In this document: in pieces, positions 1 to 39,544 of the stretch | How the letters are laid out: each line of letters begins with the position of its first letter | Position numbering within the stretch: position 1 is the stretch's first letter | From: Myxococcales bacterium | GTDB lineage: Bacteria; Myxococcota_A; Polyangia; Polyangiales; Polyangiaceae | DNA length: 39,544 nt | Assembly (NCBI GenBank): GCA_947473045.1 | Contig: CANJCO010000048.1 | Location: 1-39,544 of the forward strand | Direction of reading: 5' to 3' | Made by a program: the position numbers and the translations under genes | The notes under the pieces: model-generated | The model's database searches: none | Seen by the model: only the letters and a program-made list of their open reading frames with translations | Told to the model about the DNA's origin: nothing

Positions 1-390
1 TGCAGTTCGTCGTGCCGCCCACGCACGCGAGCGCGCACACGCTGTTCGAGCAAACTTGACCGTTCGCGCAAGCGTTGCCGCAGCTGCCGCAGTTCGCAGG
101 ATCGTTCTTCGTGTTGAGGCACGACCCGCTGCAGTTCGTTGTGCCGCCCACGCACGCGAGCGCGCACACGCTGTTCGAGCAAACCTGGCCGTTGGGGCAG
201 ACCGTGTTGCAGCCGCCGCAGTTCGACGGGTCGTTCTTCGTGTTCACGCACGCGCCGCTGCAGTTCGTTGTGCCGCCCACGCACGCGAGCGCGCACACGC
301 TGTTCGAGCAAACTTGACCGTTCGCGCAAGCGTTGCCGCAGCTGCCGCAGTTCGCAGGATCGTTCTTCGTGTTGAGGCAGACGTTGCCGC
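1..390. repeat. 129-bp tandem repeat inside the cysteine-rich gene
   Basis: The same sequence beginning TGCAGTTCGT restarts at 1, 130 and 259, an exact period of 129 bases (43 codons). The segment beginning at 56 recurs almost unchanged at 314, two periods later. The copies are far more alike at DNA level than the older units at 400-1400, which keep only the cysteine pattern. This points to recent unit duplication or gene conversion within the coding sequence. The array continues beyond the left edge. Confidence 0.9.
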
Positions 391-1480
391 ATTTGGTCGT
401 GCCGCCCACGCAGGAAAGGCCGCACACGCCGGCCTGACAAACCTGACCGTTGGCGCACGCGTTCGCGCAAGCGCCGCAGTGGTTTGGGTCAACTTTGAGA
501 TCGTAGCAAACGCCGCTGCAGATCGTCGTGCCGCCGACGCACGCGAGGCCGCAGGCGCTGTTCGAGCACACCTGACCGTTGGCGCACGCGTTCGCGCAGG
601 AGCCGCAGTTGCCCGGGTCGTTCTTCGTGTTCACGCAAGCGCCGTTGCACTTGGTCGAGCCGCCGTTGCAGCTGAGCACGCAGGCGCCCGACTGACACAC
701 GAGGCCCGCGCCGCACACGTTGCCGCACGCCCCGCAGTTGCTGTTGTCGGCGCCGGTGCTCGCGCAGTACGACGCCCCGCCGTCGGGGGAGCACTTGGTC
801 TGCGAGTTTCCGCAGGTGCCGGTGCACACGCCCGCCGCGCACACCAGACCGGCCCCGCACGTCTTGCCGCACCCGCCGCAGTTGCCGTTGTCGGTCTGAG
901 TATTGGCGCAGTAGGGAGCGCCGCCGTCGGTCGAGCACTTCGTCTGGCCCTGCACGCACGTCGACGCGCACGCACCCGCAGAGCAGACCTCACCGGCCGC
1001 GCACGTCTTTCCGCAGGCGCCGCAGTTCGCGTTGTCGCTCTGGGTGGTCACGCAATAGGACGCGCCCGCATCGCCCCCGCCGCACTTGGTCTGGTTTTGC
1101 GCGCAGGTGCTGAAACAGCCGCCGTTGATGCACACGTCGCCGCTGGTGCACGCCTTGCCGCAGCCGCCGCAGTTGGCCGGGTCGGTCTTTACGGTGACGC
1201 AGAGCGCTCCGCACTGGGTCGTGCCGCCGCCGCAGCTCGTGCCGCATTTGCCTTCCGAGCAGACCTCGCCGACCTTGCAGGCTGCGCCGCACGCGCCGCA
1301 GTTGTCGGGGTCTTTCGCGACGTCGACGCAGCCGCTCTCGCCGCACGACGTCTGGCTGCCGTTGCAAACCTGGGCGACTCCGCCGGTCTCGAGGCCACAC
1401 GCGGGCATGACGCTCACGACGAACGCGAGCACAAGTGAGCCAAACGATAGAGCCGCGAAGGCTCGCTTCAGCAACGTCAT
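1..1480 (-). CDS. Cysteine-rich tandem-repeat lipoprotein, 3' end cut by window edge
   Basis: The reverse-strand frame from the ATG at 1480 stays open to position 1 (at least 493 codons, no stop), so the C-terminus lies outside the window. The first ~28 residues form a signal sequence (MTLLKRAF, a hydrophobic stretch, then MPAC), consistent with lipoprotein processing at Cys28. After that come ten successive units of about 43-49 residues built on NCGxCGxxC, GxVCxxxxC and TxC..C spacings, for example DPANCGGCGKACTSGDVC and DNANCGACGKTCAAGEVC. One unit near base 473 has HCGAC in place of NCGxC. Proteins like this are common in myxobacteria and are presumed to be disulfide-rich and surface-exposed; their function is unknown. 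A strong Shine-Dalgarno (complement of 1487-1492) supports the start. The opposite strand carries a long spurious open frame. Confidence is high that it is coding, low on role. Confidence 0.9.
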   Translation of the reverse strand, partial: MTLLKRAFAALSFGSLVLAFVVSVMPACGLETGGVAQVCNGSQTSCGESGCVDVAKDPDNCGACGAACKVGEVCSEGKCGTSCGGGTTQCGALCVTVKTDPANCGGCGKACTSGDVCINGGCFSTCAQNQTKCGGGDAGASYCVTTQSDNANCGACGKTCAAGEVCSAGACASTCVQGQTKCSTDGGAPYCANTQTDNGNCGGCGKTCGAGLVCAAGVCTGTCGNSQTKCSPDGGASYCASTGADNSNCGACGNVCGAGLVCQSGACVLSCNGGSTKCNGACVNTKNDPGNCGSCANACANGQVCSNSACGLACVGGTTICSGVCYDLKVDPNHCGACANACANGQVCQAGVCGLSCVGGTTKCGNVCLNTKNDPANCGSCGNACANGQVCSNSVCALACVGGTTNCSGACVNTKNDPSNCGGCNTVCPNGQVCSNSVCALACVGGTTNCSGSCLNTKNDPANCGSCGNACANGQVCSNSVCALACVGGTTNC

Positions 1481-1486
1481 CCGCAG

Positions 1487-1508
1487 CCTCCCGGAAAGCT
1501 CAAGGCTA
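1487..1508 (-). promoter_or_regulatory. RBS and candidate extended -10 of the cysteine-rich gene
   Basis: On the minus strand GGGAGG (complement of 1487-1492) lies 6 bases before the ATG at 1480. An extended -10 candidate, TGATAGCCT, has its hexamer at 1503-1508, 22 bases before the ATG. I see no good -35 box. Unlike several genes in this window, this one would have an ordinary short leader with a ribosome binding site. Confidence 0.5.
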
Positions 1509-1553
1509 TCACTACGCCCGGCGGGGCGAAAGTTCAGCGAGCCGCCGCGCGCG

Positions 1554-2464
<911 letters not shown>

Positions 2465-2468
<4 letters not shown>

Positions 2469-3763
2469 GAGGCCGCCCCGTCCGCATCGAACACCACCTT
2501 GCCGCCGACCAGCGTGAGCCTCGGGCGACCGCGCATGGTCATCCCCGAAAACGGAGTATTTTTGCTCTTGGACGCGAGGCTCTCAGGCTCGATGATCCAC
2601 TCGAAATCAGGGTCGAACATCACTAGATCAGCCGCCGCGCCCTCGGGCAGCGTGCCCCCCGGAAGGCTCAGGGTGCGCACGGGCCCCCAGGTGAGCAGCT
2701 CGACCGCGCGCGGCAGCGAGATCACGCCGTCACGAACGAGCGACAGCGCGATCGGCAGCGCGGTTTCGAGGCCGATGATCCCGAACGCCGCGCAGTCGAA
2801 CTCGACGTGCTTTTGGTTGGCCGAGTGGGGCGCGTGATCGGTGGCGATCGCGTCGACGGTGCCGTCGGCGAGTCCCAACTTGAGCGCCTCGACGTCGGCG
2901 TGCGTGCGCAGCGGCGGGTACATCTTCGTGGCGGTGTCGTAGCCGAGACATGCGTCGTCGGTGAGCACCAGATGGTGCGGCGTAACCTCACACGTCACGG
3001 GCAGGCCCCTGGCCTTCGCGGCGCGCACCATTTCGATCGTCCGCGCCGTCGAGGCATGGGCGACGTGATAGCGGGCGCCGGTCATCTCGACGAGGATGAG
3101 GTCGCGCGCCACGATGACCTGCTCCGCCTCGGCCGGCTGACCGGGCAGGCCGGCGCGCGTCGAGCTGACGCCCTCGTTCATCACGCCGCCATGCGAAAGG
3201 TGCGTGTCTTCTGCGTGCTGCACGATGGGCAAATCGAACGTGCGGCCATACTCGAGCGCGCGGCGCATCAGGCGCGCGTTCATGATGCATCGACCGTCGT
3301 CGGAGAGCGCGACGACGCCCGCCTCTTTCAACTCGCCCACGTCGCTCAGCGACTCCCCGGCGAGCCCGCGCGAGATGGCCCCGATCGGGTAGATGTGGGC
3401 GCCGCCGATCTCACGGGCGCGCGTCTTGATGAGCATCGTGATCGCGCGGCAGTCGTTGGGAGGCTGGGTGTTGGGCATCGCGCAAAGCGCCGTAAATCCG
3501 CCCGCAGCAGCAGCAGCCGCCCCTGTCTCGATCGTCTCTTTTCCCTCTTCGCCGGGCTCGCGGAGGTGCGCATGCAAATCGACAAAACCAGGAGCGACGA
3601 TGCGGCCGCGCGCTTCGATGACCCGGGCGCCGGTTGGCGTCGCCAGGCCCTTGCCGATGCGCGAGACCTTGCCGCCCTCGATGACGACGTCGACCTCCTC
3701 GAGGCGCGACTGCCCCGGATCGATGAGACGCGCGGAACGAATATGAAGGCTCGTGGGGTGCAC
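2465..3763 (-). CDS. pyrC: Dihydroorotase, class I (active-site residues intact)
   Basis: This zinc enzyme cyclises N-carbamoyl-aspartate to dihydroorotate. The 432-residue length fits the long class I family. The metal ligands are all visible: HAH at residues 64-66 ([10 protein letters not shown]), His183 (VQHAED), His236 (YHVAHAST) and Asp309 (TDHAPHS), along with the substrate segment [10 protein letters not shown]. It is therefore predicted active, not a PyrX-type dead subunit. The GTG start at 3763 gives [24 protein letters not shown] (complement of 3770-3775) lies 6 bases upstream and could be a -10 for a leaderless message or a weak AGG ribosome site. The gene sits 37 bases after the aminotransferase and overlaps pyrB by 4 bases, so the order is pyrC-pyrB, the reverse of the common pyrB-pyrC arrangement. 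Confidence 0.95.
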
Positions 3764-3769
3764 GCGGCG

Positions 3770-3775
3770 ACCTTA
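3770..3775 (-). promoter_or_regulatory. Candidate -10 box (TAAGGT) 6 nt before pyrC start
   Basis: The hexamer TAAGGT on the minus strand ends 6 bases before the GTG of pyrC, matching the TAnnnT placement seen at other starts in this window. It would let pyrC-pyrB be transcribed without the upstream aminotransferase. The AAGG inside it could instead act as a ribosome binding site. Confidence 0.35.
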
Positions 3776-3800
3776 CTTCAAGCCGGAGCCTGCGTGCGCG

Positions 3801-5594
3801 TCAGACGCCTTCGCCCATCATGCCTTCGAGATTGGTCGCCCGACGGGCGTTTCGCAATTCGGCCATGATTTCACCCGGCAGCGGAAACCAGCGCAAGTGC
3901 TCCACGTCGGACGGAAGCGCGTCGTCGACGATCGGCGTGGCCGCGGCGAGCTCGATCTCGGCCTCCGCGACGATTCGCTCCGCATCGCGCAGGTAGCCAC
4001 CCAGCGCCCACTCAGGCTCAGTCGCGTGGCGCGTGCGAAACTCGAGCTTTCCCGAGCGATACGACAAATCGGCGAGGCGCATCGCGGGCGAGGGGCGCGC
4101 GCGCCGCGGCTTCCACTGGCCCGTCGCGAGATCGAACGCGTAGTGCGGCAGCAGCTTGTAGCCGTGCGTCGCCACGAAATTCACTGCGTCGATGAGAAAC
4201 TGAAACACTGTCTCGGAGATGAAATAGTTGAAGTTGACGCGCACCCAACCCGGCTTGATGCCCTCCATGCCGCTGACGATGACGCACTCGAATTTGCGCG
4301 AGGTCGTGTCGTCGATGCCGAGCAGGCGGTGACCGTAGGGGCCGGCGCACGAGCAGCCGCCCCGCGCCTGAATGCCGAACAGGTCGTTGAGCAGCGACAC
4401 CACGAAGTTGTGGTGCAGCGCGCCTTTTCCGTGACCGATGATGAAGCTCACGATCGAGAGGCGCCACGCGGTCTTGTTGCCGAGAATGCGCATGCTCGGG
4501 TTGTGGCTCCAAGCCTCGATCGCGCGATGGATGAAGGCCTCTTCGCGCTCGCGAATCGCCGGGACGCCGACGGATTCCTTGAGCTGAAACACGAGCCCGG
4601 CGCGGATCGACTCGATGATCGCCGGCGTGCCGCCTTCTTCGCGGTGCACCGGATCGCTGACGTATTTGTGATCGTGCTCGTTGACGTACGTCACGGTGCC
4701 GCCGCCCGGCTGCGACGGCACCTTGTTCTTGAACAAATGGCGCTTGGCGATGAGCACGCCGGGCGTTCCGGGCCCGCCAATGAACTTGTGCGGCGACAGA
4801 AACACGGCGTCTTTGAAGCCGAGCTGCTCGGCCCCGGGCCCGTCGGGGTTCATCTCGATTTTCACGTAGGGCGCCGCCGCGGCGAAGTCCCAAAACGCGA
4901 GCGCGCCGTGCTCGTGGAGCATGCGCGAAATGGCGATCGTCTGCGAGCCGATGCCGGTGACGTTCGAGGCCGCCGAGAAGCTGCCGATGCGCAGCGGCCG
5001 GTCGGCATAGCGCGCGAGCTCGGCCTCGAGGCACGCCATGTCGATGTGCCCGTCGGCGTCCTCGTCGATGGTCACCACGTCGGCGATCGACTCGCGCCAG
5101 GGCAGCTCGTTGGAGTGATGCTCGAAGGGCCCGATGAACACGACCGGCCGCTCGGACGCAGGAATCTGCGCCTTGAAGTTGTATTTTGCATCCAAATCGG
5201 CAGGCAGCCGAAGGTTGAGCACGTCGATCAGTTTGTTGATGGCGCTCGTGGCTCCGGAGCCGCAGAAAATGACGACATCGTCGGGGCCGCCGCCGACCGA
5301 CGCGTGAATGATGTCGCGCGCGTCTTCGCGAAACCGCGTGGTCTGCATGCCGGTCTGCGAGGTCTCGGTGTGCGTGTTGGCGTAGAGCGGCATGACCTCG
5401 CCGCGAATGAACTCCTCGATGAAAGCCAGGCTTCGACCCGAGGCGGTGTAGTCGGCGTAGGTCACGCGGCGGGGACCGTACGAGCCCGACAGCACGTGGT
5501 CGTCGCCGATGATCGAAGTGCGGATGGTCTCGATGAGGCGCTCGCAGCGCTCGGTCGGCTCGGTGGCTTGCGAGGGTTCGCGCGGAGACTGCAT
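3801..5594 (-). CDS. Long class V (cysteine-desulfurase-fold) PLP aminotransferase
   Basis: This is a 597-residue fold-type I PLP enzyme of the class V family, well over the ~400 residues of SufS/IscS. The opening DYTASGRSL and YANTHTETSQTG segments resemble the desulfurase substrate region. GSGATSAIN (112-120) should bind phosphate, EHHSNELPW follows at ~158, and Lys270 in SPHKFIGGPG is the likely Schiff-base lysine. GGCSCAGP at 412-419 places Cys416 where SufS-type enzymes carry the catalytic cysteine (pattern CAxP), with a second cysteine at 414. About 180 residues follow that are not in SufS. The reaction is unknown: sulfur transfer from cysteine or another amino-acid conversion are both possible. 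It precedes pyrC by 37 bases. The ATG at 5594 has no Shine-Dalgarno but has TAGGCT 7 bases upstream. Confidence 0.85.
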   Translation of the reverse strand: MQSPREPSQATEPTERCERLIETIRTSIIGDDHVLSGSYGPRRVTYADYTASGRSLAFIEEFIRGEVMPLYANTHTETSQTGMQTTRFREDARDIIHASVGGGPDDVVIFCGSGATSAINKLIDVLNLRLPADLDAKYNFKAQIPASERPVVFIGPFEHHSNELPWRESIADVVTIDEDADGHIDMACLEAELARYADRPLRIGSFSAASNVTGIGSQTIAISRMLHEHGALAFWDFAAAAPYVKIEMNPDGPGAEQLGFKDAVFLSPHKFIGGPGTPGVLIAKRHLFKNKVPSQPGGGTVTYVNEHDHKYVSDPVHREEGGTPAIIESIRAGLVFQLKESVGVPAIREREEAFIHRAIEAWSHNPSMRILGNKTAWRLSIVSFIIGHGKGALHHNFVVSLLNDLFGIQARGGCSCAGPYGHRLLGIDDTTSRKFECVIVSGMEGIKPGWVRVNFNYFISETVFQFLIDAVNFVATHGYKLLPHYAFDLATGQWKPRRARPSPAMRLADLSYRSGKLEFRTRHATEPEWALGGYLRDAERIVAEAEIELAAATPIVDDALPSDVEHLRWFPLPGEIMAELRNARRATNLEGMMGEGV

Positions 5595-5601
5595 GGGCTC
5601 C

Positions 5602-5607
5602 AGCCTA
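5602..5607 (-). promoter_or_regulatory. Extended -10 (TGATAGGCT) 7 nt before the class V aminotransferase
   Basis: The minus-strand hexamer TAGGCT is preceded by TGA (extended -10 pattern) and ends 7 bases before the ATG at 5594. Transcription starting ~7 bases after the hexamer would begin at the A of the ATG, giving a leaderless message. No ribosome binding site is visible. Confidence 0.5.
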
Positions 5608-5637
5608 TCAGCGCTCGCCGTCGTGCGTCGCGCGTCG

Positions 5638-5643
5638 TAGAGT
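5638..5643 (+). promoter_or_regulatory. -10 box (TAGAGT) 6 nt before the membrane-protein gene
   Basis: TAGAGT ends exactly 6 bases before the GTG at 5650, favouring that start over the TTG at 5644 and suggesting a leaderless transcript. It lies 30 bases from the opposing -10 at 5602-5607, so the two divergent promoters are back to back. Confidence 0.5.
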
Positions 5644-5649
5644 TTGAAA

Positions 5650-6672
5650 GTGGCCGAGTCGCAGGTCGAACGATTGGCGCCCCCTCCCGACTTTCGCTAC
5701 GTGGGCTTTGCCCCTGCGCCCCGGGGCGAAGCGCACCTCGCGGGCTCGCTCGCCAGCGCGGGCGCGGTTGGCGGATTGCTGCTCTTCGCGCACGTGGGGC
5801 CGCTCACCGCCTTGCTTTCGTGCGTGATCGCCGGCGGTGCGACGGCCCTGGGCATGCGCCTGCGAAGCGGGCCGGTGAGGCGCTGGGGCGCCCATGGCGC
5901 GCGCCTCGGCTTTACGCCGTGGGGAGTGCTGATCGAGCCGGAAACCGAGCGTTTTTCGCGCGACGGGGGCGACGTGGGCCCTCGCGCGCTGCGATGGGCA
6001 GCGCTTTCGCGCGTGCACGTCGAGGCAACCTACGGCGCGGACGCGGGCACCCCCTCGACGCGCATGTCGAGCGTCACGGTCGATGCGCTCGGTGAGCGCT
6101 TTGTCGGACGGTCTCCGGGCGCCGTACCCCTCGACGCAGTGCTCATCCACCTCGAAGCCTACGCGCGCGAACAGGCGCACGCGATCGCGCTGGACCTCGA
6201 TGGCGAGCGCTCGGGCGAAGGACCGTTCGAGCCCGATTTCGAGCCGCTGTTGAGCGCGGCGCAGGAGTCGCTCGCCAGCGCCCCGGTCTCGCAGCGACTC
6301 GGGCTCCCGACTTCGGGTTACCGGCAGACCTCGACCCGCGCGGCGTCGGTCGCCACGATCGCGCTGCTTCGCGGGGTGCTCGTCAGTCGTCAGCCCAAAA
6401 CAGTCGACCCGCGGGCCCTGTGCGCCGTGCTGGCGACGGAGCTCGGCGCGCGCGAGCTCATCCCCGAGCTCGCCGCGCTCGGGCAGTCGCCGCACCCGGT
6501 GCTCGCCGCCGTCGCGAGGGCCGCCGCGCTCCGCCTCGGAGCGACGCTCGCCAAGGTCGGCTCGGTAGAAGAGGTAGCGCCATTCCTGCTGCCGCGCGAC
6601 CTCGACGCGATCGAGTCATGGAGCCGCGTCCCTTCCCTCGACGCGCAATCCGTGCGAAGCACCCTGCCGTGA
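5650..6672 (+). CDS. Uncharacterised membrane protein with two N-terminal membrane segments
   Basis: I do not recognise a family. The 340-residue product starts with ~35 soluble residues. Two hydrophobic helices follow at about 36-75 (AVGGLLLFAHVG, ALLSCVIAGGATALG), then a soluble region of ~260 residues rich in Ala, Arg and Glu. The part at 75-200 reads like a PH-like or beta-rich domain (RWGAHGARLGFTPWGVLIEP); the C-terminal 100 residues are Ala/Leu-rich helices. The start is taken as GTG 5650 because TAGAGT lies 6 bases upstream; TTG 5644 would add two residues. Its stop overlaps the GTG of the next gene (GTGA at 6669-6672), so it is probably translationally coupled to the pseudouridine synthase. 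Confidence 0.75.
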   Translation: MAESQVERLAPPPDFRYVGFAPAPRGEAHLAGSLASAGAVGGLLLFAHVGPLTALLSCVIAGGATALGMRLRSGPVRRWGAHGARLGFTPWGVLIEPETERFSRDGGDVGPRALRWAALSRVHVEATYGADAGTPSTRMSSVTVDALGERFVGRSPGAVPLDAVLIHLEAYAREQAHAIALDLDGERSGEGPFEPDFEPLLSAAQESLASAPVSQRLGLPTSGYRQTSTRAASVATIALLRGVLVSRQPKTVDPRALCAVLATELGARELIPELAALGQSPHPVLAAVARAAALRLGATLAKVGSVEEVAPFLLPRDLDAIESWSRVPSLDAQSVRSTLP

Positions 6673-7604
6673 GCAACACCACCAAGGAATTTGTCGTCCC
6701 CCACTATCTCAGCGGAAGCAGGCTCGACAAGGCCGCCGCTCAGCTCGCCGCAGGCCTGTCGCGCGCACGCGTGAAGAAAGCCATCGAGGACGGGGCGGTG
6801 CGGGTGGACGGTCACTATCGCCCCAAGGGCGGAACGGTCTCCGTCGGCGAAGTGATCACGATCGAGCTTGGCGACGTGCCCGATCCGACCTCGCCGTGCC
6901 TGCCGACGCCGGAAGCACCGCTCGTCGTGCGCCTTGAGACCCCGCACGTGATCGTGGCCGACAAACCCGCAGGCCAGCCGACGGCTCCGCTGCGACCGGG
7001 CGAGACCGGCACCATCGCCAACGCCCTCGTGGGCCGGTATCCCGAAATCGCCGGCGTAGGTTACGGCGCCCGCGAGCCCGGCGTCGTGCACCGCCTCGAC
7101 ACCGACACTTCGGGACTTCTCGCCGTAGCGCGCACGGCCGAGGCCTTCGAGATCATGAAGGCCGCCCTCAAGGACGACCGCTTTCAAAAAGACTATTTGC
7201 TCATCTGCCTCGAAGAGGGATTGCCCGACTCCGGAACCATCGAGTTCCCGATTGCCAATCACCCGAAAGACCAGCGCCGCGTTTATGCGTGCATTCACCC
7301 GCGTGACGTCATGCGCAACGCGCCCCGGCCCGCCTCAACGCAATATGAAGTCGTTCGCCGGGTCGGTCTGTATGCGCTCGTTCGTGTTCACGTGGCGCGC
7401 GCGCTTCGTCACCAAATTCGCGTGCACTTTGCAGCCATCGATCACGCGCTCGTCGGCGACGCGCTCTACGGCGGTCCGCCGGTCGCCGGCCTCGAACGCC
7501 ACGCGCTGCACGCGTCGCGCATCGCGTTTGCCGGCGCGGGGATCATCCCTCCGTTCGACGTCGAATCGCCCCTCCCGCCCGAAATGCAGGTGCTGGTCGA
7601 CTGA
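6669..7604 (+). CDS. RluA-family rRNA/tRNA pseudouridine synthase
   Basis: The enzyme isomerises specific uridines to pseudouridine in structured RNA. The 311-residue protein has an N-terminal S4 RNA-binding domain (residues ~15-67, SGSRLDKAAAQL...SRARVKKAIEDG). The RluA catalytic domain follows, with HRLDTDTSGLL at 141-151 where Asp144 is the catalytic aspartate, and a C-terminal HQIRVHFA segment. Which uridine it modifies (RluC, RluD or TruC type) cannot be told. The open frame extends 83 codons upstream inside the previous gene, but the GTG at 6669 overlaps that gene's stop as GTGA and begins just before the S4 domain, so it is preferred. The gene converges on the aminotransferase at 7647. 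Confidence 0.93.
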   Translation: MSNTTKEFVVPHYLSGSRLDKAAAQLAAGLSRARVKKAIEDGAVRVDGHYRPKGGTVSVGEVITIELGDVPDPTSPCLPTPEAPLVVRLETPHVIVADKPAGQPTAPLRPGETGTIANALVGRYPEIAGVGYGAREPGVVHRLDTDTSGLLAVARTAEAFEIMKAALKDDRFQKDYLLICLEEGLPDSGTIEFPIANHPKDQRRVYACIHPRDVMRNAPRPASTQYEVVRRVGLYALVRVHVARALRHQIRVHFAAIDHALVGDALYGGPPVAGLERHALHASRIAFAGAGIIPPFDVESPLPPEMQVLVD

Positions 7605-7646
7605 GCGACCCCCGGGCCCCGCAGCCGCCTTGGTGATCGCGCGGGG

Positions 7647-8792
7647 TTACGTTCGCGACAGCTCGCCAATCACGCGCGCCCCTTGCTGCCAGTCGGCCTC
7701 CGGCGTGAGCAGACTGAGCACCAGATAGGGCTCCGACTCCATATCGAAGAAATGTCCCGGGTGGACGTAGACTCCCAGTTCAAGCAGCGCCATGGCCCAC
7801 GCTTCTTCGGTTCGCGTATTGGGCATTCGCACCATCGCGTACCAACCGGCCTCGACTGACAGCACCGTCGCCGGACTGCCACTTAGCGTCGCGCGCAGGG
7901 CGGCGAGATTGCGTGCCAGGCGACTCGATATCGACGCACGCGTGACGGCGCCCGACGCGAGCAACGCGGGCAGCGCGTGCTGCACCGGCGCCGCGACTGA
8001 CAGAAACGCATCGGCGATCCACTCGAGCCGATCGATCGCCTCGGCGACGAGCGCATCGGGCCCCCCCAGCGCGATCCAGCCGAGCTTCATCTGGGGCAGC
8101 CCCGCGAGCTTCGACAGCCCTCCCAGCGAGAACACCAGCGACTCGCCCGCCTCTCGCGCGGCGCAGAACACCGAGTCGGCCGCCGATGAAAACGTGTATT
8201 CCGCGAACACCTCGTCGCTGATAATCGGCAGTTTGGTAGCCTGCATCGCGGCGAGCTCCCCGCGCGTGAGCACGTTGCCTGTCGGGTTGTTCGGCGAGAC
8301 GGCGACGATCGCGCGGGTGCGATCGCTCGTCGCCTTCGCGATCGACGGAGTGTCGATATGCCACGCGCCGTCATAGGCGAGGCGATAGGGCGCGAGGGTG
8401 ACCCCTTCGATGCCCGCGAGCTGGTCGAACAGCGGGTAGCTCGGAGCGGGAATCAGCACGTGATCGCCCGGATCGCACAGCGCCTTGAACAGAAACGCGT
8501 AGGCCTCGCTCGTGGAAGCCGTAATCACGATTCGCGACGCGTCGACTTGCGTGTACCTTGCAATCAGTTCGCGGGTCTGCGGGAGGCCGAGCGCCGCGGG
8601 CTCGTAGGTCATCGCCGCCACGTTCGCGAGGGCGGCGGCGATCGCGTGATCGTCATAATGCAGCCCGGCCGTGGTCGGATTCGAGGTCGTCAGGTCGATG
8701 ACCCGCTCGCCCCGCGCCCGCCTTGCCCCCAGCGCCAGCGACAGGGCATTTCGGTCCGCCGCGTAGGCCGAGCGGCGAGAGAAGCGCGTCAT
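7647..8792 (-). CDS. Class I/II PLP-dependent aminotransferase
   Basis: The 381-residue enzyme transfers amino groups using pyridoxal phosphate. Family landmarks are SPNNPTG at 166-172 (substrate carboxylate Asn), SDEVFAEY at 192-199 (Asp193 to the PLP ring nitrogen, Tyr199) and Lys228 in SLGGLSKLAGLPQ as the Schiff-base lysine. Substrate specificity is not readable; it resembles the alanine/aspartate-type branch. The frame runs upstream to 9413, but that extension lies antisense to the methyltransferase. The ATG at 8792 gives the natural N-terminus MTRFSRRSAYAADRN. No ribosome site is evident; TATCGT (complement of 8802-8807) lies 9 bases upstream. It is divergent from the methyltransferase and convergent with the pseudouridine synthase. 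Confidence 0.92.
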   Translation of the reverse strand: MTRFSRRSAYAADRNALSLALGARRARGERVIDLTTSNPTTAGLHYDDHAIAAALANVAAMTYEPAALGLPQTRELIARYTQVDASRIVITASTSEAYAFLFKALCDPGDHVLIPAPSYPLFDQLAGIEGVTLAPYRLAYDGAWHIDTPSIAKATSDRTRAIVAVSPNNPTGNVLTRGELAAMQATKLPIISDEVFAEYTFSSAADSVFCAAREAGESLVFSLGGLSKLAGLPQMKLGWIALGGPDALVAEAIDRLEWIADAFLSVAAPVQHALPALLASGAVTRASISSRLARNLAALRATLSGSPATVLSVEAGWYAMVRMPNTRTEEAWAMALLELGVYVHPGHFFDMESEPYLVLSLLTPEADWQQGARVIGELSRT

Positions 8793-8801
8793 GATGCCAC
8801 G

Positions 8802-8807
8802 ACGATA
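8802..8807 (-). promoter_or_regulatory. Candidate -10 box (TATCGT) 9 nt before the aminotransferase
   Basis: TATCGT on the minus strand ends 9 bases before the ATG at 8792. It is slightly further away than at other genes, so the transcript would carry only a few untranslated bases. No Shine-Dalgarno is present. Confidence 0.4.
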
Positions 8808-8861
8808 GCAAATCGGCGGTCGCCGCGCGGGCGATGGCGCGGGCCACGCGCGCAGGCGGGC

Positions 8862-8867
8862 TACACT
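8862..8867 (+). promoter_or_regulatory. -10 box (TACACT) 6 nt before the methyltransferase
   Basis: TACACT is a good -10 hexamer and ends 6 bases before the ATG at 8874, with only GCGCGC between. This predicts a leaderless message. No -35 is obvious at the usual spacing. Confidence 0.55.
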
Positions 8868-8873
8868 GCGCGC

Positions 8874-9716
8874 ATGAGTGAAAACGCGGAGCAGATTTGG
8901 CAATGGAACGGCGTGCTGGGCGCCAAGTGGGTCGCCGAGCAGGAGTCGCTCGACGCTCAGCTCGCGCCGATGTCGCAGCTGCTGGCTGAGGCCGCCGGCG
9001 CCCAGCCGGGCGACCACGTGCTCGACGTCGGTTGCGGCTGCGGCGCGACGACCCTCGCGCTCGCGCAGGCGGTCGGCGTAACCGGGCAGGTCGTGGGCGT
9101 CGACGTTTCGACTCCCATGCTCGCGCGGGCGGCTCAGCGGCTCGCCGGGCTGCCACGGCCACCGGAGCTGGTCCAGGCCGACGCGCAGACCGCGGCCCTC
9201 GGCGAAGCTCGCTTCGATCGGATCGTCTCGCGCTTCGGTGTGATGTTCTTCTCCGATCCCGCGCAGGCGTTCGCGAACCTCGCGCGCGCGCTCAGGCCGG
9301 GTGGCAGGCTCGCGTTCGTGTGCTGGCGCGCCGCGAGCGAAAACCCGTGGGCGCATGTGCCGCTGTCGGTCGCGCTGAGGCACGTGCCGCAGCCGGCGCC
9401 AGGCGATCCGCACGCGCCGGGCCCCTTTGCGTTCGCCGACGCGGCGCGCACAGGAGCGATGCTCGAGGCGGCCGGTTTTCGCGCCGTTCGCGCAGAGCCC
9501 AGCGACGGCGACATGTCACTCGGAGGAGCGCGTACCCTCGATGAGGCCGCCGCGTTCGCGACGCGGAACGGCCCCGCCGGACGCCTGCTGCGCGACGCGG
9601 CTCCCGAGGTGATCGCTCGAATCGAGGCCGAGCTCCGCGTTGCGCTCGCGCCCTGCCTGACCCCCACTGGCGTGCACATGCCCTACGCGGTCTGGGTCGT
9701 CACGGCGACCCGCTGA
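8874..9716 (+). CDS. Class I SAM-dependent methyltransferase
   Basis: The 280-residue product has a Rossmann-fold methyltransferase domain. Motif I is LDVGCGCGATT at ~50-60, followed by VVGVDVSTPML (acidic residue after strand 2), QADAQTAALGEARFDRIVSRFGVMFFSDP (motifs II/III) and LRPGGRLAFVCWR (post-III). This matches the UbiE/Methyltransf_11 group. The C-terminal ~100 residues resemble regions that select small-molecule substrates, but the substrate is unknown. The frame is open back to 8358; the ATG at 8874 is chosen because the upstream part is antisense to the aminotransferase and TACACT lies 6 bases before this ATG. Confidence 0.92.
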   Translation: MSENAEQIWQWNGVLGAKWVAEQESLDAQLAPMSQLLAEAAGAQPGDHVLDVGCGCGATTLALAQAVGVTGQVVGVDVSTPMLARAAQRLAGLPRPPELVQADAQTAALGEARFDRIVSRFGVMFFSDPAQAFANLARALRPGGRLAFVCWRAASENPWAHVPLSVALRHVPQPAPGDPHAPGPFAFADAARTGAMLEAAGFRAVRAEPSDGDMSLGGARTLDEAAAFATRNGPAGRLLRDAAPEVIARIEAELRVALAPCLTPTGVHMPYAVWVVTATR

Positions 9717-9770
9717 CGTACGCCGAAGTTGACCGTGGGGCATGATTCTCGTACGCGGAGAGTCGCGCCC

Positions 9771-12380
9771 GTGACGTCTTTTGCTTCCTCTCCCTGGGCC
9801 CTGCGCGCGCGCGCTGCGCTGCTGTTCGGCGGGCTCGGTGCGGCGACGGCAATGGCCCGCGGCGGGGCCCCTGCAAGCGACATCGACTCCCTCGCGACGG
9901 CGCTCGGAGCGGCCACGGCAGCCGTCGCGCGGCCCGAAGACGTACGTTGGGAGCCCTCGCGCGGAGCGCTCGAAGACTACATTTTAGGCCGTTTTGCGAT
10001 TTTTCTCGCGAGCGGCTCGGCAGGGGGACCGCGCGACGTGTACCGGGCGCGGGTGCGTCTGTCGCCGGAAGGACACCCCGTCGCCGTGGCCGACGTGCAC
10101 AACCTGACCGCGACGCCGCTCGGCGACGATCACGCGCTGGTGGTCAGCGGCACGCGCGCGGCGTTCGCGACCCTCGCGTACGGTCAGGAGCAGAGCGTCA
10201 CAGCCCTTGATCTCGCGGGTGAGGGCTCGCAAAATACTACGGAGACGCTCGCGGATCGCGCGATGGCCGGCGTCACGAATTTGCAGCAGACAGGCACGCC
10301 CGCCGGCGTGGCGCGCGTCGATCTGAGCTTCGATGCGCCCGCCCGGCGCGTGGGGCTCGCCATCGGCGACGGCGCGCTCGCGATCGAGCTGGGGGACGAC
10401 GTGGGCGTGCGACGCGCGACGCTCGATCTCGCACGCGGTGAGCTGGCTGCGCCGCTGCCGGGGCTCCACACCGAAGCTTCGCGGCACCTGCCGAAGCGCC
10501 CCATTTTCTGGGCGGTCGACACCGTGCGCGCCGTCCCGTGGATTGGCCCCGCCCCCATCGCGTGGCTGGAAGAGCGGGTCTTTGCGCTCAAAGACGCCGC
10601 GAAGCAGACAGCGTTCAAATTTCACGGCGAAGACGCCGCCGACACGCTCGCGGCTCCGAGCGCGGTGCCGCCCGAGGTGATCGGCGCGACTGCGGCCGCG
10701 ATGGAAGACGGCGCGTGGCCGCCCCGAAACATCGCGACGATCTGGAAGACCGCCGAGGCCGGCGAAGGCGAATGGAAGCCCGTGGCCAAGCCGTGGATGC
10801 GAAAGTTTCCCACTCCGGCGGGCGCACCCGAAGCGCCGTCGCCGTTCGTGAGCACCTTCGTTCGCCCCGACGAAGCCCGCCCGTATGCCCACGTGATGCT
10901 CGTCGAGATGGACATGCGCCAGCTCGATCTCGAAATGGAAGCCGGGATCGAGGATCCGAAGCCCCTCACCGGGCAGCACGGGCCGGGCCGGCTGCCACGC
11001 GATCCGAAGGTGCTGTCACGCGTAGTCGCAGCCTTCAACGGCGCCTTCAAGACCGAGCACGGCTTTTACGGGATGATGGTGCACAAGCGCGTGCTGCTGC
11101 CCCCGCAGCCGTTCGCGGCCACCGTCGTGCTCACCGACGACGGGCGGGCCGGATTCGGCTCGTGGGGCGCCACCCAGGAGATCGGCGGCCTGATCGAAGG
11201 CGCGACGCCGATCGAAGGCGCGAGCCTCGCTTCGTTTCGGCAGAACCTCGATCCGCTGATCGATCGCGGCGAGGTCAACCCGACCGGTCGCGCGCTGTGG
11301 GGCTACACGCTGCCCGGAAACGGCATGCAGACCGAGCGCACCGGGTTGTGCGTCACGTTCGCGGGACACCTGATTTACGCGTGGGGCGACGACGCGAGCG
11401 CCACGTCGATCGGCCGCGCGATGAAGCTCGCGGGCTGCGACTACGGCATGCACCTCGACATGAACCCGCACCACACCGGCTTCATCTTCACCACGATCAA
11501 CCAGATCAAAGGCCACGACTATCACTCCGAGTTGCTCACGCCGCTGATGGAGGTCTCGACCGATCGCTACATCGAATACGCGCCCAAAGACTTCTTCTAC
11601 ATGCTCCTGCGTGATCCGACGCCGACGCTTGGCGAAATCGCGTGGCTGCCCGACGGCGGAACGCAGCCGCCGCCGGCGTGGAGCCCGGGCGTGTGGCGCG
11701 GTCGCAGCGGCGACGTGGACGTGACGCTGTTCGAGCAGGGACGGGCCGGATTCCGGATCGCAGCGGGCACCGGCGAGCCCGACGCCAGAACCGGCGCGCA
11801 GCCGCAGCACGCGCTGGGCGACGACGACAAGAAGCGCGTGCTTTCGTCGATTACGCTTGGCACCGCGAGCGACAAGCGGGCGCTCGGACTGTCGACCTCC
11901 GGCAAGCGGCTGCTGGCCGACACTGGAGACGCTGACATGGCGGTGCTCGTCGCGCGGGCGAGCGACACCCTCGCGATCGCCATCGCGGGTGAGCCGATTG
12001 ATGGCGCAGCAGACGTGGACAGCGTCGAGTTGCCGCTGCTCGCCGACAAGGGCGCCGTGCGTGAGAGCGCCGAGCGCGCCCTTGTGACGCACGGCAAAGA
12101 CGCCCCCGCCCTTCGCGGCGCGCTCGGCGTCACGGCAAGCGGACGCGTGATGGTGGCGACCGCGGACGCCTCGCCGGCCCACCTCGCCACGGCGCTCGTC
12201 AAGGCAGGGTGCCTGCGCGTCGTGCTGCTCGATCGCGGGGCGATGGCGACGACCACTGTGCGAAGGTCGGGCACGCAGGCGCCGCCCGTGGCGGAGAGCA
12301 CGGAGACCACGCTTTTTGCGCTCGGGCGACCGATGCGGCCGCGCGGCTTCAAGTTCACCGCGCGGGGCGCGAAGAAGTAG
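9771..12380 (+). CDS. Large exported protein with a NAGPA-like (phosphodiester glycosidase) domain
   Basis: From the GTG at 9771 the 869-residue product has a signal peptide (MTSFASSPWALRARAALLF, then AMARGG), so it is probably periplasmic or secreted. Residues ~80-340 are a lineage-specific region I cannot assign. Residues ~365-600 resemble the NAGPA / DUF2233 superfamily: VVAAFNGAFKTEHGFYGMM, a GLCVTFAGHLIYAWGDD strand pair and GCDYGMHLDMNPHHTG where the family usually has a LDGGGS-like turn. Family members act on polysaccharide or glycosyl phosphodiesters, so an exopolysaccharide role is inferred. The segment at ~650-860 looks like a degraded second copy of the beta structure. TTG 9729 is an alternative start but would spoil the signal peptide. 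It converges on the sigma factor with a 6-base gap. Confidence 0.75.
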   Translation: MTSFASSPWALRARAALLFGGLGAATAMARGGAPASDIDSLATALGAATAAVARPEDVRWEPSRGALEDYILGRFAIFLASGSAGGPRDVYRARVRLSPEGHPVAVADVHNLTATPLGDDHALVVSGTRAAFATLAYGQEQSVTALDLAGEGSQNTTETLADRAMAGVTNLQQTGTPAGVARVDLSFDAPARRVGLAIGDGALAIELGDDVGVRRATLDLARGELAAPLPGLHTEASRHLPKRPIFWAVDTVRAVPWIGPAPIAWLEERVFALKDAAKQTAFKFHGEDAADTLAAPSAVPPEVIGATAAAMEDGAWPPRNIATIWKTAEAGEGEWKPVAKPWMRKFPTPAGAPEAPSPFVSTFVRPDEARPYAHVMLVEMDMRQLDLEMEAGIEDPKPLTGQHGPGRLPRDPKVLSRVVAAFNGAFKTEHGFYGMMVHKRVLLPPQPFAATVVLTDDGRAGFGSWGATQEIGGLIEGATPIEGASLASFRQNLDPLIDRGEVNPTGRALWGYTLPGNGMQTERTGLCVTFAGHLIYAWGDDASATSIGRAMKLAGCDYGMHLDMNPHHTGFIFTTINQIKGHDYHSELLTPLMEVSTDRYIEYAPKDFFYMLLRDPTPTLGEIAWLPDGGTQPPPAWSPGVWRGRSGDVDVTLFEQGRAGFRIAAGTGEPDARTGAQPQHALGDDDKKRVLSSITLGTASDKRALGLSTSGKRLLADTGDADMAVLVARASDTLAIAIAGEPIDGAADVDSVELPLLADKGAVRESAERALVTHGKDAPALRGALGVTASGRVMVATADASPAHLATALVKAGCLRVVLLDRGAMATTTVRRSGTQAPPVAESTETTLFALGRPMRPRGFKFTARGAKK

Positions 12381-12386
12381 GCTCCG

Positions 12387-13064
12387 TCAGGCCGCTTGCG
12401 TCCGCGAACGCTCGGCGCTGTCGGTCATCGCGCGGCGCAGCAAGGTCACTGCGCGGGCGTGAAGCTGCGAGACCCGGGGCTCGCTCACGCCCAGCTCTTC
12501 GGCGATGACCTTGAACTGCTCACCCTTGTAATAATGCATCCGAACGATCATTCGCTCGCGCTCGGGCAGCGACTCCACGGCGAGGTCGAGCTGCCGGCGC
12601 TCGGAGCGCTCGATGCTGGCCTCAAGCGGGTTCGGGGTCGAGTTGTCGATGAGCTGGCTCATCGACGGAGGGAGATCGTCGAAACCGACGACGGTGCTCC
12701 GCTCGGACGCCATCTGCGCGCCGCCCTTCGCCGCGGCGGTGACGCGCGAGCGGGCGCGGCGGGTCAGCCAATCCTGGGTGCGAAGCTCGTCGAGGATGGC
12801 GCCGCGAATGCGGATGCGCGCGTACCACTCGAACGTCGGGCTCCGGTCGTGGCCATTCTTACGAAGCGAGTCGATCAGTCCGTACGTGCCGGCGGCCACG
12901 AGATCGTCGCGAAGAACATTGGGCGGCAGCTTGCCGATGAAGCGCGCGACCACCTGCTGCACCAGAGGTAGATACGTCGTCACCTCGGCTGCCGTGGGCA
13001 CAGCGCAAAACACGCCTGATTCAGGCGACGAGGTCTCGGAGGCAGCAGCGGCGGTCGGCATCAT
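12387..13064 (-). CDS. FliA/WhiG-type alternative sigma factor (sigma-28 family)
   Basis: The protein is a sigma-70 family factor with the FliA arrangement. Region 2 is recognisable by LPLVQQVVARFIGKLP, DLVAAGTYGLIDSLRK, FEWYARIRIRGAILDELR and the diagnostic DWLTRRARSR. Region 4 is the helix-turn-helix LPERERMIVRMHYY...KVIAEELGVSEPRVSQLHARA. A short region 3 lies between. Starting at ATG 13064 gives 225 residues; a GTG at 13106 would add 14. FliA proteins direct flagellar or, in relatives without flagella, secretion or developmental genes; no flagellar operon is present here. An upstream box at 13173-13198 resembles a sigma-28 promoter and could allow self-regulation. Confidence 0.92.
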   Translation of the reverse strand: MMPTAAAASETSSPESGVFCAVPTAAEVTTYLPLVQQVVARFIGKLPPNVLRDDLVAAGTYGLIDSLRKNGHDRSPTFEWYARIRIRGAILDELRTQDWLTRRARSRVTAAAKGGAQMASERSTVVGFDDLPPSMSQLIDNSTPNPLEASIERSERRQLDLAVESLPERERMIVRMHYYKGEQFKVIAEELGVSEPRVSQLHARAVTLLRRAMTDSAERSRTQAA

Positions 13065-13106
13065 GCAGACCCCGTTTGCGGCTATCGTGCCAACCGTAAT
13101 AGTCAC

Positions 13107-13282
13107 GTAATTTCAAACAGTTAACAAATCCGGCGGCGCCCATGGGGTCAAAGAAAACCCCCCACCTAACCGATTTCGGTCGTATCCATGTGATTTTAGT
13201 GGCGATTGAGGGGGAGTGTCAGGATTGACCTACGCTTAACTTTCGTTCGAGCCACCCCTTAATTCCTTCAAATATGCCTAAA
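13107..13282 (-). promoter_or_regulatory. AT-rich regulatory region upstream of the sigma factor gene
   Basis: This 176-base gap is clearly richer in A and T than its surroundings. On the minus strand it carries TAAA (complement of 13195-13198), 14 bases, then ACCGAAAT (complement of 13173-13180). These resemble the sigma-28 consensus TAAA-N15-GCCGATAA, with a one-base shorter spacer and three mismatches in the -10. The same place forms a short inverted repeat, ACCGA-TT-TCGGT. A GGGGT/ACCCC pair (13144-13159) lies in the predicted leader. No hairpin with a T-run terminates the upstream peptidase gene; a GGGGTC/GACCCC pair (13299-13316) lies just inside that gene's 3' end. Confidence 0.4.
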
Positions 13283-14245
13283 TTACTTAGAAATGGCCGG
13301 GGTCAAATCGGACCCCTGCGGAGCCACGGGCGCGGCTGGCGGCGACGGCGACGGGGGGGCGACGACCGGCGCTTCGGGGGCCGGCGGCTGCGGGGGCTCG
13401 CTGGCCGGCGCCGACAAATGCGTCTCGTCGCCGACGTCGCTCGTGCCCTCGTCGGCATCGCTCGCCGGGGCGCTGTAACGCGGGGGCTCGCCGGGCTTCG
13501 AGAAGTCGACCCAGTAGGCCGAGCTCGCGCGGGTATCCATGTGCACAAACACGCTGTTGGGATAGTAGCCGCAGCCCGTGTTGCGCAGGGTTCGGCAGAA
13601 GTCGCGCACGACCTCGTTGGGCACGCCGCTCACGCGAAAGTCGACCGCGTGGCCGATGTTGTGGTTCGAGTGCGCAGTGTACTGCGTCGGCGAATAGGGC
13701 CGAAATCCGCTGACGACCTCGATCGTGCGGCTGCCAAAGTGGTTGCTCACGACCCCGAGCAGCGACATCAGGCGAGCGTCGATCGGGTGCGTGAGGCCGT
13801 TGGGATACCGGAGCATGCGCTCGATCCCCTGAATCGTCGGGGGGGGCAGGCGCCCGCGACGATCGCTGACGCGCAGGTTCGCCTCTTCGTTCGTGGCGAG
13901 CCGGCGCAAGTGCACGATCCCCGGCGTCCTGGGGCGGGCGGCGTAGACGACGGGCGCTGCGCCGTGACTGGTCGCAGGCCCGTGCGCGGCCCCGCCGTGG
14001 GCCACGTGAGGAGCAGGCGGCGGCGCGGGATTGACGCCGGGGATCACGAGCGTCTGGCCCACGCGAAGGTGCTTCACGTCTTTGAGGTGGTTGGCGTCGA
14101 CGATCGCCTTCAGCGCGACATGGTAGCGATGCGCGATGGCCTCGAGCGTGTGGCCGCGCGCGACTGTGTGCGAGATGTCTGCGCGCGCTGCGGCAGGAAG
14201 CAGCAACGCGAGGGCAAAAATAGAGACGGGAGCCGCGACCTTCAC
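13283..14245 (-). CDS. Secreted LysM plus M15/DUF882 murein peptidase
   Basis: The product (320 residues from GTG 14245) has a signal peptide (MKVAAPVSIFALALLLPAAARA). A LysM peptidoglycan-binding domain follows (HTVARGHTLEAIAHRYHV...LRVGQTLVIPG, ~30-72). The YcbK-like M15 zinc peptidase domain comes next: VVSGFRPYSPTQY, then HNIGHAVDF with the metal His and Asp, and VHMDT with the last His. The last ~70 residues are a Pro/Ala-rich tail, perhaps a wall spacer. It is predicted to cut peptide cross-links or trim peptidoglycan in the periplasm. GTG 14260 is an alternative start (five residues longer). The frame is open further back, but that part is antisense to the papain-like gene. It is divergent from that gene, with the two starts about 80 bases apart. 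Confidence 0.88.
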   Translation of the reverse strand: MKVAAPVSIFALALLLPAAARADISHTVARGHTLEAIAHRYHVALKAIVDANHLKDVKHLRVGQTLVIPGVNPAPPPAPHVAHGGAAHGPATSHGAAPVVYAARPRTPGIVHLRRLATNEEANLRVSDRRGRLPPPTIQGIERMLRYPNGLTHPIDARLMSLLGVVSNHFGSRTIEVVSGFRPYSPTQYTAHSNHNIGHAVDFRVSGVPNEVVRDFCRTLRNTGCGYYPNSVFVHMDTRASSAYWVDFSKPGEPPRYSAPASDADEGTSDVGDETHLSAPASEPPQPPAPEAPVVAPPSPSPPAAPVAPQGSDLTPAISK

Positions 14246-14327
14246 ATCCGCCGCATACACCCGCTGGGGCCCGGCGGAAACGGCTGCTGTTGACGCAGGT
14301 GCAGCTGCAGCGCCATGATCGGGGTCT

Positions 14328-15791
14328 ATGCGCAGGATCGTGCTGGTGGCTGCGTGCGCGCTGATGGCGATCGCGTGCAAACGAAAAGCGCTCGACGCCG
14401 ACGCCGGCCCGGCGCTTTCGGCCTCGGTCGACCTCGGTCCCGCCCTCGCTCCGCCGCCGCTGCGCGCCGCAACGCCGCCTGTCCCGCCCTTGCCCGCGCT
14501 GCCGAAGCTCGCAGGGCACGCTGCTGCCACGGCGCCGCCCGCATCGGCGCCGATCGCGGGCGATCCCGGCAACTGTCGGCGCGTTTGGACCGGCTCCGGA
14601 GTCGCGCCGCTCGTCTGCACGGGCAGCTCGTTGAACAGCGGCAGTCAGGCCGCGGGCGCCAGGGCCCTCATCGCCTATTCGCAGCTGTCGAGCGCGCTCG
14701 CGAGTCTGCCGGCCGTCGTCGATCACCGCGTCGAGAACGTCGAAGGTCCCGTGCGCAACCAAACGACGGTGCCAGCGTGCACGGCGTTCGCGATCGCCGC
14801 GGCGGTCGATCACTCCATCGCGCGCTGGACGGGGACGCCTGCGCAGGTGTCAGTGATGCAGATCTGGTCGCGCTATCACGAACCCGAGGAGCACGACTCA
14901 ATCCTCATGAACCTCGGCCACGACCTCGGCGCCGAAGAGCGTTGGCCGTTTGCCGTGATCGAAGCCACGAGCTGGCTGCCATGCACGCCGGGGCAGAAGC
15001 CGGGCAAGGCAGGCTGCGGCAACCCCGTCGACGCCGCGCACCTCGCGAAGGTCACGGGCGATCCGATCGCGTCGTTTCGGCAGATCGAGCGCGTCGATCC
15101 GACCAACGTCCTCGCCATGAAGCTGAAGCTCGCGGCGGGCCAGGACATCGTCGTCGCGATGACCGTGCCCGACACCTTCACTGCGGTCGGAAAAGCCGGC
15201 GCGAAGTACGTTCCCAACTACGCGAACGCGCCGAAAGACTCGGGCCACGCCATGCTGCTGGCGGGCTACGCGAGCTTTTCGCACGGCACGTATTTTCTGG
15301 TGCACAACAGCTGGGGCAAGGAGTGGGGCGACGGCGGCTACGCCTGGCTGCATGAGGCCACCGTCGCGAAGTGGACGAAAGACGCCGCGATCATCGGGGC
15401 CGAACCCAGGAGCGGCGCCTCTGCAGTGCGCGCGCAGCGAGGCCGCGGCCAAACCACGTGCGACGCCGGCCTCGTGCCCGACAGCATCCGGGGCACGTGC
15501 GCGCCGCCCTGCGCCGACGGCAGCCCAAGACATGCGGGGGTCTGTGCCGTCGCCGGGCAATGTCCCGCGTCGTACGTAAACCTCACCGGGTCGTGCGTGC
15601 TGGCCGCGCCCACGAGCACCGGCGTCGATCCCGCCACCGGCATTCGCTACGCCTGCGGGCCGGGCGGCTGCGCCTACACGCTGCCGCGCACGGTCGACGC
15701 GGCATGCACGGGCAATTCGTGCATGGCCTCGTGTCCCGCGCCCGACTACCGCGTGGCGAAGGCGGGCGGCGAGGTCACGTGCGTGGAGTGA
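14328..15791 (+). CDS. Papain-family (C1A) cysteine peptidase lipoprotein
   Basis: The 487-residue product starts with a lipoprotein signal (MRRIVLVAACALMAIAC, Cys17 being the lipidated residue). An Ala/Pro-rich linker runs to ~75. The C1A peptidase domain shows all four catalytic positions: Gln145 and Cys151 in VRNQTTVPACTAFA, His307 in SGHAMLLAGY and Asn327 in VHNSWGKEWGDGGYAWL. The usual CGSCWAF around the nucleophile is replaced by PACTAFA, so the neighbouring disulfide cysteine is missing. There is no recognisable inhibitory propeptide. The last ~120 residues form a separate cysteine-rich domain (12 or more Cys) resembling myxobacterial secreted repeats. Substrate unknown; likely an outer-membrane or surface protease. 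It ends one base from the convergent gene at 15793. Confidence 0.88.
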   Translation: MRRIVLVAACALMAIACKRKALDADAGPALSASVDLGPALAPPPLRAATPPVPPLPALPKLAGHAAATAPPASAPIAGDPGNCRRVWTGSGVAPLVCTGSSLNSGSQAAGARALIAYSQLSSALASLPAVVDHRVENVEGPVRNQTTVPACTAFAIAAAVDHSIARWTGTPAQVSVMQIWSRYHEPEEHDSILMNLGHDLGAEERWPFAVIEATSWLPCTPGQKPGKAGCGNPVDAAHLAKVTGDPIASFRQIERVDPTNVLAMKLKLAAGQDIVVAMTVPDTFTAVGKAGAKYVPNYANAPKDSGHAMLLAGYASFSHGTYFLVHNSWGKEWGDGGYAWLHEATVAKWTKDAAIIGAEPRSGASAVRAQRGRGQTTCDAGLVPDSIRGTCAPPCADGSPRHAGVCAVAGQCPASYVNLTGSCVLAAPTSTGVDPATGIRYACGPGGCAYTLPRTVDAACTGNSCMASCPAPDYRVAKAGGEVTCVE

Positions 15792-15792
15792 C

Positions 15793-16884
15793 TCAGCCCT
15801 TTTGGGTGCTCGCGATGAGCTCGAACTCGCGCTCGTAACTCGAGAGCTGCTCGGTCACGATATCGAGATTCTTCTGGTTCTGATCGCTGCTCTCGGCCCG
15901 GCCAAGATCGAGCATCTGGCGGCGGATCTCGCCGAGCTGATCGCAGAGCTTCGACAGGCGAACGAGGTCGCGCGTTTTGCGGTCTTTGCCAGCAAAATGC
16001 TCGCCATATTCGGCGAACACCTCGTTGGCCGCGCCGCCCAGCAGGCCCATGAGATCGGCCAGCGAAGTGGTCTTGCGCGCCTTGCGAACCTCCGCCAGCT
16101 CGGCCTTGAACATGGCGATTTGGCGCTCGACGATGCCGATGTTGTTGGTGTTGTTTCCGTCGTCGAGACCGGCGTCCTTCAGCACGCGCATTTCGTCCTG
16201 AACGGCTTCGAGCTCCTCGATCATCCGCGAAAGCAGCGCCGGCCGGCGGGTCGAGCGCGACTTGCCGGCAAAGTGGTCCTGATACGCCTTGAACTGACCG
16301 TTGGCGCGCTGGGCAAGGCCGCTGCCGCGTTCGTCGAGCGAGCCCGCGACGTGGGCCTCCTCGATGGCGCGAAGCTCGGTCGTGTACATCGCCGAAGTCG
16401 AGCGGACCAAAGAGCGATCCTCGCCGAACAGCGGGCTCTTCACCTTCGCGATGACGTCGTCCATCGCGACGCCGATCGCCTCGAGATCGGCGATGAGCTC
16501 GCGGAGCAGACTGCCGTCCCGCGTCGCCCGCGATTGTCCCGCGAAGTGGCGGTGATAGCGGGCGAAGGCGAGGTTGGCGCCGGTGGCGAGCGGCGCGAAG
16601 CTGTCGACCTCCGGGGGCGCGTTCTTCGCCTGCACGATGAGCTGGCGCTCTTTTTTGTAGAGCGTGACGTTGTCGGACGCGGTGGCGAGGAGCTCGGCCA
16701 GGCCGGCGGGCGCGGCGGCCGCTGGAATGGTCTTGATGCGCAGGACCATGCTCTCGGTGTCGCGGATCAGCGCGTCAAGCTCGTCGAGGTTGCGCGTTGC
16801 ACGAGCGTGGCCCGCAAACTGCGCCTCGTAGCGGGCGGCGATGCGGTCGAGCTCCTGGGCGAATGCTGCTGCGGGTGTGGCCAT
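15793..16884 (-). CDS. Four-repeat helical protein (YxxHFAGxxRxTR repeats), unknown family
   Basis: I do not recognise a described family. The 363-residue protein has no signal peptide or membrane segment and is predicted mostly helical. It consists of four units of ~91 residues, each opening with FxxYxxHFAGxxRxTR: YEAQFAGHARATR at 19, YHRHFAGQSRATR at 110, YQDHFAGKSRSTR at 201 and YGEHFAGKDRKTR at 293. Each signature is followed by a helix (LLxxLIxxLExI), an acidic or glycine-containing turn, and a second helix (YxxExxxIxxA). Spacing is 91, 91 and 92 residues; the last unit is shorter. It follows the DUF6600 lipoprotein by 21 bases on the same strand, so the two are probably co-transcribed. 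TAACAT lies 10 bases before the ATG as a possible own promoter. Confidence 0.85.
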   Translation of the reverse strand: MATPAAAFAQELDRIAARYEAQFAGHARATRNLDELDALIRDTESMVLRIKTIPAAAAPAGLAELLATASDNVTLYKKERQLIVQAKNAPPEVDSFAPLATGANLAFARYHRHFAGQSRATRDGSLLRELIADLEAIGVAMDDVIAKVKSPLFGEDRSLVRSTSAMYTTELRAIEEAHVAGSLDERGSGLAQRANGQFKAYQDHFAGKSRSTRRPALLSRMIEELEAVQDEMRVLKDAGLDDGNNTNNIGIVERQIAMFKAELAEVRKARKTTSLADLMGLLGGAANEVFAEYGEHFAGKDRKTRDLVRLSKLCDQLGEIRRQMLDLGRAESSDQNQKNLDIVTEQLSSYEREFELIASTQKG

Positions 16885-16894
16885 GAGGGCGATG

Positions 16895-16900
16895 ATGTTA
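16895..16900 (-). promoter_or_regulatory. Weak candidate -10 (TAACAT) 10 nt before the HFAG-repeat gene
   Basis: TAACAT on the minus strand lies between the end of the DUF6600 gene and the ATG at 16884, 10 bases from the start codon. It may give the repeat-protein gene its own transcript in addition to read-through. Confidence 0.25.
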
Positions 16901-16905
16901 GCACG

Positions 16906-18252
16906 TCATCGACGGCGGGTGGCTGGAGCTGGCGGCCTCGGCGCGGTTGCCGTGGGCGCCACCGCGGGGGGCGGTCGCGGAACGCTCGGCGGCGTGGGGA
17001 TCGACGGCGCAGCAGGCTGCGGCGCGGGCGGCGGAGCGACATGCGGCGACGGCGCATACGACGGATTCTGCCGCGGAGGCGCGGGCGGCGGAGCGACATG
17101 CGGCGACGGAGCGACATGCGGCGACGGCGCATACGACGGATTCTGCGGCGGAGCGTACTGCGGAGGCGGCCCGTACGACGGATTCTGCCCCGGAGACACC
17201 TGCGGCGGCATGTACGGCGACGACGGCGCTCGCGACGGATTCTGCCCCGGAGACGCCTGCGGCGGCGCGTACTGCGGCGGCGGCCCGTTCGAGGGCCGCG
17301 TTGCAGAAGGCGGCCGATAGGCGGGGCCCGCGCTCGGCGAAGGGGCATTTGCGGGGTTCGAAGGCCCGATGACGCGGGGGCGCGGCCTCGCGTTTTGCTG
17401 GGCGCGCGACAGCCCTGGATCGCTGTCGGGCGGCTTCGGCAGTGTGGCCGGCGCAAACCCGAACTGGGAAGGATGAGGACCGACGGTCGGCGCCGCGGGC
17501 GTCCGCGCAGGACCTCCCACTGTGGGCGCTGCCTCCCGCCACGGCACGGTGCGCCCGGCGACGACCTGCACTTGCCCGCCGGTCACGACGTGAACGCCAA
17601 CCGATGGCTCAAAAACATGATGCGAAGGAACATACGTATACCTCACGGCAGGCTCGCGCCCGAGGCCGTACGCCGCTCCGCCGCGCCAGATCCAGCCCGG
17701 CGGTGCCGGCCCCCATCCGACGTAGCCGTAGCCGGGCTCTCCCGTGCGCCAGACCACCCAGGCGCCCCTGTACGTGCGACCCGGGATCCAGCACCAGCCC
17801 CGGTTTGCAATATACACCCATCTCCCATAATGAAACGGCGCCCAGCCCCACGGATAGTCGCTCACCCAAACGTAGTCGCTGTCGTACGTCCAGTGCCCGC
17901 CGCTGACGTACGGTGAGAAATCAGCCCCGACCACGTGAGCGTGAGGCTGCCACACGACGCCGTACGAGCCGTCGTCGACCCAGTCGCCGTAGGGCGCGAG
18001 CGGTTCACGAAACTCCGTGAGGGCCGAGGGATCGGTGTCGATATATTCGGCAGGCTCCGCTTCGGCGCCGACCTGCACTTCGCCCGATGCGTACATGCCG
18101 TCATCGTCCGTTTGCCCAGGCTCGGGCTGCGGTGCCGGGTCCTGCGCGTAGACGGGCCCGGGCGTCGCGTAGCGAGGCGGCGGGGCGTCGTCGAAGTCGC
18201 AGGCCACAGCAGCGCAGGCGATGAGCGCGACAGTGCGGGGATGGATGACCAT
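16906..18252 (-). CDS. DUF6600-type lipoprotein with long proline-rich tail
   Basis: The 448-residue product has a lipoprotein signal (MVIHPRTVALIACAAVAC, lipidation at Cys18) and an acidic linker. The domain at ~80-230 carries the aromatic signature of DUF6600 proteins: LAPYGDWVDDGSYGVVWQP, YVSGGHWTY, YPWGWAPFHYGRWVY, GWCWIPG, AWVVWR and GYVGWGPAPPGW. These Trp/Gly repeats form a beta-rich fold of unknown function in the envelope. From ~250 to the end it is Pro/Ala/Gln/Ser-rich, with imperfect QNPSYAPSPHVAPP repeats. Its ATG at 18252 has TACATT 6 bases upstream and no ribosome site. The HFAG-repeat gene follows after 21 bases. Confidence 0.88.
   Translation of the reverse strand: MVIHPRTVALIACAAVACDFDDAPPPRYATPGPVYAQDPAPQPEPGQTDDDGMYASGEVQVGAEAEPAEYIDTDPSALTEFREPLAPYGDWVDDGSYGVVWQPHAHVVGADFSPYVSGGHWTYDSDYVWVSDYPWGWAPFHYGRWVYIANRGWCWIPGRTYRGAWVVWRTGEPGYGYVGWGPAPPGWIWRGGAAYGLGREPAVRYTYVPSHHVFEPSVGVHVVTGGQVQVVAGRTVPWREAAPTVGGPARTPAAPTVGPHPSQFGFAPATLPKPPDSDPGLSRAQQNARPRPRVIGPSNPANAPSPSAGPAYRPPSATRPSNGPPPQYAPPQASPGQNPSRAPSSPYMPPQVSPGQNPSYGPPPQYAPPQNPSYAPSPHVAPSPHVAPPPAPPRQNPSYAPSPHVAPPPAPQPAAPSIPTPPSVPRPPPAVAPTATAPRPPAPATRRR
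17030..17290 (-). repeat. Irregular repeats encoding the QNPSYAPSPHVAPP tail
   Basis: The plus-strand decamer ACGGATTCTG (encoding QNPS in the opposite strand) recurs at 17061, 17136 and 17178, and as part of a diverged copy at 17235, spacings 75, 42 and 57 bases. A longer block around it (GCGACATGCGGCGACGGCGC) is repeated nearly exactly at ~17037 and ~17112. Spacing changes are all multiples of three, so the frame is kept while tail length can vary. Confidence 0.75.
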
Positions 18253-18258
18253 GCCACG

Positions 18259-18264
18259 AATGTA
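18259..18264 (-). promoter_or_regulatory. -10 box (TACATT) 6 nt before the DUF6600 lipoprotein
   Basis: TACATT on the minus strand ends 6 bases before the ATG at 18252 in the 41-base gap after ybaK. Its placement predicts a leaderless transcript for the lipoprotein and HFAG-repeat pair, independent of ybaK. Confidence 0.5.
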
Positions 18265-18293
18265 TCGCGGCGGGCAGGCCGCCGCAGCGCCTT

Positions 18294-18773
18294 TCAGCGC
18301 GTCCGGCTTCGCGCAAGGGCAGCCGTGCGGCCGCCCGTCGCTCTCAGGTAGTCGGCAGGAGCTACAATGATTTGTGCGCCGCGCACGCCAGCCGAAACAC
18401 TGACGACGTCGAACAGGGCGATCGTCTCGTCGACGAACGCCGCATAGTCCTTCTTGCCGCCAAACGCCGTGACCCCGCCGCGCAGGTAGCCGGTGAGCGG
18501 CTGAACCTCCTTCAGCGGCACGGTGTCGATTTTCTTGTCGCCCGCGACCCTGGCGAGGGCCTTCAGGTCGAGCTCGGCATCGCCCGGCACGACGGCCATA
18601 CAGATGCCAACGCGCTCACCGCGGCATACGAGCGTCTTGAAGACCTGCTCGGCGGGAAGGCCGATCTTTCGGGCGACGGTTTCGGCCGACAGGTCCGCCT
18701 CGTCGACGTCGTATTCGCGCAGCTCGTAGCGAATGCCGAGGGCGTCGAGCAGGCGCGCCGCGTTCGTCTTCAT
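18294..18773 (-). CDS. ybaK: YbaK/EbsC-family Cys-tRNA(Pro) deacylase
   Basis: This 159-residue protein matches the YbaK editing enzymes that hydrolyse mis-charged Cys-tRNA(Pro) in the cytoplasm. Visible hallmarks are KTNAARLLDALGIRYELREY at the N-terminus, LPAEQVFKTLV, VPGDAELDLKALARVAGDKKI (with the conserved lysine segment) and GGVTAFGGKKDYAAFVDE. Length is typical (~155-160). The ATG at 18773 is chosen over upstream in-frame starts because it opens directly at the conserved N-terminus and has TAGTCT 8 bases upstream. It is divergent from the GroEL gene and 41 bases ahead of the DUF6600 gene. Confidence 0.93.
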   Translation of the reverse strand: MKTNAARLLDALGIRYELREYDVDEADLSAETVARKIGLPAEQVFKTLVCRGERVGICMAVVPGDAELDLKALARVAGDKKIDTVPLKEVQPLTGYLRGGVTAFGGKKDYAAFVDETIALFDVVSVSAGVRGAQIIVAPADYLRATGGRTAALARSRTR

Positions 18774-18781
18774 GAGGCGGC

Positions 18782-18787
18782 AGACTA
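18782..18787 (-). promoter_or_regulatory. -10 box (TAGTCT) 8 nt before ybaK
   Basis: TAGTCT on the minus strand ends 8 bases before the ATG at 18773, again with no Shine-Dalgarno, consistent with a leaderless or nearly leaderless message. Confidence 0.45.
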
Positions 18788-18864
18788 GCGCACGCCCGAA
18801 GTGCACGGGAGCGCGGCTGCGGCGGGCCGCGGGCGCCGGGCGCCGGGCGGCGGAGGCAAAACGC

Positions 18865-18884
18865 CGCAAGGCACACGCCTTGCG
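18865..18884 (+). promoter_or_regulatory. Perfect 8-bp hairpin upstream of the GroEL gene
   Basis: CGCAAGGC (18865-18872) and GCCTTGCG (18877-18884) form a perfect inverted repeat around the loop ACAC, ending 26 bases before the GroEL ATG and 12 bases before its Shine-Dalgarno. It is not the CIRCE element (TTAGCACTC-N9-GAGTGCTAA). It has no T-run and lies between divergent genes, so it is not a terminator. A repressor operator or an RNA structure controlling translation is inferred. Confidence 0.5.
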
Positions 18885-18896
18885 AGCGCCGGTGCC

Positions 18897-18903
18897 GAGG
18901 TGA
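18897..18903 (+). promoter_or_regulatory. Strong Shine-Dalgarno (GAGGTGA) for the GroEL gene
   Basis: GAGGTGA lies 7 bases before the ATG at 18911. This is one of the best ribosome binding sites in the window and contrasts with the many genes here that have none. Confidence 0.75.
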
Positions 18904-18910
18904 CCGTTCC

Positions 18911-20542
18911 ATGACGACCAAGCACTTGCTCTTTCGTTCCGAAGCACGCGAAAAAGTTCTGCGCGGAGCGACGCTTCTGGCGGACGCGGTTCGCGTCACG
19001 CTCGGGCCGAAATCAAAGAGCGTCCTCATCGGCAAACGCTGGGGCACGCCGATCGTTTGCAACGACGGCGTCACCATCGCGCGGGAGCTGGAGCTCGAAG
19101 ACGCCGAAGAAAATCTCGGCGTGCAAATGATGCGGCAGGCCGCGGAGCGCACCGGAGACGCCGTCGGCGACGGGACGACGACTTCGACGCTGCTCGCGCA
19201 CGCCATTTATGCGCAGGGCCTTCGAAGCGTGGTCGCCGGAGCTAGCGCGATCGACATCAAGCGCGGGCTCGAGGCGGGGCTCAAGGCGGCCGTGACGTCG
19301 CTGCGAGCCATGTCGAGACCGGTGCAGGGCGCGCTCGAAAAGGTGCAGATTGCAACTATTTCAGCGCACAACGACAGCGCGATCGGCGCGCTCGTGGGCG
19401 AAGCGGTCGAGAAGGTCGGCCGCGACGGCGTGATCACCGTGGAGGAGGCCAAAGGCACCGAGACAGAGGTCGAGATCGTGCGCGGAATGCAGTTTGATCG
19501 GGGCTATTTGTCGCCGTATTTTGTGACGGACGCAGAGCGCATGGAGTGCGTGCTCGAGGAGCCGTTCATCTTGCTGTTCGACAAGCGAATCGCGGTGATG
19601 AATGAGCTGCTCCCGCTTCTCGAGCAGGTCGCCAAGACCGGGCGCGGTCTGGTGATCATCGCCGAAGACGTCGAGGGAGAGGCGCTCGCGACGCTCGTCG
19701 TGAACAAGCTTCGGCACACCCTCGCCTGCGCCGCCGTAAAGGCGCCCGGCTTTGGTGACCGCCGCAAGGCCGTGCTCGAAGACCTGGCGGTGCTCACCGG
19801 TGGACACCTCATCGCGGAAGAGGTCGGGGCGAAGCTCGAGCGCGTGAAGCTCGACGAACTGGGCCGCGCGAGCCGCGTGGTGATCGATCACGAAAAGACT
19901 ACAATTGTGGGCGGTTCGGGCGACAAGGCCGCCATCGCGGCGCGCGTCGAGCTCGTGCGGCGCATGATCCGCGAGACCAAGAGCGACTACGATCGCGAGC
20001 GGCTCGAGGAGCGACTCGCGAAGCTCTCTGGCGGCGTGGCGGTCGTGCGCGTCGGAGCGCCCACCGAGGCCGAGCTGAAGGCGCGCAAGGAGGCCTTCGA
20101 GGACGCCATCAGCGCCACGCGAGCCGCCGCGGCCGAAGGCGTTGTCCCCGGGGCGGGGCTTGCGCTGCTGCGCTGCGCCGATGCCGTGCTGCGCGAAGAG
20201 GCGGCCTTCGAAGGCGACGTTCGCGCGGGAATGCGCGTGCTGCGGCTCGCCCTCGAAGCGCCGGCGCGCCAGATCGCGGACAACTCGGGCGTCGACGACG
20301 GTGTGGTCATCGAGCGCATGCGAGCCGGGGGCGCGGGCGGCGGCGCGTACGGCTTCGACGCCTCAACAGGAGGCTACGTCGACCTCTATGAAGCCGGCAT
20401 CATCGACCCGACCAAAGTGGTGCGGATCGCGCTTGAAAACGCAGTCTCGGTCGCAGGCGTACTGCTGCTCACCGAGGCGACGTTGACCGACCTCCCGGAG
20501 CCTCCCCCAAAGGCCGAAGGTCCGCGCGTCGACCTATCCTGA
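18911..20542 (+). CDS. groEL: GroEL-type chaperonin paralogue (no groES neighbour)
   Basis: The 543-residue product aligns with GroEL along its length. The ATP site is present: [22 protein letters not shown] with Asp87 at the same position as in E. coli, and [11 protein letters not shown] with an acidic pair (ED) near GroEL Asp398. Apical substrate/co-chaperonin residues are kept ([20 protein letters not shown]). It differs from housekeeping GroEL in several motifs (SKS for GRN, GAGLALL for [21 protein letters not shown]) and lacks the GGM-rich tail, ending in [15 protein letters not shown]. No groES is adjacent, so it is probably a specialised second copy borrowing GroES from elsewhere. The start is well supported by GAGGTGA at 18897-18903, 7 bases upstream. 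A hairpin precedes it. Confidence 0.93.
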
Positions 20543-20600
20543 TCGGCGCCGGTTTGAGGATAGCCGCGCGACGCTGCCGCTGCTAACAGCGCCGAGTCGC

Positions 20601-23600
20601 ATGTCCAAGCGCACCGACCTCGAGAAAATCCTCCTCATCGGCGCAGGGCCCATCGTCATCGGGCAGGCCTGCGAGTTCGACTACTCCGGCACCCAGGGAG
20701 CGAAGGCGCTTCGGGAGGAAGGCTACGACGTCGTCCTCGTGAACTCGAACCCGGCCACCATCATGACCGACCCCGAGATGGCGCGGCGCACGTACGTCGA
20801 GCCGCTCGACGTGGCGACCCTCACCGCGATCCTCGAGCGCGAGCGCCCCGACGCGATTTTGCCGACCCTGGGCGGGCAGACCGCGCTCAACCTGGCGCTC
20901 GCCCTCGACCGCGCGGGCGTGCTCGAACGCCTCGGGATCGAGATGCTCGGCGCGAAGCCTGCCGCGATCGAAAAGGTCGAGGACCGCGCGCTGTTCAAGC
21001 AGGCGATGGAAAAGATCGGCCTGTCGTGCCCGAAGGCAGGCGTCGCGCACTCGATCGAAGAGGCCTGGGCGGTCGCAAAGAGCACTGGTTTTCCGTCGAT
21101 TTTGCGGCCTTCGTTCACCATGGGCGGCACCGGCGGCGGCATCGCGAAGGACGAGACCGAGTTCGAGGCGAAGGTCGCGTGGGCGCTGTCGCAGTCGCCG
21201 ACCCACGAGGTGCTCATCGAGGAGAGCTTGCTCGGGTGGCGCGAATTCGAGCTCGAGGTCATCCGCGACAAGGCCGACAATTTCATCGTCGTGTGTTCGA
21301 TCGAAAACATCGATCCGATGGGCGTGCATACGGGCGACTCGATCACCGTGGCCCCCGCCATGACCCTCACCGACCGCGAATATCAGCGGCTGCGCGACGC
21401 CGCCAAGGCAGTGATGACCGAAATCGGCGTCGAGACGGGCGGCTCGAACGTGCAGTTCGCCGTGAGCCCGTACGACGGCCGCATCTACGTCATCGAGATG
21501 AACCCGCGCGTGTCGCGTTCGTCGGCGCTCGCGTCGAAGGCGACCGGCTACCCGATCGCCAAGGTCGCCGCGAAATTGGCTGTAGGATACACGCTCGACG
21601 AGCTCAAAAACGACATCACCGGCACGAGCGCCGCCTTCGAGCCTGCCATCGACTACGTCGTGACCAAGTGGCCGCGCTTCGCGTTCGAAAAGTTCCCCGG
21701 CGCCGACGCCACCCTCGGCACGCAAATGAAGAGCGTCGGCGAGGTGATGAGCATCGGGCGCACGTTCTGCGAGTCGCTGCAAAAGGCCGCCCGCTCCCTC
21801 GAGACCGCGCGCGACGGCTTCGTCTCGCTGATCGGCCGGGTCGACTACGTGCAGCTCGCGCTGCCGCGGAAACGGCGCGATCTCGGCATGGACGCGCCCG
21901 AGCACGACCCGCCGAGCGCCCTGCCCCCGGCCACGCCCGACGCGCTGCGCGCGGCCCTCACGACGCTCGTGCAAGTGCCAAGCGCCGACAGGCTCTTTTA
22001 TGTCGGCGACGCCATGCGCCTCGGCATCACGAACGAGCGCCTGTTCGAGCTCACGAAGATCGACCCGTGGTTTCTGGCGCAGCTGCGCCGCATCATCGAC
22101 GCCGAGCAGCAGATCTCCAGTGGCGAGACCGGACCGACGCAGATCCGTCGCTACAAGCGCCTGGGCTTCAGCGACCGTCACATCGCGACCCTGTCCGGCA
22201 GCACCGAAGACGCCGTGCGCATCGCGCGGCAGGCAGCGGGGATCCGGCCGGTGTTCGCGCGCGTAGACACGTGCGCCGCCGAGTTCGTGGCGCTCACGCC
22301 TTACATGTATTCTACATACGAATCCCAGAGCGAGTCGCTTCCGACGAGCAGCCGCAAGGTCGTCATTCTGGGCGGCGGTCCCAACCGGATCGGGCAGGGG
22401 ATCGAGTTCGACTACTGCTGCGTTCACGCGGCGTCGGCGCTGCGCGAGCAAGGCTTCGAGACCATCATGGTCAATTGCAATCCCGAGACCGTTTCGACCG
22501 ACTACGACACGAGCGATCGCCTCTATTTCGAGCCGCTGACGCTCGAAGACGTTCTTGCGATCTGCGACGAGGAGGAGCCCATCGGCGTCATCGTGCAGTT
22601 CGGGGGACAGACCCCCCTCAAGCTCGCGGTTCCGCTCGAGCAGCGCGGGGTGCGGCTGCTCGGCACGAGCGCCGACGCGATCGATCGCGCCGAGGATCGC
22701 GGACGCTTCGACCAGCTGCTGACCAAGCTGTCGCTCAAACGCCCCCGCAGCGGGATCGCGAAGGGCGCCGCCGAGGCCCTCGATGTCGCCGACGCGATAG
22801 GCTACCCGGTGCTGGCTCGCCCGAGCTACGTCCTCGGTGGGCGCGCCATGATGATTGCGTACTCCCGCACGGAGCTGGAGGGGTACGTCGCGCAGATCGT
22901 CGAGGCCGCCCGCGACGCGGGCACGACGAGCATCCTCGTCGACGAGTTCCTCAAGGACGCCGTCGAAGTCGACGTCGACTGCGTGTGCGACGGCAAGCGC
23001 GCGGTGATCGGCGGCGTGATGCAGCACATCGAGGAAGCGGGCATTCACTCGGGCGACTCCACGAGCGTGCTTCCGCCCTACTCGCTCTCACCTGAAATCG
23101 TGGTCTCGATCGAGGAGCAGACGCGGATGCTGGCCCTCGAGCTCGGCGTGATCGGGCTGATGAACGTGCAGTTTGCAATCAAAGGCGGAGAGGTCTACGT
23201 CCTCGAGGTCAACCCGCGCGCGAGCCGCACCGTGCCCTTCGTGTCGAAGGCAACTGGAAGGGCGCTGGCCAAAATCGCCGCGAAGCTGATGGCGGGCGCC
23301 ACGCTCGACGACCTGGGCATCGAGGACGGCGAGCTGCCTCGCCACGTGGCCGTGAAAGAGAGCGTGTTTCCGTTCTCGAAGTTCCCCGGCGTCGACACCA
23401 TTTTGGGCCCCGAAATGCGGTCGACGGGCGAAGTCATGGGCATCGCCGACACGTTCGCCCGGGCGTTCGGCAAGGCGATGGCCGCGTGCGGAACGCCGAT
23501 CACCGCACCGCGCGAAGGCGAGCGCGGCGGACGCGTGTTCATCAGCGTAAAAGACGACGACAAGCCGGCCGCGACCGTCATCGCGAGGCGCATGCGCGCG

Positions 23601-23930
23601 CTCGGCTTCGAGATCGTCGCCACGCGCGGGACGGCCGCCGCGATCACCCGTGCCCGCGTGCCCGTCACTGTGGTGAGCAAAGTGAACGAGGGATCGCCGC
23701 ACGTCGTCGACGCGATCAAAGCCGGCTCGATCGCGTTCGTCATCAACACGACGCTCGGCGCGCGCGAAGTGAAAGACAGCTACTCGCTTCGCCGTCAAAC
23801 CTTGCTCGCCAACATCCCTTATTTTACCACGATCGCAGCCGGCCTCGCCGCCTGTGACGCGCTTGAAGCCGGACGCGGCGAAAGCAGCGTGCGCGTGCGC
23901 AGTCTGCAGGAATGGGCCGCCGGAAGCTGA
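20601..23930 (+). CDS. carB: Carbamoyl-phosphate synthase large chain
   Basis: CarB makes carbamoyl phosphate from bicarbonate, ammonia (from CarA) and two ATP, feeding pyrB and arginine synthesis. The 1109-residue chain has the duplicated ATP-grasp halves: first [20 protein letters not shown]...[11 protein letters not shown], second [20 protein letters not shown]...[12 protein letters not shown]-terminal MGS-like allosteric domain ([20 protein letters not shown] to the end) follows. It is ~35 residues longer than E. coli CarB, partly from an insertion after the first half ([15 protein letters not shown]). It follows the GroEL gene by 58 bases. The ATG at 20601 has no clear ribosome site; TAACAG lies 11 bases upstream. 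No carA is in the window. The large reverse-strand open frame across it is a shadow. Confidence 0.98.
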
Positions 23931-23985
23931 TGCGCGGCGGGGCGCGCCTGTCGCGCGGGCGCGGGCTGTGCGAGACTCCAACGCC

Positions 23986-24465
23986 ATGAGCCGCGCGCGC
24001 TATGCACTCGAACCGCTCCTGACGCTTCGGCGCGACCGGGTCGATGCGGCGACCGCGGCGCTCGCGGCGACGCTGCGCGCGAGCGAGCACGCCGTTCGCG
24101 AGGTGATCGTCGCGGATGCGGGCCTCGCCGCGCACGCGCATGCCGCAGAAGCCACGCGGGCGAGCGAGCACGCCGCGCTCGCGGCCGGCGGGCAAACGGC
24201 CGGTGACCTGCAGCGCGCGGCGGCATGGGAGATCGGGGTGGCCGCAGAGTCGGGGAGGCTCGCCGAGGTCAGGTCGATTGCGCGGGAGCGGCAGGCTGAC
24301 GCCGCAGCGGCAGAGGGCGCGGCGCGAGGTGCGCTAAGCGCGAAAATGGCCGAGGAAGACGCCGTGGCGAAGCATCGCGCGGCCTTCGTGGCCGCCGATG
24401 GAAAGCGCATCGCGGCTCAGGAAGAAGAAGCTGCGGAGGAAGCATGGCGCCCTCGGCCCGCGTAG
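23986..24465 (+). CDS. Small coiled-coil protein resembling FliJ/YscO
   Basis: The 159-residue protein is almost entirely helical, with an N-terminus (RYALEPLLTLRRDRVDAATAALA) like the FxLxxLLxLRRxxED opening of FliJ and YscO, the stalk proteins that bind the ATPase of flagellar and type III export machines. The rest is Ala/Glu-rich coiled coil without family-specific residues, so the match rests on the N-terminus, size and composition. Its 3' end overlaps the next gene, a lytic transglycosylase, by 22 bases; such muramidases often serve secretion machines. No other export gene is present here. The ATG at 23986 is chosen because the upstream extension lies in the carB tail in another frame. 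An unrelated coiled-coil protein remains possible. Confidence 0.55.
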   Translation: MSRARYALEPLLTLRRDRVDAATAALAATLRASEHAVREVIVADAGLAAHAHAAEATRASEHAALAAGGQTAGDLQRAAAWEIGVAAESGRLAEVRSIARERQADAAAAEGAARGALSAKMAEEDAVAKHRAAFVAADGKRIAAQEEEAAEEAWRPRPA

Positions 24466-26807
24466 CCGTGTTTGCGTTGATGCTGGCCGCCTGTCATCGG
24501 GGCGCCAGTGATTCGCGACCCCAGGAGCCGCCCGGCCCCGCACTCGATGGCGGACTGCGCGCCGATGGCGCAGCGCTGCCGATCGATCCTGCCGCGATCG
24601 ACGTGGTGCTGGCCGATCCCCGGCTCGCAGCGGCCGCCGCGCGCGCCGAGGAAGGGGACCACGCCGCCGCGGCGAGAGCGCTCTCGGAGGCCCTTCGCAC
24701 AGCGCCTCCAGACTTCGCCCGCGCCTGCGCCTGGCGCTACCTCGAAGGCCGAATGAGCGCTCTCGCGGGCGACGATGTGGCCGCAGCCGCGGCGTTCGAC
24801 AGGGCCGGCGGCGCCGACGACCAGAGCGCGTGTCCCCTCGCCGAATACGCTCGCCACCGCGCGGCGCAGGCCTACCTCCGCCGCGGACGGGGCGACCTCG
24901 CGCTGGCGCGCGCAAAGGCTGTGAAAGACGCCGCAGTGGCCGACGAAGCGACGCTCACGCAAGCAGACGCGCTCGCGATGGCGGGCGACCGCACAGGCGC
25001 GGTGCCGCTGTGGCGCGCGTACCTCGCCGCGCATCCGAAGAGCGCGCGATGGGCCGAGGTGAGCGGCAAATTAGCGAAGGCTCTGCTCGATGCCTCCGAC
25101 GCGGCAGCCCCGTCCCACGCACGCGAAGCGCACGATCTGGCCACGCGCATCGCGATCGAAGCGCCCGCGGCCGACAGCGCCATCGGAGCGATGGGGCTGC
25201 GCTCGCGTGCAGCTGCGCTCGATCCCTCGCTGCCGCGCGGACTCACACCCGATCAGCAGCAGCGCCGCGCGCAGGGTTGGCTCGACGGCGGACGCGGCGA
25301 CAAGGCATTTGCCGAGGCGACCGCCCTCGGCAAACAGCTCACGAGGCCCGAGGATCACGAGCTCGGCTGCCGAGTCGCGACGACGCGCGCGCAGGCCTCG
25401 GCGCGCACAAAAGCGAGCACGAAAGACGCGTGGCAGGACGCCGTCGCTGCGTGCGACGGAAGCGGCGACGCGCTCGCGGTCGCGCTTTACAACGCGGGCA
25501 AATCCGCGAGCAGCAAGAGCCCCGGAGAGGCGGTCGCGTACTTCGCGCGCCTCGAGCAGGCGCAGCCCGCCCACAAGCTCGCCGACGATGCCCGGCTCAA
25601 GGGAGCGCTGCTCACCCGCGATCTCGGCGATGCCGCGCGCGCGGCGGAGATGCTCGACAAGCTCGCCGACGACTACCCCGCCGGCGACATGCGCAGCGAG
25701 GCCCTGTTTCGCGCAGCGCTCGCGCGAATGGGTCGGGGCGAGTGGAGCCTCGCGATGCCGTGGCTCGACCGCGCCGCGGCTGTCGACGCGGGCGATCGGC
25801 ACTGGTCGACGTCGGGACGCGCGGCGTATTTTCGCGCGCGTGCGTCGGCGATGACCGGCGACGCCGAGGCTGCGAAGGCCGGCTACGCTGCCATCGTGCG
25901 CGAGCGGCCTCTTGCGTTCTACATGCTTCTCGCGTTCGCGCGCCTCTCGGAGCTCGACGGGCCGCTCGCGCGCCAAACGCTGAGCGACGCCGAAGGGCGC
26001 GAAGCCGAGGGCAACGTGCTGACGCGCGAGCGCGCGGAGATCGGGGCGGCCGGATTCTCGCGGGCGCTGCGGCTGCTCGAGGTCGGCGAGTTCGATGCGG
26101 CGAAGCGCGAGCTGGTGGCCTGCGGCGTGCTCTCCGACAGCGCGGACGCAGAGCTGGTGTGGGTCGCTGCGCGGCTGTTCGATCGCGCGGGCGCGCCGGA
26201 GATCGGCAGCGCATGGTCGCGGGGACGCGTTCAGGACCACCTCGGGCACTATCCGAGAGGCCGATGGCGCGCCATGTGGGAGGCGGCCTATCCGCGCGCC
26301 TTCGAGCCGCTGGTAACCGCTCGCGCCGAAGCCCAGCGTGCGCCGCGGCCGCTGGTGTGGGGCATCATGCGCGAAGAGTCGGCGTTCTATCCCGAGGCGA
26401 CGAGTCCTTCGCCCGCGTTCGGGCTGATGCAGCTCATCGCGTCGACCGCGAAGCTGACGGCCCAGGGTACCGGGCTCGCGTTCGACGAGGCGTCGCTGAA
26501 GCGTCCGCAGGTCTCGATCACCCTCGGGGCCAAGCTGCTTTCGAGTCTGCGATCGAGCTACCCCGGCAACCCCGCCCTCGCGATCCCCGCCTACAACGGC
26601 GGCTCGGGAGCCGTGGGGCGCTGGCTCGCGCAGCGGGGCGCCGAAGACTTCGATCTTTGGGTCGAGGAGATCCCGTTCGAGGAGACGCGCGGCTATACCA
26701 AGCGCGTGCTGTCGAGCGTGGCCGCCTACGCTTACTTGTATGATGCACCTTTGTTCGATGAGGTGCTGCACCTGCCGAAAATCGCCGATGGTCGCGCGCC
26801 GCAGTAG
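24444..26807 (+). CDS. Slt-type soluble lytic murein transglycosylase, lipoprotein
   Basis: The 787-residue product has a lipoprotein signal (MAPSARVAVFALMLAAC) and a long Ala-rich helical region (~40-620) resembling the superhelical ring of Slt70. A C-terminal SLT/goose-lysozyme-type domain follows: GIMREESAF with catalytic Glu645, FGLMQLIASTA, PAYNGGSGAV and EEIPFEETRGYTKRVL. It should cleave the MurNAc-GlcNAc bond of peptidoglycan, leaving anhydro ends, anchored to a membrane face in the periplasm. GGAGGAAG just before the ATG is a good ribosome site. The gene starts 22 bases before the end of the FliJ-like gene, so the two are probably translated together. It ends facing trxC, with a hairpin between. 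Confidence 0.93.
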   Translation: MAPSARVAVFALMLAACHRGASDSRPQEPPGPALDGGLRADGAALPIDPAAIDVVLADPRLAAAAARAEEGDHAAAARALSEALRTAPPDFARACAWRYLEGRMSALAGDDVAAAAAFDRAGGADDQSACPLAEYARHRAAQAYLRRGRGDLALARAKAVKDAAVADEATLTQADALAMAGDRTGAVPLWRAYLAAHPKSARWAEVSGKLAKALLDASDAAAPSHAREAHDLATRIAIEAPAADSAIGAMGLRSRAAALDPSLPRGLTPDQQQRRAQGWLDGGRGDKAFAEATALGKQLTRPEDHELGCRVATTRAQASARTKASTKDAWQDAVAACDGSGDALAVALYNAGKSASSKSPGEAVAYFARLEQAQPAHKLADDARLKGALLTRDLGDAARAAEMLDKLADDYPAGDMRSEALFRAALARMGRGEWSLAMPWLDRAAAVDAGDRHWSTSGRAAYFRARASAMTGDAEAAKAGYAAIVRERPLAFYMLLAFARLSELDGPLARQTLSDAEGREAEGNVLTRERAEIGAAGFSRALRLLEVGEFDAAKRELVACGVLSDSADAELVWVAARLFDRAGAPEIGSAWSRGRVQDHLGHYPRGRWRAMWEAAYPRAFEPLVTARAEAQRAPRPLVWGIMREESAFYPEATSPSPAFGLMQLIASTAKLTAQGTGLAFDEASLKRPQVSITLGAKLLSSLRSSYPGNPALAIPAYNGGSGAVGRWLAQRGAEDFDLWVEEIPFEETRGYTKRVLSSVAAYAYLYDAPLFDEVLHLPKIADGRAPQ

Positions 26808-26864
26808 CAGGGGGTTGTCCAAGCACCCTGCTGGCGGTTCGCAGCGCGAATCGCGTGGGGCGGG

Positions 26865-26896
26865 GCCGCCGAAAAACCGCGCTTTTTCGCGGCGGG
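26865..26896. terminator. Hairpin between convergent slt-type gene and trxC
   Basis: GCCGCCGAAAAA (from 26865) and TTTTTCGCGGCGG (to 26896) are near-perfect inverted repeats around CCGCGC, with one bulged base. The A5/T5 arms give T-rich sequence on either strand, as expected of a bidirectional rho-independent terminator. It lies in the 181-base gap between converging genes; I see no gene in the rest of that gap. Confidence 0.55.
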
Positions 26897-26988
26897 GAGG
26901 TGCATGCCGCCCCGAGATGAACGGCTAGCAGGCCGCTGCTCCAAGGCCTGCCAGTGCGCCCGCCCGGCCGCTGCAGTGGGCCGAGCCG

Positions 26989-27411
26989 TTACAGTCCCAG
27001 ACGCTGCGCGATGGCGCTCGCTGGCATCGCCCCGGTCAGGCGCTCGCTCTCAGCGCCGCTGCGAAACAGGATGAGCGTGGGGATGCTGCGAACGCTGAAG
27101 CGCGCGGAGACATCCGGCAGCGCTTCGGTGTCGACCTTGGCGATGATCACCGCGCCCTGTTTCTGCTGCGCGAGTTTGACGAGCTCGGGCGCCACAGCGC
27201 GACACGGTCCGCACCAATCCGCCCAAAAATCGACCAAAACCGGCGCCGGCGCGCCCGCCACGAGCTCGTCGAAGTCGGCTGCGCTTGCCAGCGCGACCGG
27301 TGACCCAACCGGCAGGAGCGGCTCTTTGCAGGAGGCGCACTTTGCTTTGTCGTGCAGGCGCGCGGCCGGCACGCGATTGGGCTTCGAACACGAGCTGCAC
27401 AAAATGATCAT
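26989..27411 (-). CDS. trxC: Thioredoxin 2 with N-terminal zinc ribbon
   Basis: The 140-residue protein (E. coli Trx2: 139) has the TrxC layout. Four zinc-binding cysteines are at 5, 8, 25 and 28 (CSSC, CASC), then a thioredoxin domain with WCGPC at 66-70 (Cys67 and Cys70 are the redox pair) and the cis-proline segment SIPTLILF. It reduces protein disulfides in the cytoplasm, typically under oxidative stress. The ATG at 27411 (MIILCSSC) is chosen over the upstream in-frame start because it matches the TrxC N-terminus. It follows radC by 41 bases on the same strand and may be read from the radC transcript. The gene converges on the lytic transglycosylase. Confidence 0.96.
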   Translation of the reverse strand: MIILCSSCSKPNRVPAARLHDKAKCASCKEPLLPVGSPVALASAADFDELVAGAPAPVLVDFWADWCGPCRAVAPELVKLAQQKQGAVIIAKVDTEALPDVSARFSVRSIPTLILFRSGAESERLTGAMPASAIAQRLGL

Positions 27412-27452
27412 GTAGGCCTCGGCGGTGCAACATGAGGCTCGGACGGCAGGCG

Positions 27453-28175
27453 TCAAGTCGAAGAGGCGGCAACGCGCCCGCCAATCGCGCGGCCCGCAGG
27501 CGGAGGCTCGAGCAGCCCGAGCCCCAGCAGCGAAGCGTGCGCGTCTCCCGCGACGATGACGTGATCGACGAGCGGCGTGGCGACGACAGCCGCGGCAACG
27601 GCCAATTTGTGCGTAAAAATGATGTCGTCTTCGCTCGGCGTGGGATCACCGCCAGGGTGATTGTGCACGATCACCACGCCGCTGGCCGCCTCGCGCAGCG
27701 CTACGCGAAGCGGGTCGCGCACGTGCACGCCGACGCCGTGGAGTCCGCCCTTTGCGACGCAGCGGGCGGCTCGCAAGCGCCGCGCGCCATCGAGCGCGAG
27801 CACCCACAGCTCCTCGTGCTCGAGGCGGCCCAGGCGGGGACAGGCCCACGCGGCGACGCACGCGCTGTCGCGCATCGGAGCGGAAGCGGAGGCGCAGCTC
27901 ATGCGAACACGCGCCCCGAGCTCGATGGCGGCCGCGAGTCGTGCCGCCCGGGTCGCTCCGAGCCCGCTGCGCTCGGCCAGGACTCCAACACCTGCGCGCG
28001 CGAGCCCCGCGAGGTCGCCGAATTCTTCGAGCAAGGCTGCGGCAGCCGCGGACGCAGGGACGCGTCGGGAGCCGGTGGCGAGGATGAGCGCCACGAGGTC
28101 GGCGTCGCTGAGCGCCCCGATGCCATCGAGCCGGAGGCGGTCGCGCGGGCCCTTGATGGTGTCGACACAGGACAT
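27453..28175 (-). CDS. radC: RadC/JAB-domain metalloprotein
   Basis: The 240-residue product has the two parts of RadC family proteins. An N-terminal helix-hairpin-helix-like region (GPRDRLRLDGIGALSDADL) is followed by a JAB/MPN metal-binding domain with HNHPGGDPTPSEDD, where His171, His173 and Asp184 form the JAMM set. Despite its name the family is not an established recombination protein; its activity is still unclear. It is slightly longer than the usual ~225 residues. The ATG at 28175 is the last start before the conserved region; the frame is open upstream into the gap and the cysteine-rich gene, which looks non-coding in this frame. trxC follows after 41 bases. Confidence 0.9.
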   Translation of the reverse strand: MSCVDTIKGPRDRLRLDGIGALSDADLVALILATGSRRVPASAAAAALLEEFGDLAGLARAGVGVLAERSGLGATRAARLAAAIELGARVRMSCASASAPMRDSACVAAWACPRLGRLEHEELWVLALDGARRLRAARCVAKGGLHGVGVHVRDPLRVALREAASGVVIVHNHPGGDPTPSEDDIIFTHKLAVAAAVVATPLVDHVIVAGDAHASLLGLGLLEPPPAGRAIGGRVAASST

Positions 28176-28254
28176 GGGCCCCCGCCCATCACGATCGGTG
28201 CCAATGCCGGCAAGGCCGGAAATCCCCGAGATCGTCGCCGTGCGGAGTGGCCAT

Positions 28255-28270
28255 CCGGCCCTCGGGCCGG
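28255..28270 (-). terminator. GC-rich hairpin after the cysteine-rich lipoprotein gene
   Basis: CCGGCC (28255-28260), loop CTCG, GGCCGG (28265-28270) form a 6-bp GC stem 15-30 bases beyond the stop of the minus-strand lipoprotein gene. There is no T-run, so it is only a possible weak terminator or mRNA 3' stabiliser in the 109-base gap before radC. I see nothing else in that gap. Confidence 0.3.
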
Positions 28271-28284
28271 CCCAGGGCCAGGGG

Positions 28285-29217
28285 CTACTGACAGAGTCCG
28301 GCGTTGTCGCTCTTGAGAACGGCCCAGGGCTGCTTGCAGGACTGCCCCTGCGGGCACGGGGACTTGTGCGGGTCCTGCGGGCTGCAGAGCTGCTGACACG
28401 CCCGCATGCCGTCGGATCCGAGGCAGACGAGACCCTCGCCGCAGTGAACCACATCGCAGCGCTCACCGACCTTGGCGGGCCCCGTGTCGACGCAGCTGGT
28501 CACGCCGGCGGACGGGTCGACGATGCCGCACGACTGGCCGACGCCACACGTATCGCCAAGCAGCTTGCACGGCTTCACCGGCAGGCAGACCGGCACTTTG
28601 ACCGCGGACGACGACGACTCGGCCTGCACGTCGCAAAACGCGCTCCCTGTAGTGGATGAGCCCTGAGACAGCGTCTTGCAGAGCGAAGCGTCGCAGCAAT
28701 AGTGACGACACCGACCGGGTGAGCTGACGCACTCGAAGCCCGCCGCGCAGTCGGCGCCCGCAGCGCACGCGTCGCCATCCTTGCCGCGGCCGGCCGCCCC
28801 GCAAACGGCGCTCAAGAGCCCCTTTTGTGAATTGACGCGGCACGCGACGTCCGCCGGCGGGGGCACGCTGCCGGCGTCGGCAGCAGGCGCGCCCGCATCG
28901 ATCGTCGCGCCCGCATCCCCCCCGGAGGCCATGTTCGCGCACGCGCCCGCGAGCTGGTGTTGCTCGCCTACGTCGGGGTCGCAAGCTCCCGGCGCTTCGG
29001 CCGCACACAGCGAAACCAAGCCGGGAGCCGCGTCTGCCGCAGCGTCGTAGCCGAGGTAGCCCCCGGCGTCTGCGCCGAGCGCGCCGGCCTCGGGCGACAC
29101 CCCCGGGTAGGCCTCGGTGGCGAACGACGACTCGAACCCGACGCATGCGACCGCCGAGGCGGCAGCGACGCCGAGCGCAGGCAACAACGCGAACGTGCGG
29201 AGGGAAATACGGAACAT
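28285..29217 (-). CDS. Cysteine-rich secreted lipoprotein, unknown function
   Basis: The 310-residue product has an export signal (MFRISLRTFALLPALGVAAA) ending in AVAC, a lipobox with Cys25 as the modified residue. A low-complexity Asp/Ala/Gly linker (~35-120) is followed by a domain with more than 20 cysteines in irregular spacing, such as CAAGADCAAGFEC, CRHYCCDASLC, CGVGQSCG and CGEGLVC. The pattern resembles myxobacterial disulfide-rich surface proteins and differs from the NCGxCG repeats of the gene at the left edge. Function is unknown. The ATG at 29217 is preferred to the upstream in-frame start at 29256 because it begins directly at the signal sequence. It is divergent from the xanthine dehydrogenase gene with 172 bases between them. 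Confidence 0.82.
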   Translation of the reverse strand: MFRISLRTFALLPALGVAAASAVACVGFESSFATEAYPGVSPEAGALGADAGGYLGYDAAADAAPGLVSLCAAEAPGACDPDVGEQHQLAGACANMASGGDAGATIDAGAPAADAGSVPPPADVACRVNSQKGLLSAVCGAAGRGKDGDACAAGADCAAGFECVSSPGRCRHYCCDASLCKTLSQGSSTTGSAFCDVQAESSSSAVKVPVCLPVKPCKLLGDTCGVGQSCGIVDPSAGVTSCVDTGPAKVGERCDVVHCGEGLVCLGSDGMRACQQLCSPQDPHKSPCPQGQSCKQPWAVLKSDNAGLCQ

Positions 29218-29389
29218 AAGAGTCGATAAGACGGCAATACACACAACGTGCCGCACTCGTAATCATCGCACAAAGCGCGAAAATAGCCAATTTTTGCCAC
29301 GCGCCAGCCCCGCCGCCATGGCAGTCGTGTCGCGGTCGGCCCCGGCAACAGTCGTCGCAAGCGCGCGCGAAGCCTTTATAGTGGCCTGC
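29218..29389. promoter_or_regulatory. Divergent promoter region between cysteine-rich lipoprotein and xanthine dehydrogenase
   Basis: This 172-base region is AT-rich between about 29218 and 29300. On the plus strand TATAGT at 29377-29382 lies 7 bases before the GTG at 29390 and is the best -10 match in the window. On the minus strand TTATCG lies 6 bases before the lipoprotein ATG and is a weaker candidate. I see no clear operator palindrome. Confidence 0.5.
29377..29382 (+). promoter_or_regulatory. -10 box (TATAGT) 7 nt before xanthine dehydrogenase
   Basis: TATAGT differs from TATAAT at one base and ends 7 bases before the GTG at 29390, so the message would be leaderless from that start. 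At the -35 position (29354-29359) only GTCGCA is found, a poor match. Confidence 0.55.
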
Positions 29390-32300
29390 GTGGCAGACTC
29401 CTTTGCGCTCACGGTAAACGGCACCCGATACGAGGTCTCGGGAGAGCCTCCTCACCGCAGCCTCCTCGCGTGGCTGCGCGGGCGCGGGCTTACCGGCAGC
29501 AAAGAGGGCTGCGCGGAAGGCGATTGCGGAGCGTGCACCGTCGCTCTGGTCGAGCGCGACGCCGCCGGCCGCGCGACCTACCGCGCCATCAACAGCTGCA
29601 TCGCGCTGCTGCCGATGTTTGCGGGGCGCGACGTGGTCACGGTCGAAGGGCTCGCCACCGCCGCGCACGGTGGCGCGAGCGCGCGACTCGAAGATTTGCA
29701 TCCCGTGCAACGCGCGATGGTGGAGCGCTACGGATCGCAGTGCGGCTACTGCACGCCCGGCTTCGTCGTGTCGATGTTCGAGGCGTACAACCGCGAGCTC
29801 GGTGACGACCGTGAGCGCGCGGTCGCCGATCAGCTGCACGGTAACCTGTGCCGCTGCACGGGCTACAGGCCGATCCGTGATGCGATGCTCGACGCGCTCG
29901 ACGAAAAGGCGGGGCGCGCGGACGATCTCTTCCAGCTTCGGCTAAAAAAGGGCGTTTCGGCTGCCCCCGAGCTCGATTATCGCGCCGGGGGCGAGCGCTT
30001 TCTGCGGCCCGCGACCCTGCTCGCGCTTTGCGAGGCGCTCGCCGCCGATCCCGACGCCACGCTGGTCGCAGGCGCGACCGAAATCGGCGTCGAGATCAAC
30101 AAGAAGGCGCGCGCGTTTCCGCGACTCATCAGCACCGAGTCGGTCGCCGACCTGTCGCGCATCACGCGAGGTCACGCTGCGTGGAGCCTTGGCGGCGGCG
30201 CATCGCTCACCGATGTCGAAGACACCGCCGCGCGCGAGATCCCTTCGCTCGCGAAGATGCTCTCGGTGTTCGCGTCGCGGCCGATTCGCTCGCGCGCGAC
30301 GCTCGCGGGCAACCTCGTCACCGCGTCTCCGATCGGCGATCTCGCGCCCGTGCTCCTCGCGCTCGATGCGGTCGTCGTGCTCGCGCGGAGCGAGGGCGGC
30401 GCCGTCGTCACGCGGCGCGTCGCGCTCGACGCGTTCTTCACGGGTTACCGGCAGACCGTGCGGCAGCGCCACGAAGTGCTGCTCGCAGTAGAGCTGCCTC
30501 ACGCGCCCGAAGCGGCGCGGCGAATGGGTGCATCTTACAAGGTCAGCAAGCGCCGCGAGCTCGACATCAGCATCGTTGCGGCGGCGTTCACCGTCGACCT
30601 CGACCCGCAGGGGTGCGTGAAGCACGCGAGGCTCGCGTATGGCGGGGTCGCGGCCACGCCGGTGCGCGCGAAGAACGCCGAAGCCGCGCTCCTCGGAAAA
30701 CCCTGGAACGAAGCGTCGATGCTGGCCGCGCAAGCCGCGCTCAGCGCCGAGCTGCGACCCATCGACGACGTGCGCAGCGGCAAGGCCTATCGCGACGGGC
30801 TGGTGGGTTCGCTGCTCGAGAAGTTCTACCGCGGCGAAGAGAGCGCGGGCCAGGATGAGCCGCTCGCGTTCGCGTGCTCGGCGCGCAGCGATGGCGTCGA
30901 CCCGTCGCGATCGCTGCACCATGAGAGCGCCATCGGGCACGTCACCGGCGCCGCGATGTACGTCGATGATGAAGCCCACCGCAGGGGCGCGATGCTCGAG
31001 CTGTGGCCCGTCACCTCGCCCCATGCGCACGCGAAAATCACGCGACGCGACGCCACCGCTGCGCGCGCGATGCCGGGCGTGATCGCCGTGCTGCTCGCCG
31101 AGGACGTCCCCGGGCAGAACGATGTCGGTGCGATTCGCCACGACGAGCCCATCTTTGCGAGCAGCGACGTTCGCTTCGCCGGCCAGATCGTGGCGGTGGT
31201 CGTGGGCGAATCGTACGAAGCCTGCAGGGCGGCCGCGGCTGCGGTCGAGGTCGACTACGAGCCGCTGCCCGCGATCCTCTCCATCGCGCAAGCTGTGCAG
31301 CACGACAGCTTTCACACCGCGCCGCATCGCATCGCGCGCGGAGACGCGGGCGCGGCCGTCGCCGCTTCGCCGCGCAGCCTCACATTTTCGCTCGACGTAG
31401 GCGGGCAGGAGCATTTCTATCTCGAAGCGCAGGCCGCGTGGGCCGAGTGCGGCGACGACGGCGACGTGCGCGTGGTCAGCTCGACGCAGCACCCGTCGGA
31501 GATCCAGGCGGTCATCGCGCACGTGCTCGATCTTCCGCGACATCGCGTCACCGTCACTGCTCCGCGCATGGGTGGCGGGTTCGGAGGCAAGGAGACGCAG
31601 GGCAACACCTGGGCCGCGGTCGTGTCGCTCGCGGCGTGGAAGACACGGCGCGCCGTGCGCGTGCAGCTCGACCGCGACCTCGACATGATGCTCACCGGCA
31701 AGCGACATCCGTTCCGCGGCGACATCGAGGTTGGCTTCGACGACGCGGGCCGCCTGCTCGCCCTGCGCGCAAGCCTTATTTCCGATGGCGGCTGGGCGCT
31801 CGATCTCTCGGAGTCGATCACTGACCGCGCGCTGTTTCACATCGACAACGCCTATTACATTCCGAGCGTTGACGTGACCGGACGCGTGGCGCGGACGAAC
31901 CACGTTTCGCATACGGCTTTTCGGGGCTTTGGTGGCCCTCAGGGCATGGTCTTCATCGAAGAAGCCATCGATCGCATCGCCCGGACGCTCGGGATTGCGC
32001 CCGAGGTCGTGCGCGAGCGAAACCTCTACCGGGGTACCGGCGAGACTGCGACCACGCACTACGGGCAGGCCCTCGAAGGCCCTCGCGGGGAGCGCATCTG
32101 GACAGCGCTTTGCGAGAGCGCAAAGCTCCGCGACAGGCGCGTCGAAATCGCAGCGTTCAACGCGCGAAATTCAGGAAAAAAGCGGGGAATCGCGATCACG
32201 CCGGTGAAGTTCGGCATCTCGTTTACCGCGACGTTTCTCAATCAGGCCGGCGCGCTCGTGCTCGCCTACCGCGACGGCAGCGTGCAGGTGAATCACGGCG

Positions 32301-33208
32301 GCACCGAGATGGGTCAGGGCCTGCACACGAAGCTGCGCGGCGTCGCGATGCGCGAGCTCGGGCTCACGGCAGACGCAGTGCGCGTGATGAAGACGCAGAC
32401 CGACAAAGTTCCCAACACGTCGGCGACGGCCGCGTCCGCGGGTGCGGATCTGAACGGCGCCGCAGTGAAAGCGGCCTGCGAGACGCTTCGCTCGCGGCTT
32501 TTGCCCGTCGCAGCCGAGCTGCTGCAGGCAGCGCCCGAGTCGATCGTCTTCGAGGCAGGGCGCGTGTTTTCGAGCGGCGACCCGAGCGCGTCGGTGAGCT
32601 TTGGCGCGCTGTGCGAAAAGGCTCATGTGGCCCAGATCAGCTTGTCTTCCACTGGATTTTACCGCACTCCCGGCATCGGGTACGATAAGTCGGCAGGGCG
32701 CGGAAAGCCTTTTTACTACTTCGCCTGGGGCGCCGCCGTCAGCGAAGTCGAGGTCGACGCCCGCAGCGGCATGAAGCGCGTGCTGCGCGTCGACGTGCTG
32801 CACGACGTCGGTGACTCGCTCAACCCTGCGATCGACATCGGCCAGATCGAAGGCGGCTTCGTTCAAGGGATGGGCTGGCTGACCGGCGAAGAGCTCAAGT
32901 GGGACCGGAGCGGTCGGCTGATGACCCACTCGGCGAGCACTTACCAAATCCCGGCGATCAGCGACGCGCCGGTCGAGATGCACGTGGCGCTGCTCCCGAG
33001 CGCCACGCAGCCCGGCGTCGTGCACGGCAGCAAGGCCGTGGGCGAGCCGCCGCTCATGCTGGCGCTCAGTGTCCGTGAGGCGATCCGCGACGCGATCGCG
33101 GCGTTCGGGTCACCGGGCGGCCAGGTCGAGCTCCCCTGCCCGGCCACGCACGAGGCCATTTACGGCGCCGTCGCCGCGCGCCTGCGCGATCGCCCCGCAC
33201 ACCTGTAA
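29390..33208 (+). CDS. Single-chain xanthine dehydrogenase (2Fe-2S, FAD and molybdopterin domains fused)
   Basis: The 1272-residue protein carries in one chain what most bacteria split into XdhA and XdhB. Two 2Fe-2S domains come first (Cys41, 46, 49, 70, then 118, 121, 154, 156 in CGYC and CRC). The FAD domain follows (VAGATEIGVE; RATLAGNLVTASPIGDLAP), then the molybdenum domain. Residues that mark purine hydroxylases are present: Glu735 in GGGFGGKE, Arg845 in AFRGFGG and catalytic Glu1219 in AVGEPPLM. It should oxidise hypoxanthine and xanthine to urate in the cytoplasm. The frame is open to 29117, but that part is antisense to the lipoprotein. GTG 29390 is preferred because TATAGT lies 7 bases before it; GTG 29381 and ATG 29318 are alternatives. 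No MoCo-maturation (xdhC) gene is adjacent. Confidence 0.93.
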   Translation: MADSFALTVNGTRYEVSGEPPHRSLLAWLRGRGLTGSKEGCAEGDCGACTVALVERDAAGRATYRAINSCIALLPMFAGRDVVTVEGLATAAHGGASARLEDLHPVQRAMVERYGSQCGYCTPGFVVSMFEAYNRELGDDRERAVADQLHGNLCRCTGYRPIRDAMLDALDEKAGRADDLFQLRLKKGVSAAPELDYRAGGERFLRPATLLALCEALAADPDATLVAGATEIGVEINKKARAFPRLISTESVADLSRITRGHAAWSLGGGASLTDVEDTAAREIPSLAKMLSVFASRPIRSRATLAGNLVTASPIGDLAPVLLALDAVVVLARSEGGAVVTRRVALDAFFTGYRQTVRQRHEVLLAVELPHAPEAARRMGASYKVSKRRELDISIVAAAFTVDLDPQGCVKHARLAYGGVAATPVRAKNAEAALLGKPWNEASMLAAQAALSAELRPIDDVRSGKAYRDGLVGSLLEKFYRGEESAGQDEPLAFACSARSDGVDPSRSLHHESAIGHVTGAAMYVDDEAHRRGAMLELWPVTSPHAHAKITRRDATAARAMPGVIAVLLAEDVPGQNDVGAIRHDEPIFASSDVRFAGQIVAVVVGESYEACRAAAAAVEVDYEPLPAILSIAQAVQHDSFHTAPHRIARGDAGAAVAASPRSLTFSLDVGGQEHFYLEAQAAWAECGDDGDVRVVSSTQHPSEIQAVIAHVLDLPRHRVTVTAPRMGGGFGGKETQGNTWAAVVSLAAWKTRRAVRVQLDRDLDMMLTGKRHPFRGDIEVGFDDAGRLLALRASLISDGGWALDLSESITDRALFHIDNAYYIPSVDVTGRVARTNHVSHTAFRGFGGPQGMVFIEEAIDRIARTLGIAPEVVRERNLYRGTGETATTHYGQALEGPRGERIWTALCESAKLRDRRVEIAAFNARNSGKKRGIAITPVKFGISFTATFLNQAGALVLAYRDGSVQVNHGGTEMGQGLHTKLRGVAMRELGLTADAVRVMKTQTDKVPNTSATAASAGADLNGAAVKAACETLRSRLLPVAAELLQAAPESIVFEAGRVFSSGDPSASVSFGALCEKAHVAQISLSSTGFYRTPGIGYDKSAGRGKPFYYFAWGAAVSEVEVDARSGMKRVLRVDVLHDVGDSLNPAIDIGQIEGGFVQGMGWLTGEELKWDRSGRLMTHSASTYQIPAISDAPVEMHVALLPSATQPGVVHGSKAVGEPPLMLALSVREAIRDAIAAFGSPGGQVELPCPATHEAIYGAVAARLRDRPAHL

Positions 33209-33255
33209 TCTGCACAAAGTGGCGCGAACGCGCGGAAGTCGGTACACGAGGGAGC

Positions 33256-35718
33256 GTGACCGATCGCGCGCCCGTGGGGAAGCAGGCTTCGTCGCCGCGC
33301 GTAGATTCCAGCGTGGAAGGCGCGCGCGATCAGAAACCCGCGCAGCGTGCCGGTCGGGGCGTGCTGCGAGGCGTGTGGCGCTGGACAAAGCGGCTCATGG
33401 TTGTGGGCGCGGTCACGGCGGTCGCCGGGGCCGTCGCCACGGTGGTGGTCATTCGTCGCTACGAAGCCGACCTGCCGAGCGTGTCCGACCTGAGAGGCAA
33501 CTACCACCCGCCTCAAGTCACGCGCATTTTGGCGCGCGATGGGTCGACGCTGGCGGAGGTGTTCTCGGAGCGCCGCACCGTGGTGTCGCTGACGCGGCTT
33601 CCGGCCCACGTGAAGCTGGCGATTTTGGCGGCCGAAGACGCGGGATTTTACGAGCACGAGGGGCTCAACTACCTCGGCATCGCGCGCGCCATGCTCATCA
33701 ACCTGCGCAGCGGTCGCACGCGCCAGGGAGGCTCCACGATCACCCAGCAGGTCGTCAAAAATCTGTTGCTCGGCCAGGAGCGCACCTACAGCCGAAAGAT
33801 CAGGGAGGCGCTGCTCGCCAGGCGACTGGAGCAGGAGCTGCCCAAGGATGACATCCTTGAATTGTATGTAAACCACATCTATTTTGGAGACGGCAACTAC
33901 GGCATCGAAGAAGCGGCACGCGGCACGTTCGGCAAGAGCGCCCACGATCTCACCATCGCAGAGGCCGCGCTGCTCGCGTGCCTGCCGGCCGGGCCCGATC
34001 GCTTCTCGCCCCGCAAACACCTCGACCGCACCCTGACCCGGCGCGCGTTCGTGCTCGAGCAGATGCACCAGAAGGGCTTTCTGAACGACGCGCAGTTCGC
34101 GGCGGCCCGAGACGAGGTCGTCAAGCTCGGAAGCCTCGATGACGCCGGCGGTGATCTCGCGCCCGAAGTCGTCGAGCTCGCGAAGAAGGCGCTGCGCGAT
34201 CTGGTGCACGACGAGGCGGCGCGCGGCGGGTACACGATCACGACGACGATCGATCCGAAGCTACAGGCCGCGGCGCGCAAGGCAGTGCGGGACGCGCTCG
34301 GAGCCTACGACAAGCGCCATGGGCTCCCGGGCGCGCTCAAGCTGCCCGCGGGCGCCACGGTCGACAAGAAGGGCCACGTCGTGAAGGCGCCGGCGCCGCG
34401 CGATCCGCCGTTCGTGGGAACGCCCGACTTCGCGCACCACAAGGTGCTGGTCGGCGTCGTCGAAGGCGCAGATGACGCCAAGGGAACCTTCGATGTGCGC
34501 GTGGGCACCGCGCACGGCACGGTGAAGCTCGCCGACTATGCGCGCTACAATCCCGACAAGCTCGCGCCTTCGACCTATGCGCCTGTGGGCGCGACGGTGC
34601 GCGTGAGCCTGCTGGCGGCGGTCACCGATCCCGCAGTGGGCGGTCCCGCAGTGCGCATCCCGCTGCGACTCGAGCTGGGTCCCGAGAGCGCGATGGTCGC
34701 GCTCGACGTGCGCACGCGGCAGGTTTTGGCCCTGATCGGCAACTACGAGGCTGCAAACGCGGGCCTCGATCGGGCGACGCGCGCGCGGCGCCAGCCAGGC
34801 TCGACCTTCAAGCCAATCGTCTATTCCTATGCCCTGCACGCCCGGCGCTTTACGCCTGCGTCGCTGGTCGATCCACGCGCCGATCAGTTTCGCGGGAATT
34901 ACCATCCGTCGAACTACGAGGGCTACGCGGGCACCGAGTCGATTCGCCTTCGGGAGGCGCTGGCGCTGAGCGTCAACGTCGTCGCCGTGCGCGTGCTCGA
35001 AGATGTGGGCCCCGCCAACGTGGTGTCGTGGGCGCTCTCGCTGGGAATCGAGTCAACGCTCAAGCCTGACCTGTCGCTGGCGCTCGGCAGCTACGAGATC
35101 ACGCCGATGGAGCTCGCCGGAGCGTATGCGACCTTCGCCGCCGGCGGCGTTTATGACACGCCGCGGGTGATCACGCGCATCACCGGTCCCGACGGAAAGG
35201 ACCTCGACCTCACGCCCCTGCCTCCGCCGCGCCGCGTCCTCGACGACGCCGAGGCCTATGTCACGACGAACATGCTCACCAGCGTGATCGACCACGGAAC
35301 GGCAGTGCGCGCGAAATCGCTCGGCCGCCCGATCGCGGGCAAGACCGGAACGAGCAACCAGTCCAAAGACACCTGGTTTGCGGGGTATTCCTCCGAGACC
35401 GCGGCGGTTGTGTGGGTCGGATACGATGACGGAAAGCCCCTCGGCGCGAGCGAGACCGGCGCCGTGGCCGCGCTGCCGGCGTGGATCGACTTCATGAAGG
35501 TCGCGAGCGAGCACAAGCCTCCCAGTCAGTTCCCGCGCCCCGCCGGCGTCGTCAGCGTCACCATCGACAAAGCCACAGGAATGCTGCCGCCGGAAGGAGA
35601 CACGGACACGCTCGAGGAGGTCTTCCTCGCGGGCACCGAGCCCACCGAGGTGGGAGCGCCAACGGGCGACGCTGGCGCCGGCGACGCAGGCCGCGGCGAG
35701 CCCGACGCAGCGCCTTGA
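33256..35718 (+). CDS. mrcA: Penicillin-binding protein 1A-type bifunctional peptidoglycan synthase
   Basis: This 820-residue class A PBP polymerises and cross-links peptidoglycan at the outer face of the inner membrane. A short cytoplasmic tail precedes one membrane helix (~47-66). The glycosyltransferase domain follows, with catalytic Glu127 in AAEDAGFYEHEG and the QGGSTITQQVVKN motif. A linker (~345-470) comes next, then the transpeptidase domain with S516-T-F-K519, S572-V-N574 and K696-T-G698. The C-terminal ~50 residues are Asp/Ala/Gly-rich. The start is GTG 33256; GAGGGAG lies only 1-2 bases upstream, too close for an ideal ribosome site, and TACACG lies 7 bases upstream as a near-match to the leaderless -10 pattern. 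It follows the xanthine dehydrogenase by 47 bases, with no functional link evident. Confidence 0.95.
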   Translation: MTDRAPVGKQASSPRVDSSVEGARDQKPAQRAGRGVLRGVWRWTKRLMVVGAVTAVAGAVATVVVIRRYEADLPSVSDLRGNYHPPQVTRILARDGSTLAEVFSERRTVVSLTRLPAHVKLAILAAEDAGFYEHEGLNYLGIARAMLINLRSGRTRQGGSTITQQVVKNLLLGQERTYSRKIREALLARRLEQELPKDDILELYVNHIYFGDGNYGIEEAARGTFGKSAHDLTIAEAALLACLPAGPDRFSPRKHLDRTLTRRAFVLEQMHQKGFLNDAQFAAARDEVVKLGSLDDAGGDLAPEVVELAKKALRDLVHDEAARGGYTITTTIDPKLQAAARKAVRDALGAYDKRHGLPGALKLPAGATVDKKGHVVKAPAPRDPPFVGTPDFAHHKVLVGVVEGADDAKGTFDVRVGTAHGTVKLADYARYNPDKLAPSTYAPVGATVRVSLLAAVTDPAVGGPAVRIPLRLELGPESAMVALDVRTRQVLALIGNYEAANAGLDRATRARRQPGSTFKPIVYSYALHARRFTPASLVDPRADQFRGNYHPSNYEGYAGTESIRLREALALSVNVVAVRVLEDVGPANVVSWALSLGIESTLKPDLSLALGSYEITPMELAGAYATFAAGGVYDTPRVITRITGPDGKDLDLTPLPPPRRVLDDAEAYVTTNMLTSVIDHGTAVRAKSLGRPIAGKTGTSNQSKDTWFAGYSSETAAVVWVGYDDGKPLGASETGAVAALPAWIDFMKVASEHKPPSQFPRPAGVVSVTIDKATGMLPPEGDTDTLEEVFLAGTEPTEVGAPTGDAGAGDAGRGEPDAAP

Positions 35719-35743
35719 GGGGAGCTTTTCTGCCGCCCGCGCG

Positions 35744-35749
35744 TACGAT
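35744..35749 (+). promoter_or_regulatory. -10 box (TACGAT) 7 nt before the four-gene envelope operon
   Basis: TACGAT ends 7 bases before the ATG at 35757, matching the leaderless pattern. It overlaps the alternative ATG at 35748, which argues for the 35757 start. It lies in the 38-base gap after the PBP gene. Confidence 0.5.
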
Positions 35750-35756
35750 GACGCAG

Positions 35757-36194
35757 ATGAACCAGAGCGGCGACGTACCCTACAGACGCCCCACCGTGAC
35801 CGGCTGGCTTGCGCCCACGTTCGTCGGGCCATGCATCGCAGCGATCGCGGCCGTGGGGCTCTACGGGTGGGCAGGCCCGCTGCACGAGCTCGTGCCGCGC
35901 GGCGCGTTCGTGGTGGTCGCGCTTATTTTCGGCCTGCTGTGGGCGGGGGTCTACGGGCTCGTCACCGCGCTCGTCGACGTGGCGCTGCTCGCGCTCAAGC
36001 TCCGGGTGCTGCCGAGCGGCGCGCGGGCGTGGCTGGCGTCGATCGTCGCGCCCCTCACTGCGCTGGCCGCCTACGCCGTCTACTCGCCGCACAAGTGGTA
36101 CAAGTTCGGTCCATGGGCGATCGTCACCGCACTCGCAGTGCCGCTGCTCGCTTCCTGTGTCGCGGGACGCATCGCCGGCGGCAAGCGCCCCTGA
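35757..36194 (+). CDS. Small polytopic membrane protein, unknown function
   Basis: I recognise no family. The 145-residue protein has about four hydrophobic helices: ~17-35 (APTFVGPCIAAIAAVGLYG), ~48-72 (GAFVVVALIFGLLWAGVYGL), ~90-107 and ~119-137 (GPWAIVTALAVPLLASCVAG). Charged loops and a basic C-terminus suggest an inner-membrane protein with little soluble domain. It heads a run of four same-strand genes with overlaps or a 13-base gap, so it is probably the first gene of an operon. ATG 35748 is an alternative start adding three residues, but it lies inside the putative -10. Its stop codon overlaps the possible CTG start of the next gene. Confidence 0.7.
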   Translation: MNQSGDVPYRRPTVTGWLAPTFVGPCIAAIAAVGLYGWAGPLHELVPRGAFVVVALIFGLLWAGVYGLVTALVDVALLALKLRVLPSGARAWLASIVAPLTALAAYAVYSPHKWYKFGPWAIVTALAVPLLASCVAGRIAGGKRP

Positions 36195-37468
36195 AACGCG
36201 GGCTCGGCGCGTTCGTCGTCGCCGCGATCGCCGCATCGTCGGCCGCCCCCGCGCGGGCGGGATCGGCGCTCGACCGCGCGGCGTCGGAGCTCGCCGGCGC
36301 GCTCGGAGGCGCGACGGGCGAGACGCTGGTCGTCGCGGGCGCGCTCACGTTCGATGAGCCAACCCCGAAAGCGGACGCGATCGAGGCGGCGATGGCGACG
36401 CTGGTCGCCGGCAAGCTCGCGAACGCGCGCGCGCACAGCGGCGCGCTGACCCTCGACGCTGCGCGCAGGGCAGCCGGCGCGCGCACGTCGCTCGTATGGG
36501 TGAGCACGACCCTGCAAAACGGGCAGCTGCGCGCGAGCGCCGACCGCTACGCCGCGGCCGCAAACCCGTGGGATCGCGTTCGAAACCCGCTGCCGCCCCC
36601 GATCGCGCACAGCTTCGCCGCCGTCGCGATAGACCCGGAGATCCGCGCTTCGATGACCCCCATTTTGCTGGGGCACGCGAGCGTGCAGCGGGCGGCCCAC
36701 GGACAAGGCGCAGTCCTCGCCGTCGCGTGCGGCGATCTCGACGGCGACGGCGGACTCGAGATCGTGACCGTATCGGCCGAGCGCATCGCCGTCGGAAAGC
36801 TCACGGGCGGCAAATTCACGCCGAGCCGAACGACGCCGTGGAGCGTGCTCAACCCCCGAGTGCCTGTGCCCCTGCGCGAGCCCGTCGGTAGCGTGAGCAT
36901 CGACCCCAACCGCATCACGGCCGCCATCACCGATCGCGGGTCGGTGGTGCTGGACGAGTCCCTCAAACCGTTACAGACGCTACCCGGAATTGCGTTTGGG
37001 ACTGCGTGTGCGCGTGCAGTACCCGAAGCGTCAATGCTCGAGAACCTCGCCCCGTGCGACAGCAAAAGCAGCCAAAAGTGGCCGTTTTCCGCGTCGCGCT
37101 TCGACGCGTTCGCGAGCTGTGAAGGGAGCACCCGTGGCGGCGCCGATTTTCGCGCGACTGCTGGGAGGGACCCATCGGGCAGGTTGATCATCAATGTGGG
37201 AGATCGGGAGCTACCTCCCATCGACGGCGCCGGCGCGCAGATCGCGCTGGCCGACCTCGATCTCGACGGGGTTCCCGAGCTCGCGATGAGCGCCGGCGCG
37301 GGCGATGACAGCATCACGATAGTGACCCTCGACGACAGCGGCGCGCGCACGCGCCTGAAGCTGGCGGCACCCGATGGCGTACGGGCGCTCGCGACATGCC
37401 CACCGGAAGCACGCGACGCTCCGGCGCTGATCGCAGTCGTGGGCGCGGAGGTGTGGGTTGTCCGCTAG
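36191..37468 (+). CDS. Exported FG-GAP/VCBS-like repeat protein, possible CTG start
   Basis: The product (~425 residues) begins with a signal-peptide-like stretch (KRGLGAFVVAAIAASSAAPARA). It contains two calcium-loop style repeats of the FG-GAP/VCBS type, GDLDGDGGLEIVTVS and ADLDLDGVPELAMSAG, suggesting a beta-propeller or integrin-like fold facing the periplasm or outside. Function is unknown. No ATG, GTG or TTG lies at the signal peptide. CTG at 36191 overlaps the previous stop as CTGA and gives a perfect signal peptide. The nearest canonical in-frame start upstream is ATG 36113, which would add 26 basic residues read out of frame from the previous gene. The next gene starts 11 bases before this one ends. 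Confidence 0.7.
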   Translation: MKRGLGAFVVAAIAASSAAPARAGSALDRAASELAGALGGATGETLVVAGALTFDEPTPKADAIEAAMATLVAGKLANARAHSGALTLDAARRAAGARTSLVWVSTTLQNGQLRASADRYAAAANPWDRVRNPLPPPIAHSFAAVAIDPEIRASMTPILLGHASVQRAAHGQGAVLAVACGDLDGDGGLEIVTVSAERIAVGKLTGGKFTPSRTTPWSVLNPRVPVPLREPVGSVSIDPNRITAAITDRGSVVLDESLKPLQTLPGIAFGTACARAVPEASMLENLAPCDSKSSQKWPFSASRFDAFASCEGSTRGGADFRATAGRDPSGRLIINVGDRELPPIDGAGAQIALADLDLDGVPELAMSAGAGDDSITIVTLDDSGARTRLKLAAPDGVRALATCPPEARDAPALIAVVGAEVWVVR

Positions 37469-38801
37469 GCGCGCGCTCACGAGGCGGGGCTTCTTGGCGG
37501 GCGGCGGAGCGCTCGTCGTGGCGGGCGCCAGGACAGCGGAGGCGCGCGGGCGCTCAGGGGTGGGAGGGCGCGTTCAGCTGCGCGTCCCCTGGCCGCTGGG
37601 CGCGGTCGATCCGCACAGGCTCGACGACGGCTGCGCGGCGCTTTTTGGCAGCGCACTCTTCGATACACTTTACGTTGCCGAGGAGGCCGGATACCGCGCC
37701 TCGCTCGCGGAGGGCCCGCCGGAAGTCCTGGCTGGCGAGCTGCGCGTGCGTCTGCGGCAAGGCCTGATCACAGCCAGTGGAAGGCCGCTGGTCGCCGGCG
37801 ACGTGGTCGCGTCGATCGCGCGCGCCAGGGCCGCTGGCGCCCACGCGTGGCTCGCCGATCTGCAGCCTCCCCGCAAGCTCGACGACCTGACCGTGGCCTT
37901 CACCGCCACGCGCGAAGCCGGCCTGCTGCGCGCGCTGAGCTCTCCACTGTGCGCCGTCGTGCCCGCAGGATTTCGACCCGAGGCTCCCGACGGAACGGGA
38001 CCGATGCGCGCACTTTTGCGACGCGACGGGCTCACCCTCGTTCGCAACGTCCATGCGGCGCGCGGCCCGAGCCTGCTCGGTGAGGTTGCAGCCTATTTCG
38101 CACCAGATCTCGCTTCATCGCTGCGCGCGTTCGAGTCCGGCACCGACGAAATCGGATGGCTTGGCGCCGGCCTTCACGAGCCCCGCGCAGGCTCGGTGCC
38201 CTTCGATGCCGGCTGCATGGGATGGGCCGTGCTGCGCACGGGCGCGATGGCGGGCGTATGGGACGCACCCGGAACGGCGCAGCGGCTGTGCGACGGCATT
38301 TCCCCCGCGACGCTGTCTCACCTCGCGCTCGGGGCGGCGTGGGAGACCGAGAGCGATCAGGGCTGGGGCGGCCCGCCCGCCGACCTGCTCGTGCGCGCCG
38401 ACGCACCGTGGCTGGTCGAGCTCGCGGGCGCCGTCGCTGCGACGCTGAGCCGCCCCGGGCACGAGGTCACGGCGAGGCCCTGCGCAGCGGCGGCGTTCGT
38501 CCAGCAGCGGGCCGCGCGCAGCTACGCCCTCGCCATCGACCTCGTGCGACCGCTGTTTCAGGACGCGGACGGCGCCCTGGCGAGCCTCGCCTCTTCGAGC
38601 GACATGGCGCTCGCGCTCGATGTGCTCCGGCACCCGCCAAGGCTGCGAAAGGGGACGGTGCGCAGCCTCACGCGAACGCTTCGTGTCGGCGTGCTCGGCG
38701 ATCTTCGGGCCAAGGGCGCGCGGCGCGCCGAGCTCGTGCTGCCGTCAATGCCCGAGGGTGGCATCGACTGGTCCGGCGCATCGCTCGCCAGGCCGCGGTA
38801 A
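37458..38801 (+). CDS. Tat-exported family-5-like solute-binding protein
   Basis: The 447-residue product starts with a twin-arginine signal (TRRGFLAGGGALVVAGART). The rest resembles the peptide/nickel binding-protein family SBP_bac_5: VDPHRLDDGCAALFGSALFDTLY, SLAEGPPEVLAGELRVRLRQG and SGRPLVAGDVVASIARA follow the usual lobe I layout. It is shorter than typical (~500-550) and I see no permease or ATPase gene nearby, so it may act as a periplasmic sensor partner rather than in transport. The TTG start is well supported: GGAGG at 37447-37451 lies 6 bases upstream, and the gene overlaps the preceding stop by 11 bases. It is followed after 13 bases by the sensor-like gene. Ligand unknown. Confidence 0.75.
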   Translation: MSARRALTRRGFLAGGGALVVAGARTAEARGRSGVGGRVQLRVPWPLGAVDPHRLDDGCAALFGSALFDTLYVAEEAGYRASLAEGPPEVLAGELRVRLRQGLITASGRPLVAGDVVASIARARAAGAHAWLADLQPPRKLDDLTVAFTATREAGLLRALSSPLCAVVPAGFRPEAPDGTGPMRALLRRDGLTLVRNVHAARGPSLLGEVAAYFAPDLASSLRAFESGTDEIGWLGAGLHEPRAGSVPFDAGCMGWAVLRTGAMAGVWDAPGTAQRLCDGISPATLSHLALGAAWETESDQGWGGPPADLLVRADAPWLVELAGAVAATLSRPGHEVTARPCAAAAFVQQRAARSYALAIDLVRPLFQDADGALASLASSSDMALALDVLRHPPRLRKGTVRSLTRTLRVGVLGDLRAKGARRAELVLPSMPEGGIDWSGASLARPR

Positions 38802-38814
38802 AAGGGGCGTTTTC

Positions 38815-39544
38815 GTGAGGCTCACTCCCCGCTTCATCGTCGCCCTCGGGCTGCTCGTGACCTGCACGACCACCGGCCTTGGCGTGGTGCTACGCGAGCA
38901 GCAGCGCGAGCGTGAGGCCTCGCGGTTCGACGCTGAAGTCGCGTCAGCGTGCCGCCGCGTCGTCGCCGAAGCCCGGCGCCAAGCGGCCGCGGATCGCCGC
39001 ATGCTTCGCGGCGCCTGCGCCTCGGGCGAGCTGGTTGATCGCACCCTCGTCGCGCTCGAGGCCGGCACCCTCGACTCGCGGCGCGTGGCGCTGGCGGCCC
39101 TCATCCCCGACCAGCGGCGCGCGCTCGATCTCGACGAGCTCATGCTCGTCACGGCGAAGGGCGAGCTGCTCGGAGTCGATCCGCGCGAGCTGCTCGCGAC
39201 GAGCCGGCGTGAGGTGCTCGACTGGGCGCTGGGCCCGGAAGACCGCTTCTTGACGGACGCGCAGGCAAAGACCGTGTTCGCAGCCAAGCCGAGCGCAGTC
39301 GCCCGCTGCAAGCGCGGCTCGGGCGATAACGCGGTGGCGCTCGTGGGCGCCCGCCGACTCGATCCGCTGTTCGCGCGCATCGGGGCCACGCTCGACGTCT
39401 CCGTCGCGCGTGGCTCCGAGCCGACCACGAGCCCGCTCCGCGCGCAGGCGACATGCGCGATCGATGATCCCAACATGCGCGTGCCCATCGTCGTGACGAA
39501 GGACAAAGCAGCCCTGATCGCAGCCCTCGCCGCGATCGACCAAA
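38815..39544 (+). CDS. Membrane-anchored sensor-like protein, 3' end cut by window edge
   Basis: Direct translation from the GTG at 38815 stays open to the last base (243 codons, no stop). It has one N-terminal membrane helix (~7-26, FIVALGLLVTCTTTGLGVVL), then a charged helical stretch (EQQREREASRFDAEV) and an extracytoplasmic-type domain containing several cysteines. This layout is typical of the N-terminus of a sensor histidine kinase, cyclase or methyl-accepting protein whose output domain would lie downstream, but no output domain is visible. AAGGGG a few bases upstream is a modest ribosome site. It is the fourth gene of the operon starting at 35757. Confidence 0.65.
   Translation, partial: MRLTPRFIVALGLLVTCTTTGLGVVLREQQREREASRFDAEVASACRRVVAEARRQAAADRRMLRGACASGELVDRTLVALEAGTLDSRRVALAALIPDQRRALDLDELMLVTAKGELLGVDPRELLATSRREVLDWALGPEDRFLTDAQAKTVFAAKPSAVARCKRGSGDNAVALVGARRLDPLFARIGATLDVSVARGSEPTTSPLRAQATCAIDDPNMRVPIVVTKDKAALIAALAAIDQ

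Follow-up and report, generated by a model that had tools for sequence, protein, structure and literature searches.

An apparently undescribed family of four-unit, three-helix repeat proteins in Myxococcota

Introduction

Spectrin repeats occur in tandem as antiparallel three-helix bundles, each about 90-110 residues long and with a conserved Trp in helix A. Munc13 MUN and CATCHR proteins are elongated rods of helical bundles, the BAG domain is a single three-helix bundle that binds the ATPase domain of Hsp70, and the synthetic designs DHR64 and DHF38 have a regular helical repeat geometry. Repeats of the TPR, Sel1 and HEAT type are built from two-helix units of 34-40 residues.

Here we describe a repeat protein encoded in the window, by which we mean the whole 39,544-nucleotide stretch of Myxococcales DNA that was analyzed. 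The protein is predicted to consist of tandem three-helix units that resemble the antiparallel bundles of spectrin, and its family is a variant of this broad kind, but its unit is 91 residues long, a break of 3-5 residues separates helix C from the next helix A, and the family is bacterial and carries a different signature (FAGxxRxTR plus a Glu). There is no Trp in the window protein or among the conserved positions of the family, and no significant match of the window protein to the spectrin profile was found. Profiles of TPR, Sel1, HEAT and other two-helix Pfam repeats likewise gave no match, and their short units contrast with the 91-residue three-helix unit seen here.

The initial annotation had taken the repeat to be absent from the named families, and this held for Pfam and NCBIfam. 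The window protein matched nothing in Pfam up to E 0.1 and had no credible match in Pfam, NCBIfam, PADLOC or PDB sequences; no enzyme family emerged from the Pfam, NCBIfam and PDB-sequence searches. Weak Pfam matches (Dad4, DUF2408 and ANC1_spectrin, the last matched by 6 of 62 family members with a best value of 2.2e-6) and PDB profile matches (designed coiled coils, Dad4, and 3kdw at E 0.0012) were read as coiled-coil or helical noise, and those to PRK14562 (NCBIfam) and Cas8a (PADLOC) were far below cut-offs or confined to single members. A literature search returned no paper describing a FAGxxRxTR repeat, and the four-unit family is apparently undescribed.

Results and Discussion

The repeat gene and its four units

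The gene and its parts are as follows.

15793..16884, minus strand: repeat gene, 363 amino acids, four tandem three-helix units
16606..16884, minus strand: unit 1, residues 1-93, helices 4-23, 33-51 and 62-87
16333..16605, minus strand: unit 2, residues 94-184, helices 93-114, 124-148 and 151-178
16057..16332, minus strand: unit 3, residues 185-276, helices 183-205, 215-237 and 243-271
15796..16056, minus strand: unit 4, residues 277-363, helices 275-296, 307-330 and 334-362
16792..16830, minus strand: signature of unit 1, YEAQFAGHARATR, residues 19-31, at the end of helix A and in the A-B loop of the model
16519..16557, minus strand: signature of unit 2, YHRHFAGQSRATR, residues 110-122
16246..16284, minus strand: signature of unit 3, YQDHFAGKSRSTR, residues 201-213
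15970..16008, minus strand: signature of unit 4, YGEHFAGKDRKTR, residues 293-305

The encoded protein has a pI of 5.8, a mass of 39.8 kDa and no evident signal peptide over its 363 residues. An antisense ORF (15802-17916, plus strand, 704 amino acids) overlaps the gene and is longer than the gene's own ORF; the minus-strand frame is nevertheless supported, because more than 100 genomes hold homologues of it. The four motifs of the form YxxHFAGxxRxTR quoted in the initial annotation, which named no strand, and their start residues 19, 110, 201 and 293 are exact in the minus-strand translation.

The proposed repeat of about 91 residues is supported. In local alignment, every pair of units aligned with z values of 6.0-16.9 against 1000 shuffles each. 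A unit profile made from 48 units of 12 family members from 12 species had exactly four matches in the whole 5.15 Mb genome, all of them within the repeat gene (E 2.9e-30 to 2.0e-23). The four units are mutually homologous.

Predicted structure

AlphaFold2 modeling of the whole protein with 62 sequences gave twelve helices, three per unit and in register, with a pLDDT of 91.8 and a pTM of 0.76. Unit 3 folded alone, with 66 other units as its alignment, gave a similar picture (pLDDT 92.8, pTM 0.81; helices 2-21, 31-53 and 60-91). The four-unit helical array that had been expected from the sequence is therefore predicted with high confidence. Two helices were indeed seen after each motif, as had been proposed, and the models refine this to three helices per unit. 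In both the whole and the single-unit models the signature maps to the end of helix A and the A-B loop.

Structural comparison placed these models among many helical proteins. Foldseek against the PDB had no match at E 0.001 or better for either the whole or the single-unit model, and the best natural match of the whole model was to the Munc13 MUN and CATCHR rods (E 9e-3, prob 0.82), with an unrelated sequence and a TM-score of 0.19, so that there is no global fit. The designed repeats DHR64 and DHF38 resemble the model in geometry, but are evolutionarily unrelated to it. With a structural aligner, one unit produced many ties at Z 9-11.5, for example with CorA, BAG domains and designed bundles; the tool itself warns that tied scores may mean just a common helix arrangement. 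The BAG domain of plant AtBAG4 (PDB 4hwh) aligned at Z 11.5 with an rmsd of 1.9 over 80 residues, a score also reached by designed and unrelated bundles, but with 4% identity and no sequence match, and BAG is one domain where the repeat protein has four. A spectrin repeat of utrophin aligned at Z 8.9 and rmsd 2.4 over 92 residues, a level that many unrelated bundles reach.

Among the tied matches of one unit are also alanyl-tRNA synthetase, through its C-Ala domain, and ribosome recycling factor. Together with the Arg-rich loops, this brings up the idea of a helical protein associated with nucleic acid or the ribosome. We regard that idea as quite unlikely: dozens of unrelated three-helix bundles score as well as these two, the median pI of the family is 5.9, and a conserved translation neighbor was not found.

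Conserved positions and a possible latch

We next consider the conserved positions. Over 408 units from 102 proteins, R26 and E77 were each present in 99%, Y17 in 96%, F21 in 94%, A22 in 90% and G23 in 89%, and Y17, R26 and E77 occur in every unit of the window protein. The initial annotation was right to place a conserved motif on a turn, but its list omitted E77 in helix C, which is among the most conserved residues together with R26. R29 was found in 99-100% of units 1-3 and in 59% of unit 4, which is the sole unit without a successor. Units also carry faces of their own, such as RRPxLLxRM in unit 3 and CDxLGExxRQM in unit 4. By a height estimate from helix lengths alone, at 1.5 A per residue, the level of E77 would roughly match that of residue 19 in helix A, immediately below the A-B loop, and about 14 residues of helix C would extend beyond it.

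These positions can be accommodated in a model in which four three-helix bundles, placed end to end, make up a soluble rod or adaptor in the cytoplasm, with a structural latch at each pole, a view to which we would give about even chances. In each unit, the FAGxxRxTR loop would cap the pole between helices A and B. A salt bridge from R26 in the loop to E77 in helix C, with Y17 nearby, may hold this loop as a latch. Helix C would pass that pole towards the next unit, and because it does so, R29 and T28 may help to lock neighboring units. The resulting rigid rod of four bundles with unit-specific faces would most likely hold partner proteins together. The homology of the units, the confident three-helix models, the near-invariance of R26, E77 and Y17, the estimated height of E77, the relaxation of R29 solely in unit 4, the nearly constant number and order of units across homologues and the lack of an enzyme match speak for the rod and latch.

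The same residues could also be read as a ligand site, the second option named in the initial annotation. Each unit would then bind one and the same small anion, such as a metabolite that contains phosphate, via R26, R29 and Y17, and the protein would be a four-site binder or sensor. The polar character and near-invariance of R26, R29, Y17 and E77 in the units of 102 proteins are consistent with this, and near-invariant Arg and Glu in each unit could equally bind a ligand, which counts against the latch. However, a near-invariant Glu amid the Arg residues favors pairing inside the protein over an anion pocket, conservation of R29 drops in unit 4, and no known binding family matches. We therefore consider the four-site binder unlikely, and a structural latch or inter-unit joint fits the signature as well as a ligand site, or better.

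Architecture across homologues

Four units in fixed order were found in 102 of 104 complete homologues, and in 102 of the 103 that are longer than 330 residues. The exception among the latter, L082, is a divergent paralogue whose first unit scores under the threshold. Unit spacing across homologues is mostly 91, 91 and 92 residues. One intact homologue of 275 amino acids (L071:5995-6822, plus strand), located just downstream of a DUF2141-like gene on the same strand, has three units and starts directly at unit 2; it seems to have lost unit 1. The remaining short homologues end at contig ends or are fragments. No gain of units since the radiation was seen among the complete homologues, and unlike repeat proteins with drifting copy number, this family nearly always has four units.

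The identity of each unit is also conserved. In 407 of 408 cases the nearest unit in another protein bore the same unit number, and in the unit tree units 1, 3 and 4 each formed one clade, as did unit 2 for 100 of 102 proteins. Since the units cluster by number across species, the duplications predate the Myxococcota radiation, and the order of the units has been fixed since before it.

Distribution and inheritance

A profile search found homologues in 120 of 377 Myxococcota genomes, and the repeat gene is carried by 14 of 59 relatives. An alignment scan of genome contigs from 84,980 species returned 67 loci, whereas a single-sequence scan of genome contigs gave no match. Searches of plasmids, phages and viral contigs found no homologue, and viral proteins showed no significant fold match. 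The record titles of the matches read Myxococcota, Deltaproteobacteria, Bradymonadales or vague terms ("proteobacterium", "bacterium"). Seven oddly or vaguely titled matches agree in contig number, and exactly or almost exactly in coordinates, with those in genomes placed in Myxococcota (G402 with G085, G406 with G097, G405 with G288, G404 with G332, G403 with G286, G401 with G216 and G400 with G186). The family is so far restricted to Myxococcota at the sensitivity of the pattern-based scan, which can miss distant relatives.

Within the phylum, the gene was present in 12 of 12 good genomes of one family (f28, which includes Lujinxingia vulgaris) and in 15 of 15 of another (f26), and is core in both. 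In the window's own family it was found in 17 of 59 good genomes, a patchy presence that goes by genus. The gene tree required 15 changes of family label, with a minimum of 13 and a shuffled mean of 38.5. As the tree thus tracks the taxonomic families, inheritance looks mainly vertical, with losses.

Gene neighborhood

The gene directly upstream encodes a DUF6600 domain.

16906..18252, minus strand: DUF6600-domain gene, PF20245, E=1.4e-26

The initial annotation had linked the two genes as a probable operon. The gap of 21 bases on the same strand is real, and L017, which is the genus's other genome, has the same order, but together these are just 2 of 107 loci and come from a single genus, and outside the window DUF6600 was found in 1 of 49 same-strand upstream neighbors. 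The operon was thus rejected as a functional link outside the genus. An envelope-linked accessory protein that works with the DUF6600 lipoprotein would account for the arrangement in this genus; such a role is very improbable given these counts and the lack of an evident signal sequence in the repeat protein, and the neighborhoods already refute it as a general function. In the literature searched, no paper names DUF6600. The C-terminal tail of the DUF6600 protein is long and rich in proline and contains short repeats (NPSYAPSPHVAPPPAP), and a second DUF6600 gene is located elsewhere in the window genome (G000:C14:53015-53323).

On the other side, a papain-family cysteine protease gene (14328-15791, plus strand; PF00112, E 1e-13) is convergent with the repeat gene, and one base separates their ends. 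A gene of the same cluster (c45) lies downstream on the other strand in both the window and L017. Further along the window, a sigma-70 family factor gene adjoins a LysM and M15/DUF882 peptidase gene (12387-13106 and 13283-14620, both minus strand).

Over the 107 loci we found no constant gene partner within several kb. The commonest neighbors are lineage-bound, namely DUF2334 downstream (10/48), an acyltransferase upstream (5/49), an M23 peptidase (5/48) and GlnE (4/48), and the upstream neighbor shared the strand of the repeat gene in 62 of 107 loci, which is close to chance. Because neighbors change with lineage and none is constant, context does not reveal function; that no partner is visible from the neighborhood speaks against the rod or adaptor.

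A possible role in Myxococcota

Myxococcota are known for predation and multicellularity. The repeat family has a clear signature, and its architecture, which is almost fixed, is older than the radiation of the phylum. It may be that the protein is a core, phylum-specific cytoplasmic scaffold, in which four non-interchangeable three-helix domains that share a near-invariant Tyr/Arg/Glu site organize cell biology peculiar to the phylum; we offer this tentatively and consider it doubtful. That none of the 27 good genomes in two families lacks the gene suggests that it is probably important there, and with a cultured member available (Lujinxingia vulgaris), structure and knock-out work may be feasible. 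The repeat family alone answers no long-standing question.

Divergent and partial copies

In f26, most genomes that have the gene hold between two and four copies of it, and the extra ones are divergent. In the paralogues L172, L173, L176, L177, L178, L181 and L182, FAGxxRxTR has decayed in some units; the unit matches of the extra copies remain, and most retain the four-unit length. Because divergent paralogues lose parts of the motif and keep their unit matches, the proposed latch may be dispensable for folding in places.

Two further arrangements were observed. In the window's family, L169:4235-6202 (minus strand) encodes 656 amino acids, with divergent repeat units ahead of some 290 C-terminal residues that have no Pfam match; this is a possible fusion and could hint at function. 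Finally, L016/L078, from the same genome as L015/L076, nearly duplicates the gene's N-terminal half, which is fused at a contig end to an N-terminal region of unrelated sequence, and represents a recent partial duplication or an assembly effect.
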